A stretch of 64,000 nucleotides of DNA, from the NCBI GenBank assembly GCA_013166835.1, contig JABLTI010000003.1:1-64000 (forward strand), read 5' to 3'. Both the position numbers and the translations under genes were made by a program. This document shows, one piece after another, positions 1 through 64,000 of this stretch (position 1 is its first letter; each line of letters opens with the position of its first letter). The stretch comes from Promethearchaeati archaeon (GTDB taxonomy: Archaea > Asgardarchaeota > Heimdallarchaeia > JABLTI01). The notes beneath the pieces were generated by a model. It was not told where the DNA came from and searched no databases. It saw nothing but the letters and a program-made list of their open reading frames with translations.

Positions 1-19
1 AGATGCCTAATAGGCATCT
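1..19. terminator. perfect 8-bp hairpin AGATGCCT-AAT-AGGCATCT, possible 3' end signal of the 29..2281 gene
   Basis: Arms 1-8 and 12-19 are exact reverse complements; lies just past the minus-strand stop codon at 29; the window edge hides any U-run. Confidence 0.4.
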
Positions 20-28
20 GTAAATGAC

Positions 29-2281
29 TTAAAGCTCAGCTTCTTCTGAGGAAACGACGCTAGTTTCACCAGCAGGCTTAGTCTTGTATTTAATCTCGAT
101 AGTGGTATTTGGTTCGATTGCTTCAAAGGTCCACTTGAGCACTTTGGAATCATATTCATCAATGACTTCTGGTTCATGACTAACATCCCAAATAACTTGG
201 TCCTTGGGAACCTTTTCAGTGAGAATATAATTTGTGAGCTCGCTTTCACCTAAATTTTCAATAGTGAGAATAACTTCGAATTCTCCTTCAGTTTCAAGTG
301 CATGAACATCTCGACCTTTAGCAATATTACGTCTTACATGTTCAACTTTAATTTCTATTGATTCTAGTTCAATAGGTATTTCTTGTCCTAAAGGATCAGT
401 ATTAGCAGTGATTGTTATGTTGGATTTGTAAGTTGTATCTTTCTCAGGTTTTTGAGCAATAATTGGATATTTAATTACTAAATCTTCGCCGGGATTTAGT
501 GCTCCAGTGTTGGTGTCATTAAGATTTTCAAGTTCTATAGTTAGCTTATGAGCAATAGTTGGATCCTTATCCTCAGGCTTAACTGATATAGCTTCACTTG
601 GAATAATCATTTCTTTTCCACTTAGACGAACTTCTATCTCATCTCTATTTGGAGGTAAATACCATTTCTGAATTTCATCAACTAGTTTTACCTTGTTTAT
701 ATATGCGCCACCAGTATTGGTTAATTTACTTGTAAGCTTCATTGGAGTGATTTTGAATGATGGTAAAGTAGTAATGTTACAAATAATTTCACCTTTAACA
801 GCAACAACTGCTAATTCTACATCTTCATAATGTAGTTTGTAGATTGATTTCAGTTTGTGGTCAGCAACAGTGAAGAATTCAATTTTAGTTTTGAATTTAG
901 GATATTTACCTGGTTCAGAAGTATATGTCCAACTTTTTGATTCCCATTTACCTTTTGCAGCAATTTCTGGGATATCGTTAGGATCAATATCAATGAATTT
1001 AGCTGTTGGTTCCTTTGGTCTATAAACGTCTGCATTGACTAATCGGAGAACATAATCACTCTTGTTAGTAAAGATAAACTTGCAATCGTAACTGTTAGGT
1101 TCATCTTCAAGTTCATTTGTTACGATACTAAAAGCATTGTTAGTGTAGCTTGCAAACGAAGAAATACCAATGCCACTTAGTGTTTTTGCTAATTTATATT
1201 TCGCAATTACTTCACCAGAACGAACTTTGGCATCTTTGTCATCAATTTGTACAGACATTTCTAATTCAAGGAATTCTTCTGCTTCTTCAGCTAATTCTTC
1301 GATTTTCCAAAGAACAAATTTCTTTCCTTCTTTTTCGACAATTTCTGCGTTACCAATTGATTGTCCTTTAACATTTACATTAGAAAATTCAGGTAGGATT
1401 ACTTTCTTGACTTTTACGTTTTCTAATGTTTCTTGAGAAAGATTATCAACGAATATTTTGAAATACACTATGTTTTCTGTATTCAACAAAAGCGAGTATG
1501 AAGCAACTTCGGGGTCATTAATTGTTGAAATGAATTCAGAGACTTTTAATTCAGGTCTTATAATTTCCTTAACTGAATACTCGATTTCATGCTTCTCGGT
1601 TGGTTCTAGTTCTTGAATTGAAATGGAATCTTCTTCAAGAGTTGTTCTTTCAAGGTCTTCTAGTTCGAGTTTTATGTCCCACAATTTATCATTTTCAGAA
1701 ATATTTTCCAAAATGACTAATCCTTTACTTGTAGGATCTTTTGCAGTTGGTGTGCCGTCGTTTTTGTAAAAAGCTTCATATTTCTCTTTAATAACAATTG
1801 GAACTAATTTGCTCTCAGTATCTTCTTCAATTGTTAATTCACCTTCTACTTCACCAGTTTCTTCATCAACAGTTTCTACTACAATTTCTTCTTCAGAATC
1901 AAAGGTTTCAATCTCAGTTTCTTCCATTTCTTCCGCTTTCAGTTCTTCAGCTTCCTCTTCCTCAACTTGTTCTTCTTCAGCGAAACCCATTCCTTGTATC
2001 TCTTCTTCAAGTTCTGCATCTTTTGTTTCTTCGAGTTTCATTCGAGTGGATTTAGCTTCAACAGCAAGAAAGAAATTTCGAATTTCATTTTCTTGTTTCT
2101 TCACTTTTGGATCTTCTTTTCGATCAACTGCTAAGTAGATAATATCTTTGGATTTGGGAGATAGTTTAGCAGCAGCTTCAGAAAATTGATCAAAAAGCTC
2201 GCGGGTTGTGATAGTTAATTCAGCTTTCAAACGCTTGTCAATTTCGACTTTTCCTATATCGTTTAATCTAATTGTTACCAT
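29..2281 (-). CDS. large acidic protein with repeated DUF11/CARDB-like beta-sandwich domains, no evident signal peptide or TM
   Basis: ORF 750 aa; Glu-rich linker (EEEQVEEEEAEELKAEEMEE) then repeated 'NLGESELTNYILTEKVPKDQVIWD'-type segments typical of DUF11-like repeats. Confidence 0.6.
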   Translation of the reverse strand: MVTIRLNDIGKVEIDKRLKAELTITTRELFDQFSEAAAKLSPKSKDIIYLAVDRKEDPKVKKQENEIRNFFLAVEAKSTRMKLEETKDAELEEEIQGMGFAEEEQVEEEEAEELKAEEMEETEIETFDSEEEIVVETVDEETGEVEGELTIEEDTESKLVPIVIKEKYEAFYKNDGTPTAKDPTSKGLVILENISENDKLWDIKLELEDLERTTLEEDSISIQELEPTEKHEIEYSVKEIIRPELKVSEFISTINDPEVASYSLLLNTENIVYFKIFVDNLSQETLENVKVKKVILPEFSNVNVKGQSIGNAEIVEKEGKKFVLWKIEELAEEAEEFLELEMSVQIDDKDAKVRSGEVIAKYKLAKTLSGIGISSFASYTNNAFSIVTNELEDEPNSYDCKFIFTNKSDYVLRLVNADVYRPKEPTAKFIDIDPNDIPEIAAKGKWESKSWTYTSEPGKYPKFKTKIEFFTVADHKLKSIYKLHYEDVELAVVAVKGEIICNITTLPSFKITPMKLTSKLTNTGGAYINKVKLVDEIQKWYLPPNRDEIEVRLSGKEMIIPSEAISVKPEDKDPTIAHKLTIELENLNDTNTGALNPGEDLVIKYPIIAQKPEKDTTYKSNITITANTDPLGQEIPIELESIEIKVEHVRRNIAKGRDVHALETEGEFEVILTIENLGESELTNYILTEKVPKDQVIWDVSHEPEVIDEYDSKVLKWTFEAIEPNTTIEIKYKTKPAGETSVVSSEEAEL

Positions 2282-2492
2282 GCTTTTGCACCTAAAAGTA
2301 GTTTATACTTATTTTGGGATATTACAAGGAATTCATTCTGAATTATAATCTTTCGAAAGGAGACTATTTGATAAAAAACGTAAAAATGTAAGAAAATAGA
2401 GAAAGATTTCTCTCAATCGAGATTAATAAGAAGTTATTTCAACTAAATAATAATTCAGAAATAACTGTTCTTAACAAGGAGTATAAAATCCG

Positions 2493-3791
2493 TTGATTCA
2501 ACAGGAGGTAGCTGAACAAAGTGAAGGTAAAACGAAATCAAACTGGTTTACTTTTGAAAGAAATGAAATATTACTTCTACTCAGTTATTTTCTATTTGGT
2601 GTTGCTTTCGCTAGTTATGAACCATACGCACCTTTATGGTTGAATCAGATCTTCTCTGAAGATTCATTTCTAATAATAGGATTTGTTGTAGTAATTCCAA
2701 GCATAGTAACAGCTTTAGGAACTGCTGGATGGGGATTTCTTGCAGATAAATTTGGAACTAAAAAATTTGTAATCATAGGTTATGTATCATTTGCATTTAT
2801 GTTTCTAGGTCTTATTATAATACAGATTTTTACTCAGACTTCAATTTATTTTCTAGTAGTAATTCTTATTGGCTATCTCTTTGGATCAGCTCAAGCATCT
2901 AATTTAGCTGCTTTGGCAACAAGAACAATCAATAAACCAAGAGAAATAATTATGGCAAAACTCACTATTACAGTTAGTCTTGCTTTTGTAATTCTAAGTC
3001 CATTAGTTGGTTGGATTATTGATAATTTTGCAAACGCGATGGTTATACAATTAATTATTGCAACTAGTGCTATTGTTATGGCAATAATCATCCTAATTTT
3101 TGTTAAAGAAAATGAACCTATCAAAATAGTTGATGAATTCCAAAAAGAAAATAAAAGTAAAATAGTTATGACAGTGTTTCCATTCATTTTCATAGGAATA
3201 ATGGTTCTAGTCTTTGCCTTTCAAACCGGAGGGGGATTTTGGGCATACACATCCATTTATTTCTTGGATGAATTAGCTATTCCCGGCAAAATGTTTTCAA
3301 TATTTCTTATTGCTAAAACAGTTCTAGCAATTCCTGTTTCTTTCCTACTGGGATCTGTGAAATCGCGGAAAAAGATAGGAATAATCATCTGTGTATTCCT
3401 TGGTTATTTCACGTTAGTATACGTATTGATGACAATATTCCCAACGAATTGGAGAATGCTAATCGCATTATCTTTTGTTCCAATGTATCCGATTTATAAT
3501 GTCTTCTTCTTTTCTTTGGTTGATATATATTCAAATGAAAAAAGAAGAGCGACGGCATTTGGAATATTAAGTACCTTTGGAACTTTAGGATACGTTACAG
3601 GGATACTACTACTAGGGATATTTGCTGATTCCTCATCGAATGGAATTTTTATTATGTTTCCAGTTACTCTGGCACTGCAAGCATTTGGTTTTGTGGTAGC
3701 AATTCTGTTATACTTCTTTGTTTTTAGAAAGGAAAAGACACCAGAAAGCACTCAAGACAACTCAAAAGCTATAGAAACAGAGATTACCTAA
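2493..3791 (+). CDS. MFS transporter
   Basis: 432 aa, about 12 hydrophobic segments, 'GWGFLADKFGTKKFVIIGY' MFS loop 2-3 motif; TTG start. Confidence 0.85.
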   Translation: MIQQEVAEQSEGKTKSNWFTFERNEILLLLSYFLFGVAFASYEPYAPLWLNQIFSEDSFLIIGFVVVIPSIVTALGTAGWGFLADKFGTKKFVIIGYVSFAFMFLGLIIIQIFTQTSIYFLVVILIGYLFGSAQASNLAALATRTINKPREIIMAKLTITVSLAFVILSPLVGWIIDNFANAMVIQLIIATSAIVMAIIILIFVKENEPIKIVDEFQKENKSKIVMTVFPFIFIGIMVLVFAFQTGGGFWAYTSIYFLDELAIPGKMFSIFLIAKTVLAIPVSFLLGSVKSRKKIGIIICVFLGYFTLVYVLMTIFPTNWRMLIALSFVPMYPIYNVFFFSLVDIYSNEKRRATAFGILSTFGTLGYVTGILLLGIFADSSSNGIFIMFPVTLALQAFGFVVAILLYFFVFRKEKTPESTQDNSKAIETEIT

Positions 3792-3841
3792 CTACTACTT
3801 AAAAACTAAATTTTGGAATCAATTTCAGAACTATGAGTTTG

Positions 3842-4804
3842 TTATCTTCCAAGATCCATCTCTAAAGAAGTAATTTCATCAGGTAAACCCTTTTCTTTTG
3901 TAACATTAGCGAAAACAGAACCTATTACACCATTGAAGATTTCTCTTTGTTCATTTTCACAATTGAAATAAATGAATCTACCATTTGGAATATCTTTAGC
4001 GTAATCATAGAAAATTTGTCCAGGATGATATTTGTCTTTTGTACCGTGTACTACAAATAATTCTTCAGATATTTTATCAAGTTGATCAGTTATATTAAAA
4101 TTCAAATTTTGCATGCAAGCTTTACGCCATTTGTATGGTTCTGCACCTCTAATAAAATCTAGAATACGTTCTTTCTGATGTTGATTCTTCATAGTTCTTA
4201 AAATAATCTTTGCAAATACAAATCGGAAAGCTCCCATGATGAATGGCGGTAAAATAGGTAGAAGCCATTTAACTGCCTTTCTATTGTAAGCCCACAAGCA
4301 TAATGGATCAAAAACGACAATTGTTGGAGCAGTGAAATATTTCTGGATTAAACCTTGGAGAACCACTCCACTGCAATAGCTAGTGCCATAAAGTACAAAA
4401 TCTCTTTTATCCAAGCCAAGATACTTAATAGCTGCTGCAACATCTTTTGCTTTTTGATCTACGGTGAGATTTGTTTTTCTATTACGTTTTATTCTACTTG
4501 ACGCTTTTTCTCTTGTCTCCAAAAAGTAATACTCAGTGTTGTTGTGTATTGGTTTTGGAAAACCTCTCCAAGACCAAGGAGTTGTAGAATAACCAGGAAT
4601 AAATAAAATTGGTCTTTTTGCAGTAATATTCTTTGGTTTTCGATGAAAAACTCGAATTTCTCCACCGTCAACAGGAATATAGAATTGTTCACATTCTCCT
4701 TCCTCATAGAATTCCGGGGCATCTTTTGGTGAGTCCTCAATTAGGTTTTTAATAAGATCTAATTGCTCTTGAGTTAAATCGAATTCATTTTCATCCATTA
4801 CCAT
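3842..4804 (-). CDS. alpha/beta hydrolase
   Basis: PILFIPGYSTTPWSW oxyanion region, nucleophile elbow YGTSYCSG, late VVHGTKDKYHP. Confidence 0.8.
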   Translation of the reverse strand: MVMDENEFDLTQEQLDLIKNLIEDSPKDAPEFYEEGECEQFYIPVDGGEIRVFHRKPKNITAKRPILFIPGYSTTPWSWRGFPKPIHNNTEYYFLETREKASSRIKRNRKTNLTVDQKAKDVAAAIKYLGLDKRDFVLYGTSYCSGVVLQGLIQKYFTAPTIVVFDPLCLWAYNRKAVKWLLPILPPFIMGAFRFVFAKIILRTMKNQHQKERILDFIRGAEPYKWRKACMQNLNFNITDQLDKISEELFVVHGTKDKYHPGQIFYDYAKDIPNGRFIYFNCENEQREIFNGVIGSVFANVTKEKGLPDEITSLEMDLGR

Positions 4805-4945
4805 TTTACTATACTCCTGTTAAGAGTTGACTTTTTTTATATTCAACCATTTATTAATTTTCCACTCATTTTACAGTAATAAAGTAGAATATTATATGAG
4901 ATTATTGTATTGATTTGCATAAGAAAAATTGGAAATTTTAGAAAT

Positions 4946-6145
4946 TCAGTAGTACTCTGAAATTTCTCTCTTATCTTTTAGAATGGCTTGTACTTTTTTA
5001 AGCTCATCTGGGATCATAATTTCCATTGGGCACTTCTCAACACATTCCATACATTCAGTACAAAATGTTGCATTACCATTTGGTTTCTTGAGATCTAATT
5101 CAGCAGCTTTAGAGACTAACATTTTCCTATAACGTCTTCTTACTCGCCATCTTCGAAAACCTTCTTTTTCATGACTAAAGTAATTCAATAAAGCAAAGTT
5201 ATCTGGAATATTGACACCATAAGGGCAAGGCATACAATATTGACAAGTAGTACATGGGACAAGTATTTTCTTTTTGTATACTTCAGCAAGTTGATTAATA
5301 ACTGCTAAATCGTCTTTACTTAAAGAATTAACACCTGATTTATCTGCATAGCTACAATTTTCATCAAGTATTTGTTGTGATTCCATTCCACTTATTATCG
5401 TTGACACTTCTGGTAGATTCCAGAGAAATTGTAGCGCCCAATCAACCGGTGTTCTTTGCACTTCAGCTAGTTTCATAACCTCAGTAGCTTCTTCAGGAGG
5501 ATCAGCAAGCAATCCACCTTTTAGAGGTCCCATAATAACGGTGCCAATTCCTTTTTCATGGGCGTATTTCAACCCATCAGTTGTGGCTTGCATCCCGGTA
5601 TCCATGTAGTTATAGATTATTTGACACATATCCCAATCAAATGCATCAATTATCTCTTTGAATACTGCCAGAGTATCATGAAATGAAAAACCAATATATT
5701 TTATTAGCCCCTTTTCTCTTGCTTCGACCATTTTATCTAATAATTTCAAATTTTTAACTTGCTCAAATTTTTTCCGGTTCAATCCATGGAATAAGTAAAA
5801 ATCAATACAATCTGTTTGTAATCTCTCGAGTTGTTTCGCTAATTGCCTATCAAAATCCTCAGGTTTCCTTACAAGCATCATGAACAACTTATCTGCAATG
5901 TAAACTTTCTCCCGATAGCCATCCTGTAATGCTTGACCTAGTGCTTTCTCACTCCCACCTAAATGGTAAACGTATGCAGTATCAAAGTAGTTCACGCCTT
6001 GATCTATAGCACTCCTGATCATTTCAGTTGTTACTTTAGTTTTAACCCTACCTAGCATCATATTACCTCGAGTAGGTAATCTCATTAATCCAAAACCAAG
6101 TGCTGAAACCTTGATATCCAGTTTACCCATTTTTCTGTATTTCAT
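4946..6145 (-). CDS. aldo/keto reductase with C-terminal 4Fe-4S ferredoxin-like domain
   Basis: N-term MKYRKMGKLDIKVSALGFGLMRLP...FDTAYVYH; C-term CTTCQYCMPCPYGVNIP and CTECMECVEKCPMEI. Confidence 0.9.
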   Translation of the reverse strand: MKYRKMGKLDIKVSALGFGLMRLPTRGNMMLGRVKTKVTTEMIRSAIDQGVNYFDTAYVYHLGGSEKALGQALQDGYREKVYIADKLFMMLVRKPEDFDRQLAKQLERLQTDCIDFYLFHGLNRKKFEQVKNLKLLDKMVEAREKGLIKYIGFSFHDTLAVFKEIIDAFDWDMCQIIYNYMDTGMQATTDGLKYAHEKGIGTVIMGPLKGGLLADPPEEATEVMKLAEVQRTPVDWALQFLWNLPEVSTIISGMESQQILDENCSYADKSGVNSLSKDDLAVINQLAEVYKKKILVPCTTCQYCMPCPYGVNIPDNFALLNYFSHEKEGFRRWRVRRRYRKMLVSKAAELDLKKPNGNATFCTECMECVEKCPMEIMIPDELKKVQAILKDKREISEYY

Positions 6146-6204
6146 TTTACTCAGAAGAAGGATAATTGGAAAGTTAATAAATCTTCCAATATATTTTTTT
6201 CAAT

Positions 6205-7833
6205 TTAGTTCTGTAAATTGAATTCCATTATTTTATTTAGTAATCTCATGAATTCCATTTCTTTTGCCATTTTGCTTGCTTGTTTTAAAATTTCTTTAGC
6301 TTCGTTTTCTTTATTTTCTAAAGAAGTGATTATGGATTTTATCCAATAATGCTCAGCAAATAAGAGCTTAGATTGTTGTTTTGTAGCTAATTTTGATAAG
6401 CGATCACTATAATATTTGAGACGCTCTAGATCCTCATCATTTTTACTTTGAGAATACTTCTTGATAAGTAAATAGCAGTAGTTTAATATTGCATTAACAG
6501 TTGTTTCTTGATCAGTTACAGGTTCATTAATGACTTGTAAATATAATTCCTCTACTTTTCCAAGCACTGTATCTCCATCTCCACTAAGCACTAATGCTTT
6601 AAGGAAAAGGAAACGATGCTTAATGACATCATTTTCTTGTTCAAGAGAAATGTTTTCTAATTCATTAACTAAGCTTTTAGCTCCATTGATTTTGTTTCGA
6701 CTAATCAACACTTGAACTAGATAGAAAAGTGTTCTTGACAATGCTACTGCGGTTATCTTGTCTTTTAATTGATACACTAAACTAAGATGAATTTCTGCTT
6801 CTTCTATTAAACCTAAATCGAAATAGACTTTTCCTATTGAATTATAACCTGCAGTTATCAAAGATATATTGTTTAATTCTTGAAACAATGGTATAGTATA
6901 TTCAAAATTCATTAAAGCTTCTCTTAGTTTTCCTTGTAAGTTATGAATTAATCCAATATTGTAAATTGTAGTAGCTATTGTTATATTATTACCTACTTTT
7001 TGGAAATTTTCCAGTGCTTTCTTGTAGTAACTCAATGAAGTATTAAGATTTCCAGAAAAATGATGTACTACCCCTAAATTGATATTTATTCTCGCTATCT
7101 CATTTATTGATCCAATTTTTTTGAGTATCTCTAATCCTCTTTGAAGATATTCCATAGTTTCATCTAGTTTTCCTTCTAGATTGTAATGTAAAGCTAAAGT
7201 ACTATAGGCTCTACCTTTAATTAAATCAAATTCTTTTTTCTCTGAAATTAGTAATGACTCATTAATATTATTTAATGCTTCATCCTTTTTTCCTTCTCTT
7301 CTCCTTATTGAAGACAAATAAAGTAACACATCAGCTTTTGAATACAAATCATTCAAGTCATCATAAACAGCAATTGATTCTTCAAACAAAGGTTTTGCTG
7401 TTTTATCTTCTCCCTTGAATGAGAAATATTTTCCTTTTTGAAAATTATAGTGTGCTTTCAATATTTTCTTCTCTATTGACTCAGCTAATTCTGCTATTGA
7501 TGATACACCGAAATTTATTCCAGAAAGCATTTCATCATATTTACCTATTTCACCTAATATTGATATTTTTATTAGATTTGCTTCAAGAACGAGTATGTGT
7601 AAATCCTTCTTCTTAATGCTTACAATTAACTTATCCAGCTTTTCTATTGCCTTAGCATAGTCTCCAAGTTTAATTTTCAAGTAATTTTCCCAAATTGATA
7701 ATTGAAAGAATTCTCGGCTGTTTTTCTTAACAGTTTTTTTCAAATTCATTATATCATCTAACGTTTTCGAAAATTTCCCTTTTTTGATTAAATTTTCAAT
7801 TGTTATAATTTTCTGATATAAGGAATCTAACAA
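6205..7833 (-). CDS. TPR repeat protein
   Basis: Multiple TPR-like helices (YSTLALHYNLEGKLDETMEYLQRGLEI..., ININLGVVHHFSGNLNTSLSYYKKALE...). Confidence 0.85.
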   Translation of the reverse strand: MLDSLYQKIITIENLIKKGKFSKTLDDIMNLKKTVKKNSREFFQLSIWENYLKIKLGDYAKAIEKLDKLIVSIKKKDLHILVLEANLIKISILGEIGKYDEMLSGINFGVSSIAELAESIEKKILKAHYNFQKGKYFSFKGEDKTAKPLFEESIAVYDDLNDLYSKADVLLYLSSIRRREGKKDEALNNINESLLISEKKEFDLIKGRAYSTLALHYNLEGKLDETMEYLQRGLEILKKIGSINEIARININLGVVHHFSGNLNTSLSYYKKALENFQKVGNNITIATTIYNIGLIHNLQGKLREALMNFEYTIPLFQELNNISLITAGYNSIGKVYFDLGLIEEAEIHLSLVYQLKDKITAVALSRTLFYLVQVLISRNKINGAKSLVNELENISLEQENDVIKHRFLFLKALVLSGDGDTVLGKVEELYLQVINEPVTDQETTVNAILNYCYLLIKKYSQSKNDEDLERLKYYSDRLSKLATKQQSKLLFAEHYWIKSIITSLENKENEAKEILKQASKMAKEMEFMRLLNKIMEFNLQN

Positions 7834-7948
7834 ACTATAACCCCAATAACACTAGATTTTGTTTGCAGTTATAACAGTTTCTTAAAAGGTAATTAAACTG
7901 ATGAAAACAATCTAGAACAAAAAGAAATAATGGAAAATATCTTTTCCA

Positions 7949-8746
7949 TCATTCAACTAGTACTTTTTCAGGTGTTTGAGTCAGAACAGCTTCAGTTTCC
8001 TCAGTTTCCGCAGGACTTTTTGGAATGTAATCATTCCAATTGAATGCTGTCCATAATCCAAACAGTATTGGTATTCCCGTGTTAAATTCTAGCAAGCTAT
8101 TCACAGCTAGAACTTCCCAATCTATTGGTCTAATACCTGCAATCATTAAGGTAGATTCCATTGAGAAATGAATGAATATCCCAGTAACAATTAAAATTCC
8201 AAAGTACCAATACGGAATATTCTTCATAATATTCCAAGGGAACCCATCCAGAAACTCGGACAGTACTTTCCAAATCAGTAAAATTGCATACCCTACAGAA
8301 GCCATTATGATTTGTTTAATTCTCGCGTTTCCCATGTCTCTATTGATATTTATAATTCGATCATCCCAAACAATATATTTAGACATCAAACCGATTGCTA
8401 ACCAACCACAGTACATCAATCCTGCCCACATAAGCTTCTCCACAACATGGATCTTCTTATTAAACATAAGCGGTGCGAAGGAAAACATGATCATACCATA
8501 AGTGAAGGAGAAGTAAGTCAAGAAAACATGCGGACCAATAACTCCACCTGTATCAATAATACGTGTTCCTTTTATTGTATACCAAATAACGGCATCTACG
8601 AATTGAACTACACCATACCCAAAGAGTCCAAAGAAAAACTCTTTGTACCTCTTTCTAACAAATAATAAAGCCATCCAAACTGTGACCAACATAAGGTCGA
8701 AATAGATGAAATCGATACCAAAAATCCTACCAACATCATTAGACAT
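7949..8746 (-). CDS. polytopic membrane protein of unknown function (about 7 TM)
   Basis: 265 aa, about seven hydrophobic stretches; no family recognised. Confidence 0.65.
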   Translation of the reverse strand: MSNDVGRIFGIDFIYFDLMLVTVWMALLFVRKRYKEFFFGLFGYGVVQFVDAVIWYTIKGTRIIDTGGVIGPHVFLTYFSFTYGMIMFSFAPLMFNKKIHVVEKLMWAGLMYCGWLAIGLMSKYIVWDDRIININRDMGNARIKQIIMASVGYAILLIWKVLSEFLDGFPWNIMKNIPYWYFGILIVTGIFIHFSMESTLMIAGIRPIDWEVLAVNSLLEFNTGIPILFGLWTAFNWNDYIPKSPAETEETEAVLTQTPEKVLVE

Positions 8747-9089
8747 AGCGATTATATGAAATTTGGTGATATTTAATTTTTATTGCGAAAACTCACTGTT
8801 GGTTAGCTTTTACTCATTTTGTAAAAAATAGCAAAATAATTGATTTCTAATCTTATTCATAAATATACAATCTTTCCTCGAATTAGAAGAACTCAATCTA
8901 TAAACAAGGAAATACTCTCAAATCACAAATATAAAGAATCTGTTAAAAAAACTGGATTGCTTTTCACTTGTGATTTGGTGATGTACATTAGTGACTAGCA
9001 AATATAATCCCCCTACTTATCCTAGTCCAACTTCTTCTACATTAAGAGCTAAACCTTTTAGAAATAGAAATTGAATATTAAAACGTTAT

Positions 9090-10001
9090 ATGGTGAGGAA
9101 GATGATAATTGATGCACATTGTCATGTTTGGGATAAGGAATATCTTTCTGATGAGCTTCGAGGTATCCTTATTGCAACAGCGGAGAAACATAAGTTTGAT
9201 TTGAGTCTAATTTTGAATGCGACTCCTGAAAGATTAGTAAAGGAAATGGATGAGGCGGGAATAGACAAAGCAGTAATACTTGCTTTAGATTATGAGTATC
9301 TTTACCGAGGACATATTAGTTACAAGGAATACAATGATAAAGTAGCAGGGTATGTAAAGGATTTTCCCGATAGGTTAATTGGTCTTGCTGGTATTGATCC
9401 AAGAAGAGGAAAGGAAGCCATTCAAGAGCTTGAGAGGTGTATAGGAAAGCTGGGATTCGCAGGAATCAAGCTCTGGCCTTTAATGGGATTTTATCCTGAT
9501 GATCCCAAATTTTACCCCTTTTACGAGCGCGTAGAAGAGCTTGGAGCTGTAATTTTATGCCATACTGGTGCTGGCCCACAAAAGACATATCTTAAATATT
9601 GTAGACCAGCATTTGTAGATACTGTTGCCATAGATTTTCCAAAAATTAAAATAATAATGGCCCATATGGGTGAACCCTGGACAAACGAAGCAATGACAGT
9701 GGCAGCAAAAAATCCTAATGTGTATATTGATATTTCAGCATGGGAAGCCATTTTTAAATATGCTCCATTTGCTTTTTACCAAACGCTAGTTCAGGCAAAG
9801 ATGAACTGTGGAATAGACAAAATTTTATTTGGTTCAGATTGGCCATTACTCTCTCCAATATTATCACTAGAACGATGGGTAAAAGGGATAAAAAAAATGG
9901 AATTACCGTCACTGCTTAAATCAATGGGGTATCCCGAATTTAATGAAGAAGAAAAAAACAAAATTCTTGGAGGAAACGCAGCAAAAATATTTGATTTATG
10001 A
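9090..10001 (+). CDS. amidohydrolase family protein (TIM-barrel metal-dependent hydrolase, amidohydro_2-like)
   Basis: MIIDAHCHVWD metal motif, MAHMGEPW, FGSDWPLLSP. Confidence 0.85.
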   Translation: MVRKMIIDAHCHVWDKEYLSDELRGILIATAEKHKFDLSLILNATPERLVKEMDEAGIDKAVILALDYEYLYRGHISYKEYNDKVAGYVKDFPDRLIGLAGIDPRRGKEAIQELERCIGKLGFAGIKLWPLMGFYPDDPKFYPFYERVEELGAVILCHTGAGPQKTYLKYCRPAFVDTVAIDFPKIKIIMAHMGEPWTNEAMTVAAKNPNVYIDISAWEAIFKYAPFAFYQTLVQAKMNCGIDKILFGSDWPLLSPILSLERWVKGIKKMELPSLLKSMGYPEFNEEEKNKILGGNAAKIFDL

Positions 10002-10033
10002 AAGATGCAAGAGTAAAATAAAAAAAAGGATTT

Positions 10034-10058
10034 ATGAGACGTTTAAATAACGCCTCAT
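10034..10058. terminator. hairpin between convergent genes, possible bidirectional terminator
   Basis: ATGAGACGTT-TAAAT-AACGCCTCAT (one mismatch) followed by a T-run on + (and T-rich sequence on -). Confidence 0.6.
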
Positions 10059-10064
10059 TTTTCA

Positions 10065-12533
10065 TTATCTTGTGGGTGTCTTCTTTTTTCGTCTAACAGC
10101 AATAACAATTATAACTATGAGTATAATGAGTAATAATCCACCACCAGCTCCGATAATTATGTAGAGCATCATTGGGGATAAAGCACTGTACTCAAAGTTA
10201 ATTGTCAATCCGTAGAGATGAGCACTTGTATCTTCGGGGCCAATTATTTCAGCTCGCCAGCGAAGGTCATCACCTTTGTTAATAAATACATGTGCAATAC
10301 CAGGGGTGACTGCTTCCCAATTTAGTCCACCATCAGCTGATAGGTAATAATCAATTTGTGTTCTTGGAGGTGTGAATTGATTTACTGTAAGTGTAGCACT
10401 GATTATTTTATTGCCATTAATAATATCAACCTCTGTTGACTCAGCAATAGAAACACCTGGGTGGAAAGTAGCTCCTGGACTCAAGAAATGACGTAAAATA
10501 ATCAAATTTGACATATTAGCAACGTAAGTAAAGTCACCGCTTGTGGTGATTTTCATAGCAGAAGTAGCATTAAGATAACGAGTAGCTGTTTCAGCAGTGA
10601 AATCAGTTTCATTAATCATTAAGACACCATCTGCACCACCAGCATTCAAAACGTATGGTCCAAAATTGCTGACTCCATATGAATCTGGGAAGTCACCATC
10701 AATCCATGCTGAATCGATGTAGACAATATTTGTAGGATCGGAGACATTGTATGGAACCAACCAGTCCGAGTCGGCCATGTATGCTAAATCTCCATCTACA
10801 CAGATATCTTCACCATAACTACTAAGTGAATGAACATCATGAACAACAGGGACAAATAAATCGGTTATATCTAGGATGATAAGATTATTACCAGAACCAC
10901 CGAAATTATTCGCAAGATAGAGTTTTCGTCCTTGTGCCCAAACAGCAGTAAGGTTTGTTGCACCAGGAACAGCATAATTGATAATTACAATTGGATTTAA
11001 GGGATTTGTGAAATTAGCTATGCCAAGATTTGTTCCCATTGTTGCAAACATAATATTTCCTTGGACGCAAATATCAATCATATCAAATGCTCCGGTCATT
11101 TCATCAAGAAGCAAAATGTCACTCGGGTTTGAAACATCTAGAACATAATTAGCTGTATCAGTTGTTACGTGTGCGATATTATTATCAACATCTACTCTTA
11201 ATGCTGGACCAGCAGGGAGGGCATAATTATCAAGTAGAATAGGATTTGCTGGATCTCTAACATCTAGAGTATAGAATCCATCGGGACCACCGGCAATGTA
11301 TGCGATTCTACCAACGACGCGAACATCCCAAACTTGGAATTGGTCGAATGGATTTGGAAAGACAGTTGTTGATATATCTGGAATTCCCCAATTGGGTGAG
11401 TAACGATAAGTGTAGATACCATCTTGATCAACTGCTACAATAATTCCTCCATATAGATCAACATCATAAAGATCAGTATGTGGACCTATAGCTGCAACAC
11501 CTAATGGATGTGTTGGGTCAGCAACATCAAGAACGGTTATAGAACTACCATCTGCAACAAGTAAAGTGTTGCCTTGTTTGACCAATCTTCTAGCATAACC
11601 GCCAGTATTGTAAGATCCAATAATTGTTGGATTTGTTGGATCAACAACATTGATAATTTGAATGCCAGCTTCTCCATCTGCAACGTAAGCAAACGCACCT
11701 TCAACTATAACATCTGTTGCATTGCCAGGAGTATCAACCCAGCCGTATTCTACTGGATTATATTTGTCCTGGAAATCCATTACATAGAAACCATCATCGC
11801 TAGCTGCAATATAACCTGTTGTTCCTTCTACATCTAAGCCTAATGCTTTGTCATTTGCCCAATCGCAGATAATATTTAATGGCGCGCCAGGATCATCTGC
11901 ATAAGCAACTCCAAGAGATTTTCCACTAGTCGAATTATATATTGTATAGTAATACAAATGACCATCAATATCAATATCTGTTACAGCACCATCAACATCG
12001 AACCAATCCAAAAAAATTCCCGCTCCATTTAAGGCAGTTGGGTCTTGAACATTATAAAAGTTAATAGTTTCATCACTTGTCCCGATTGCTAGATAGTCTC
12101 CATCAACTTCGCAAGTATAGGCAGTATCTATCGAATCCCTATAGCTTAGACGTTGGATATCAAAGGGATTGTTGATATCAAAAGCATGCAATGTATAAGA
12201 TGCACCTGTATCATAACAATTGACATAAGCTTTCCTCCCTTGAACAGCTAATCCATAAGCAGGAAATTCAGTTGGAAAGAAATCTAACAACTCCAAAGAA
12301 CTATTTCTTGGAGCAAGAACCGCACCAGTGCCCCAACCAAGAGCAGTTGTAGAACCACTTCTGTAGGTTACTGATGTGAAATCTTCAACATACGAATCAG
12401 CACCTTCGATTGTGAGATTATTTCCATAATCTCCATCTTTAGGCATTGACATTGCCGGTAAAACAAACATCGGCAATACAAGAGCTACTAAAAAGCTCAA
12501 AGTAATCAATTTTCTGAAAATATTATTCTTCAA
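10065..12533 (-). CDS. secreted, membrane-anchored LVIVD-repeat beta-propeller-like protein
   Basis: Many LVIVD-type units (GIQIINVVDPTNPTIIGSYNTGGYARRLVKQGNTLLVADG...); C-terminal TM then RRKKK. TTG at 12533 gives a clean signal peptide (LKNNIFRKLITLSFLVALVLPMFVLPAMS), so the ORF-track start at 12626 is probably too long. Confidence 0.85.
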   Translation of the reverse strand: MKNNIFRKLITLSFLVALVLPMFVLPAMSMPKDGDYGNNLTIEGADSYVEDFTSVTYRSGSTTALGWGTGAVLAPRNSSLELLDFFPTEFPAYGLAVQGRKAYVNCYDTGASYTLHAFDINNPFDIQRLSYRDSIDTAYTCEVDGDYLAIGTSDETINFYNVQDPTALNGAGIFLDWFDVDGAVTDIDIDGHLYYYTIYNSTSGKSLGVAYADDPGAPLNIICDWANDKALGLDVEGTTGYIAASDDGFYVMDFQDKYNPVEYGWVDTPGNATDVIVEGAFAYVADGEAGIQIINVVDPTNPTIIGSYNTGGYARRLVKQGNTLLVADGSSITVLDVADPTHPLGVAAIGPHTDLYDVDLYGGIIVAVDQDGIYTYRYSPNWGIPDISTTVFPNPFDQFQVWDVRVVGRIAYIAGGPDGFYTLDVRDPANPILLDNYALPAGPALRVDVDNNIAHVTTDTANYVLDVSNPSDILLLDEMTGAFDMIDICVQGNIMFATMGTNLGIANFTNPLNPIVIINYAVPGATNLTAVWAQGRKLYLANNFGGSGNNLIILDITDLFVPVVHDVHSLSSYGEDICVDGDLAYMADSDWLVPYNVSDPTNIVYIDSAWIDGDFPDSYGVSNFGPYVLNAGGADGVLMINETDFTAETATRYLNATSAMKITTSGDFTYVANMSNLIILRHFLSPGATFHPGVSIAESTEVDIINGNKIISATLTVNQFTPPRTQIDYYLSADGGLNWEAVTPGIAHVFINKGDDLRWRAEIIGPEDTSAHLYGLTINFEYSALSPMMLYIIIGAGGGLLLIILIVIIVIAVRRKKKTPTR

Positions 12534-12732
12534 AATAATAACCTTTGTTTTTTTTATAATAGTAAAATAGCTCACTATAAAATAAAAGACTATTGTAATT
12601 AATACAAAGCTTCTTTTCTCTCTCATCTGGTATTAATTAGACAATATGCCAATCATACCACAGTTTAATAATTTCTAGAGCAATAACAACATACAAAATA
12701 GTATAATTAAACTATACTCTGGTGTAATTCTC

Positions 12733-15700
12733 TTGGAAATTCTCCATTCTATTTGGGATACAAATAACTTTCATCTCTGGGCAGAGAATACTCATTTACT
12801 TGAGAGAAACATCCAAAGAGACAATCGAAACATCAACGTTCTTGAGAAAAAGCATCCTTATACTGTTAATTTTAGTAGATTGCTTGAATTACTAAAAATT
12901 ATGTCTTCAAATCTGGATGAGAGTTTAGCCTTTAGACCGAATTGGCTAGCTATGAATCTGCCTACAATAACTAATAATCCAGTTATTTCCGTCAATAAGA
13001 TTTCTGATGAACTAAAGAATGAGAAAGACTTGGAGTTTAATTATTGGCAAGTTAATACCTTGAATCTGGATTTGTATGACGCCTTAGATTTCTTGTTGTC
13101 CTTACCTGAAACACCTCCTAAAGGTGTTATCTTTAGTGATTCTCTGAAATTTTGGACTGAAGTTGCTAGATTTAGTTTGGAAATAATCTCAATTAATTCT
13201 TATTTTCCCGCTACAAAAGTGATCAACCAAGATTCCGAGAAAACTATTTTTGCAGGTATTTGGGAAGCGATTATACCTAACAGGATTCTTCAATCGTTTA
13301 ACTTACTAGTTAAATCCATGCCTTACTATTGTTTGTCTTTCTTCAATAAGAATTTGAGTTCACAAGAAATAGTTCTTACTTTCATAAATAAAACAATTGA
13401 TTCTTTTCTTCGGAAAAAACTCTCCATACATTTACCAAGGAAAAGAAATGAAGAATCCGAGAGGATTAATGAATTAATAGAGACTTGGTTCAAATCTCTC
13501 TTCAATCCCACTCAAATTGAACTTGAATGTTCTACCAAAGATTTTGCTTATTTTAATGGAATAATTCTTTCATGGCAAAAAAATATTTTTCGAGAAATCC
13601 CGGAAACATATTTTCGAACCTGCTTCAAGCTAGTTCCTCCAGATCCTGACAAAGGAGAAAGAACTTGGCGAGTGGAGTTCTATTTGCAGAATCAAGATGA
13701 TATTAGTATTATTATTCCAGCGGATGACGTTTGGAAAAGCAAAGCAGGGACAATTAGTTATTTACAAGAGAAATTTGAGGACCCACAAGAAAGATTACTG
13801 AAAGATCTAGCAGAAGCTTCAACAATTTTTCCTAAAATTAGTGAAAGTCTGGAGACAACTTTTCCAAGTAAAGTGCAACTAGATGATAGAGAAGCAATGG
13901 AATTTCTGGAAGTTTACTCTGTTCAATTAGAAGACAATGATTTCGGAGTTTTTCTGCCTTCATGGTGGAAGAATCCAAATAGCCGATTGGGTTTGACTTT
14001 AGATTTAGGAGAAGAGGATTCAACAGCTAATAAATCCTATAGTTTATTTACGTATAATTCTCTGATTGATTTTGAATGGCAATTCATCATTGATGATATG
14101 AAAATAACACTTGAGGAGTTTGAAAAACTATCAGAATTAAAGGTTCCATTTGTTCAACTTCGTGGAAAATGGCTGAAATTAGATCAAGAAGAACTAAATG
14201 AAGCTGTGGAATTCTTTAGAGAATATTACAATAATCTACGAATGAATGATATCCTTCAACTAGAGTTAGAAAATGAGGATTTTCCTGCAAGAAAGAAATT
14301 CGATTTGATAGTTAGGGGCGGTTTTAGTGATAGAATTCAAAGGGTTATAGAGAAAAGTAGAATTGAGAATCTTACTGCTCCTGAAAATTTTGTAGGGACA
14401 TTACGTTCATATCAGGAGAAGGGTTATTCTTGGCTTCGTTATTTGAAGCAATATGGTTTTGGGGCTTGTCTTGCTGATGATATGGGTTTAGGAAAAACCA
14501 TTCAAGTTATTGCTTATCTTCTTCAGGAAAAAAATGAAAATCCAACAAATGCTCCAACATTAATTATTTGTCCAACATCTATTCTAGGCAATTGGTTTAG
14601 AGAAATACAGCGTTTTGCTCCTATTCTAACAACACTAATTCACCATGGATCTAAACGCATTCTCGATGAGCGATTTGTTGAAAACGCTTCTAGTTATGAT
14701 TTAATTATAACAACTTATAACCTAGCACAAAGGGATTTTGATGTCCTTGATCAAATTAACTGGTCTACAATTGTTATAGATGAAGCTCAAAATATTAAGA
14801 ATCCTTCAACCAAACAATCTCGTAAAATTAAGAAACTAAACGGAGATTACCGAATAGCGTTAACTGGAACCCCAATTGAAAATCGTCTTACTGAATTATG
14901 GTCTATTCTTGATTTTCTTAATCCAGGATATCTTGGATCATTGAGGAAATTCAAAGAAACATATGTTACTCCTATTGAAACTAAGCAGAATTCCCAAAGT
15001 ATAAAACAACTTGCTAGATTAGTTCAACCATTCATACTTAGACGGTTGAAAACAGATCCTACTATCATTAAGGATCTTCCAGAAAAAACAGAGTTCAAAG
15101 TTTACTGCTCAATGACAGAAGAACAATGTGTTTTGTATGAAGCAGTAGTTAAAGATTTGATAAAGAGACTAAATGGAATACAAGGGATTTCAAGGAAAGG
15201 TTTGATTCTCGCAGCATTAACCAAACTAAAACAAATTTGTAATCATCCTGTCCAGTTCATGCATGAGTCTTCTTTGGATTTGAAGGATCGTTCTGGTAAA
15301 TTGGATCGATTAATTGAAATGCTAACGGAAATAATAGCAAATAACGAGAAAGCATTAATTTTCACTCAGTATGCAGAATTGGGTCAATTACTCAAAGATT
15401 ATTTACAGGTTGTTTTAGACCAAGATGTGTTGCTACTTTTTGGTGGGACACCTCAGAAAGAACGAGAAGAGTTAATTAAGAGATTTCAATGTACAGAAGA
15501 CAATTCTCCAAATATTTTCATACTCTCAATAAAAGCTGGAGGAGTAGGACTAAATCTAACAGCAGCAAACCATGTCTTTCATTTTGACCGTTGGTGGAAT
15601 CCTTCAGTAGAAAACCAAGCAACAGATAGAGCCTTTAGAATCGGACAGAAAAAGAATGTTTTCGTTCACAAATTCATCAGTGTTGGAACCTTAGAAGAGA

Positions 15701-15840
15701 ATATTGATCGATTAATCGAACAAAAGAAAGTACTTGCTGATAGTGTAATAGGAACTGGTGAATCTTGGTTGACAGAAATGTCAACAGAACAACTACGAGA
15801 AATTCTTAGTTTACGAAAATTAACTATGGGAGGGAATTGA
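12733..15840 (+). CDS. Snf2/SWI2-family DNA helicase/translocase
   Basis: 1035 aa; ADDMGLGKTIQVIAYL (Walker A), VIDEAQNIKN (DEAQ), LTGTPIENRL, SIKAGGVGLNLTAANHVFHFDRWWNPSVENQATDRAFRIGQ. Confidence 0.95.
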   Translation: MEILHSIWDTNNFHLWAENTHLLERNIQRDNRNINVLEKKHPYTVNFSRLLELLKIMSSNLDESLAFRPNWLAMNLPTITNNPVISVNKISDELKNEKDLEFNYWQVNTLNLDLYDALDFLLSLPETPPKGVIFSDSLKFWTEVARFSLEIISINSYFPATKVINQDSEKTIFAGIWEAIIPNRILQSFNLLVKSMPYYCLSFFNKNLSSQEIVLTFINKTIDSFLRKKLSIHLPRKRNEESERINELIETWFKSLFNPTQIELECSTKDFAYFNGIILSWQKNIFREIPETYFRTCFKLVPPDPDKGERTWRVEFYLQNQDDISIIIPADDVWKSKAGTISYLQEKFEDPQERLLKDLAEASTIFPKISESLETTFPSKVQLDDREAMEFLEVYSVQLEDNDFGVFLPSWWKNPNSRLGLTLDLGEEDSTANKSYSLFTYNSLIDFEWQFIIDDMKITLEEFEKLSELKVPFVQLRGKWLKLDQEELNEAVEFFREYYNNLRMNDILQLELENEDFPARKKFDLIVRGGFSDRIQRVIEKSRIENLTAPENFVGTLRSYQEKGYSWLRYLKQYGFGACLADDMGLGKTIQVIAYLLQEKNENPTNAPTLIICPTSILGNWFREIQRFAPILTTLIHHGSKRILDERFVENASSYDLIITTYNLAQRDFDVLDQINWSTIVIDEAQNIKNPSTKQSRKIKKLNGDYRIALTGTPIENRLTELWSILDFLNPGYLGSLRKFKETYVTPIETKQNSQSIKQLARLVQPFILRRLKTDPTIIKDLPEKTEFKVYCSMTEEQCVLYEAVVKDLIKRLNGIQGISRKGLILAALTKLKQICNHPVQFMHESSLDLKDRSGKLDRLIEMLTEIIANNEKALIFTQYAELGQLLKDYLQVVLDQDVLLLFGGTPQKEREELIKRFQCTEDNSPNIFILSIKAGGVGLNLTAANHVFHFDRWWNPSVENQATDRAFRIGQKKNVFVHKFISVGTLEENIDRLIEQKKVLADSVIGTGESWLTEMSTEQLREILSLRKLTMGGN

Positions 15841-15844
15841 ATAA

Positions 15845-16723
15845 TTGGCTACATTAGATACTAGATTAAAACATTTTCAGACGAAGTTAAGAAAAGTAAA
15901 GAATGGGATTCGTCCGAAAAATCTCGAAGGAAAATTCGGTAATAAATGGTGGTCTAAAAAATGGTTGGAATCACTGGAGTTTTTTGTTAACGATAAAAGA
16001 ATTGTCCAAGGTCGTTTTTATGCTCGAGAGGGTCAAATTAGGAGTTTAATTATAGATAAGGGTTGTATTCAAGCAAAAGTTCAAGGAACCAAAATCAAGC
16101 CTTATTCTGTAATAATAAAACTACAAGTTCTAACCGATGAAGAATGGCAAAATATACTCGAGCAAATGGCAAAAAATGCAATGCTTTTCTCGAAATTACT
16201 CATTGAAAAGTTTCCAGAAGATCTTGAGAAGATTTTTTCAAAGTTTAACTATCCTCTATTTCCTAGTAATAGTAATGATCTTCTAACTTCCTGTACTTGT
16301 GCTGATTGGGCAAATCCATGTAAACATACTGCTGCAGTATTTTACATTTTATCTGATTTCATTGAATATGATCCTTTTAAATTACTATTTATTCGTGGAA
16401 AGTCAAGAATTGAAATTAGAGAGATTCTAAGGCAGTATCAACGAATAATTGCAATACAAGAAAACAAGCCTAAAAGGAAAATTAAAAAAATCCCAAGATA
16501 CAACAATCAAGTTGAAAAGAGAATTAATTTAATATCCTTTTGGAAATCAAATGAAAAAGTAAAGTTAACTGATATAGTAAAAATTGCTAAACTAAAAAGA
16601 GAAACAAGTAATTTTGATGATTTCACAGAACCGAAACTTGTCGAATTACTAAATTTAAGCTATAAAAAGGCGAGTGAAATAGTTAATAATAAACTAACCA
16701 AATTATCTTATGAGAATGATTGA
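15845..16723 (+). CDS. SWIM zinc-finger protein
   Basis: CTCADWANPCKHTAAVFYIL = CxC...CxH SWIM motif; starts 4 nt after Snf2 stop with TTG. Confidence 0.9.
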   Translation: MATLDTRLKHFQTKLRKVKNGIRPKNLEGKFGNKWWSKKWLESLEFFVNDKRIVQGRFYAREGQIRSLIIDKGCIQAKVQGTKIKPYSVIIKLQVLTDEEWQNILEQMAKNAMLFSKLLIEKFPEDLEKIFSKFNYPLFPSNSNDLLTSCTCADWANPCKHTAAVFYILSDFIEYDPFKLLFIRGKSRIEIREILRQYQRIIAIQENKPKRKIKKIPRYNNQVEKRINLISFWKSNEKVKLTDIVKIAKLKRETSNFDDFTEPKLVELLNLSYKKASEIVNNKLTKLSYEND

Positions 16724-16745
16724 TTCATATGGTTGGATTAATTAA

Positions 16746-17645
16746 ATGAAATTTGGTATTAATTCTGAGATAGGGAAATTACATACGGTATTAATGCATA
16801 GACCTGGTGAAGAGATTAAGAAGATTACAGGTAGAACACTAGATTATTACAAGTTTAGAACTATCCCTGATTTACCTCGTCTTCAAGAAGAATTTGATGA
16901 CTTTTTGAAGATTCTTCATTATAATGGTGTTCATGTTATATTACTTACAGATTTGATTTCTGAAGTGAAATACCCAAACATGCTGTTTACTCGAGATATT
17001 GTGTCTGTTTGCAATCAAGGTTTAATTATTATGAATATGGCTGTTGAAGGAAGAGCTTTTGAGCCAATAATAGCTGAGGAAGCTCTGAAAAGGCACATAC
17101 CGGTTTTCATGAAAATTGCTGATCCAGGGAAACTTGAAGGAGGAGATGTTCTCTATTTGGATAAAAATACTATTGCCGTTGGTTATGGTCCAAGATCTAA
17201 TCATACTGGTATACAGCAGATAATACAAGGGTTTCAAGACAAAGCAATAGAAGAAATTGTTAGTATACCACTTGCAGATTATCGAGTACATTTAGATGGT
17301 GCGTTTATGATTGTTAATCATGATCTCTGTGTTATTCATGAACCATCTGTTAGCGCGAAAGAAACTTCGATAATAACAAAAGATGGTGTACGACGAACCT
17401 TTTTCATAAATTATCTAAGAGATAAGGGATATGACATCATATCAATCTCTCGTGAAGAAGCAACAGCATTTGGACCAAACATTTTTGCTATAGAATCCGG
17501 AAAAGTAATATCATATGAATGGAACGGGCGGATCATTCGTGAGCTCGAACAAAGAGGAGTAGAAGTTATTCCAATTAAAGGAACTGAGCTCGTCAAAGGA
17601 GGAGGAGGACCTCATTGCATGACTTGTCCCATTTTACGGGACTGA
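16746..17645 (+). CDS. arginine deiminase / dimethylargininase-type amidinotransferase-fold protein
   Basis: [50 protein letters not shown] (active-site Cys region). Confidence 0.85.
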
Positions 17646-17740
17646 GCTTTTGGGAAAAAATAATTTAACTAAATATCAGAAAAGTAATTTATTTATAATT
17701 ATATACCTAATCAACATAATTTCATCTTGGAGAAACTCAA

Positions 17741-18130
17741 ATGAGTAGAAATGAAAGATACTGTTCTTTTTGTGGGAGTATTATACTACTGGATTCAAAA
17801 TTCTACGGAGCATGTGGAGCTGCAGCAGAACCGAGTGAACAACAATATAGTCCAATCGTAAGTCAAACATATAGTCCTCCACCTAGATCATCACCAGAAA
17901 TAAAAGAAAGTGAAGCACTAGGATTGGTTTCTATCTATATTGGGATTATTGGTTGTTTTATTTTCCCAGTAATTGCAAATATTATTGCGGTAATTCTTGG
18001 ACATGTTTCATACAAACGAGGGAAAAATATCCATGCAAAAATAGGCTTAGCAATTTCTTATTCAGTTATTGGTTTTTGTGTTTTACTAGCAATAATTTTG
18101 ACTTTAGTGTTTACTCTTCCGTATATTTAA
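17741..18130 (+). CDS. small membrane protein with degenerate N-terminal zinc ribbon, DUF4190-like
   Basis: YCSFCGSIILLDSKFYGACG then two TM helices; GHVSYKRGK between TMs. Confidence 0.7.
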   Translation: MSRNERYCSFCGSIILLDSKFYGACGAAAEPSEQQYSPIVSQTYSPPPRSSPEIKESEALGLVSIYIGIIGCFIFPVIANIIAVILGHVSYKRGKNIHAKIGLAISYSVIGFCVLLAIILTLVFTLPYI

Positions 18131-19082
18131 CTTCAACACTTTTTTCCAATTTTTCTGTTTTTTTTGATTCCTTAGCACTTGCATATGAGAGAAGTAATAT
18201 CCCAATTGTAATTAAAACCAAAGCAACAGTTTTGGCTATAATTGTCCCAATGCTATCTGATTGCCACTCAGAGAAAATCACTAAACCACCAATAACCGGG
18301 ATAACTAAGCTTGCCATTGAAAACAAAGGTGAAACAATAACTGCTTTACTTTTCTGGTATCCCAATTGAAGAAAAACTGTAGACGCAATATTAAAACCTA
18401 AAAGCAAGGCAAAATAGATCCACCATTCCCACTGCTTCATCGCATCAACAAATGTTGCCCAAAAATTACTGGTGTCAAATCCACTTGTAACTGCTTTTGT
18501 GAAAATCACTCCTAAACCTGATGCTAAACCCGAAGCCAAACCATAGAGAGCACCAATAATTGAAATTTGTTTTATTAAAGAAAACAAAACCATTCCAATC
18601 ATAATTGCTGTAAATATAACAACGAAAACTATAGCTGGTATTTGTTTCAAAACATTATTCATATCAATTAAAGAATACGTCGTTTCGCTCTCTGTATTCA
18701 TTACTCCCAAAATAATTACTCCAGAAATGATTCCAAATATAGCAATAATTTCTGGCTTAGTAATTGGTTCTTTCAAGTAGAAATAGGAGAAAATAACTAG
18801 AACAACTAATCCTACACCTGCCATGGGAGTAACTAGTGATAGGGAACCAAATTCCACAGCAAATAAAAATAGGAACCATTGAACATTAACTAAAAGAAAG
18901 CCTAACATCCAAGTTTTACTTGTTAAAAAATTCTTAAGATTACGCCAAGTTGATTGTTCCTCTATTTTCGGTAATGTAGCAGCAGCTTTTTTCTCGAGAA
19001 CGAAACCAATGTTTAGCATAGAATAAGAGAGTATTGCAAAGATAATTGCCAATGCTGTTAGTACTGCAGACATTTCTGACAT
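18111..19082 (-). CDS. DMT/EamA-like transporter
   Basis: About 9-10 TM helices; ATG at 19082 (MSEMSAVLTALAII) preferred because the ORF-track start at 19169 overlaps the divergent gene. Confidence 0.75.
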   Translation of the reverse strand: MSEMSAVLTALAIIFAILSYSMLNIGFVLEKKAAATLPKIEEQSTWRNLKNFLTSKTWMLGFLLVNVQWFLFLFAVEFGSLSLVTPMAGVGLVVLVIFSYFYLKEPITKPEIIAIFGIISGVIILGVMNTESETTYSLIDMNNVLKQIPAIVFVVIFTAIMIGMVLFSLIKQISIIGALYGLASGLASGLGVIFTKAVTSGFDTSNFWATFVDAMKQWEWWIYFALLLGFNIASTVFLQLGYQKSKAVIVSPLFSMASLVIPVIGGLVIFSEWQSDSIGTIIAKTVALVLITIGILLLSYASAKESKKTEKLEKSVEVKYTEE

Positions 19083-19161
19083 AATCCTATGGAAACTGAA
19101 TTTTAATAAATACAGTATTTCATATAGAATTAATTTATTATTAATATTCTTGGTGAAATAA

Positions 19162-20184
19162 TTGAACAAAGCAAAAGTCTATTTCTATAATAACATTAAG
19201 GATTATAAAACAGGATTTAACAAATTCTTGAAGATTATATCGGATGAAATGAAACCTGAAGATAAAACAGCAATCAAAATTCATTTCGGTGCAAAAAATA
19301 ATGACACTCATGTTAATCCAAAATATTTGATTGACCTACCAAAATATATCAAAAATCCTGTTTTTATTGAAAGCAATTGCTTGTATCCAGGAAACCGGCA
19401 TAGGAGTGATTCACATATTAAATTGGCTCTTGAGCATGGATTCGATTTTCTTGAGATTGATATTCTTGATGGTGAATTAGGAAGAGACTATGATGAAATT
19501 GATATTAATACCAAAAATATAAAGAAAGCAAAAATAAGCTCTGGTTTAAAACAATATAATAATCTCATAGCAATTTCTCATTTTAAAGGAACTCCTGGTC
19601 ATGGGTTTGGTGGAGCTATAAAGAATCTGGCAATGGGTATAGCTTCTCGTGCAGGTAAAATGGACATGCATTCAGGATTGGCTCCAAAAGTCAATGATGA
19701 GAAATGTACTGCATGTGGTGATTGTGTAGAAAATTGTATAGCAGATGCAATTACTCTTAATGAATTTGCTTTCATTAATCAAGAGAAATGTATTGGGTGT
19801 GCATTTTGCATCTCAGTTTGTCCTGAAAGAGCAATAATGGCTCAATTTGGTAAACGAAGAGGCAAGGAATTTTTAGAGACTTTGATTGAGTATGCCTATG
19901 CGGTTACTAAAGGTAGAAACTGGTGGTACATCAATGCGATTAATAATATTACTGAGACATGTGATTGTATGCCATATAAACAAGTGCCTTTCATGGATGA
20001 TATTGGATTAGTCTATTCTAAAGATCTAATAGCAATAGATCAAGCTTCAATAGATCTAGTAGTTGAGAAGAACAATGGCGTAGACCCTTTCAAAAAGCCT
20101 GATGTTTCAACAAATTATGTTTTGAAATATGGAGAAAAATTAGGTCTTGGAACTACAGAATATGAGTTAATCAACATAGATTGA
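19162..20184 (+). CDS. DUF362 protein with 2x[4Fe-4S] ferredoxin domain
   Basis: KIHFGAKNNDTHV..., ISHFKGTPGHGFGGAIKNLAMG (DUF362), CTACGDCVENCIADAI and CIGCAFCISVCPERAI; TTG start. Confidence 0.9.
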   Translation: MNKAKVYFYNNIKDYKTGFNKFLKIISDEMKPEDKTAIKIHFGAKNNDTHVNPKYLIDLPKYIKNPVFIESNCLYPGNRHRSDSHIKLALEHGFDFLEIDILDGELGRDYDEIDINTKNIKKAKISSGLKQYNNLIAISHFKGTPGHGFGGAIKNLAMGIASRAGKMDMHSGLAPKVNDEKCTACGDCVENCIADAITLNEFAFINQEKCIGCAFCISVCPERAIMAQFGKRRGKEFLETLIEYAYAVTKGRNWWYINAINNITETCDCMPYKQVPFMDDIGLVYSKDLIAIDQASIDLVVEKNNGVDPFKKPDVSTNYVLKYGEKLGLGTTEYELINID

Positions 20185-20208
20185 TTCAGCCAAGTAAACT
20201 GGTGAAAG

Positions 20209-20226
20209 TCCCTATCTCCATAGGGA
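20209..20226. other. perfect inverted repeat TCCCTAT-ctcc-ATAGGGA
   Basis: 7-bp exact arms 25 nt after the DUF362 stop, upstream of the aldolase gene; terminator or leader element. Confidence 0.45.
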
Positions 20227-20295
20227 TCCTAATTTGTGTTCTCATTGTTAATAATCAAAGATTTATAAATTTCGTTTCTTATATTTCATATTAGT

Positions 20296-20949
20296 ATGAA
20301 AGAACTAATTAAGGACCTTAAGGAACAACTCTGCTGGGCTTCTCGAGAGATTTACCAACGTGGGTTAGTGAACATTGGTGAAGGAAATATTAGTATCAGG
20401 GTAAAAGGCAAAAATGAAATGATAATAACCCCTTCTCGAAATGATTATAGAATGCCTATGTCTGAAGATATGGTTCACATGACTTTGGCAGGAAAACTCG
20501 TTGAAGGAAACAATAAACCTTCTTCTGAATCTTATCTTCACAGAGTATTCTACAAAGCACGACCCAATGTTAATTGTATAATTCACACACACTCGCCATA
20601 TACTAGTTCCTTGTCTATTCAGCATAAAGGCATTCCAGTAATTTTTGAAGAAATGCTAATTTTCCTCGGAGGAAGTGTTCCTTGTGCTAAATATGCTATG
20701 GCGGGAACAGCGAATCTAGGAAAGAATGCAATACAATCTATGGGAAATCAAAATGTAGTAATCCTAGCAAATCATGGTTCTATTGTAGTTGGGAAAACAA
20801 TGGAGTACTGTGTCAATACTGCACAACTTGTAGAAAAAATGGCTAAAATATTTGTTCTCGCAAATTTCTCTCCAGATATCAAGAAAATTCCTGAAGAAAA
20901 GCAAGTAGATTTCAGATTGCAATTTGTAGAAGAATTTTCAACGGTTTAG
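20296..20949 (+). CDS. class II aldolase/adducin family protein (fuculose-phosphate aldolase-like)
   Basis: GNISIRVKGKNEMIITPS, CIIHTHSPYTSSLS (His metal ligands), NHGSIVVGKT. Confidence 0.9.
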   Translation: MKELIKDLKEQLCWASREIYQRGLVNIGEGNISIRVKGKNEMIITPSRNDYRMPMSEDMVHMTLAGKLVEGNNKPSSESYLHRVFYKARPNVNCIIHTHSPYTSSLSIQHKGIPVIFEEMLIFLGGSVPCAKYAMAGTANLGKNAIQSMGNQNVVILANHGSIVVGKTMEYCVNTAQLVEKMAKIFVLANFSPDIKKIPEEKQVDFRLQFVEEFSTV

Positions 20950-20960
20950 CCTGAAAGAAA

Positions 20961-21581
20961 CTATTTTGGATGACGAATCATAACCCAATGGGGAATTTCT
21001 GTATTAGGTATTTTCTCTTTAGTAACGACTTCATACCCAAATCGTTTGTAGATTTCTACATTAGTTGGATTCTGTGTTTCTAGTAAGCTTGGTAATTTCT
21101 CGATATCGATTCTATTAAGCATTGTTCGTAAAAGCAAACTCCCGAAACCTTTACCTTGATGTTCTGGTGCAACACCTATAGGCGATAAATACCAATGTTT
21201 AAAGTTTCCATATTTGTTGTGCATTTCAGAAGAAAATCTGCCAATAGGCATCATTCTACTTATGTTGTCCTTTTTCAGTTTCAGATATAATTTCATACCA
21301 CCGGCTCTAAGCTGTTTAAACATGTTCATCACGTATTTATCACTAAGATACCAGATTGCTAGTCCCTCGATCTCAGGTGAAGGAGCATATATTTCACCGA
21401 ATTTTAATCCATATGAAACTGTAAAGTTGAAATAATGAGCTGATTGTTCCTTTCTAGTTTCATCGTCTGGAAACATATATTGTGTTAGAGGATCAGAATA
21501 AAATGCATCTGCTAGAACTTTAGCAGCTTTTTTGAGATCTCTTCTCTTTAATTTATACAAAGTAGTTTGATCTTTTTTCAT
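20961..21581 (-). CDS. GNAT-family N-acetyltransferase
   Basis: LSPIGVAPEHQGKGFGSLLLRTML acetyl-CoA binding motif; LLETQNPTNVEIYKRFGYEVV. Confidence 0.9.
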   Translation of the reverse strand: MKKDQTTLYKLKRRDLKKAAKVLADAFYSDPLTQYMFPDDETRKEQSAHYFNFTVSYGLKFGEIYAPSPEIEGLAIWYLSDKYVMNMFKQLRAGGMKLYLKLKKDNISRMMPIGRFSSEMHNKYGNFKHWYLSPIGVAPEHQGKGFGSLLLRTMLNRIDIEKLPSLLETQNPTNVEIYKRFGYEVVTKEKIPNTEIPHWVMIRHPK

Positions 21582-21634
21582 GAATTCTATTAGTTCTCAT
21601 GATAATTAAGAGTAACTTTTCAAAGTAAATGTAA

Positions 21635-21745
21635 GTAGAAGAAACAATTGTGAAAGCTCATAATGAAGATCTAGTAGGTATGAAATTTATAGTTGTTAAT
21701 GAAATCGCTGACGGAAAAATCAAACGATTCTGGTGTGTACAATAA
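21635..21745 (+). pseudogene. possible short gene remnant, SnoaL-like C-terminal end
   Basis: In-frame VEETIVKAHNEDLVGMKFIVVNEIADGKIKRFWCVQ* immediately after an upstream TAA; resembles the terminal strand-helix region of SnoaL-like folds. Confidence 0.3.
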
Positions 21746-21841
21746 CAAAGTAAATTACATGTTTTTGATATAATACTTATCAAAACAAGATTAGAAATAA
21801 TCCTTTTTACAAGTAATATTGAAGTTATCTAATTAATTCAA

Positions 21842-22774
21842 TTGGATTTGTTTAGAATGGAAGATCTGATCATTGCTTTACCATCAAGTTGCACAGAAAT
21901 TGAAACACCACTATTGATAGCAAGCATTCGAAAATTCGCAGGAAAGTTTGCTAATTCTCCGATATGGGTAGTTACTACAAAGAAGAATATAGAAATTCCA
22001 AGTAAAATGATTGATTTCTTTAATTCTATGAATGTTACTATAATTTATCTCAATGATACTTCAGATGTTATAAAATTGCCTTTTATTGGCTTCACTCAAT
22101 GTGCAGCAAAAGCAGAATCATTAGCTAAAGGAAAAACGAAATTTTTGGTTTGGCTAGGAACAAATTCGCTGGTAATTAACGAACCAGATGAATTTATCTT
22201 AGCTGATGGTATTAACTTGGGTTATAGACCTGTTCATCATACACTAATTGGTTCACTTTACGACAAACCAATTGATGCTTTCTGGGAAATGATCTATCAG
22301 AAATGCAATGTTGATGAAAACAAAGTCTTCCCAATGAAAACTCACATCGATGGAAATACCCTTCGTCCATACATTAATTCAGGTTTCTTGATTGTTAGAC
22401 CAGAAAAACAATTCCTACAAACATGGGCAGAACATTACAAAAATATGATTTATGATGAAGATATCGAAGATTTCTTCAGAAAAGATGAACTCTATACCAT
22501 CTTCACCCATCAAGCTGTTTTATCGAGTCTTTTCTTAACTGAATTTACGAAAGAAGAAACATATCAGTTACCTTTCGAATATTGTTATCCAATACATCTT
22601 TTTCACGAAAGCTTAGAAGTTTTACAACCAGAATCAATTAGTCAAATGATTACTTTTAGATTGTATATTGATAAATTGCTAAATCCAGAATGGAGAGCTA
22701 GCATACCAATTGATGAGCCTTTGAAAACATGGTTTGAAAATAAACTGGAAGAATATACAGAACTAACAAAATAG
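21842..22774 (+). CDS. hypothetical protein, possibly glycosyltransferase-like (GT-A type)
   Basis: 310 aa; LIASIRKFAGKFANSPIWVVTTKK..., FLVWLGTNSLV, YINSGFLIVRPEKQFLQTW resemble nucleotide-sugar transferase segments; TTG start (ATG alternative at 21857). Confidence 0.5.
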   Translation: MDLFRMEDLIIALPSSCTEIETPLLIASIRKFAGKFANSPIWVVTTKKNIEIPSKMIDFFNSMNVTIIYLNDTSDVIKLPFIGFTQCAAKAESLAKGKTKFLVWLGTNSLVINEPDEFILADGINLGYRPVHHTLIGSLYDKPIDAFWEMIYQKCNVDENKVFPMKTHIDGNTLRPYINSGFLIVRPEKQFLQTWAEHYKNMIYDEDIEDFFRKDELYTIFTHQAVLSSLFLTEFTKEETYQLPFEYCYPIHLFHESLEVLQPESISQMITFRLYIDKLLNPEWRASIPIDEPLKTWFENKLEEYTELTK

Positions 22775-22826
22775 TAACGTTCTTGCTCACCAGATATTCT
22801 TTTATTTTGGAAATTATAGTTAATTT

Positions 22827-24023
22827 ATGAGAGTACTTTTACTTGGTGTAGGTTTACAAGGGATTGCTACATTACATGATCTTGCTAATTCAAAAGGAGT
22901 TAATGAGATTATAGCAGCAGATATTGAGATTGAAAATGTAAAAAAATTAGTTGCTCGAAAGCAATATACTAATGTATCTTATGAATTTCTTAATGCCAAT
23001 AAACAAGAGAATATTGATCAATTAATGGCTCAGAAACCAGATGTTGTTATAGATTTGTTGCCAGTAACTTTTATGGATAAAATTACAAAATCTGCAATTG
23101 ATCATGGTTTAAATTTGGTAAATACTTTTTACACATCTCCTTACTTGAGAAAAAACGCAGAGAAAGTTAAAGAAAAAGGAATAACTATTCTTCCTGAATT
23201 TGGTTTTGATCCAGGAATTGATTTAGTAATTCTAGGAGAAGCAAGGAAGGGATTAGAAGATATTGAATTAATTAACAGTTATGGTGCTGGAATTCCTGAA
23301 GCTATAGCTTGTAATAATCCTCTGAATTACAAAGTTACTTGGACTTTTGAAGGTGTATTAAGATCATATTTCAGAAAAGGAATTCTAATTAAAAATGGAA
23401 AAATCGTTGAAATAGAAGAAAATAAGATGTTTCATCCAAATAATATTCATGAAGTTATCATAAAAGGGGTTGGAAAATTAGAAGCTATTCCAAATGGTGA
23501 TGCCGTTAAATATTTAGAATTAATTGGTATAAAAAAGGGTTCCAAAGAATATAAAATGATTAAAGAAATGGGTAGGTATTCAATGCGTTGGCCTGGTCAT
23601 TCCTCATTATGGAAGACTCTTGTCGATTTACATTTCCTTGACAACGAACCTATTATTATAAATAATAATGAAATTAACAGGCGGAAATTCATTTCTAAAA
23701 TAATTGAACCTCATATCCAACTCCAACCTCATGAAAGAGACTTGGCAATTATCCGAGTTGAATTAATTGGTGAAAAAGAAGGTAAAAGAACTCGAGTAAT
23801 TTATGATATGGTTGATAAAAGAGATCTAAAAACAGGCTTTACAGCTATGAGTCGAACTGTTGGATTTACTGCTAGTATAGGTGCTCAATTAGTAGGCTTA
23901 GGAAAAATAACCAAAAAAGGTCTATTATCCCCGGTAAATGATATTCCATTTAACATACTAAATGATGAACTAAAAAAGAGAAATATTATAATTAATTCAT
24001 CAACTGAAATTCTTACTTCGTAA
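22827..24023 (+). CDS. saccharopine dehydrogenase family protein
   Basis: LLLGVGLQGIATLHDLA Rossmann motif; LPEFGFDPGIDLVILGEA; 398 aa. Confidence 0.85.
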   Translation: MRVLLLGVGLQGIATLHDLANSKGVNEIIAADIEIENVKKLVARKQYTNVSYEFLNANKQENIDQLMAQKPDVVIDLLPVTFMDKITKSAIDHGLNLVNTFYTSPYLRKNAEKVKEKGITILPEFGFDPGIDLVILGEARKGLEDIELINSYGAGIPEAIACNNPLNYKVTWTFEGVLRSYFRKGILIKNGKIVEIEENKMFHPNNIHEVIIKGVGKLEAIPNGDAVKYLELIGIKKGSKEYKMIKEMGRYSMRWPGHSSLWKTLVDLHFLDNEPIIINNNEINRRKFISKIIEPHIQLQPHERDLAIIRVELIGEKEGKRTRVIYDMVDKRDLKTGFTAMSRTVGFTASIGAQLVGLGKITKKGLLSPVNDIPFNILNDELKKRNIIINSSTEILTS

Positions 24024-24486
24024 TAGTTGACTCCTCAAAGGCAATCAACCATTTCTTTTTCTCAATTCCTCCCCCAAAGCCACGTAGTTTTCCATCACTA
24101 CCTATCACTCTATGACAAGGCACTATGATACTAATAGGATTCTTTGCATTCGCACTTCCTACTGCTCTTATGGCATTCTTATTTCCAATTCTATTAGCTA
24201 ATTCCTTGTAAGTTATTGTTTGGCCTAAAGGTATTATCTGTAATTCATTCCAAACTTTTACTTGAAAATCCGTTCCCAATAAATTTAAGCTAAGATTGAA
24301 TACTTGGAGTTTACCTAGGAAATAGTTTTCTAATTGCTCCAAGGCTTCTATCATAATTAGAGGCATATTTTTACTTGTTTCCCCTTTATTCTCAACAAAA
24401 ATGCATTTTAGAACACTAGTATCTGAGCTAACTAATTCAATATAACCAATTGGGGATTTGAAATATTCAGTGAATTCCTCACTCAT
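24013..24486 (-). CDS. ogt: methylated-DNA--protein-cysteine methyltransferase
   Basis: PIGYIELVSSD..., FQVKVWNELQIIPLGQTITYKELA, IIVPCHRVIGSDGKLRGFGGG. Confidence 0.95.
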   Translation of the reverse strand: MSEEFTEYFKSPIGYIELVSSDTSVLKCIFVENKGETSKNMPLIMIEALEQLENYFLGKLQVFNLSLNLLGTDFQVKVWNELQIIPLGQTITYKELANRIGNKNAIRAVGSANAKNPISIIVPCHRVIGSDGKLRGFGGGIEKKKWLIAFEESTITK

Positions 24487-25030
24487 TCATCTTTCTCCAA
24501 TCTCGTTGTAGAATATCCATTATAATTTCATCTTGATATTTGCCATCCATGAATCTACTTTCTCTTCTTCTACCAACTTCTTTAAAACTCAATTTCTTAT
24601 ACACATAAATGGCTCTTTTATTATTAGGATAAACGCTTAATTCAATACGATGCAAATTTTGGTAATTAAATCCAAAATCAAGTATTACGTTCATTGCATC
24701 TGTTCCATAACCCTTATCCCAATTTTCTTTACTATAGATCATTATTCCTAAATCTGCAGAACGAGCTCTATTTCGTTGAATGTATATTGAAGCATGACCT
24801 AGAAATTCGTTAGTATCTTTTCTTTCTATTGCAAAAATGTAAGCTTTCCCTTCACTTCTAAGTTTCCAAGAATTCTTAATAAAATCTTCTCTATCTTGCC
24901 TTGAATCAGGGATTGCACTTCCAATATTATGTCTGATGTCCAAATCATTCCAGTGTTCCATCATTGCATCTAAATCTGTTAACTCTAAGGATCTAAGTCT
25001 TACTTTCTCACCTTCAAACAAGTGAATCAC
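24479..25030 (-). CDS. RimJ/RimL-type GNAT acetyltransferase
   Basis: VRLRSLELTDLDAMMEHWND, GIMIYSKENWDKGYGTDAMNVILDFGF, NKRAIYVYKKLSFKEVG. Confidence 0.9.
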   Translation of the reverse strand: MIHLFEGEKVRLRSLELTDLDAMMEHWNDLDIRHNIGSAIPDSRQDREDFIKNSWKLRSEGKAYIFAIERKDTNEFLGHASIYIQRNRARSADLGIMIYSKENWDKGYGTDAMNVILDFGFNYQNLHRIELSVYPNNKRAIYVYKKLSFKEVGRRRESRFMDGKYQDEIIMDILQRDWRKMNE

Positions 25031-25045
25031 CTTTGCTTAATTATT

Positions 25046-25942
25046 CTAATCAATGAAGATGTTCTTCGGGAGAACCGCTCGAACTCCGGGAGTAATATCC
25101 ACGAATTGACTTACTCTGAAATCCACAGCACAACTACAAAGAGCATATGCTTCTTCTCGAGTGAGATTTTTCTCCACTACAAGCCAATGAATCATATCTC
25201 TGAGTGCTTGTTTTGCAGCATCATCTGCAGTTTCACCCCAAGCTGTTGTCATGAAGTATTCATCTGTTTCATATTGTGGCCGTTTAATTTTCTTCTTTTT
25301 ATTAACTACTAGTTTAATTGTAACGTTTGCATCTATTTCAACTGCTGTACCACAGACTTCTCCATCACCTTGTACTGCATGAACATCTCCAACACCGAAA
25401 AGTGCACCTTCAACAAATATTGGTAAATAAACAATAGTCCCAACTCTACATGCCTTAGAATCCATATTGCCGCCATATTCTTTGGGAATTAATGTGCCAT
25501 GAGACCCCTCAGGAGGAGCTACAATTATTGTTCCAGGGAAAGGATCAATTGGAATCTTTATCTTATCACTGAATTCAGCAAATCCATCCTTTATCGGTAT
25601 AATTCTTGTCCATGGTTCAGGATAATCCTCATGTATAAAACCAAAATTAGGTATTATGCAACAGGATCCTTGTTCCGCTAAATCTATTTTCTCTATATGA
25701 ACTTCAAGAGTGTCACCAGGTTCTGCTCCTTCAACAAATACTGGTCCAGTTGCAGGATTAATGTGGTCCATATCGAAATTAATTGGTAAATCCTCTGGTT
25801 TCTGAATTACTTGATTGAATGCATCACGACATTCAAAAATAACCGTTTCTCCAGACTTGATTGTAAGAACTGGTTTATTCTCTCTATCTGCTTTGAAAAC
25901 AACATCTTTCATAGATACTCTGTGAATTTTTTCTTTTGGCAT
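25046..25942 (-). CDS. acetamidase/formamidase family protein
   Basis: NPATGPVFVEGAEPGDTLEVHI, IVAPPEGSHGTLIPKEYGGNMDSK, GDVHAVQGDGEVCGTAVE. Confidence 0.92.
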   Translation of the reverse strand: MPKEKIHRVSMKDVVFKADRENKPVLTIKSGETVIFECRDAFNQVIQKPEDLPINFDMDHINPATGPVFVEGAEPGDTLEVHIEKIDLAEQGSCCIIPNFGFIHEDYPEPWTRIIPIKDGFAEFSDKIKIPIDPFPGTIIVAPPEGSHGTLIPKEYGGNMDSKACRVGTIVYLPIFVEGALFGVGDVHAVQGDGEVCGTAVEIDANVTIKLVVNKKKKIKRPQYETDEYFMTTAWGETADDAAKQALRDMIHWLVVEKNLTREEAYALCSCAVDFRVSQFVDITPGVRAVLPKNIFID

Positions 25943-26045
25943 TTCAATCAGTAATAATGAGAATATATTGAAATAAAAATATTACATTGATATAAGTTTC
26001 AAATAAAGCGATTAAATTTATTAAGTCTATAAATTTTGTATCTTT

Positions 26046-26804
26046 ATGAAAGAGATTTATGAGATGCAAGTAAAGCCAAGAGCTTTAGACATAACTGTAG
26101 ATGAAGAAGTGAGATTCACAGCAATAGTAGATTATTTACAATTAATTGCTTACGAACATGCGTATAATCTTGAATTGAGTTTCCAGCAGACTTTCAAAAA
26201 AAATTTGACTTGGTATTTGCTTAGAAATTATATTGAAATGCACAAATATCCAAAGTTAAATGATTTATTAACAGTCCGATCTTGGGTTGCTCACAGCGAG
26301 AGTGATATGTATTCCTTAAGGGATTTTCAAATTCTAGATGAATCAGGAAAGCTAGTCTGTAGTGCAACTACTAGTTGGATTTTGTATCATTTCATAAAAA
26401 AACGACCTGTCAGCTATATAGCTCATTTTTCTGATAGACCATTCCGACATGAGCGATCAGTTGTTTATGACTTTCCAAAATTAGAATTACCAGAAAAAAT
26501 TGATGAAAAAGTGGAATTGACAGTAAGACGATCAGATCTTGACCTCAATAAACATGTAAATAATAGGGTGTATCTAGAATGGGTTATTGAAAGCATGCCA
26601 AAGAAGTATATAGAGAAATATCGTATTTCTAAATTTGAAATCAGCTTCAAAGGACAAGCATTCCACAAAGACAAAGTTTTAGTGGAAACAGAAATTAAAA
26701 AACTGGCAAAAAAAGAAGATGGAATTGTAGCAATTAGCAAAATAAGTAAAATGAAAAAAGGAGAATTGTTAACTAAAGTGAAATCCTATTGGAAATCAAT
26801 TTAG
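26046..26804 (+). CDS. acyl-ACP thioesterase-like hotdog protein (FatA/FatB-type double hotdog)
   Basis: LTWYLLRNYIEMHKYPKLNDLLTVRSWV, SATTSWILYHFIKKRPV, RRSDLDLNKHVNNRVYLEWVIESMP. Confidence 0.85.
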   Translation: MKEIYEMQVKPRALDITVDEEVRFTAIVDYLQLIAYEHAYNLELSFQQTFKKNLTWYLLRNYIEMHKYPKLNDLLTVRSWVAHSESDMYSLRDFQILDESGKLVCSATTSWILYHFIKKRPVSYIAHFSDRPFRHERSVVYDFPKLELPEKIDEKVELTVRRSDLDLNKHVNNRVYLEWVIESMPKKYIEKYRISKFEISFKGQAFHKDKVLVETEIKKLAKKEDGIVAISKISKMKKGELLTKVKSYWKSI

Positions 26805-27391
26805 TTTTGCTTTTCGTGAAAAGCTTTTTCTCCGTATTCGAAAGCTCTTTTATTGGATTCGACAGTCTCTGGTGGAACCATATCCAAGATGGTATTTAGT
26901 AGAGTGTCTCGTTTTATCGGTAATTCTTCTGATGATGCTAAACTTCCAAGCATAACAACATTTGTCATAACTTGAGATCCTGCTTTAATTGCTAGTTTTG
27001 AGGCTTCTATCTCGACTAATTCTTGTGTCTCACTAAGTCTTGAAACAATTTCGTCTATTTCTGGGTAATTGGATAAGCCAAGATGGGCATCAACACCAAT
27101 GTATGGTTCATTGTTTAAGAGTACTTTCGCATTATCCTTCATTAATTTCATTTGTCTTAATGCTTCAAGTGGTTCAAAAGCAAGAAGAATGTCACCACTT
27201 CTTTGAGGCATGATAACGCCTTTAGCATCAGAACCAATTCGTAAGTAGGAGACAACAGTTCCACCTCGAATTGCTAAACCATGAGAAGCTCCAATTCTAA
27301 CATTAAAACCTTCTTTCATAGCAGCTTGAGCAAGAATTCTTGTAGTAAGAATGATGCCGTTTCCACCAACGCCACAAATTATTATATTCAT
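26801..27391 (-). CDS. iorB: indolepyruvate:ferredoxin oxidoreductase beta subunit
   Basis: MNIIICGVGGNGIILTTRILAQAAMKEGFNVRIGASHGLAIRGGTVVSYLRIG; coupled to iorA. Confidence 0.88.
   Translation of the reverse strand: MNIIICGVGGNGIILTTRILAQAAMKEGFNVRIGASHGLAIRGGTVVSYLRIGSDAKGVIMPQRSGDILLAFEPLEALRQMKLMKDNAKVLLNNEPYIGVDAHLGLSNYPEIDEIVSRLSETQELVEIEASKLAIKAGSQVMTNVVMLGSLASSEELPIKRDTLLNTILDMVPPETVESNKRAFEYGEKAFHEKQN
26809..26829 (+). terminator. hairpin plus T-run after the thioesterase gene, lying inside iorB
   Basis: GCTTTTC-GT-GAAAAGC then TTTTTC. Confidence 0.5.
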
Positions 27392-29349
27392 CTTCCAGCA
27401 ACCACCTGTTTTGTTTTTAAGGGAATTTGTTCTTCCCTTGGAATTGAAATAGCTTGCTTAGGACAGACTTGGACACAAAGTGCACAACCATTACAATTGG
27501 GTAATATTACTAGATGTTCATTTTCGCCACTTGATGACCAACCGAATGCAGGACAACCAAGTTTCTTCATACAGACCTTACAACCCGTGCAAATTTCTGC
27601 AGCTACTCTGGCTCTAGTTACTTTTTCTTTGGTAATTCGACGTTCTCTTCCAGCAAGAATGGCACATTCTCCACGAGAGATTATTACCTTGGGTCCTTCA
27701 TCTTCGATATGTCTAGTTATTGTATCTTGGAGAAGTTCGGTGTGAAATGATTCAACAACTTTGACATTCTCAATACCAAGACCGTTAACAATATTAGCCA
27801 AATCAACCTCAGGAGTCGGGTCACCCATTAAATTACGGCCTGTGCAAGCATTGGGTTGATGTCCTGTCATTCCGGTTATCGAATTATCAAAAATAATAAC
27901 AGTTATCTTTGATCTGTGCTGTACAGCATTCAAAAGTGATGGTATGCCTGAATGCAAGAATGTCCCATCTCCTATCACAGCTAAGATTGGTTCTTTCACC
28001 CCTGATTGGTACATACCAGAAGCCATAGCTATTGAAGCTCCCATACAAATACAGGTATCAATTCCTGCTATTGGTTCATGAACTCCTTGATTGTAACACC
28101 CTCTATCTCCCAGTATTACTCCACCTTTCTTGTTTTTTCTAAGGGCCTCCTTTATTGAGTAATAAGTTGCTCTATGAGGACATCCCGCGCATAGTGCTGG
28201 GACTCTCTTTGTGAGCATATCTTCTACTTCTAAGTATGGTTTAGTTAATTCCTCACTAAACTTAACTTTGAATAGCTTCTCAATTCCTCCCCCTACAAGA
28301 TCAGGATTCAATTCTCCAGTGCGAGGCATAGTCTGGTCTTCTTTTCCATGTATTATTACCTCTATACCTTCTCTTTGAGCAAAAGCTCTTATTTGCATTT
28401 CAGTTACCGGTTCACATTCTTCTACAATCAGAACTTTTTCAAGTCCTTTAAAGTAATCATTTAAGAGTTGTTTTGGTAGAGGATATGTGGTTGCTAATTT
28501 TAGCACTTTTGCACTGATTTTTGTTTTCTCTAATACTTCTTCTACATAAGGATAAGTTAGTCCAGAAGCAATAATACCAAATTCTGTTTTAAATGGATTA
28601 GTTTTTGTTGTTATTTCTCCTTTGTCTATTAAGATTACTTTATTCCAAGGATTTGATTCGTTAATCACTGCTGCTCTGTTAATTTTTTCAGATAATATGG
28701 GTTGCCTTGCTCGAGACAAAGTGGAAATCATCACATATCTCTTTGGATCTTTTTCGAAATGTCCTTCTCTTCTCGGAGGAGTAATTTCTCCAAATGTTAC
28801 ATCAAAATAAGAATGACAAATCCTTGAGGTTATTCTTACAAAAACTGGTAATTGAAGTTCCTCAGACAGTTCAAAAGCATATTTCGTCATATCTTTTGCC
28901 TCTTGACCATCCATTGGTTCAAGAACAGGGATTTTCCCTAACATTCCAAAATATCTTGTGTCTTCTGCATTTTGCGAAGAGTGTTGCCCGGGATCATCAG
29001 CAGTTACTACTACCAAACCACCATTGACTCCAGTTATGGCTATTACAAGCAAAGGATCAGCGATTAAATTCACCCCAAGCATCTTTGTAACCATGACTGA
29101 CCGAACACCTGCAAGTGCAGATCCTGCTGCAACTTCAAATGCAACAGCTTCATTAACTGAATGTTCTGCATGAAAACCTAATTGATGCGCAAGTGGTCCG
29201 AGATTATCAAGTATCTGAGTTGATGGTGTCCCAGGAAAAGCTGTTGTTATTCCTGCTCCTGCTTCTATAATTCCTCTTGCAATTGCTTCATTACCTGTTA
29301 ATAAAACTCTTTCACCTGCATCTCTTAGCAGGTTTTTATTGACTTTCAT
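27388..29349 (-). CDS. iorA: indolepyruvate:ferredoxin oxidoreductase alpha subunit
   Basis: EAGAGITTAFPGTPSTQILD, CAGCPHRATYYSIKEAL, GDGTFLHSGIPSLLNAV (ThDP), C-terminal CTGCKVCMKKLGCPAF / CNGCALCVQVCPKQAI. Confidence 0.93.
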   Translation of the reverse strand: MKVNKNLLRDAGERVLLTGNEAIARGIIEAGAGITTAFPGTPSTQILDNLGPLAHQLGFHAEHSVNEAVAFEVAAGSALAGVRSVMVTKMLGVNLIADPLLVIAITGVNGGLVVVTADDPGQHSSQNAEDTRYFGMLGKIPVLEPMDGQEAKDMTKYAFELSEELQLPVFVRITSRICHSYFDVTFGEITPPRREGHFEKDPKRYVMISTLSRARQPILSEKINRAAVINESNPWNKVILIDKGEITTKTNPFKTEFGIIASGLTYPYVEEVLEKTKISAKVLKLATTYPLPKQLLNDYFKGLEKVLIVEECEPVTEMQIRAFAQREGIEVIIHGKEDQTMPRTGELNPDLVGGGIEKLFKVKFSEELTKPYLEVEDMLTKRVPALCAGCPHRATYYSIKEALRKNKKGGVILGDRGCYNQGVHEPIAGIDTCICMGASIAMASGMYQSGVKEPILAVIGDGTFLHSGIPSLLNAVQHRSKITVIIFDNSITGMTGHQPNACTGRNLMGDPTPEVDLANIVNGLGIENVKVVESFHTELLQDTITRHIEDEGPKVIISRGECAILAGRERRITKEKVTRARVAAEICTGCKVCMKKLGCPAFGWSSSGENEHLVILPNCNGCALCVQVCPKQAISIPREEQIPLKTKQVVAGR

Positions 29350-29433
29350 ATATTACTACCTCACTGTTTTTTTTATGAAGCGGTTAGGATATATTCGTCT
29401 TGGATCAATGCTCTAACAGAATGGTTCTTTGAG

Positions 29434-29712
29434 TTATAGGTCAATTGCTAATGAAGAAATCCATCTTACCTTTTCCTTTCTATGCCATTTTTTAATTTCT
29501 TCAATTTTTACTTTGTAAAATCCACCTTTGAGTCCTAACCCAATTTTTTTGAGCAATGCTTCTTTTGTTATGAAAAGCAGTGTATGTAAAAGCTTTTCTG
29601 TTAAATCGTAGCTTTTCTTTGCTGCCTTTAATACGTTTTGACTTTTTCCCGTAAAAGGTTTCTTTAAAATGAAGATTTTCTTTGTGCAGTTTGCTAGAAA
29701 AACTAATTTCAT
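29434..29712 (-). CDS. 92-aa protein resembling the C-terminal half of a 4'-phosphopantetheinyl transferase
   Basis: FITKEALLKKIGLGLKGGFYKVKI resembles the PPTase WxxKEaxxKxxGxGL motif; overlaps the upstream stop as TAATG. Confidence 0.5.
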   Translation of the reverse strand: MKLVFLANCTKKIFILKKPFTGKSQNVLKAAKKSYDLTEKLLHTLLFITKEALLKKIGLGLKGGFYKVKIEEIKKWHRKEKVRWISSLAIDL

Positions 29713-30611
29713 TAAATATTTAAAATCTCTTTAGCAATTCTCATTGCACATCTTATTCCTTGACCTGAAGAAATAGATATTTGTCTTTCAATTTTATTTA
29801 CCAAATCGCCTATAAAATAAACTCGATTTTCTTTAACAAACTTGTCAAATTTCACTTCTGAGAGGATATGATTTTGATCTCGTCCAACTGCAACAAGAAT
29901 AAAATCTGCTACTATTTCCTCTTTACTCTTAGTCTTCACAATAGGGAGTATTTCTTCCTTTTCTTTTTTTGCAGAGAATTCTTTGATATCTTGATTTGCT
30001 TTAATTGTGATGAACTTGTTATCAGTAGCTCTTTGAACTAGTAAAGGTAAAGATTTGTAATCTTTTGTTCGAGTAATTATTGTAATATGATTCTCCCTAT
30101 TCGCTAGATTTATTGCATAATCAAATGCAGCATCGCCACTTCCAATAATGGCAATTTTCTTGTTAAAGAATAATTTCTCAAGCATTTTTGCAGGTTCATA
30201 GAATAACAACCCGTTTTCCCGTAATTCCTCTTCTCCTTTAAAATTCAGTCTTCTAGGCTTAGTTCCGGTTGCTATTACAAGATATTGACAATTATATTGA
30301 TTCTTTTTGGACTTGGCAATAAATTCATCTTGTGATTTATCAAAAGAAAGACTGATTATTTCATCTTTCACAGTTTCAATTTCTAAATACTTAAGATGTT
30401 CCTCGAGTGTATAACAAAATTCTACCCCAGAGATGCCTTTTGGAAAACCCAAATAATTCTCTATGAGATTTGCATTTCTTGCTAATCCACCAATCTTTTC
30501 CTTATCAATTAGAATAACATCTAGTCCATAGCGTTTCAATTGAACAGCAGCTGCGCATCCCGCTGGTCCTGCACCAATTACTGTTATCTGATTTTTCTTA
30601 TTTACCATCAT
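29712..30611 (-). CDS. NAD(P)/FAD-dependent oxidoreductase, thioredoxin-reductase-like, without redox CxxC
   Basis: ITVIGAGPAGCAAAVQLKRYG, GGLARNANLIENYLGFP, ATGTKPRRL, IAIIGSGDAAFDYAINLA, VYFIGDL; CxxC position reads LLFYEPAKML. ATG at 30611 with upstream GGAGAG preferred over 30659. Confidence 0.88.
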   Translation of the reverse strand: MMVNKKNQITVIGAGPAGCAAAVQLKRYGLDVILIDKEKIGGLARNANLIENYLGFPKGISGVEFCYTLEEHLKYLEIETVKDEIISLSFDKSQDEFIAKSKKNQYNCQYLVIATGTKPRRLNFKGEEELRENGLLFYEPAKMLEKLFFNKKIAIIGSGDAAFDYAINLANRENHITIITRTKDYKSLPLLVQRATDNKFITIKANQDIKEFSAKKEKEEILPIVKTKSKEEIVADFILVAVGRDQNHILSEVKFDKFVKENRVYFIGDLVNKIERQISISSGQGIRCAMRIAKEILNI

Positions 30612-31302
30612 TTTTTCTCTCCAGAAGTTCATTGCTGGTGACTGGTATTCCGAATCCATGACTAGCTGCTTTCAGAGTATTGAGATGAAGTTCTTCAGTA
30701 TAGGTTGCTAGGCAATCTATCGGTAAGAAGACTTCGAAGTCATAACAGAAAGCACTTCTAGCTGTCGTTTCACAACATAAATGAGTTGCTACACCGGCAA
30801 TTATTACTTGTTTACAATCACTTTCTATTAATAAATTCAACAAATTTGTATCTCTAAAGCAATCATAGGTACTTTTCTCAAGAACAACAGCATCTATTGT
30901 ATCAAATCTAGGATCTATTTTTGCTAATGGATCACTACTTTTCAAAGAATCTCCCCACCATTTATCCATAATGGATGTATCCTCAGAACTAGCTTTTAAT
31001 CCATATTTAGTGAAAACTACTAGTTTGTTATTCTCAGTGAAAAATTTTTGCAGTCTCTTTATTGGGTCAATAATCGCTTCAGAAGCTGGAAGATATGCAT
31101 GTGATTTTGGAGTGAGGAAAAACTCTTGCATATCAATAATTAGTAAAGCTGCTTTCTGAATGTCAAAATTAAATTCTCTTTTTGAGGAATAGAACTGCTC
31201 AAGAATTTCTTTCCATTCAGAGATTTTTCCTTTCCTATTTTCTTGGGTGAAATATTTTTCTTTTTTCACTACCCTCACCTTATATCTAGCATGATTCTTC
31301 AT
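30598..31302 (-). CDS. isochorismatase-like cysteine hydrolase
   Basis: AALLIIDMQEFFLTP, VLEKSTYDCFRDTNL, VIIAGVATHLCCETTARSAFCYDFEVFLPIDC. Confidence 0.9.
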   Translation of the reverse strand: MKNHARYKVRVVKKEKYFTQENRKGKISEWKEILEQFYSSKREFNFDIQKAALLIIDMQEFFLTPKSHAYLPASEAIIDPIKRLQKFFTENNKLVVFTKYGLKASSEDTSIMDKWWGDSLKSSDPLAKIDPRFDTIDAVVLEKSTYDCFRDTNLLNLLIESDCKQVIIAGVATHLCCETTARSAFCYDFEVFLPIDCLATYTEELHLNTLKAASHGFGIPVTSNELLERKNDGK

Positions 31303-32224
31303 ATTTCTGAAATTCTTCTATTGTGAATGTTCCATTTTCAAATTTCAATGCATGTTGACCACAATTACTGCCAATGTGGTTTTCCTCTAATTCTCCAATG
31401 CTTAGGAGTACATCAAATCCTTTATCTTGAATGGCTTTAATTTTCTGCTTAGCAAATTCCCCTGTTTCAGGAGAAATCATGGATTGAAGACTATGAGCTT
31501 TGGCTATTTCTGTTGGATTTATTGGAGTTATTTTAATGAAGAATTTCTTGGGATCATAGACTTCTAGGAGTCTATCTGGATCAAGTGGATTACCTTTTTC
31601 AGCAGCAAAATTCAAGGTAATCTTCCGATCACCTTTCTGCCAGAACGCTTCTCCATAAGCAGCAATTTCTTCTAATGTCCAGATTTTGTATGGAATAACT
31701 TTTTTCCGGACATCCTCTTCGGTTGAATGAATAGAAAATTGTAATTGGAAATGACCATTAGGATAAAGATCGTTTTTGATTTCTAACATCTCGTCCATGA
31801 ACTTGTTAGCATTACTCGGTGCAATTGTTGATATACAAGGCATTAATCCAGGAGCATTATATAACTCTGGGAGTTTTCTCATAACATCTAAAACATCAGG
31901 GTTGAGAGCTGGTTCACCCATTCGAGCAAATTGAATCTTAAATTTCTCAGCAGGGATTGTTCTATCAGGATAACGTTTGGAAACCATATAATCAATTTGC
32001 TTATACATAACATCGTAAGAAATTTTGCCATGATAATAGGTCCCAGCGTCGCACATAGAGCATTTGACCGGGCAACCATACATCGTTGAAAGAATCAAAA
32101 CCCACTTCATATCTCGAGGAACCGGTGGTTGAAGAGACTCAACAAATTCAATGAATTTGCCATCTTCTTGTGCAATATAGAGTATTGCTAAATCATCACG
32201 CCCATACTTTGCTACGATTTCCAA
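31286..32224 (-). CDS. RlmN/Cfr-like radical SAM protein lacking the N-terminal accessory domain
   Basis: YGCPVKCSMCDAG (CxxxCxxC), RMGEPALNPDVLD, FQLQFSIHSTEEDVRKKVIP, IKITPINPT, IGSNCGQHAL (RlmN-type C-terminal Cys region). Confidence 0.82.
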   Translation of the reverse strand: MEIVAKYGRDDLAILYIAQEDGKFIEFVESLQPPVPRDMKWVLILSTMYGCPVKCSMCDAGTYYHGKISYDVMYKQIDYMVSKRYPDRTIPAEKFKIQFARMGEPALNPDVLDVMRKLPELYNAPGLMPCISTIAPSNANKFMDEMLEIKNDLYPNGHFQLQFSIHSTEEDVRKKVIPYKIWTLEEIAAYGEAFWQKGDRKITLNFAAEKGNPLDPDRLLEVYDPKKFFIKITPINPTEIAKAHSLQSMISPETGEFAKQKIKAIQDKGFDVLLSIGELEENHIGSNCGQHALKFENGTFTIEEFQKYEESC

Positions 32225-32480
32225 ATGATAACACCTATAATTTTTTACTTGGAGTTTTATTCAATCCAGATAGCAAAGTCGGATTTAAGAGGGCTCCTTA
32301 CTCTTAATGAAATTGTTCCACACAGGCTTTTTAAAATATTCGGAATAACTTTAACATTAGTAACTTTAATGTAAAATCTTTTGTTTTTACGGTCAAACTA
32401 GAAAAAATCTTTTAAATACGAAAAATGAGAATACAAAAGAAATAATTATAGAATAAAAGTTAATCTGCAGGAGATAACTT

Positions 32481-33371
32481 ATGTCTAAAAAAATCAAAAT
32501 TGTTACAGATTCTACAAGTGATATTTCGCCTAAAATAGCTAAAAAGCTCAATATTGATGTTGTTCCCTTAAACATCTTTTTTGGCGAAGAAAAATTCAAA
32601 GATGGCGTATCAATCTCTGCTTCTGAAGTATATCAGAGACTCCAAAATAAGAAGGGACCTTGGCCTACAACTTCTCAACCAGCAGCTCGTGATTTATTAC
32701 CTTATTATAATAAAGCATTTGAAGAAGGATATGAAACTATAATTTCTGTTCACGTGACCTCAAACATGTCTGGTACTTTGAACTCAGTGAATTTAGCCAA
32801 GCAAATGGTGCAAGATAAAGATCTAGTTATTGTGGATAGTAACACAGTAACCCATAGTTTAGGCTTAATCGTTTATGAGTTGGCAAAACATGTTGAAGCT
32901 GGTAAAAGTAAGGATAAATTACTAAATATCTTAAATAACACTCTCATTCCAAATGCCCAGATTTGTGCTGTTGTTGATACTCTCGAATATCTCCATAAAG
33001 GTGGTAGGATAGGTCGAGCTCAGAAAGTCCTTGGAACCTTATTGAATATGAAACCAATTTTACAAGTCAAAGATGGTTTTGTAGACAGCTTTGGCAAAGT
33101 AAAAGGATTCGATGAAGCTTTCGACAATTATGTGAAAATGGTTCCGAAAGTATTTGATAATTTGTTAACAGATACCGTTTGGATAGGTTATGCAGCAGAC
33201 GATGAAAATGCTAAGAGACTTTATGAAGCAATTAAGGATTTACCAAATGCTCCCAAAGAAATCGATATTTATGAAATTGGACCAACCGTTGGTGTTCATT
33301 TAGGTCCTAAATCTATGACTATGTCTTGGATTGGTAATTGGGACACAGATTGGTTCTTCGGAAAGTATTGA
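32481..33371 (+). CDS. DegV family protein (FakB-like fatty-acid binding)
   Basis: KIVTDSTSDISPKIAKKLNIDVVPLNIFFGEEKFKDG, TSQPAARDLLPYY, VTSNMSGTLNSV, GPTVGVHLGPKSM. Confidence 0.93.
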   Translation: MSKKIKIVTDSTSDISPKIAKKLNIDVVPLNIFFGEEKFKDGVSISASEVYQRLQNKKGPWPTTSQPAARDLLPYYNKAFEEGYETIISVHVTSNMSGTLNSVNLAKQMVQDKDLVIVDSNTVTHSLGLIVYELAKHVEAGKSKDKLLNILNNTLIPNAQICAVVDTLEYLHKGGRIGRAQKVLGTLLNMKPILQVKDGFVDSFGKVKGFDEAFDNYVKMVPKVFDNLLTDTVWIGYAADDENAKRLYEAIKDLPNAPKEIDIYEIGPTVGVHLGPKSMTMSWIGNWDTDWFFGKY

Positions 33372-33403
33372 TATTAAATCAATTCATTTCCTTCTTTTCT
33401 TTC

Positions 33404-33901
33404 TTATTTTTCAATTAACATGTTCTGACAGACAGGACAAGTCTTATGTTTCACAAGCCATTCTTCGAGATATTTCTTTATGAAATATGAGCTGCAAAAT
33501 GGGCATTGTAAAACCTCATCATCATCCTGTATTTCCGTTTTTGAAATCATACATTTCTCATTCTGAATTGGATAATCAACTTTTGAAGCAATAATTTTCG
33601 CATCACTAGATACTATATCATCCTCTTCCTCAATCGATAATCTTTGAGATCTACTAACAGGTTGTCTGGTTCTAGTAGGGGTTGTTTGTATTCTTGGTGG
33701 ACTTCTTTTCTTTTGTTTCTTGAAGTTTGATACAAAAAGTATTGTTCCAAAAATAAAGAACAATACTCCAAAAATAATGAAAAGATAATCAAAGCTTGAG
33801 CCTTCTACAAATCCATATCTGAACAAACCAAAACCAGCAAGTCCTAGACCTAATATAATTGCAATCCAAGATAAAATACCCTGATACCTCTTAGAAGACA
33901 T
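33404..33901 (-). CDS. two-TM membrane protein with C-terminal RING-like zinc domain (paralogue 1)
   Basis: CMISKTEIQDDDEVLQCPFCSSYFIKKYLEEWLVKHKTCPVCQNML. Confidence 0.7.
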   Translation of the reverse strand: MSSKRYQGILSWIAIILGLGLAGFGLFRYGFVEGSSFDYLFIIFGVLFFIFGTILFVSNFKKQKKRSPPRIQTTPTRTRQPVSRSQRLSIEEEDDIVSSDAKIIASKVDYPIQNEKCMISKTEIQDDDEVLQCPFCSSYFIKKYLEEWLVKHKTCPVCQNMLIEK

Positions 33902-33926
33902 AAACTACTAGTGGGTAACCAAATTA

Positions 33927-34445
33927 TTAAATCTTCTTTATTTTTAGTTTTGCTTGACAAATTGGACATTTACTATTCTTGTTTAGCCACCCAAGTAGAT
34001 ATTTGCTTAGATAATAGTTTTCACAATTGGGACATTGTAAAGCGGATTCATCTTTTCCAATTAGTGTTTTAGATATCATACAAATTATATTTTCTTGTTT
34101 TTCACTAGCTAAAATATATTTAAGTTCATATTCACTAGATTTTTCCTTCTCAAATTGCGCTAAATCAATAACACTTGCTTCGTCAACCATTCTCTCGATT
34201 TCTATATCAGATAATCTCATATCTACTCGAGATCTTGCCAAGATAATCTTTTTATGATCTCTTCTATTAACAGAAAAACCAACAAGACCGACTATAAAAA
34301 AGAAAAATCCGATGCTTAATACAGTAAAAAATTCACTCAATATATCTACAATTGTGAGTAATCCGAAGCTTCCTAGTATAGCTAACACTCCTAATACCAT
34401 TAGGAAAATGAAAAGAATTCTTCTTGCTCTAAACTTCTCTTCCAT
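33927..34445 (-). CDS. two-TM membrane protein with C-terminal RING-like zinc domain (paralogue 2)
   Basis: CMISKTLIGKDESALQCPNCENYYLSKYLLGWLNKNSKCPICQAKL; same architecture as the neighbour. Confidence 0.7.
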   Translation of the reverse strand: MEEKFRARRILFIFLMVLGVLAILGSFGLLTIVDILSEFFTVLSIGFFFFIVGLVGFSVNRRDHKKIILARSRVDMRLSDIEIERMVDEASVIDLAQFEKEKSSEYELKYILASEKQENIICMISKTLIGKDESALQCPNCENYYLSKYLLGWLNKNSKCPICQAKLKIKKI

Positions 34446-34583
34446 AAAATAATATAGAAAAAGACATTATAAAATCATTCTGTAATTAATTTAGGAAATG
34501 ATTTTCTATAATATAATCATTATATACTTAATTGATAAAAATAACAATCAACAAGAGTCTATTATTATTAAGAGGGAACCATT

Positions 34584-34943
34584 GTGGACCAAGTAAGAAT
34601 CTATGATTTACGATTGAAAGATTGGAGTAGAATTAGAGAGGAATTAACAGAAGAAGTTTACGGGAAATCATTAATCCCAAAAGATTGGTCCAATGTAGCA
34701 ATTTCTCTAACAAAAGTGGAATCAAATGGAGAATTTCGAAATCACATTGATTCATACCATCATGTTTTCTATTTCATGAAAGGAACAGGAACTGGTTATA
34801 TTAACAATGAAAAATATGAAATAAAACCTGAGTTAATTGTAGAAATTCCAGCAGGCATAGATCATGGATATAAAAATACTGGAAAAGATGAGCTAATACT
34901 ATTAACAATAAATATTCCCAATAAAGAAAAAGAAAAGAAATAA
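34584..34943 (+). CDS. cupin-domain protein
   Basis: NHIDSYHHVFYFMKGTGTGYINNEKYEIKPELIVEIPAGIDHGYKNTG; GTG start. Confidence 0.88.
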   Translation: MDQVRIYDLRLKDWSRIREELTEEVYGKSLIPKDWSNVAISLTKVESNGEFRNHIDSYHHVFYFMKGTGTGYINNEKYEIKPELIVEIPAGIDHGYKNTGKDELILLTINIPNKEKEKK

Positions 34944-34953
34944 TGGGCATTGA

Positions 34954-36834
34954 TTAAACATCAAAGTCCATCATTATATCTTCGGTACTATCTGCTAAAA
35001 TGTAAGTTGGTTGATTCATATCAGAAGAACTTTTTCTCACAAAGCGAACTGGTGTCTCAATCACATCTAGAAAATCTTTCTTTACAAAATCACTCAAGTC
35101 GATAGGTATACGTATTTCATTGAGATACTTCCAAATGAGATCATATGGAGCTTCTTGATATTTCTCTACTAGTCGAATGATTGGTTGAGCTATCTTTTCC
35201 AATCTTTCATCCAGATACTTCTCAATCTTCCGAATTAGAATGTTCAAAGATTCTTTGTCTTTTGTTGGATTGCGAACTGCTTCTTTGTATATCTCATTAA
35301 AGAACTCTGGATTAATTTCAAGAGCTTGTATAATTGATTCTCTTATGGGTATCTGTTTGTCAAGGATAACTTCGATGTTTGCAAGTCGTCTCATAGATGA
35401 AATAATGAAGCTAAAGCTAAAAGTTGGGTCTTCATTGACATTAAGAGCTCTTAATGCTTTGTTTAACAAGTCTCTGCAGTAAACATAGTTTGCTAATAGT
35501 ATGTTTTCTAAATCTCTGGAACCCATTTTCTGAATGTCTTCATAGATATCATATATTGTTTCATCATTTGTATAGACTACTTTACTCTTTGATAGTAGTG
35601 ATTGTGGTATGCTTCCATCAGTTACTCTTTGTACAAACTTTCTGAAATCATCTCGAGTATGGAGTTGGGCATTAATAGAGACATCTTTTTCCACCAAGAC
35701 ATGATGTCTTCTATAAACATCATCTCTTGTAATCAATATTGCACCAATATCTGATTTCTCCCAAACTTTATCGTAAGCTAAACTACCATAGACCATAATT
35801 GACAACATGTATTCATCTTGTTTTACCTTCTCCAATAAGGAGTCAAAAGCATCTTGATAGTCTTTTACGACAAGTGATCTATCAACATTTGATGGCCCGA
35901 TTTGGGAGGGAACAACATCTTTCGGATCAAAAGAATCCCAACTAAAGTGATACTGGGGCATATGATATTCAATGCGTCCTTTCTTTGTTAATTTTACAGG
36001 AGCGTAGGTTCTTCGTATGATTCTTCTTCTTTGTAAGTAATCCATATCCATGAAATACAAGCCTTTATCTTGAGCATATGTATTTAGTTCCTTTTCAGTA
36101 GCTGTACCATCATTATCAGAGATGAAGTTCAATAATAGTTCAAAATTCTTTAAGGCGTGTTCATCAAGAAACCTGTAAGCTTCTCTTATAGTATATTCTA
36201 TGATCTCTTTTGATGCTGTGCTATTCAGTAAGTTCTCATATAAGGGAGTATAAAAATCTGGATAGAGTTTCTTAGCTTGAAGAATAACTTCTCGTGGTGG
36301 AAAAATACCGTTCATATAACACATGAGATAACCCATCTCACTTAGAGCATGAACTAGAAACCACATAGCATATTCTGGCTCATCTTTTATGAAGAGGAAT
36401 TTTTCAGCTTTGTAGAGGTCGTAATGTGTTGCTCCATGATAAATTACTCTATTTATAGTTTGGTCTTGTCCACTTATTGATTCACTGATATTCTTATACA
36501 AGTCATCAATACTGTTATCTCTGCTAAACAATAGTCTACTTCGAGAAAGGCTTTGATGATAAGCAACTCTTCTTCTTCCAAAGATATTCCTTCTGAAGGC
36601 ATTAATATTATAGATTCCGATGTCAAATGGTATACCGTTTTCAACGACTCTTTTGTACCCTGTGTTTCCTTCCTTTGTTACAACCATGATATTGATGTTT
36701 GATCGTTCATGAACTCTGTTATGTGCTAGACTGCCAAAAAGTATGATTCCTAGCACTTGAGTGTCTTGTTTTGCTCTTTCGACAAAAAATTCTAGGGCTA
36801 CATCATATTTCTCTCGAACTTTAGGATCTTCCAT
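34954..36834 (-). CDS. duplicated nucleotidyltransferase-fold protein with helical and winged-helix-like segments; catalytic Asp residues degenerate
   Basis: Two NTase-like motifs: LFGSLAHNRVHERSNINIMVV and VYGSLAYDKVWEKSDIGAILI; downstream helical halves align (DEPEYAMWFLVHALSEMGYL... vs EDPTFSFSFIISSMRRLANI...). Confidence 0.75.
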   Translation of the reverse strand: MEDPKVREKYDVALEFFVERAKQDTQVLGIILFGSLAHNRVHERSNINIMVVTKEGNTGYKRVVENGIPFDIGIYNINAFRRNIFGRRRVAYHQSLSRSRLLFSRDNSIDDLYKNISESISGQDQTINRVIYHGATHYDLYKAEKFLFIKDEPEYAMWFLVHALSEMGYLMCYMNGIFPPREVILQAKKLYPDFYTPLYENLLNSTASKEIIEYTIREAYRFLDEHALKNFELLLNFISDNDGTATEKELNTYAQDKGLYFMDMDYLQRRRIIRRTYAPVKLTKKGRIEYHMPQYHFSWDSFDPKDVVPSQIGPSNVDRSLVVKDYQDAFDSLLEKVKQDEYMLSIMVYGSLAYDKVWEKSDIGAILITRDDVYRRHHVLVEKDVSINAQLHTRDDFRKFVQRVTDGSIPQSLLSKSKVVYTNDETIYDIYEDIQKMGSRDLENILLANYVYCRDLLNKALRALNVNEDPTFSFSFIISSMRRLANIEVILDKQIPIRESIIQALEINPEFFNEIYKEAVRNPTKDKESLNILIRKIEKYLDERLEKIAQPIIRLVEKYQEAPYDLIWKYLNEIRIPIDLSDFVKKDFLDVIETPVRFVRKSSSDMNQPTYILADSTEDIMMDFDV

Positions 36835-37671
36835 TTAGATCTGCTCCTCCAGTTCTTCTTCTACTCTATCAAGCCATTCATCAACTAATACATTGAATAG
36901 TAACACTTGCTCGTATTGTAAACCATGTCCTGCTTTGTCTAAAACAACAAATGAACCTCGAGGATAGTTTTCATAGAAATTCCATGCATCTTTGAAGCCA
37001 GCCCAATGATCTTGTCTACCTGTTAGTATTAAGGAAGGTTTGTCATACGGTTTCTTTAGCTTATCAATATCATATGAGAGTTTTAGTAATTCTTCTTTAG
37101 AGTACCGAGCTATGAATTCTTTGTCTCTTAATGAATGTCCTGACATAGTTTCATCCTTTATTCGATCCCAGGTATATCTATCTTGAACAACCGCAAAGGA
37201 TTGTATGAATTCAAGGTCTTCTTTCTCAAGAGTTTTAACAAACTCATCATCTATTCTCATGACATTTCTTGTAGGAAGATTATCAGGAGTTGTTCCTGGT
37301 TTCTTAGATGGACAGAAGATAAACATCCCATCAACCATATCTGGTAGATGATAAATTATAGCTCTTGCCATTGTTCCTCCGTAGGATTCACCAGCAACAA
37401 CAAACTTCTCATCACCAATGACTTCTTTGATGAAAGCTAATACAGTGTTTACCATATCATCTGTGTTCTTTACCTTCTCTGAGACCTTCGATTTGCCCAT
37501 TCCAGGCAAATCAAAATAGATTCGTTTCCAACCATGTCTTTTCTTGAAGATTGGTTCCATACATCCTTTCATCATTTGATGATCGAGTGGGAACCCATGC
37601 AGCATTAGTAGTGGTTTACCTTCACCAACTACTTCATAGTATATCTCACAATCATTAACTGTACAAAACAT
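36835..37671 (-). CDS. alpha/beta hydrolase
   Basis: LLMLHGFPLDHQMMKG, FVVAGESYGGTMARAI nucleophile elbow, LILTGRQDHWAG, LDKAGHGLQYEQ. Confidence 0.9.
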   Translation of the reverse strand: MFCTVNDCEIYYEVVGEGKPLLMLHGFPLDHQMMKGCMEPIFKKRHGWKRIYFDLPGMGKSKVSEKVKNTDDMVNTVLAFIKEVIGDEKFVVAGESYGGTMARAIIYHLPDMVDGMFIFCPSKKPGTTPDNLPTRNVMRIDDEFVKTLEKEDLEFIQSFAVVQDRYTWDRIKDETMSGHSLRDKEFIARYSKEELLKLSYDIDKLKKPYDKPSLILTGRQDHWAGFKDAWNFYENYPRGSFVVLDKAGHGLQYEQVLLFNVLVDEWLDRVEEELEEQI

Positions 37672-37685
37672 TGTTTTTCCTCCAG

Positions 37686-40517
37686 TTAATCTGAAAGTAC
37701 TTTTTGCAAGAACTTCCCTGTGTAGGAATCCTTACACTTAACGATGTCTTGAACAGTTCCTTCTGCTATGACATACCCACCTTCAGCCCCACCTTCGGGA
37801 CCAAGGTCAATAACCCAATCTGCAGACTTGATTACATCGAGATGGTGCTCAATAACTATCACTGTGTTACCAGCATCCACAAGCTTGTTAATAGTCGTCA
37901 GTAGTTTTTGGATATCTTCCATGTGTAAACCGACAGTTGGTTCGTCCATGATGTAGAGGTTGTCTTTGAGTTTCTTCAGTTTGCCAAGTTCTTTCGCAAG
38001 TTTTACTCTCTGACTTTCACCGCCTGAAAGTGTAGGTGCTGGTTGTCCAACTTTGAGGTAACCCAAACCAAGTTCCATCATAGTTTTAGTCTTGTGATAA
38101 ATCAATCTGATATCTTTGAAGAACTCATTTGTTTCCTCTATGGTCATTTCTAGGATGTCGCCGACACTCTTGCCTTTATACTTGATTTCAAGGACTTCTT
38201 CGTTGAATCGTTTTCCTTTGCACACAGGACAAACAGATTGGATGTTTGGCATATATTGTAGCTCGATTCTTACCAATCCTTCGCCGTTACATTCTGAGCA
38301 ACGACCTTCTGCAGCATTGTAGCTGAATCTACCGAGTTTGTATCCTCGTTCAACAGATTCAGGTAAATCGGTATAGAGTCTTCTTATTTTGTCAAAGAAC
38401 CCTACAAAAGTAGCTGGAGTTGATCTTGAATGTCTACCAATTGGTGATTGATCGATAATTCTCACATCGACTACGTTTTCCATTCCATCGATTCTCTCAA
38501 GTTTTCCTGGTTTGATTCTAGGATTGCGCATATCATGAATTAATTTGTTCCCGAGAACATCTTCTATGAGTGTACTTTTTCCACTTCCGGAAACACCTGT
38601 AATACAGATAAAGATTCCCAGAGGGAATTCTACATCGATGTTCTTTAGATTGTTCTCTTGTGCACCGATTACTGTCAAAGATTTACCATTTGTTTCTCTT
38701 GCTTTACCTAAGTATGGAATCTTCTTTTTCCCTGTGATGTATTGACCGGTTAGAAACTTGGGATTGTTTAATATCTCATTATAGTTACCTTCTGCAACTA
38801 TTGTACCACCATGTATTCCTGGTCCTGGGCCAATCTCAATGATGTGATCTGCCTGAGAGATGGTTTCAAGATCATGTTCAATAACAATAACTGTGTTCCC
38901 AGTATCCCTAAGTCGTTTGAGGATGTTGATTATCTTATTACTATCTCGAATGTGGAGACCAATACTCGGTTCATCAAGAACATATAACATGCCCATTAAT
39001 TCTGAACCTAGTTGTGTTGAGAGTTTTATTCTTTGAGACTCTCCACCAGATAGTGTGCTAGCTCGTCTATTTAGTCTTAAATAGTAAAGACCTATGTCCA
39101 TTAGTAATTGTATCCGTTTCTTAAGTTCAAAAATAACTTGATTGCCAGCCTTCTCTTTTGTTTCTGGAATGTTAATATTTTCAATAAACTCTAATAGATG
39201 GTTTATGAAATACTCACCAATCTCGATGATATTTTTGCCTTCAACAGTGACATGTACTCTTTGTTTAATCAGTTTCATACCATTACAATCTGGACAAGTA
39301 TGTTCAGCCATATACTTGCGATACCACTCATATCGTTCTCCTTTCTTTCGATCATTGCGATAGAAGCGATCAAGGTAGTTAATTAACCCGAGATACTTGA
39401 CTTCTTTCCCAACATGACGATGACGATATTTATTTGGCCAATCAGGTGGTTCTAGAAGGATAAATTTCTCTTTTATCCCGAAAAGTAGCTGTTGTTGGAT
39501 ATCTTCAGGCATATCTTGCCAAGGAGTATTCTCTACATCATAATCAAGATGCTTAGCAATACTATACAACCAATACTTTGGGTACCATGTTGTAGCTCCT
39601 TTCTTCATACTCTTCTTAGGATCAATAACAACCAAGTATGGTTCTGCTTTGAGTAGTGTACCCACACCCAGACAATTTCTACAAGCGTGTTCAGGTATGT
39701 TCGGAGAGAATCCTCCCGGTAGTAGTGTGTGCATGATTATATGATGTTTCTTGCAACCAAAATTCTTGTAAAACTTCTTCTTAACATCATCAGTAATCTC
39801 TTCTGAAAATTCGAAGCGAATGATATTGTTACCAACTAGGCGTGCATTCTCAATTGATAATGCAAGTTGTCGGTAGAGTTCTCTTTTGATGATGAATCTA
39901 TCTACTAAGACTTCTATACAGTAGTCTTTGTCTTCATCTAACTCAATCTCATCATTAAGACTGTGTTGTTTTCTATCAATCTTAATTCGTTTATACCCCT
40001 TCTGTCGAATGTCATCAAACAAGTAGGGATAGTCTTCTCCATAGAACTTATTCACAGGTGCAATGATTTCTATACTTGTTCCTTCTGGCAATGTCATCAG
40101 ATGATCAACTATCTGATTAGCATTCCGAGTAGCAATAGATTCATTACAGTAAGGACAATGTGCTTGGCCTAGTACTGAGTATAAAATTCTCATGTATGTG
40201 GCTATATCAGTCATAGTTCCCACTGATGATCGTGGATTCTGTGTGCCAGTTCTTTGCTGGATAGCAACAACTGGTGATAAGCCTAAGATCGAATCTACGT
40301 CTGCACGTTCTAGCATTGGTAACATAGTTCTAGAAGTAGCTGACATTGATTCGAAAAACCTTCGCTGTGCTTCTCCAAAGATGACATCAAAAGCCAACGA
40401 AGTCTTCCCGGATCCTGATACTCCCGTAATGACGGTGAGTTGATCACGAGGAATGTCTACGTCTATATTTTTTAGATTATTTGTTCTCGCGCCTTTCACT
40501 GTAATAGTGTCTCTCAT
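37686..40517 (-). CDS. uvrA: UvrA-family excinuclease ABC subunit A
   Basis: 943 aa; two ABC modules (GVSGSGKTSLAFD, GVSGSGKSTLIED; LSGGESQRIKLSTQL, LSGGESQRVKLAKEL), zinc-finger CSECNGEG...CPVCKGKRFNEE. Confidence 0.93.
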   Translation of the reverse strand: MRDTITVKGARTNNLKNIDVDIPRDQLTVITGVSGSGKTSLAFDVIFGEAQRRFFESMSATSRTMLPMLERADVDSILGLSPVVAIQQRTGTQNPRSSVGTMTDIATYMRILYSVLGQAHCPYCNESIATRNANQIVDHLMTLPEGTSIEIIAPVNKFYGEDYPYLFDDIRQKGYKRIKIDRKQHSLNDEIELDEDKDYCIEVLVDRFIIKRELYRQLALSIENARLVGNNIIRFEFSEEITDDVKKKFYKNFGCKKHHIIMHTLLPGGFSPNIPEHACRNCLGVGTLLKAEPYLVVIDPKKSMKKGATTWYPKYWLYSIAKHLDYDVENTPWQDMPEDIQQQLLFGIKEKFILLEPPDWPNKYRHRHVGKEVKYLGLINYLDRFYRNDRKKGERYEWYRKYMAEHTCPDCNGMKLIKQRVHVTVEGKNIIEIGEYFINHLLEFIENINIPETKEKAGNQVIFELKKRIQLLMDIGLYYLRLNRRASTLSGGESQRIKLSTQLGSELMGMLYVLDEPSIGLHIRDSNKIINILKRLRDTGNTVIVIEHDLETISQADHIIEIGPGPGIHGGTIVAEGNYNEILNNPKFLTGQYITGKKKIPYLGKARETNGKSLTVIGAQENNLKNIDVEFPLGIFICITGVSGSGKSTLIEDVLGNKLIHDMRNPRIKPGKLERIDGMENVVDVRIIDQSPIGRHSRSTPATFVGFFDKIRRLYTDLPESVERGYKLGRFSYNAAEGRCSECNGEGLVRIELQYMPNIQSVCPVCKGKRFNEEVLEIKYKGKSVGDILEMTIEETNEFFKDIRLIYHKTKTMMELGLGYLKVGQPAPTLSGGESQRVKLAKELGKLKKLKDNLYIMDEPTVGLHMEDIQKLLTTINKLVDAGNTVIVIEHHLDVIKSADWVIDLGPEGGAEGGYVIAEGTVQDIVKCKDSYTGKFLQKVLSD

Positions 40518-40559
40518 ACTATGCCTCCTATCATCATTGTAATCCGAAGTTTCGAGTCC

Positions 40560-40580
40560 AACAAGTTACATGAACTTGTT
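40560..40580. promoter_or_regulatory. perfect palindrome AACAAGTT-N5-AACTTGTT upstream of uvrA
   Basis: 8-bp exact arms, 42 nt before the uvrA start codon. Confidence 0.5.
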
Positions 40581-40622
40581 TGTCAAACTTACTGGATCTG
40601 ATGTTTGAATGAGGTTTCTCAC

Positions 40623-40635
40623 GTATCTGAGATAC
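40623..40635. promoter_or_regulatory. palindrome GTATCT-G-AGATAC in the uvrA upstream region
   Basis: 6-bp exact arms around a single central G. Confidence 0.4.
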
Positions 40636-40714
40636 TATTCTGTGGTAAGCTTCCTCTTAAATATCTTATCATTACCCTTGTTATACCACTTAAAATACAA
40701 AAAAAGTAAAAAAT

Positions 40715-42892
40715 CTAGTCTTCAGGCATAAAAACTTGATTCGCTAGTTCTTCTATCAACTCATTCTCTGTTTTTCCAAGTTCTACACCGAGATTATCTA
40801 TTAATGCTTGCCAAATTGATGTGGATTTCTTGATTTCTTTGATAATGGTATCCAGTTTTTGAATTGCTGTAAATGATTGACCTTTGAAGACATAACAAAA
40901 CAGCAGTGGATGTTCTACTTTTAGAAGTAAGGTGTATTCTTGATGTTGGATCCTTTCTATAGATCCCCTAGTAGCAAAAGCTTGGTGCATAAAAGCATCA
41001 ATAGCTGTTAGGAATCCTCCTACAAACATTTCATCAATCATTTCTTTCTGAGAGAACTTTTGTGAATAAACAGTAACTCCTCCCTCGTAAACAATAATTA
41101 ATAGAACTGGCTCTTCTGGTAGCAATTTGGGTATATCAACTGAACGCTTATCAATCATTCGAATAACGTCACCATTTAGTTCCTCTGTTTCTTGTTCAAG
41201 GTTAATGATTTCTCTCTTGACTGGTTGAGTTTCTGCTTTTTGTTGGTGATTTTTGATTATATCAATTGCTCGAGAGACTTTCATTCCAAGCCTTCGTAAA
41301 CCTTTTTCCTTAGTTATTTGTTCTGCTTGATCCATGAGTAATTTTGCTTCAGGAAGCTTCTGTTGTATTAAGGAAACATTTGCTTTTAACCAGAAGTTTT
41401 CAGCGAACATTGTGTGTGATTCAATTAACTCAGCGAATTCAAAGTGTTTCTCAATCATGGCATCAATATTATTCATATCATCAAAATTATTACTTAGATG
41501 CATTTGCTTCAAGTATAATTCACTAAGATTGAACAAAGCAATTGATGATAATCCGACATCTATTATTTCCCCAGAAACAATTTCATTGAAGATGTTTCTG
41601 GCTTTTCGTAAAATATCTAAATTATTGCTTTTCTTAAGAATGAGAGCAGAAGCAAGGCGGTATTTTAGATTACTAATAAGATTATTCTGTTTCTCAATAA
41701 TCTTTTGCATCTTCTTCAAGTGATCTTGTGCTTGTTCTAGTGTATTGTTCTCAATATTAACCAGGATTAACCAGAATAAGGCACTAGCTAGTTCCTTCTT
41801 ATTTTTCTGATCCTCTCGTAATTCCTTGCATTTTATTAATTGCTCAATGGCTTGTTCGTATTCTCCTCTTTGATAGAGGATCATGCCCAATGTTTCTAAA
41901 ATATCATCTATCCCTAGATTTGATTCAAGAGTTTGAAGTATTTCTTGCCCTTGAGTAAGGTAATTGGTTGCTTGATTTAATTCTCCCTTTAAAAACAAAA
42001 CATAGCTTAAAACATTTAATGTCTCTGAGATACCAATCTTATCATTGATTTCCTCTCTAATCGAAAGACATCGTTCTAAACTCTTTATTGAACGATCAAA
42101 TTCCCCGAGATGATTGTAGATTAGACTTTTACTGAATAAAGCATTGGCTATTAAGTCATTATTATTAATCTCTTCACTTAAAGCTAAACTTTGCAAACAA
42201 TGCTCTAATGCAGGTCCAAAATCTCCTTTCCAGAGGTAAATATTACAAATATTATTTAGAATATCTGCTTCTGCAGCATCGTTTTCAATCTCTCTTGCAA
42301 TACTCAGACTTTGCTGGAAAATGAGTAAAGCTCGAACAATATCACCCATTTTGAAATAAACTCGAGCAATAGCATTATTTGAACTTACTAAACCCTGCCT
42401 ATCATCCAATTCTCTTCTTAATGATAAACTCTGTAAATAACTATCAAGTGAATTTTTTAAATCCTCTTCAACCTCAAAAATGAAGCCTTTCTCATAGTTT
42501 AAAGTCGCTTTTCTAATAAAAAGGATGTTTGGATCGCTTTTCTTTAGTTTCTCAAGAACTCTCTCACCTAATTTAATATAGGCAAGACTTTTGCCAAATT
42601 CTCCTAAATGAGATAAAGCCACTGCTTTGGCTATAATAGCATCAAGCATTTGCAGAGAGTCTTCCAATTTCTGACTATTATTCAAAATGTCCTCTGATAA
42701 TTTCAATGCTTGCTCATACTTTCCAGTTTCATTATAGATTTCAACTTCAAGTAATTGGAACCTTAATCGTTCAGGTGTTCGCATTTGGTTGTTAGAACTT
42801 ATAACACCAAGTTCATGGAGAGCAGTATCAAATTTCCCTTCAGAAATTAAATCCTTAATAAAAGTGAATTTTTCTGATTGGTCAGGAAACAT
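40715..42892 (-). CDS. TPR protein with C-terminal longin-like domain
   Basis: About 570 residues of TPRs (SSNNAIARVYFKMGDIVRALLIFQQSLSIA...), then LLIIVYEGGVTVYSQKFSQKEMIDEMFVGGFLTAIDAFMHQAF...EYTLLLKVEHPLLFCYVFKGQSFTAIQKLDTIIKEI. Confidence 0.8.
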   Translation of the reverse strand: MFPDQSEKFTFIKDLISEGKFDTALHELGVISSNNQMRTPERLRFQLLEVEIYNETGKYEQALKLSEDILNNSQKLEDSLQMLDAIIAKAVALSHLGEFGKSLAYIKLGERVLEKLKKSDPNILFIRKATLNYEKGFIFEVEEDLKNSLDSYLQSLSLRRELDDRQGLVSSNNAIARVYFKMGDIVRALLIFQQSLSIAREIENDAAEADILNNICNIYLWKGDFGPALEHCLQSLALSEEINNNDLIANALFSKSLIYNHLGEFDRSIKSLERCLSIREEINDKIGISETLNVLSYVLFLKGELNQATNYLTQGQEILQTLESNLGIDDILETLGMILYQRGEYEQAIEQLIKCKELREDQKNKKELASALFWLILVNIENNTLEQAQDHLKKMQKIIEKQNNLISNLKYRLASALILKKSNNLDILRKARNIFNEIVSGEIIDVGLSSIALFNLSELYLKQMHLSNNFDDMNNIDAMIEKHFEFAELIESHTMFAENFWLKANVSLIQQKLPEAKLLMDQAEQITKEKGLRRLGMKVSRAIDIIKNHQQKAETQPVKREIINLEQETEELNGDVIRMIDKRSVDIPKLLPEEPVLLIIVYEGGVTVYSQKFSQKEMIDEMFVGGFLTAIDAFMHQAFATRGSIERIQHQEYTLLLKVEHPLLFCYVFKGQSFTAIQKLDTIIKEIKKSTSIWQALIDNLGVELGKTENELIEELANQVFMPED

Positions 42893-43000
42893 GGTTTTAC
42901 CAGCTTTAGTTAACTCTAGACATATAATCTTACTAATGTTGTATTAAAATATTAATGAAGAGGAATATAATCTTTCGTTTGAGGTAAAAAGAAAATAAAA

Positions 43001-43025
43001 AGAGACCCGATTACAGGGATCTCTT
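43001..43025 (-). terminator. terminator-like hairpin overlapping the S9 peptidase stop codon
   Basis: Minus strand AGAGATCCC-tgtaatc-GGGTCTCT followed by TTTTATTTTC. Confidence 0.55.
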
Positions 43026-44834
43026 GAAGAAATCAGTCATAGCTCGAATGCTTTTCTTTCTGGTTGCAATGTCACCAAATCCTCCATGACCGACTTCACC
43101 GTACTCAATATATTCGAAGTCTTTCCCTTCCTCTTTTCCTAATTCCAACAATTTATCTCTGAAAATACGAGCTTGAGATATTGGGCATCTAGGATCATTG
43201 ATACCATGCAAGATAAGTAATTTAGCAGTCATTTTATCTGCGAAATTAACTGCACTGCGATCATACCAAAGATCTCTATCTTCAATTGGACTACCCATTT
43301 GTTTTTGTAGGAAGTATTTGTAGTGAGGCATTGATTCATCAAACATTGAGAGCAAATCGCTTATACCAATCCAAGCAAAACCTGCTTTCCAATGTTCTGG
43401 TTCTTTTGTGACTGCTAAGAAAGTCATGAATCCTCCATATGAACCTCCACCAACACCAATTCTATCTGGGTCTACATATGAAAGAGTTTTAAGATATTCT
43501 GCTGCATAAACAGCATCTTTGAGATCTTTTCCACCCCAATCTTTTATGCAAGCATCTCTGAATTCCACACCGTATCCTGTGCTTCCACGAACATTTGGTA
43601 GAATTACTACGAAACCTTCTGAAGCAACGTATTGCATAAAGGCATTGAACATCCTAAAATATTGACCGGTTGGGCCGCCGTGAATGTTCACAATAGCGGG
43701 TAATTTTACTCCTTCTGGAACATCTTTTGGTTTGTAGACAATAGCTGGAATCTCTAGACCATCAAATGATTTGTATTTAATGTATTCTGGTTCACAAAAC
43801 ATACTTTTGTCAATGGAACCATATTCTGCTTTCATAAGTACTTCATATTTATCAGTAGACAAATCATAGAGCCAGACTTCTGGTCGAGTTAAATTACTTG
43901 AATAGAAGAAAATGATGTTTGTACAATCAATCCATTGAACACCAAATGCTAGTCCTTCAGGTATTTTAAGTTCCTTCTTTTCTCCTGTTTCTACATTATA
44001 AATAATAGGTTTAATTGCAGACTCAAGGTTTTCGAGGACAGCTAGTTGTGATCCATCTGGACAGAATTTTCCAACATACTCGATATCATTGCCTTCACTT
44101 AGCCACTTAATTTCTTCAGTCTCAAGATTGAAAATACCTACTCTTTCAACACCAGAAGCATCTGATTGAAAAGCGAAACTCTTACTATCAGGAGCCCAAT
44201 CACCAAAATCATCATGAGATCCTTCCTCAGTAATTCTTATTACTCGTTTCATATCACCAGTTTCATTATTATAGAGATAAACATCATCATTTTCTAGATT
44301 TGTTTTCATCTCATTGGTACCCATTGCGATCCATTTATCATCTGGACTCCATGAACCACCCATTACCGGCACATCTGAAGCAGAAAGTTGAGTATCTTCA
44401 GAACCATCTAGTTTCATTTTATGAATATTCATCTGACCAGATTTTGTGCTCATAAAAGTAATCCATTCATTGTCATGACTCACAGCTCCAACGTGTTCTT
44501 GGACTTTAGGAGTCTCTGTAAGAGCTTTTGTCTTACCTGTTAGATCTATTGACCAAACATCATTTTGTTCATTTCCACCTGTATCTTTTCCAAAGAAAAT
44601 TTTTTCAGCTTTTCTATCCCAAGCAAAGCCAGTACGAGGTGCTCTTGGAATTTCTCCATTTGATATTTGCTCGATCTTTTTTGTTTCTAGATCCATAACA
44701 TAAAGCTCAATCTTCCCTGTCTCATCGTAATAAAAAGCAAGCTTCTTTTTATCATAAGATAAATTTGGTAAACTGAAAGAAGGGAGACTCATCAATTCAT
44801 CAAAAGGTAGAGGTTTAGGTTTATATTCTTTCAT
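43011..44834 (-). CDS. S9 family prolyl oligopeptidase / acylaminoacyl-peptidase
   Basis: WD40-like TolB blades N-terminal; GVGGGSYGGFMTFLAVT, HGINDPRCPISQA, GEVGHGG catalytic triad regions. Confidence 0.92.
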   Translation of the reverse strand: MKEYKPKPLPFDELMSLPSFSLPNLSYDKKKLAFYYDETGKIELYVMDLETKKIEQISNGEIPRAPRTGFAWDRKAEKIFFGKDTGGNEQNDVWSIDLTGKTKALTETPKVQEHVGAVSHDNEWITFMSTKSGQMNIHKMKLDGSEDTQLSASDVPVMGGSWSPDDKWIAMGTNEMKTNLENDDVYLYNNETGDMKRVIRITEEGSHDDFGDWAPDSKSFAFQSDASGVERVGIFNLETEEIKWLSEGNDIEYVGKFCPDGSQLAVLENLESAIKPIIYNVETGEKKELKIPEGLAFGVQWIDCTNIIFFYSSNLTRPEVWLYDLSTDKYEVLMKAEYGSIDKSMFCEPEYIKYKSFDGLEIPAIVYKPKDVPEGVKLPAIVNIHGGPTGQYFRMFNAFMQYVASEGFVVILPNVRGSTGYGVEFRDACIKDWGGKDLKDAVYAAEYLKTLSYVDPDRIGVGGGSYGGFMTFLAVTKEPEHWKAGFAWIGISDLLSMFDESMPHYKYFLQKQMGSPIEDRDLWYDRSAVNFADKMTAKLLILHGINDPRCPISQARIFRDKLLELGKEEGKDFEYIEYGEVGHGGFGDIATRKKSIRAMTDFFKRSL

Positions 44835-45007
44835 GATAGAGAAGATAATTTATTGGTATTAATTAAAGCTTCGTAGAGTTAAATAAAAAATGCTGGTAAA
44901 CTAAAATAATAGAGTAAGCGATTCTTATTTAAATAGGAATTACCTTTTTCCTTGAAAGGCAATATACTCAAATAATTAAATAAAATACTAAGAATTGTTT
45001 AATTTAA

Positions 45008-47875
45008 GTGGTTACAATGGCAATAGGATTCTATTTTGGCTCTGCTTTCAGGAATATTTGGAACAATAAGAAACAGTCCTTTGTTTTTCTTATAGGCATC
45101 ACTATTTCTCTGACTATTATATTTTCCCTTAGTTCATGGTCCACAACCGCTTCTACACTAGCAATAAGGGATTTTGCCAAAGATCAAGATTATGAGTTAA
45201 GAGTACGCTCATATATTCCTCAAAATTTACCAATCATTCAGAATTGGTTGGATGATCAACCAATAGTTGAATCCACTGCTCGATTATATCATAATCTTGC
45301 TTTCTTTAATGCTGAAAACAAGAATCCCTTCTACCGTTTTTGGCCACTTGATGATCAAGAAAACAATGCAAACCCAGTTACTTTAACAACGTTATTTCTC
45401 TTTCCAAATCAAAGCATTGAAAGGATTTCTAAGCAGTTTGAGGTGGAAGGCGAGTTTGATTTAGGATTAAATGATGTTTTGATTAGTAGATACCACGCTG
45501 AACAAATGAAGTATTATCTGAACGTCACTGTTGTTCCAGGCATGACTGTAAATCTCACAGTGTGTAGACAAAGTGTTGATTTTGGAGCATTCTTGTTCCA
45601 ATATGAACCAATTAATTTCTACAATATCACAATTAGAGGTATCTATGATAGCTTAAGCTCTATTACCATGTTACAACGTACTTTTTCTCAAGATCAGATT
45701 CAAGATTCAATAATTTTCCTTAAAGAGAATATGTTAGAGGGAGATATTGATAGGATGGAAGCTAATGGTCTTACACCTATTTTAGTTGCTAAATGTAAAG
45801 CTGATGCATTAGCAAGTGAAGGGATTAATGGTATTAATGCAAAACTAGAACAATTATCAGATTTTCTTCTAATTGAACACCCAACATCATTACCTTTTAT
45901 ACTTAATACACCTTATGATAATTTATTACAAGTTTACAGTAGAGCAAGTTCACTGTTGGTAGTATTAGTGCCTGTGATTCTTTTAGGTATAATTCAGGCA
46001 ATATTTACAACAAATATAATTCTTGAGAACAGGAAAATAGAAATTGAAATTTATCAAGAGAAAGGAGGTCAGAAATGGCAAATTATTGGTTCAATTATGC
46101 TTGAATTTACCATACTTTCAGTTATTGCAATTGCTTTTTCAAATATCCTTTCGTTAATTGTAGCATCGTTAATACCGGCTATAGCTTCCCAAGAATTAAC
46201 TTTATCTTCTTTTGCTGACTTCTTTATGAATATTGAATTTTCTTATGTAATAGCATCAATATCTTCTGTTGTTGCTTTAATCGTAGTTTCACTTTTTGTT
46301 ATATTAAAAGTGAATCAAATATTACGTTCTGATATTTCTGAGAGAGATGTTGTCTTTAGGGGGAAATTACAGAAACTCATTACATTAATTACTCTATCAG
46401 TATTAACAGGAGCATCAATAGTTCTATTCATTGTTTTTTCGTTTCTCTATAGTAGAAACTTTAGTGGCATCTATACTTTTACTGTAGAGCACACACAAAG
46501 AAGTGCACTATTATTCATTACTCTATCCATTGCAATACTTCTAATTACAGTTCTGTTATCAATTGGTTTATTTGCATTACTTGGTAGACTGAAGGCTCTC
46601 TATAATAAAGTGCTCCGGAAAAACAGTTTCTTCTTAGTTAACTATTTTAGAAATTCAAAATACAAATTGAACACAGTAATGATTGTTTTACTTATAATGA
46701 CAAGTTCAATGTTTTTTGCATTAACACTAATAAGTACAATGCAAAAATCAGATGCTGAGGTTAATTATTATAATAATGGTGCTGATTTGAGAATCATTAC
46801 AAAAAATGTTCACCACTCTTTTGAAGACAATCTTACACAAATTGAAGGTATAAATGAAACCATGAGTGTTATGAAAACTAGTGGTAAGTATGGTTCTGAT
46901 ACATTTTTTACAATATATGGAATCGATCCCATAAAATATAGTAAAATAGGTAGATGGATAGAAAGTAGTTTCTATACTGTAGATGCACCTGAAAATTACA
47001 ATGCTTCTAAATATGAAGACTGGTTAGAAATTCTTGATGCAAATGGAAATGGTACAATAGTCAGCGATGTGTTAATTGAATTTAGTCCAAGTTTAACATA
47101 TGGTAGGATCATACAAGTTAACTCAATACCTATTGAAGCTACTCTAGGAAATGATTTCTTTAATATTACTGGGATTATTCATTCCGCACCAGGTCTTGGA
47201 TTGTCATCAGGTATAAATCTGGATTTAGATCAACCAAATGATTATTACATGATTATAAATGAGGAAAAAATCTATAATGAATATGGAATTGTATCAACGA
47301 ATTTGTTCTTTGCCAACCTAGATCAAGGAGCAAATATTGAACAAGTAATTGCTGACTTGCTAGAGCTAGATGAAGTAATTGAAGTAAATCCAGACCTACT
47401 TAGTGAAGGATTTACAGAGCGATATGTTAACAAATATGTACCTTCACTACGAGTATTTTTAATGACACAAATAGTTTTCACTGGGATTATAGGATTACTT
47501 GTAATTGTATCAAATATTGATTACGTTATGAATCAAAGAAAACAAGAAACTGCAATCCTAACAGCTTTAGGAAATACAAATGCAAATTACATAAGAATGA
47601 CTGTCTCAGAATTATCTATTATAGTTGTAGTAACAATTATTGCAGGATTAATTATTGCACTACCTTTGACATTGTTGACAACAGCTGTAATAGTACCATT
47701 TTTAACGGATATTTTGATTATTCCATATAGTTTTAGTGTTAACTACCTAGTAATTGGAGTAATTATTGTAGCATTATTTATTTTAGCGTTTCTAGGGGCT
47801 ATACCAACTCTCATAAGAACTAGTAGACAAAAAACAGCAGAAGCAATTAGAGACGAAACCTCAGGAGCTTATTAG
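45008..47875 (+). CDS. ABC transporter permease, FtsX/MacB-like
   Basis: 955 aa with two FtsX-like TM blocks (ENRKIEIEIYQEKGGQKWQIIGSIMLEF..., MNQRKQETAILTALGNTNANYIRMTVSELSII); GTG start. Confidence 0.85.
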   Translation: MVTMAIGFYFGSAFRNIWNNKKQSFVFLIGITISLTIIFSLSSWSTTASTLAIRDFAKDQDYELRVRSYIPQNLPIIQNWLDDQPIVESTARLYHNLAFFNAENKNPFYRFWPLDDQENNANPVTLTTLFLFPNQSIERISKQFEVEGEFDLGLNDVLISRYHAEQMKYYLNVTVVPGMTVNLTVCRQSVDFGAFLFQYEPINFYNITIRGIYDSLSSITMLQRTFSQDQIQDSIIFLKENMLEGDIDRMEANGLTPILVAKCKADALASEGINGINAKLEQLSDFLLIEHPTSLPFILNTPYDNLLQVYSRASSLLVVLVPVILLGIIQAIFTTNIILENRKIEIEIYQEKGGQKWQIIGSIMLEFTILSVIAIAFSNILSLIVASLIPAIASQELTLSSFADFFMNIEFSYVIASISSVVALIVVSLFVILKVNQILRSDISERDVVFRGKLQKLITLITLSVLTGASIVLFIVFSFLYSRNFSGIYTFTVEHTQRSALLFITLSIAILLITVLLSIGLFALLGRLKALYNKVLRKNSFFLVNYFRNSKYKLNTVMIVLLIMTSSMFFALTLISTMQKSDAEVNYYNNGADLRIITKNVHHSFEDNLTQIEGINETMSVMKTSGKYGSDTFFTIYGIDPIKYSKIGRWIESSFYTVDAPENYNASKYEDWLEILDANGNGTIVSDVLIEFSPSLTYGRIIQVNSIPIEATLGNDFFNITGIIHSAPGLGLSSGINLDLDQPNDYYMIINEEKIYNEYGIVSTNLFFANLDQGANIEQVIADLLELDEVIEVNPDLLSEGFTERYVNKYVPSLRVFLMTQIVFTGIIGLLVIVSNIDYVMNQRKQETAILTALGNTNANYIRMTVSELSIIVVVTIIAGLIIALPLTLLTTAVIVPFLTDILIIPYSFSVNYLVIGVIIVALFILAFLGAIPTLIRTSRQKTAEAIRDETSGAY

Positions 47876-47898
47876 TTTCTGATTATCTGAGGTTTTTT
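47856..47898 (+). terminator. terminator-like hairpin whose left arm lies in the last codons of the FtsX-like gene
   Basis: AAACCTCAG (47856-47864) and CTGAGGTTT (47887-47895) are exact inverted repeats; T6 run follows; the stop codon is in the loop. Confidence 0.6.
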
Positions 47899-47938
47899 GA
47901 GCAGTATCTTTTTATTTTGTTAAATTTACTACAATTTT

Positions 47939-48775
47939 ATGTCATCTATTTCCAACGATTTTACAGATTATTTTGGGACTTGGGCTTTAATAGCTGGGGC
48001 TTCTGAGGGTCTTGGTGAAGCTTTTGCTCGAGAGATTGCAAAAAAGGGCATTAATATTATTCTGGTAGCAAGACGAAAAGATCTATTAGAGAAATTACGT
48101 TCTGAAATCTCTCGTGATTATCAAGTAGAAACAAAAGCAATTCAATTAGATTTAGCCTCTGCTGATATGCTAGATAGGATTAAAGCAGAGACTGAAAATC
48201 TTGAAATTGGATTAGTTGTTTACAATGCTGCTTCAAGTCCCATTGGATTATTTTTTCATTTCAATTTAGAGCAGCAATTCAAAGTCATTGACATTAATGT
48301 CAAAGGACCTATGATTTTTACCCATCACTTTGGTAAACTAATGAAAAACCGAGGTAAAGGTGGAATCATTCTTCTCTCTTCCCTTGCAGGATTACAAGGA
48401 GACCCCTATCATGCTCATTATAGTGCTACAAGAGGATATACTATGAATCTCGCTGAAGCACTCTGGTATGAATTGAAAAAATACGGAGTTCATGTTATGA
48501 CCTGTGCTGCAGGTGCAACCAAAACCCCGAATTATGTTTCTTCCAAACCAAAAAGATCGGGTCTCATAAATCCAAGACCAATGGACCCAAATAAAGTGGC
48601 TAAAGGATCACTAAAAAGCTTAAGAAGAAACAAACCATATCATTATCCGGGATTTAGTAATAAATTCAATGCTTTTATACTTAGACATTTGTTAAGCCGA
48701 AAAGCTGCTATCAAATTCTTGGGAAATATCGCTAGTAAAATGTATGGTGAAGATAAGAATCATGTGAATAAGTAG
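47939..48775 (+). CDS. short-chain dehydrogenase/reductase
   Basis: LIAGASEGLGEAFAREIAKKG, VYNAASS, SSLAGLQGDPYHAHYSATRGY (YxxxR in place of YxxxK). Confidence 0.9.
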   Translation: MSSISNDFTDYFGTWALIAGASEGLGEAFAREIAKKGINIILVARRKDLLEKLRSEISRDYQVETKAIQLDLASADMLDRIKAETENLEIGLVVYNAASSPIGLFFHFNLEQQFKVIDINVKGPMIFTHHFGKLMKNRGKGGIILLSSLAGLQGDPYHAHYSATRGYTMNLAEALWYELKKYGVHVMTCAAGATKTPNYVSSKPKRSGLINPRPMDPNKVAKGSLKSLRRNKPYHYPGFSNKFNAFILRHLLSRKAAIKFLGNIASKMYGEDKNHVNK

Positions 48776-48834
48776 TAGCAAAATACTACTTTACTAATGT
48801 AAAAACTCATAAAAGTACAAACAATAGATATTGC

Positions 48835-50076
48835 ATGATCGAGATATCTAAAGAACAAGCTCAACAATTCATTCTCCACAAACAAGGGTTAACAACTGAT
48901 TTTTCATCTTTGTCTCTTTTAGACATTATTAAAAAAATACACAATTTACAAATTGATACCAATTCTGTTGTAGCTCGTGCTCAAGATTTAACTTTATTCA
49001 ATAGAAAATCTGATTATCAAGAAGGAAAAGTTTGGAAGTTACTTGAAGAGAAAATACTCTTTGAGTTTTGGTCTCATGGTATTTGTTTAATGCCATTTGA
49101 AGAATATCCATTTTATGCCTGGAAAATGGAATATAAAAAAGAAAATCCAGCCAATTGGTGGAGAAAATGGGCGCCAGAAAATAAGGAAGTAATAAAAGAA
49201 GTATACAATTACGTAAAAAAGAATGGTCCAACGCGTAGTGCTGATTTCAAGAGACATGAAACTAAGAAAAGTGAAGGATGGTGGGATTGGAAAAAAGAGA
49301 AATTAGCTTTAGAATTATTATATGATCAAGGAAAACTGCTGATTACATATAGAAAGAACTTCCAGAAATATTATGATCTTAGTGAAAGAGTACTACCTTC
49401 AGGTATAAACACAGATCCTCTAGCAAAAGAAGAATTAGCTGATTATTTAATACAAACAATTTTTTCTTCTCTCGGATTAGCTAGTATAGAAGAATTACGT
49501 CATTACATTGGAATGGCTGTCTTTAGACATTTATGGAAAAACAATAGGAAATCTGTAATGAATTTTCTTCAAAATGAGGTAGAAGAAGACAAACTTGTTG
49601 AAATTAAAATTGATAACCTAGAAACAAAACATTTCATCTTGAAAGAAAATGAAAATGAATTAAGTAAGTTAAATTACAATTTTAATCAAAACACCCCTAT
49701 GAAGTTTCTTACACCTTTTGATAATGCAATACGAGATAGGGATTTACCTTTACGTTTATGGGATTTCGATTATAAAATAGAATGTTACACACCTACTCCT
49801 CAAAGAGTATATGGTTACTTTACACTGCCAATACTTGATAGTCATTCATTTATAGGAAGAACAGATTTGAAAGCACATCGAAAAGAAGGCATTCTAGAAA
49901 TAAAATCCTTGCATTTTGAGAAATGGTATAAACCTACAGAAAAATCATACGAACGATTAACATCTGGTTTGAATAAATTCGCTGACTTTCATAATTGCAA
50001 TGAAATCCGTATAAATGAAACCATTCCCACAAAAATACAAAAGTCAATCTCAACTTTGTTGAATTCTATGTCCTAA
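48835..50076 (+). CDS. winged-helix DNA glycosylase, AlkZ/YcaQ-like (DUF1006)
   Basis: ISKEQAQQFILHKQGL, IIKKIHNLQIDTNSVVARAQDLTLFNR (QxD motif), FEFWSHGICLMPFEEYPFYAWKM. Confidence 0.82.
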   Translation: MIEISKEQAQQFILHKQGLTTDFSSLSLLDIIKKIHNLQIDTNSVVARAQDLTLFNRKSDYQEGKVWKLLEEKILFEFWSHGICLMPFEEYPFYAWKMEYKKENPANWWRKWAPENKEVIKEVYNYVKKNGPTRSADFKRHETKKSEGWWDWKKEKLALELLYDQGKLLITYRKNFQKYYDLSERVLPSGINTDPLAKEELADYLIQTIFSSLGLASIEELRHYIGMAVFRHLWKNNRKSVMNFLQNEVEEDKLVEIKIDNLETKHFILKENENELSKLNYNFNQNTPMKFLTPFDNAIRDRDLPLRLWDFDYKIECYTPTPQRVYGYFTLPILDSHSFIGRTDLKAHRKEGILEIKSLHFEKWYKPTEKSYERLTSGLNKFADFHNCNEIRINETIPTKIQKSISTLLNSMS

Positions 50077-50107
50077 TTACTCCTTTTTGTTTCTTCGAAA
50101 AAACCTT

Positions 50108-50137
50108 AAATAGTCTTATATGGGACTATTTTATATA
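50108..50137 (+). promoter_or_regulatory. palindrome AAATAGTC-N8-GACTATTT abutting a TATA-like TTTATATA box
   Basis: 8-bp exact arms 50108-50131; TATA-like sequence 50130-50137; precedes the FMN-binding protein/MarR gene pair. Confidence 0.55.
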
Positions 50138-50162
50138 GGACTAATACATGAGGAATTGAAAA

Positions 50163-50627
50163 ATGAATGAAGAAGAGATAAAGAAATTTGCAAAAGAACT
50201 GATGCTTAAAGCGCAACCAGCATATTTAGCAACAATAGATGGAAATGGAGAACCTCAAATACGAGCAGTAGAAAATATTCGTAATCCAGAGAAATTTCCA
50301 CATGATGCAAAAATATTGCAAGAATATGATAACAGTTTAACACCCTATATTTCAACAAATACTTCATCAGATAAAATCAAACAAATACTTGAAAATAATT
50401 CAGCAGCAATGCATTTCTGTTCACCAGATGAATACAAAGGAATAATGATGCAAGGAATAATTGAAATTGTAAATGATCCTGAATTAAAGAAACGTATTTG
50501 GCATGAAGGAATGCGCCAATATTATCCTAAAGGTCATACTGATCCGGATTTTACTATGCTTCGAATGAGACCAAAATTTATGAAAGCATGGTATAAAGGT
50601 AAACATGAACTAACTTTAAGTGATTGA
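50163..50627 (+). CDS. pyridoxamine 5'-phosphate oxidase-like FMN-binding split-barrel protein
   Basis: PAYLATIDGNGEPQIRAVENI..., LENNSAAMHFCSPDEYKGIMMQGIIEIV. Confidence 0.85.
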   Translation: MNEEEIKKFAKELMLKAQPAYLATIDGNGEPQIRAVENIRNPEKFPHDAKILQEYDNSLTPYISTNTSSDKIKQILENNSAAMHFCSPDEYKGIMMQGIIEIVNDPELKKRIWHEGMRQYYPKGHTDPDFTMLRMRPKFMKAWYKGKHELTLSD

Positions 50628-51075
50628 AATGAAGCTTCAAAGTCAAGGGGGTTTTCTCATTGCAAAAATCCATCAATTGTCAGGTCGTATATTTACAAGA
50701 TTACTGAAAAAACACCAAATCGAAATTAATCCTGCACAAGGACGAATTATGTTTGTTCTTTGGAGAGATGACAATATTCCAATTCAAGAGCTAGCCAAAA
50801 AAACATCCCTTAGTAAGACTACCTTGACTTCAATGCTTGATAGACTTGAAATTATGGGTTATATTGCACGAGTACCTTCAAATGAAGATAGAAGAAAAAT
50901 CTGTATCAAATTAACTGAAAAAGATAAGAGTTTACATGAGAAATACCGACAAGTTTCATTGGAAATGACTGAATTATTCTATCAAGGATTATCAAATGAT
51001 GAAATCGATCTTTTTGAAAAACAACTTGAAAAAACCTACAAGAATCTAATTGTAGCTGAAAAAAATCTAATGTAA
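50620..51075 (+). CDS. MarR-family transcriptional regulator
   Basis: QGRIMFVLWRDDNIPIQELAKKTSLSKTTLTSMLDRLEIMGYIARVPSNEDRRKICIKLTEK. Confidence 0.93.
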   Translation: MIEMKLQSQGGFLIAKIHQLSGRIFTRLLKKHQIEINPAQGRIMFVLWRDDNIPIQELAKKTSLSKTTLTSMLDRLEIMGYIARVPSNEDRRKICIKLTEKDKSLHEKYRQVSLEMTELFYQGLSNDEIDLFEKQLEKTYKNLIVAEKNLM

Positions 51076-51663
51076 TTTCTTAACAATCTCATTTGCTAAG
51101 TCATCTTTTGATTTCATACCATCAATTACAAAATCAGCATCTTTCAAATTGGCTATGTGATCTCTTAGATAAATTTCTCTGTGTTCTTGTAAATACATCC
51201 GCAATTGCCAATGCATTATATGCATAAGTTTTGTAGGTTTTTCAGAAAATCTTGGTTCAAATTGTGGACCAATTGTTTCATAAAAAGCATTTATACCATT
51301 ATCCTCGGATTGCTCAAGACTCCGCAGAAGAACTCGCGCAAAACTAACTTCAAGTGGAATATTGATATACACTAAGAAATCAATTTTATCTTTCATACCT
51401 TTACGTTGTCGACCAGTAGGTTCTTCTATCACAATGTATTTTCTTGGTTGAATGACACGGTTCTTTTCTGGATAAGTTATTGGATTTCCTTTCTGTAATT
51501 CACCTAAATCTTCAGTCAGTTTATCATAATTAGGTTGGTAATCATCATAAAACATGGTTTCAGAATCTTCTAGTATAGCTGCTACTTTATTGACTAAAGT
51601 TGATTTACCTGATCCAGAAGGTCCAGCAATACCTAAGACAAAGACTTTGGATTTCTTTGACAC
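51067..51663 (-). CDS. uridine-kinase-like P-loop kinase
   Basis: FVLGIAGPSGSGKSTLVNKVA, FYDDYQPNYD; GTG at 51663 preceded by GGAG preferred over 51717. Confidence 0.8.
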   Translation of the reverse strand: MSKKSKVFVLGIAGPSGSGKSTLVNKVAAILEDSETMFYDDYQPNYDKLTEDLGELQKGNPITYPEKNRVIQPRKYIVIEEPTGRQRKGMKDKIDFLVYINIPLEVSFARVLLRSLEQSEDNGINAFYETIGPQFEPRFSEKPTKLMHIMHWQLRMYLQEHREIYLRDHIANLKDADFVIDGMKSKDDLANEIVKKLH

Positions 51664-51835
51664 AATTCTCCTCTCATTTCCAATCTTAAAATATACTCCT
51701 AGTAGAATTATTATCAATATTATTATGGTTCTAGATTAATACTAAAATGAGGATAAGATAATTTGAACTAGATAATATTTTTATTTCATAATACGTTCTC
51801 AGATTGAGATAATCACTATTATTCCTAACTATAAG

Positions 51836-52423
51836 TTGATTACTATGAGAACAGCTATTCCTGTTAAAGATAGAGATCTTACTAGAAAAATAATTGATAT
51901 AACATTGTTGGTTTTCTTTTTCATTAATATAATCTTCATTTGTTATATGTTTGATATTGAGCAACTAGTTGTTTCCGGTGCAGATCACACTATTAATTGG
52001 CCATTAACTCCAAGTGAGTATCCCATATGGCCACCGAAATTTATTGTTGATTTGAATCATTTTGTAGGTCAATTTGATCATGCTTTACTCCACAGAGATC
52101 CTTGGTGGCGAGCAACAATATGGATTGATGTAATACTGTTTGGTCCATTTTATATTACAGCAATTTATGCATTTATTAGAGGTAAAAATTGGATCAGAAT
52201 TCCAAGTATCATGTGGGCAACTATGATGCTAACAAATGTCACCATAATTTTCATTGTTGAATTCACTGATCCAAAATATGCAGGTGGGCAGCCACTTCCG
52301 ATTATTGCTGCGAATCTCTTATGGATATTAATGCCAATTCTCCTTATAATTCGAATGGTTTTGTATCCACAAACATTTGCAGGTCATAGACTCGGATCAA
52401 AAATGGCAAAATTAGAAGAATAG
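51836..52423 (+). CDS. EXPERA-domain (TMEM97/EBP/TM6SF-type) four-TM membrane protein
   Basis: YMFDIEQLVV..., GQFDHALLHRDPWWRATIWIDVILFGPFYITAIYAFIRGKNWIRIPSIMWATMMLTNVTIIFIVEF resembles the TMEM97 core. Confidence 0.72.
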   Translation: MITMRTAIPVKDRDLTRKIIDITLLVFFFINIIFICYMFDIEQLVVSGADHTINWPLTPSEYPIWPPKFIVDLNHFVGQFDHALLHRDPWWRATIWIDVILFGPFYITAIYAFIRGKNWIRIPSIMWATMMLTNVTIIFIVEFTDPKYAGGQPLPIIAANLLWILMPILLIIRMVLYPQTFAGHRLGSKMAKLEE

Positions 52424-52427
52424 TTAT

Positions 52428-52453
52428 GGTTTTCTGAATGAAAACCTTTTTTT
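52428..52453 (+). terminator. hairpin plus T-run after the EXPERA gene
   Basis: GGTTTTC-TGAAT-GAAAACC then TTTTTTTC. Confidence 0.65.
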
Positions 52454-52486
52454 CTTCTTTTTTCTCCTTTATTGTGTTGTGAGTAA

Positions 52487-53287
52487 ATGAAGGATTTAGA
52501 ACTTATTGCAGAAGGCAGAACTGCTCAAGTATTTGATTGGAAAGATAATAATGTACTAAAACTATTTTTCGATTGGTTTCCTGAGGAATTTATTGATCTA
52601 GAATATGATATGAATATAGCAATTCGTGATTTTCCTATTTCTGTACCAAAAGTAATTGAACGAGTTGAAATAGATGGTCGTCAAGGAATAATTTTTGAAA
52701 AACTGCTTGGAGATACATTACTTAAATCGACTAGAGAAGAACAAAATAATTTCGAAAAACACGGAAAGATAATGAGCAATTTACACTTTCAAATTCATCA
52801 AATTAAAACTTCGAAGATTATTTCTATTCAAAATTTCTTAAAACTCTTTATCGGAAATGCTAAAGAGCTTTCGTTACGACAAAAAATGCATTTATTCTCT
52901 TATATTGATACATTGGAATCGGATAACAAATTGTGTCATTATGATTTTCATCCTGATCAAATCATGCTAACAAAAAATGGGGCATATTTAATTGACTGGG
53001 TGTCTGCTGTTTCAAGTCCTCCAAGTGCAGATGTTGCTAGAACATACTTATTATTTCTTTGTTCTGTATATTCAGGTACTGATTTTGATTTTAAGGATCT
53101 CAAGAAATTCTATGTTAGTCCTTTATTTGATGCTTATTTCAAAGATTATACCAAGCTAAATCCAAAAGTCACAAAAGAAAAAGTCTATTCTTGGTTATTG
53201 CCATTAGCTGCTGGAAGAATAGGAGAAGGAATTGAAAGTCAAACACCTTTCTTACTTAAAATGGTAACCTATCTAATTGATGAATGA
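52487..53287 (+). CDS. aminoglycoside phosphotransferase-like kinase
   Basis: LCHYDFHPDQIMLTKNGAYLIDWVSAVSSPPSADVARTYLL (HxDxxxxQ ... IDW). Confidence 0.88.
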   Translation: MKDLELIAEGRTAQVFDWKDNNVLKLFFDWFPEEFIDLEYDMNIAIRDFPISVPKVIERVEIDGRQGIIFEKLLGDTLLKSTREEQNNFEKHGKIMSNLHFQIHQIKTSKIISIQNFLKLFIGNAKELSLRQKMHLFSYIDTLESDNKLCHYDFHPDQIMLTKNGAYLIDWVSAVSSPPSADVARTYLLFLCSVYSGTDFDFKDLKKFYVSPLFDAYFKDYTKLNPKVTKEKVYSWLLPLAAGRIGEGIESQTPFLLKMVTYLIDE

Positions 53288-53344
53288 AAAATTATTAAGT
53301 AGCAATGTTAAGATATTTTAGGCAATTCTAGGAGAAAGAATTTC

Positions 53345-54103
53345 TTGGCTCTTGAAGTATTGTGGTTCATACTTGCTTTATTAGGTTCATTTCTGAGCGG
53401 ATCCATTCCATATTCTGTAATAATTGGTAGATTAAGAACAGGTAAAGATTTGAGAAATTATAATATAGGAAATCCTGGTGGTTTCAATGCGGTTTTAACT
53501 TATGGAATACCAATTGGTATGATTGTTATTTTCGCAGATGTTTTGAAAGGATTGATACCAATAGCATTGATTGATTGGAGTTTTTCAAAATATATTGGTA
53601 TTGATACTATTTGGTATCAACTCGCAGTTATACTAGGACCAGCACTATGTATTCTCGGACATAATCATTCGCCGTTTCTAAATTTCAGAGGTGGACGAGG
53701 TGCAGCTGTATTTGCTGGAACCTTCTTTTGGGTAAATCCTCTCGTATTTATAATCCTATTTTTACCCTTTGCTATAATGATTGGTCTCTTCAAAGTACCT
53801 ACTAGGGTTTCTATGATTTTGGCTGCAATATTTTACCTTCCAGCAGCTTTGTTTATACCTATTGCACCTCCATATTCAATGCACATGCTTGAAACTCTTG
53901 CTTTCCCACAAGCAAATCCCTTTCTATATCTTGTACCGTTTCTATTATCTCTTGGAATGCTTTTAGCTCAATTACCTAGATTAATTCCTAGTGTAATTGC
54001 TGCTATTCGAGGAGAAGAATGGACTTATACAATTTCAGAAGGACAACAACTACCTGAGAAATTTAAAAAAGATAAAGAAACAGTAAGTAAAGAAGAAACG
54101 TAA
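53345..54103 (+). CDS. plsY: glycerol-3-phosphate acyltransferase PlsY-like (paralogue 1)
   Basis: FLSGSIPYSVIIGRLRTGKDLRNYNIGNPGGFNAV, LGHNHSPFLNFRGGRGAAVFAG; TTG start. Confidence 0.85.
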   Translation: MALEVLWFILALLGSFLSGSIPYSVIIGRLRTGKDLRNYNIGNPGGFNAVLTYGIPIGMIVIFADVLKGLIPIALIDWSFSKYIGIDTIWYQLAVILGPALCILGHNHSPFLNFRGGRGAAVFAGTFFWVNPLVFIILFLPFAIMIGLFKVPTRVSMILAAIFYLPAALFIPIAPPYSMHMLETLAFPQANPFLYLVPFLLSLGMLLAQLPRLIPSVIAAIRGEEWTYTISEGQQLPEKFKKDKETVSKEET

Positions 54104-54156
54104 GTTTCTCTTCTCTAAAATCATCTTTTATAAAGAAAAAAGAAAGAAGAATAGTG

Positions 54157-55035
54157 TTATTTTGATCTCTTTCTTAGTAAGACCATAACACTAACTGTTA
54201 GTATTGAAGCTAATCCAATTAATAGGAATGGAGCTCCGATTTTTCTTGTATATGAGCTTTCTGTAACTTGGACAGTCATAGCGAAATTGGTATTTATCCC
54301 TTGGTAATCCCCTGAGATAAGAGTAAACATATCGTATCCTAACAAGACATAATTTGTTACATTGTAATCGAATCGTAAGCTATGAATTATCCCTAAACCT
54401 GTTGATTCAGCAGCAACTTCATATCTGCCACTTACATCAATCTCAAAGGCTATTGTTGCACCGCTATCATACCAGGTTGCTGTAACATCTGTGGTGACAT
54501 TACCTTCATCGTTATCAAATCCACTAAACAATGAATCCCAGTTGGTATCATCATTAAATGAATCATAGACATCGGTCCAAACTATACTTGGTGGAGCAAC
54601 ATAGAATGCATCACCTAAACTTACACCTTTACTTACATCCAAATCTTGGACGGAAGCAGAGGATATACCAAGCATAAGGAACGGATAGACGGAATAATAA
54701 AGCAATGATAAACCAAAGAGAAGACTACTTGAACTAATATCTGCTAATAAAACTGCTGAAGCATCAAAGATAGAATAATCAACACTTGAGGTTCCTATTG
54801 CATCCACTTGAACATCTATTTTGTCTCCTTTGTCTATAGCTGTATCTCCTACTCGGAATTTATCTGTTTGTCCAGTAACTGTCACAGCACTTTCAACATA
54901 GTTAAAATTACCATATGCTTTCTTTACTTCAAACTCAAACTCATCACCAACAGTCAATGATCCTTGAACGGATAAGAATGGAACAGAAAAAGTGAGAGCT
55001 ATTAAAATAAAAGTAATAAGAGTTATCTTCTTCAC
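54157..55035 (-). CDS. secreted/membrane-anchored protein of unknown function
   Basis: Signal peptide MKKITLITFILIALTFSVPFLSVQG; C-terminal TM (PFLLIGLASILTVSVMVLL) then RKRSK. Confidence 0.7.
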   Translation of the reverse strand: MKKITLITFILIALTFSVPFLSVQGSLTVGDEFEFEVKKAYGNFNYVESAVTVTGQTDKFRVGDTAIDKGDKIDVQVDAIGTSSVDYSIFDASAVLLADISSSSLLFGLSLLYYSVYPFLMLGISSASVQDLDVSKGVSLGDAFYVAPPSIVWTDVYDSFNDDTNWDSLFSGFDNDEGNVTTDVTATWYDSGATIAFEIDVSGRYEVAAESTGLGIIHSLRFDYNVTNYVLLGYDMFTLISGDYQGINTNFAMTVQVTESSYTRKIGAPFLLIGLASILTVSVMVLLRKRSK

Positions 55036-55142
55036 AATATTTCACCATGTTTTTTCAATTATACTGAAGAAATTATATTTTAAAACTATTTAAATTAATT
55101 TTTTATGGCATAATTTTCCGAAAGAAAGTTTAAAACATTTTA

Positions 55143-56012
55143 ATGAATAGTTTCTGTATGTCAGATTTAACTAAAAAGTACAAAATAGGTTTAGAGTATT
55201 TGAGAAAAACTGGATTCGATCATATAGTTAGAGAGCTAGGAGCTTTTGGTGTGGAAGTATACAAATACAAGCCACATTCCCGTTTTGACAGCGAGAAAAA
55301 GGATTTACCAAATCCTTGTCAATTTCGAGATTTTGTTTTAACAAAAAAGCTAATGGATCATTATCAAATTAAAACTAAAGTAGATATTGCTCGCTATTTA
55401 CGGATAATTTCCATAATTCTATCAAATTTCAGTCTTCCAGATGAATATGATAATTTTGATATTCATAGAAGGGAATTAAGAAGATATTTCCATAATAACA
55501 ATTATCAAAGTATAGCAAGTAAAAAATCAGCTATTCGAGAAGCCTTAATGGCATATAATGAAGCTTTCAGTTCTCGAATTTCAATTCCCGAATCAGATTA
55601 CAATGGTTTAGCTGATGTTCTAAATCTCTTTTACAATATTTATGATACTTTACCAGATATAGAGATAAAGAAGGAAAAAACAATTACAGGTGATGAAGAT
55701 GACTTATTTGGTGATTACGACGATTTTTACGATGACTATGATTCAGAGAGTGAAGGAGAATCCTCATACGAAGAACCAGATATCATGTGGGCTTATGATG
55801 GATTGTATAAAGACTTTACAGATGAAAAATTAATTGAACGACTTAAGGATGATAGACAAAGAGGAACATTACGTGTTAGTCTTCCAACTATGGAAATTAA
55901 AGAATATTCAGACACTGTACTAAAAAAACTATTGAAAAATGAAACTGAAAGAAAGAAACTTCTTCAAAAAATACAAAATTGGCATAGTAAGACATTTCCA
56001 AAGAAAAAGTAA
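55143..56012 (+). CDS. hypothetical protein with D/E/Y-rich linker
   Basis: 289 aa; GDEDDLFGDYDDFYDDYDSESEGESSYEEP between two helical segments. Confidence 0.55.
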   Translation: MNSFCMSDLTKKYKIGLEYLRKTGFDHIVRELGAFGVEVYKYKPHSRFDSEKKDLPNPCQFRDFVLTKKLMDHYQIKTKVDIARYLRIISIILSNFSLPDEYDNFDIHRRELRRYFHNNNYQSIASKKSAIREALMAYNEAFSSRISIPESDYNGLADVLNLFYNIYDTLPDIEIKKEKTITGDEDDLFGDYDDFYDDYDSESEGESSYEEPDIMWAYDGLYKDFTDEKLIERLKDDRQRGTLRVSLPTMEIKEYSDTVLKKLLKNETERKKLLQKIQNWHSKTFPKKK

Positions 56013-56032
56013 AGAAAATTGAAATCTAAATA

Positions 56033-58396
56033 TCAATAACCATGTTCAGTTCTCTTTATGATTTCATCTTGGAGTTTAGGACCTAAATTGATATAGTAAT
56101 CACTGTAGCCAGCAACTCTCACTATTAGATCTCTATATTTCTCCGGATTCTTTTGAGCTTCTCTCAAAGTATCAGCTGATACAACATTGAATTGAATGTG
56201 ATGACCACCTAGCTTGAAGTATCCTCGAACTAGATGGGTAATATTTTCAATACCTTCATCTGTAGCAAAGAAACTAGGAGTAAATTTTTGATTTAGCAAT
56301 GTACCTCCAGTTCTTACATGGTCTATTTTACTTGCAGATTTCAAAACAGCAGTTGGTCCTTTGGTATCTGAACCTTGAACTGGGGAAATACCTTCTGAGA
56401 GTGGTTCAAATGCTTTTCTTCCATCAGGCATTGCGCCAATAACACTTCCAAAATAAACATGAACTGTTGTAGGAAGAAGATTTATTCTATGTTGACCACC
56501 TTTTGTGTTTGGTCTGCCATCTACAGCATTAAAGTATAATTCAAATACATCCATCGTTATTGCATCTGGATAATCCTCATCATTTCCATATTTAGGAGTA
56601 TCACAAATGAATCTCTGACGAAGCTCCTCTTTATCTTTAAAGTTAGTTGTTAATATCTCGAGTAATTCTTTCATTGTTAGATTTTTTTCATCAAAAATGT
56701 TGTACTTTATTGATGTCAATGAATCAGTAATACTCCCTAGACCTACTCCTTGAATATAGGATGAGTTGTATCTAGCTCCACCAGCATTGTAATCCTTAGC
56801 ATTTTTGATGCAATCATCAATAATTATTGATAAGAATGGTGATGGCAAATAATTGCCCCATAATTTTTCAATTATGTTGTTTCCCTTGATTTTAATATCA
56901 ACGAAATGCTGAACTTGTTTACTAAAAGCCTTAAACAGTTCATCGTAGGTTTTGAATTGTGTAGTATCACCTGTTCTCAAACCTATTTGTTTCTTAGTTT
57001 TTGTATCAAGACCATTATGTAAAGTTACTTCTAAGATTTTTACTAAATTGAAATATCCTGTCAAGCTATAATTTTCTTTACCAAATGCTCCGGTTTCCAC
57101 ACACCCGCTAGTACCACCATTTCTAGCATCTTCAATAGATTTTCCAACTCGCAACATTTCCTGAATTATGATATCAGTATTGAAAATAGATGGTTGTCCA
57201 AAACCAGTTTTAATAATCTTTAAAGCTCTTTTTAAGAAGTCATCTGGGGTGATTTTGCTTATTTGTACCATTGAACTTGGTTGTAAAATTCTCATTTCTT
57301 CTATAACATCAAGGATTAGGTATGATAACTCATTGACCCCATCTGTTCCATCTTCTTTTAATCCCCCAAGATTGATCAAACAAAAATCGGTATAAGTATT
57401 GCTTTCTTCTGCTGTAACTCCAACTTTCGGTGGAGCAGGTTGATTATTAAATTTAATCCAAAATGCTTCCAGAAGTTCTTTTGCTCCTTCTTTTGTTAAT
57501 GTTCCTTCAGCAATTTCCTTCTTGTAAAAAGGATAAAGATGTTGATCTAGTCTCCCTGGATTAAATGAATCCCAGGTATTAAGTTCAGTAATTACTCCTA
57601 AATGAATAAACCAGTAGTGCTGTAATGCTTCTCTAAATGTACGTGGGGCATTTTCTGGAACGTTTTTGCATGTTTCAGCAATTAATTCAAGCTCTTTCTT
57701 ACGTTTAGGATCCTTTTCTTTTTTAGCCAACTCTTCCGCTTTCTCAGCATGCCGTTCTGCAAAACTCATAATTGCCGTTGCTGCGATTTCCATTGCTCTA
57801 AGTTCATCACGTTTATCTAATGATTCGGGATCATTATCATAATCTATGCTTTCAAAACTCTGTTGAATGTCAGCCATATAATCAGAAAAACCATTCACGA
57901 ATATTTTACCATCTGAAACAGTATGTCCAGGAGCTCGTTGCTCCATAAACTCAGTAAAAACACCTGCTTCGTAAGCATCTATCCATAGATAGTCAACCTC
58001 AGAGAAAATTCGATCACGTATTGATCTCCCCTTCCAGAAAGGAATAATCTCCTCTTCTGATAGCTTTCTTGTTTCATCACTTACTTTAAATGATATTTTC
58101 TCTCGAGAATCTAAAATATCTAAATCTTTCAAGGAGTGGCAACAAATTTCTGGATAAGTAGAAGTAGCTTTAGGAGCTGAACCACGTTCTCCTACAATTA
58201 GCTCATTATCATTAATGCAAATTTCTTTGTTTTCTAATAAATACTTGAATGCTAAGGCTCTGGCAACAGGAATAGATACTTTTTCTGTGACTCCACTTTT
58301 ATAAAAATCTGTGAGTAATTTTGCTCTTTCAATAGAAAGTGTAGGTATTGTATTTCTACTCTGATCTCGAAGTTTCTTAATCCTGTCAAGCATCAT
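56033..58396 (-). CDS. glycyl radical enzyme, dehydratase class (possibly trans-4-hydroxy-L-proline dehydratase-like)
   Basis: GGTSGCVETGAFGKE (GCVE active-site loop), C-terminal IVRVAGYSDYYINL glycyl loop; followed by activase gene. Confidence 0.92.
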   Translation of the reverse strand: MMLDRIKKLRDQSRNTIPTLSIERAKLLTDFYKSGVTEKVSIPVARALAFKYLLENKEICINDNELIVGERGSAPKATSTYPEICCHSLKDLDILDSREKISFKVSDETRKLSEEEIIPFWKGRSIRDRIFSEVDYLWIDAYEAGVFTEFMEQRAPGHTVSDGKIFVNGFSDYMADIQQSFESIDYDNDPESLDKRDELRAMEIAATAIMSFAERHAEKAEELAKKEKDPKRKKELELIAETCKNVPENAPRTFREALQHYWFIHLGVITELNTWDSFNPGRLDQHLYPFYKKEIAEGTLTKEGAKELLEAFWIKFNNQPAPPKVGVTAEESNTYTDFCLINLGGLKEDGTDGVNELSYLILDVIEEMRILQPSSMVQISKITPDDFLKRALKIIKTGFGQPSIFNTDIIIQEMLRVGKSIEDARNGGTSGCVETGAFGKENYSLTGYFNLVKILEVTLHNGLDTKTKKQIGLRTGDTTQFKTYDELFKAFSKQVQHFVDIKIKGNNIIEKLWGNYLPSPFLSIIIDDCIKNAKDYNAGGARYNSSYIQGVGLGSITDSLTSIKYNIFDEKNLTMKELLEILTTNFKDKEELRQRFICDTPKYGNDEDYPDAITMDVFELYFNAVDGRPNTKGGQHRINLLPTTVHVYFGSVIGAMPDGRKAFEPLSEGISPVQGSDTKGPTAVLKSASKIDHVRTGGTLLNQKFTPSFFATDEGIENITHLVRGYFKLGGHHIQFNVVSADTLREAQKNPEKYRDLIVRVAGYSDYYINLGPKLQDEIIKRTEHGY

Positions 58397-59211
58397 TATT
58401 CCTCTAATTTAACCAATAAACCATACTTCTCGAGTTTTTCTTTGATTGCTATCATGTGTTCTTTTGTTGGTTTTGAAATATCTTTCATTCGGTTTATTTT
58501 GTTTAGTTTCCGATATTTATCCTCACCAATCTTGTGAAAAGGTAATAGTTCAACTCTAATAATCTCTAATTGTGACAAGAATTCCCCAAATTGTTTGATA
58601 TCTTCTAAGCTATCATTAACAGTTGGAATTATTGGAATTCTAATTATAACTTTCTGTCCTGCTTTAGTTAACATTTCAAGATTTTGTTTTATTATAGTAT
58701 TTGACTTTCCAGTGTATTTACTATGTTTTTCCTCATCAACAATTTTCAAGTCATAAAGAAAAAGATCTACTAATTTAGCTATTTCTTTCACAACATCTAA
58801 TGAAGCACAACCAGAGGTGTCAAGTGTTGTATGCAGACCTAGTTCTTTTGATTTCTTTAATAATAACAACAAGAACTTTGATTGTAAGAGCGGTTCTCCC
58901 CCTGAAAAAGTAACTCCACCACTAGAAATTTCATAAAAGACTTGGTCTTTCATAATTACCTGTATTATTTCATCAAGGGAAATTTCTTTCCCAATCAATT
59001 CTTTTCTTTCAAAGCAAGCTTTAGAAGAGGACCCAGTGAAGACTTGTCTTGTTATTGTTTCCGGTTCTGTTGAATGACTTTCTGGGTTGTGGCACCACCA
59101 ACAATCCATAGGGCAACCTTTGAAAAAAATGGTCGTGCGTATACCTGGACCATCATGAACGGCAAATTTTTTTATATCAAAGATAACTCCTTTAGGTTCC
59201 ATATTCTTCAA
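58396..59211 (-). CDS. glycyl-radical enzyme activating protein (radical SAM)
   Basis: HDGPGIRTTIFFKGCPMDCWWCHNPES, GVTFSGGEPLLQ; 1-nt overlap with the GRE gene. Confidence 0.95.
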   Translation of the reverse strand: MKNMEPKGVIFDIKKFAVHDGPGIRTTIFFKGCPMDCWWCHNPESHSTEPETITRQVFTGSSSKACFERKELIGKEISLDEIIQVIMKDQVFYEISSGGVTFSGGEPLLQSKFLLLLLKKSKELGLHTTLDTSGCASLDVVKEIAKLVDLFLYDLKIVDEEKHSKYTGKSNTIIKQNLEMLTKAGQKVIIRIPIIPTVNDSLEDIKQFGEFLSQLEIIRVELLPFHKIGEDKYRKLNKINRMKDISKPTKEHMIAIKEKLEKYGLLVKLEE

Positions 59212-59352
59212 CAGAGCAATTTTTCAGTTAATAGGTTAATTATAGATTAACAAGAATTACATTCTTTTTTCTTTTAAACTTTCAGTGAGTTGGCGAATTT
59301 CTTTTTGCCTAAATCGTCAATGTTAATAAATGCCAAGTTAAAGTAAGGGAGT

Positions 59353-60222
59353 ATGACAGAACAAGATTTCGAAAATATACGAATACTAGATAATTTTTAC
59401 CAAACATCCAGCTTTTTCCCAATGCCAGTTATACTTGTTAGTACAATTTCAGAAGATGGCAAAACAAACTTGGGTCCATACTCACTATGTTTCCCATTTA
59501 GAATTGCTGGAAACGGTAAATGGGCTATGAAATTAAACGCACGAAGTGACAGCAATACTGCAATGAATATCAGACGAACAGGTGTTTGTTCTCTCAACTT
59601 TATTCCCGATGATAAGAAAAGTATGGAAGCATGTGTACAATTAGGTTTTCCTGGTGAGAAAACTGTAGAAAAAATGAAACACAATGGATTTACATTAATT
59701 CCTTCATACAGAAATGGGAATGGAAACGGAACAGAATATCCTGAAATTGTAAAAGAATCTATCCAAGTTTTCGAATGCTCAGTTGCTGAAGATATCCCAA
59801 TTTGGATCGATGAAGAAACCACTGAATGTCATATGGTTCTCACAATTGAGAAAATAATCATGAAGAAAAAATGGAAAAATGCATTAATTAAAGGTGAAGG
59901 GTTCCCACCAATTCCAATTGATTATGGATTTAGAAATAATGTAAACTTTTGGTTTACAAAACACAGCAAACCTTACAAAATTCCTCTACCAGAAAGAAAA
60001 GGTATTGATATTAACTCTGTGAAATATGCTATAAGTCGTTGTGATCCGGATATTAAGTGGACAGATAAAGCTTGTGAGAAAATTGTTAAGGTTCCACGTA
60101 TTTTCCTTAATCGGGTTGTTCAAGGTATTATGGATCAAGCCAAGAAGGAAGGTATTACTTTAGTTACAGGTGAATTTATGGATAAAATGCGAGATAAACG
60201 CTCAGATGAACAAGATAATTAA
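59353..60222 (+). CDS. flavin reductase-like FMN-binding split-barrel protein
   Basis: FPMPVILVSTISEDGKTNLGPYSLCFPF, TGVCSLNFIPDDKK. Confidence 0.85.
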   Translation: MTEQDFENIRILDNFYQTSSFFPMPVILVSTISEDGKTNLGPYSLCFPFRIAGNGKWAMKLNARSDSNTAMNIRRTGVCSLNFIPDDKKSMEACVQLGFPGEKTVEKMKHNGFTLIPSYRNGNGNGTEYPEIVKESIQVFECSVAEDIPIWIDEETTECHMVLTIEKIIMKKKWKNALIKGEGFPPIPIDYGFRNNVNFWFTKHSKPYKIPLPERKGIDINSVKYAISRCDPDIKWTDKACEKIVKVPRIFLNRVVQGIMDQAKKEGITLVTGEFMDKMRDKRSDEQDN

Positions 60223-60341
60223 ATTCTGATTTTTAAATCACCACATACTTATCTGAATCCCTATTCTAGGAGTTCTTTCTTATTTTTCTTAGTTAATTTA
60301 TCTCTACACTAAATTTTCTTGTTTGGTTATGTATAAATAAG

Positions 60342-60361
60342 GTTACTACCCAAGTAGTAAC
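60342..60361. promoter_or_regulatory. perfect palindrome GTTACTAC-CCAA-GTAGTAAC at a predicted transcription start
   Basis: 8-bp exact arms downstream of a TATA-like tatgtataaataa (about 60329-60340) and upstream of the ATG at 60385. Confidence 0.55.
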
Positions 60362-60384
60362 TAAAGGCTTGGTGTTATAGAAAG

Positions 60385-61788
60385 ATGAAAAAAATCCATT
60401 GTGTTTATTGTGGCGAAAGAATTGATTTTGATGCGAAATTCTGTAATAATTGTGGATCTAGTATTCCAGTAAGAGATGCTTCTAAGAAACAACCTCAAAG
60501 AGAAACAAGAGAATCATATGCGTATGTAATTGAAGAATCTAACGAAGAAAAAGTTATCACTAGAAGACCTCGCACAAGAAATCTTAGAAGAGTAATAATT
60601 GGTCTTGTTGTTATTACAGGAGTATTAGCAGTTGTTTTGCCAGCTACTTTAATACCAATCTATAATTCGTATGTCTACCATTATCTCGGAACTACAACAT
60701 ATACTTCAGGTTTAATTATGACAAACAATGCTAGCTTAATTATAGATAACGTATCTGGTGATATTGATATCAGTTATGATTTAACTCAGACTGAAGTCCT
60801 GACAGCTGAGATAAAAGTCTTCGGACGCTCAGAAGCTAATATTAGTGATGCTAAAACTATAACTGAAAATTTCCAAACGGGCCAATGTGAATTCAAATTT
60901 AATTCAGATAATGAAACAAAAATCCCTTGGAAAGAAGATATGTATTATGATTTGGAAATTATAATCAATCCCTGTGTTGCAATGAAGTATAATATTATTG
61001 TATCCTCAGGTAATACTTATTTGGATTTCAGTTCCGCTTCAAGTGCAATAATTGAAGAATTAGAAATTGTAACATTTTCTGGCGATATTAACATTGATCT
61101 AGGTATAGGTAAAACCATTACTAGTCAATCAGTTAACATTGAAGCGAGTTCTGGAAATATTTATTTCTATGCGGGATCTGACTGTGAGATAACTACTCCA
61201 TTATTCAAGATTTTTACCTTCTCTGGAGACATCGATTTATCTTTTGGCAACGGATGTACACTAAATACAAGCACTGTAGATTTAGAAACAAGTTCTGGCA
61301 ACTTAGACGTTGATTTTGGTTCAAATACTCAAATTTATGGAAATAGCTTTGATGTGGAAACTTTCTCTGGAGATATTGTTTTAGAATTTGGTATATCTAT
61401 TAATCTAACACTTGATGAGTTCAATTTCATTGCTAGTTCTGGTAATATTATAATTGATTGTGAGCATGCTATATTCAATAATGATTTCAGCTGGGATATC
61501 AGTGCATTTTCTGGAGATGTCTATATGAACATAGGACCAAACTCAATAGCGGGGATAAATTACACAGCAGATTTCACTATTTTCGTTTCTTCAGGTAATA
61601 TTGATATTGATTGTGCCTGGAGTGAATCAGATGTTGGTTTAAAGGTCGCAGCCCAAGTTTCTTCTGGAGAAATATATCTGCCAAATGATCAAGACAATTA
61701 TGAATCTTCAGGATACAGTTTGAAAGAAATTAAATATAACTTCGATCTGGAAACATTTTCTGGTGATATTAGAGTATCAACAGAATAA
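60385..61788 (+). CDS. zinc-ribbon, one-TM, extracellular DUF4097-like beta-repeat protein
   Basis: HCVYCGERIDFDAKFCNNCGSS; TM VIIGLVVITGVLAVVLPATLIPIY; alternating FSGDI / SSGNI repeats. Confidence 0.85.
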   Translation: MKKIHCVYCGERIDFDAKFCNNCGSSIPVRDASKKQPQRETRESYAYVIEESNEEKVITRRPRTRNLRRVIIGLVVITGVLAVVLPATLIPIYNSYVYHYLGTTTYTSGLIMTNNASLIIDNVSGDIDISYDLTQTEVLTAEIKVFGRSEANISDAKTITENFQTGQCEFKFNSDNETKIPWKEDMYYDLEIIINPCVAMKYNIIVSSGNTYLDFSSASSAIIEELEIVTFSGDINIDLGIGKTITSQSVNIEASSGNIYFYAGSDCEITTPLFKIFTFSGDIDLSFGNGCTLNTSTVDLETSSGNLDVDFGSNTQIYGNSFDVETFSGDIVLEFGISINLTLDEFNFIASSGNIIIDCEHAIFNNDFSWDISAFSGDVYMNIGPNSIAGINYTADFTIFVSSGNIDIDCAWSESDVGLKVAAQVSSGEIYLPNDQDNYESSGYSLKEIKYNFDLETFSGDIRVSTE

Positions 61789-61835
61789 GTATCTGTTTCC
61801 ATTTTCCTTTTCTTTTTTTCATTAGAAAATGTTGA

Positions 61836-62672
61836 TTAGATATTGATTCTTAATCCATCAACAGCTATTTTGAAACCCTTTTCTAGAATCTCTTTTCTTT
61901 CTTTTCCTTTTTCATTAAGAACTAAATTTGTATGATTAAAATGTGTGAAATATATTTCTGTTTTAGTGGGATCCAATAGTTCCATTGTTTCTTTAATTGG
62001 TGGATGTGGAACATCATCTCTCCCTGGTAATTCATCCTTAGAGTAGAATGAACCATCAATTAAAGCAATATCCACGTTTTCTACAAGTTTAATCAAATCA
62101 TCTGTCCAATAATCAAGGTCTGGCAGATAGAGTAATTTCTTGTTACGTTCAATAACATAGCCCACCGTATCAGCGTATTCATCTCTGTGAGGAACTTGGA
62201 AAGAAGTAATCCAAAAATCTTCAATCGGATACTTGTGATTAATCTTCATATCAGACAAAATCAAATTTTTTCTTTGAAGCATATGTGAAAATGGATGATT
62301 ATTCCTTAGAAATACACTCATATTACTTGAACAATAAACTGTAATCTCTTGTATATCGATACATTCTTTTCCGAACATCCAAAGACCAGATACATGACCA
62401 AAATGAGCATGAGTAAGAAAAATACCTGATATCGGTATAGTTTTCTGTGTTTTTACTTTTGGTATTTCTTTTTTTATCAATTCTATTTGGTGCTTAATAT
62501 CTGGAGATACATCAATGAGATAGCAATACTGTTTTTCTTTGTCAAGAAATGCAATAGAAGGACCTAACCGCACGAATTTTGGATCTTTACGTGCACATAA
62601 GCAATTAGGACAATCACAACTAATTTGTGGAACACCTGCATCTTGAGCAGAGCCAAGGATAAGTATTTGCAT
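61836..62672 (-). CDS. PqqB-like metallo-beta-lactamase-fold hydrolase
   Basis: MQILILGSAQDAGVPQISCDCPNCLCARKDPKFVRLGPSIA, FLTHAHFGHVSGLWMFG. Confidence 0.85.
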   Translation of the reverse strand: MQILILGSAQDAGVPQISCDCPNCLCARKDPKFVRLGPSIAFLDKEKQYCYLIDVSPDIKHQIELIKKEIPKVKTQKTIPISGIFLTHAHFGHVSGLWMFGKECIDIQEITVYCSSNMSVFLRNNHPFSHMLQRKNLILSDMKINHKYPIEDFWITSFQVPHRDEYADTVGYVIERNKKLLYLPDLDYWTDDLIKLVENVDIALIDGSFYSKDELPGRDDVPHPPIKETMELLDPTKTEIYFTHFNHTNLVLNEKGKERKEILEKGFKIAVDGLRINI

Positions 62673-62772
62673 AATCTAAAATATAGTTGAAATGTTAATA
62701 ATCTTTATTGCTCACAAAAAACAATGCAAATTTTAGAGTAAGAATAAAATCATTAATAGATTGAAATTAATC

Positions 62773-63147
62773 TTACTTTTTCTTTGCCATCTGATTTCGA
62801 ATATCATTAATCCATAAATCCAAATCTTTAACGATCCAAGCTGCAGAATCAGTTTCTCCCATAGGATTGGTAAATATTATTTTCAATAATGGTCTATTCT
62901 TGGTTTTTCTAAGATGCCATTTAGTCTCCTCAAAATCGATAATACTGTGAATTGGAATACGATAAACTCGATTAGGAGTCCACATTTCAAAATATAGCTC
63001 TTTAGAAGTAAGTACCAATACACCATTACCTCTAACTTGTCGTAGTTTTAACGATTCTTGTCCGAAGAAATTTGCTCCTACAAAAGCACGAATTATATCT
63101 TTATCTTCAAATTTTTCCAGGATACTTGTACTTCTTTTAGCAAACAT
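62773..63147 (-). CDS. small stand-alone PH/GRAM-like domain protein
   Basis: GNGVLVLTSKELYFEMWTPNRVYRIPIHSIIDFEETKW...LLKIIFTNPMGETDSAAWIVKDLDLWINDI. Confidence 0.6.
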   Translation of the reverse strand: MFAKRSTSILEKFEDKDIIRAFVGANFFGQESLKLRQVRGNGVLVLTSKELYFEMWTPNRVYRIPIHSIIDFEETKWHLRKTKNRPLLKIIFTNPMGETDSAAWIVKDLDLWINDIRNQMAKKK

Positions 63148-63286
63148 TGTTGATCCTCAAATATTATTCTGTTTTCAAGCGGAAAAATATTGTTACATAT
63201 TTTGTTTTTCTTATTCACAAGCAATTAGAATCTAAATTTTTATATCTATTAAAACAAAGAAGAATAATGTTTGGAGATATTCAATT

Positions 63287-64000
63287 ATGGTTCAATTGAA
63301 CGTTCTCTGGGTTATATTGGCATGTATCAGTTCGTATTTCATCGGTTCTATCCCTTTCTCGGTTTGGTTAGGTAAACTGTTTTATAAGAAAGATTTGAGA
63401 GAATTCCATACTAAGAATCCAGGCGGAATAAATGCCATTGTAACCTATGGAGCAACCCTAGGTTTACCGGTTTTATTTCTAGATTTCTTCAAAGGAACAT
63501 TAACAATTCTATTGTTAGACAAAATTTTTTCTAATGCTCATTTTGAGCCTGCAAGTGGAATTAATCTATGGCATATCTTCGCTTGTGTTTTTGGTTCTCT
63601 TTTCTGTGTTTTAGGTCATCAATATTCACCTTTTCTTAAATTCGGTGGTGGTCAAGGAATAGGTATTTTTGTTGGCGTTCTTTTTTATGTTAACCCTTTA
63701 ATTTTGGTAATTTTCATACTCATGATGATCCCGCTAATGAACATGATAAAACTGGATGTTAGTCATGCAAATATTGTAGATGTTATCTTAGTTGTTCTTA
63801 TGTCTATTTTTTTACCAATAGGTCCACCCTGGAATTCAATTCTAAATGCATGGGTAAAGGGTTCAACTGGATTTGTTCATATGTTACTATTTTTAATTTG
63901 TACTGCTTTAGCAATTGGATTACTACAAAAATTCCTTGTGAAACAAATAAGAGGTAGACGAAAATGGAGCTTTACTTTCAAAAAGGGACCACAAGATAAG
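63287..64000 (+). CDS. plsY: glycerol-3-phosphate acyltransferase PlsY-like (paralogue 2), 3' end beyond window
   Basis: Own translation: MVQLNVLWVILACISSYFIGSIPFSVWLGKLFYKKDLREFHTKNPGGINAIVTYG...VLGHQYSPFLKFGGGQGIGIFVG; open to the window end, so absent from the ORF track. Confidence 0.85.
   Translation, partial: MVQLNVLWVILACISSYFIGSIPFSVWLGKLFYKKDLREFHTKNPGGINAIVTYGATLGLPVLFLDFFKGTLTILLLDKIFSNAHFEPASGINLWHIFACVFGSLFCVLGHQYSPFLKFGGGQGIGIFVGVLFYVNPLILVIFILMMIPLMNMIKLDVSHANIVDVILVVLMSIFLPIGPPWNSILNAWVKGSTGFVHMLLFLICTALAIGLLQKFLVKQIRGRRKWSFTFKKGPQDK

Follow-up and report, generated by a model that had tools for sequence, protein, structure and literature searches.

A co-inherited operon encoding an RlmN/Cfr-like radical SAM protein, a cysteine hydrolase and a CxxC-less flavoprotein in Asgard archaea, a candidate small-molecule or cofactor pathway

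The window, by which we mean the whole 64,000-nt stretch of DNA analysed in this study, was confirmed to contain four minus-strand ORFs at 29434–29712, 29712–30659, 30598–31302 and 31286–32224, as described in the initial annotation. In the order of the minus strand, a radical SAM protein with an RlmN/Cfr-like fold (rSAM; 31286–32224, 312 aa, TTG start) is followed by an isochorismatase-fold cysteine hydrolase (ISO; 30598–31269) and by a TrxR-like FAD-binding flavoprotein (29712–30611). The fourth ORF (29434–29712, 92 aa, designated "half-PPTase") is a decayed remnant outside the functional unit. The overlap of 11–14 nt noted between the ISO and flavoprotein genes proved to be real; the flavoprotein, whose ORF is open to 30659, has an ATG at 30611 or 30608 (ATGATG) standing behind GGAGAG, and an overlap of 8–11 nt is kept in its relatives. 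The 17-nt overlap described between the rSAM and ISO genes, on the other hand, is probably an artefact of start-codon choice, because the conserved ISO protein starts not at the open end of its ORF (31302) but at the likely start codon GTG 31269, where homology with the relatives begins. This GTG stands behind AAGGTGAGG and leaves a gap of 16 nt to the rSAM gene; a short gap at this junction was also seen in the relatives.

Several other features of the window were recorded. Genes for the alpha and beta subunits of an indolepyruvate ferredoxin oxidoreductase (IOR; 26801–29349, minus strand) lie directly downstream of the three genes in the window and in its two closest relatives (G002 and G006), and were not found at that site in the remaining genus members that were examined. 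Two tandem genes at 33404–33901 and 33927–34445 (minus) encode small proteins whose N-termini are predicted to be hydrophobic and which end in a RING-like zinc motif (zf-RING_2-like, below the cut-off). At 56033–59211 (minus) there is a pair of overlapping genes which, from their sequence and general knowledge, we take to be a likely glycyl-radical enzyme (787 aa) and a radical-SAM activating-enzyme-like protein (271 aa).

The 92-aa ORF was rejected as a working PPTase gene on account of a sub-threshold Pfam match, a broken frame in relatives and the lack of a coding signature. Its match to the Pfam ACPS family was partial and scored 18.0 bits against a curated cut-off of 25. In G002 and G006 the corresponding DNA carries 1-nt indels and in-frame stops, and the genes next to it show no frame-breaking gaps between the window and the same two genomes. 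Substitutions in this ORF were spread evenly over the three codon positions (15/9/11 and 16/23/21 for the window versus G002 and G006), whereas the real genes displayed a pronounced third-position bias against relatives (rSAM, 17/9/104; flavoprotein, 23/14/70; IOR alpha, 20/13/125). Outside G002 and G006 no counterpart turned up at this site: in the two genomes of the genus whose copies come next in similarity (loci L031 and L033), a formamidase-family gene instead follows the flavoprotein gene within 3–33 nt. The ORF did not match an intact ACPS protein of the same genome either. The initial annotation had envisaged a four-gene pathway, possibly linked to carrier proteins through the PPTase. 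As this ORF has decayed, the carrier-protein link fails; the weak ACPS-like match speaks for such a pathway, but the frameshifts, the absence of coding selection and the presence of intact ACPS-domain proteins at other places of the genome, including one that forms part of a megasynthase, make it hardly credible.

The megasynthase of the window's genome (G000:C123; L200:951-11750, minus) is a protein of ~3,600 aa, type I FAS/PKS-like, comprising NMO-like (N-terminal), KS, AT, ACP, KR and its own C-terminal PPTase domains, with PS-DH in the G007 copy. PPTase matches within open frames of about 3,574–3,612 aa were also obtained in five further genomes of this genus; the genomes noted for this protein besides G000 are G001, G004, G005, G006, G007 and G008.

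To place the other three genes in context, their presence was counted in 228 genomes of the Asgard phylum on the basis of strong homologues only; the profile search covered this phylum, so the counts do not imply a restriction to Asgard archaea, and the MAGs in this set are incomplete. Strong homologues of rSAM, ISO and the flavoprotein were each detected in 35 genomes, the edge of the rSAM family being marked by a fall in score from 460 to 87 bits. All three occurred together in 34 of the 228 genomes and any one of them in 36, and both incomplete sets were explained by contig ends, as the contig of G024 starts inside the rSAM gene and that of G020 ends inside the flavoprotein gene. ISO and the flavoprotein were adjacent in 35 of 35 cases, and rSAM lay beside this pair in 31 of 34 genomes, being located elsewhere in G047, G030 and G101. 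The genes are arranged as rSAM-ISO-TrxR in the window's family (f1) and f19, and as ISO-TrxR-rSAM in f4, f5 and f18, so that adjacency of the trio extends over five families and two or more classes; its presence is patchy within genera. A scan of genome contigs with a single-protein query returned matches in Heimdallarchaeota only. The expectation that the cluster would be preserved in related genomes was hence borne out in part: rSAM, ISO and the flavoprotein, linked across families with near-perfect co-occurrence, stay neighbours in two orders, whereas the 92-aa ORF, frameshifted in relatives, drops out. The three genes constitute a conserved unit whose linkage goes beyond chance, in keeping with the dedicated pathway of coupled genes proposed at the outset.

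The three protein trees share the same main split, {f1, f19} versus {f4, f18}, which tracks the gene order, with f5 unstable on a long branch. Since f18 and f19 come from classes other than the one that comprises f1, f4 and f5, this split runs across the class boundary, and holding f1, f4 and f5 together was rejected by the AU test for every protein (p = 0.0005 for ISO, 0.0001 for rSAM and 0.010 for the flavoprotein). Given this agreement among the trees and their rejection of the class boundary, the most economical account is that each form of the operon was probably moved between classes whole; ancient duplicated operons with differential loss would be the alternative. The trio might also be a customary grouping of metabolic genes whose functions are separate, and the location of rSAM elsewhere in three genomes could be cited for this. 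With the near-perfect co-occurrence, the two independent gene orders and the joint transfer of the three genes set against it, this explanation is decidedly improbable, and we consider it very likely that the three genes act in one pathway.

The surroundings of the trio differ among families. In f4, the gene ahead of ISO throughout genus g4 encodes a class I methyltransferase that resembles PDB 8vyd. It was rejected as a fourth member and is a local addition, because it is widespread in Asgard genomes devoid of the trio and the remaining trio families lack it. In part of f4, flavodoxin-like and FMN-reductase-like genes also lie near the trio. In two genomes of f18, a 570-aa Peptidase_C13 (legumain-type) protein is encoded between the flavoprotein and rSAM (L091:1109-2821 and L092:9254-10966), the domain scan having been made on the L091 copy. 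A role in anti-phage defence was rejected, as PADLOC gave no match.

The assignment of rSAM as an RlmN/Cfr-like protein was upheld by both profile and fold searches. Its PDB profile matches included Cfr (9p0p, E = 1e-8) and RlmN (6fz6, 1.2e-5), and the top Foldseek matches of its predicted model (pLDDT 85) were all RlmN, with TM scores up to 0.67. As in RlmN and Cfr, a partial TIM-barrel radical SAM fold is accompanied by the CxxxCxxC, GEP and SxH motifs and by a Cys residue equivalent to that of RlmN Cys355-Gly and to Cfr Cys338. In the sequence of rSAM, these elements appear as a GCPxxCxMCDAG cluster motif with invariant cysteines C51, C55 and C58, as FARMGEP (ARMGEP in place of the GMGEP of RlmN/Cfr), and as an invariant C-terminal NCGQ that contains Cys288. 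When Asgard rSAMs were aligned together with a bacterial RlmN and the phage relatives, conservation throughout was seen for the cluster cysteines, for GEP and for the C-terminal Cys-Gly; Cys288, which aligns with RlmN Cys355 (CGQ), was invariant in 31 of 31 Asgard rSAMs and present in 63 of 64 phage relatives. In contrast, the resolving Cys (RlmN Cys118, Cfr Cys105) is missing: its position is taken by Ile or Val in all Asgard rSAMs (Ile44 in the window) and by Thr or Ala in the phage proteins, and by Cys in the bacterial RlmN. The N-terminal HhH-type/RNA-binding domain is absent as well, only about 40 residues preceding the barrel, and the PDB matches begin at chain residue 88 or later. The operon partners of rSAM are likewise not seen with RlmN. 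In addition, rSAM was rejected as an RlmN orthologue, as the window copy scored about 20 bits against the TIGR00048 cut-off of 290, and no match above this cut-off was obtained in the 54 genomes searched (the window's own and relatives). Because the resolving Cys and the N-terminal domain are missing, rSAM is, judged by its sequence, not RlmN/Cfr, and the suggestion that it methylates RNA adenosines, which for RlmN/Cfr are A2503 of 23S rRNA or A37 of tRNA, does not follow from the likeness.

The nearest relatives of rSAM found outside the Asgard archaea were phage proteins of PHROG 24834. They share 29–36% identity over most of the length, together with ARMGEP, KWxxxxST and the C-terminal CG, and also lack Cys118, but differ in having TCGN where the Asgard proteins have NCGQ and CD(V/C)P instead of CDAG after the cluster. 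Members of PHROG 24834 came from many contigs of IMG/VR as well as from Bacteroides phage Versailles (viral loci L109–L188). Neither a hydrolase nor a flavoprotein neighbour accompanied the phage rSAMs in 79 viral loci, and no conserved, informative neighbour emerged among these loci, which showed early phage genes and, in a few cases, genes of NAD/SAM metabolism.

RlmN bears the methyl group on Cys355 and cannot resolve the protein-RNA crosslink without Cys118, which probably serves as a general base; in the absence of Cys118, turnover is abolished and the crosslink is trapped (PMC9692996). Cys288 of rSAM could, at even odds, be a methyl carrier of this kind, and as far as the radical addition the enzyme may follow the class A mechanism. 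Since loss of Cys118 abolishes RlmN turnover, however, RlmN-type methyl transfer may not operate in rSAM at all.

The main rival to a small-molecule substrate is RNA: rSAM would be a divergent archaeal RlmN-like enzyme acting on a tRNA or rRNA base, and its partners would complete or trim a hypermodified nucleoside. The closest solved relatives of rSAM are all RNA methylases, and relatives are present in phages, which often carry RNA-modifying enzymes. The methyltransferase beside the trio in f4 could also point to nucleic acid instead, as its PDB relative 8vyd is named 'UPF0020 family', which we take to be a label used for RNA methyltransferases. That gene, however, is a local addition found in many Asgard genomes lacking the trio, as described above, and rSAM is devoid of both the RNA-binding domain and the Cys118 of RlmN/Cfr. 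Moreover, no RNA-binding domain was found in rSAM, ISO or the flavoprotein, and the patchy presence of the trio within genera would be unusual for a core RNA modification. On balance, the substrate of the trio is probably not RNA, and this specific RNA-based scheme is rather unlikely, though more credible than the other rivals considered here.

ISO matched the isochorismatase family (PF00857, 7.9e-34), and its best profile match was EntB (9.5e-37). It shares with EntB and PhzD the isochorismatase fold and the conserved Asp and Lys, and differs from EntB by an N-terminal extension, by its operon context and by a Cys predicted to be nucleophilic (GVxTHLCCETT). Asp57, Lys143 and Cys176 (numbering of the 234-aa ORF) were invariant in 21 ISO sequences; Cys176 stands where EntB has Gly, which ruled out ISO as an isochorismatase proper, and the CCETT motif is the same as that of the cysteine hydrolase 3irv. 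The initial annotation as an isochorismatase-like hydrolase was therefore right as to the fold, while the Asp-Lys-Cys triad marks the type as a cysteine hydrolase (amidase), seemingly nearer in mechanism to 3irv, RutB and BiuH than to EntB. Isochorismatases such as EntB and PhzD hydrolyse a vinyl ether through Asp/Lys with no nucleophilic Cys; because ISO has the Cys triad, it more probably acts on amide or carbamoyl bonds than on isochorismate. An amide theme is also met in the window's genus, where a formamidase-family gene directly follows the flavoprotein gene in two genomes.

The flavoprotein belongs to the Pyr_redox_2/TrxR-like proteins and retains both the FAD and the NAD Rossmann motifs. 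It resembles low-Mr TrxR in its FAD and NAD(P) domains, its GD...RQ FAD motif and, in model comparisons, its predicted fold (TM up to about 0.8), but lacks the redox CxxC of the NADPH domain. The predicted absence of CxxC was confirmed in 22 of 22 aligned members, so that a function as thioredoxin reductase was rejected. Glu stands at the position of the first catalytic Cys of TrxR, and Tyr154 is invariant and Glu155 nearly so. TrxR-like FNRs also lack the CxxC, although the sequence of the flavoprotein is nearer to TrxR (2.6e-28) than to FNR (best 4e-10). Such CxxC-less FNRs use NAD(P)H to reduce ferredoxin or flavodoxin (PMC10294844), and by analogy electron transfer to the rSAM system is plausible for the flavoprotein.

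The combination of enzyme classes raises a further possibility, namely a pathway for a peptide-derived cofactor or RiPP of the mycofactocin type, which would start from a small precursor peptide. Mycofactocin MftC, MftD and MftE are likewise a radical SAM enzyme, a flavoenzyme and an amide hydrolase. Nevertheless, rSAM has neither a SPASM domain nor a recognition-element partner, and around the trio no small ORF proved to be conserved from family to family, the conserved ones lying antisense to adjacent genes or being confined to a single subclade; we regard such a pathway as improbable. A literature search retrieved no published description of a radical SAM enzyme, hydrolase and flavoprotein combined in this way.

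Taken together, we favour the reading that the trio is a co-inherited three-enzyme operon for one small-molecule or cofactor metabolic pathway in Asgard archaea, to which we assign a probability of roughly 0.5. In this pathway, rSAM would use SAM twice by analogy with RlmN, Cys288 being methylated first, after which a 5'-deoxyadenosyl radical would turn methyl-Cys288 into a thiomethylene radical by which a one-carbon unit is attached to a substrate sp2 carbon. Because the Cys118-type general base is missing, release of the adduct would need another residue or a partner. The flavoprotein would oxidise NAD(P)H and either feed electrons to rSAM, at its cluster or a cysteinyl radical, or reduce the product, and would not serve as a disulfide reductase, while the Cys-triad hydrolase would cut an amide or carbamoyl bond in either the substrate or the product. 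ISO and the flavoprotein would operate as a tight pair, with rSAM adding the radical step. Against the small-molecule reading stand the low model confidence of the Cys288 loop (pLDDT about 55) and the separation of rSAM from the pair in three genomes.

More broadly, we tentatively propose that the rSAM clade common to Asgard archaea and phages kept the methyl-carrying Cys of RlmN/Cfr and dropped the resolving Cys, and that its Asgard members work with a flavoprotein and an amidohydrolase of their own in a pathway not yet described. If true, this would imply a new modified metabolite or cofactor, as well as a new means of releasing, or retaining, a cysteine-CH2-substrate adduct. Because it keeps just one catalytic cysteine of the class A pair, rSAM would allow one to probe whether the two-cysteine mechanism is the only solution, and work on it would give the first functional handle on the abundant and unstudied PHROG 24834. 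The movement of the operon between classes as a unit suggests a self-contained function, and the trio represents a compact, testable pathway in the archaea closest to eukaryotes.
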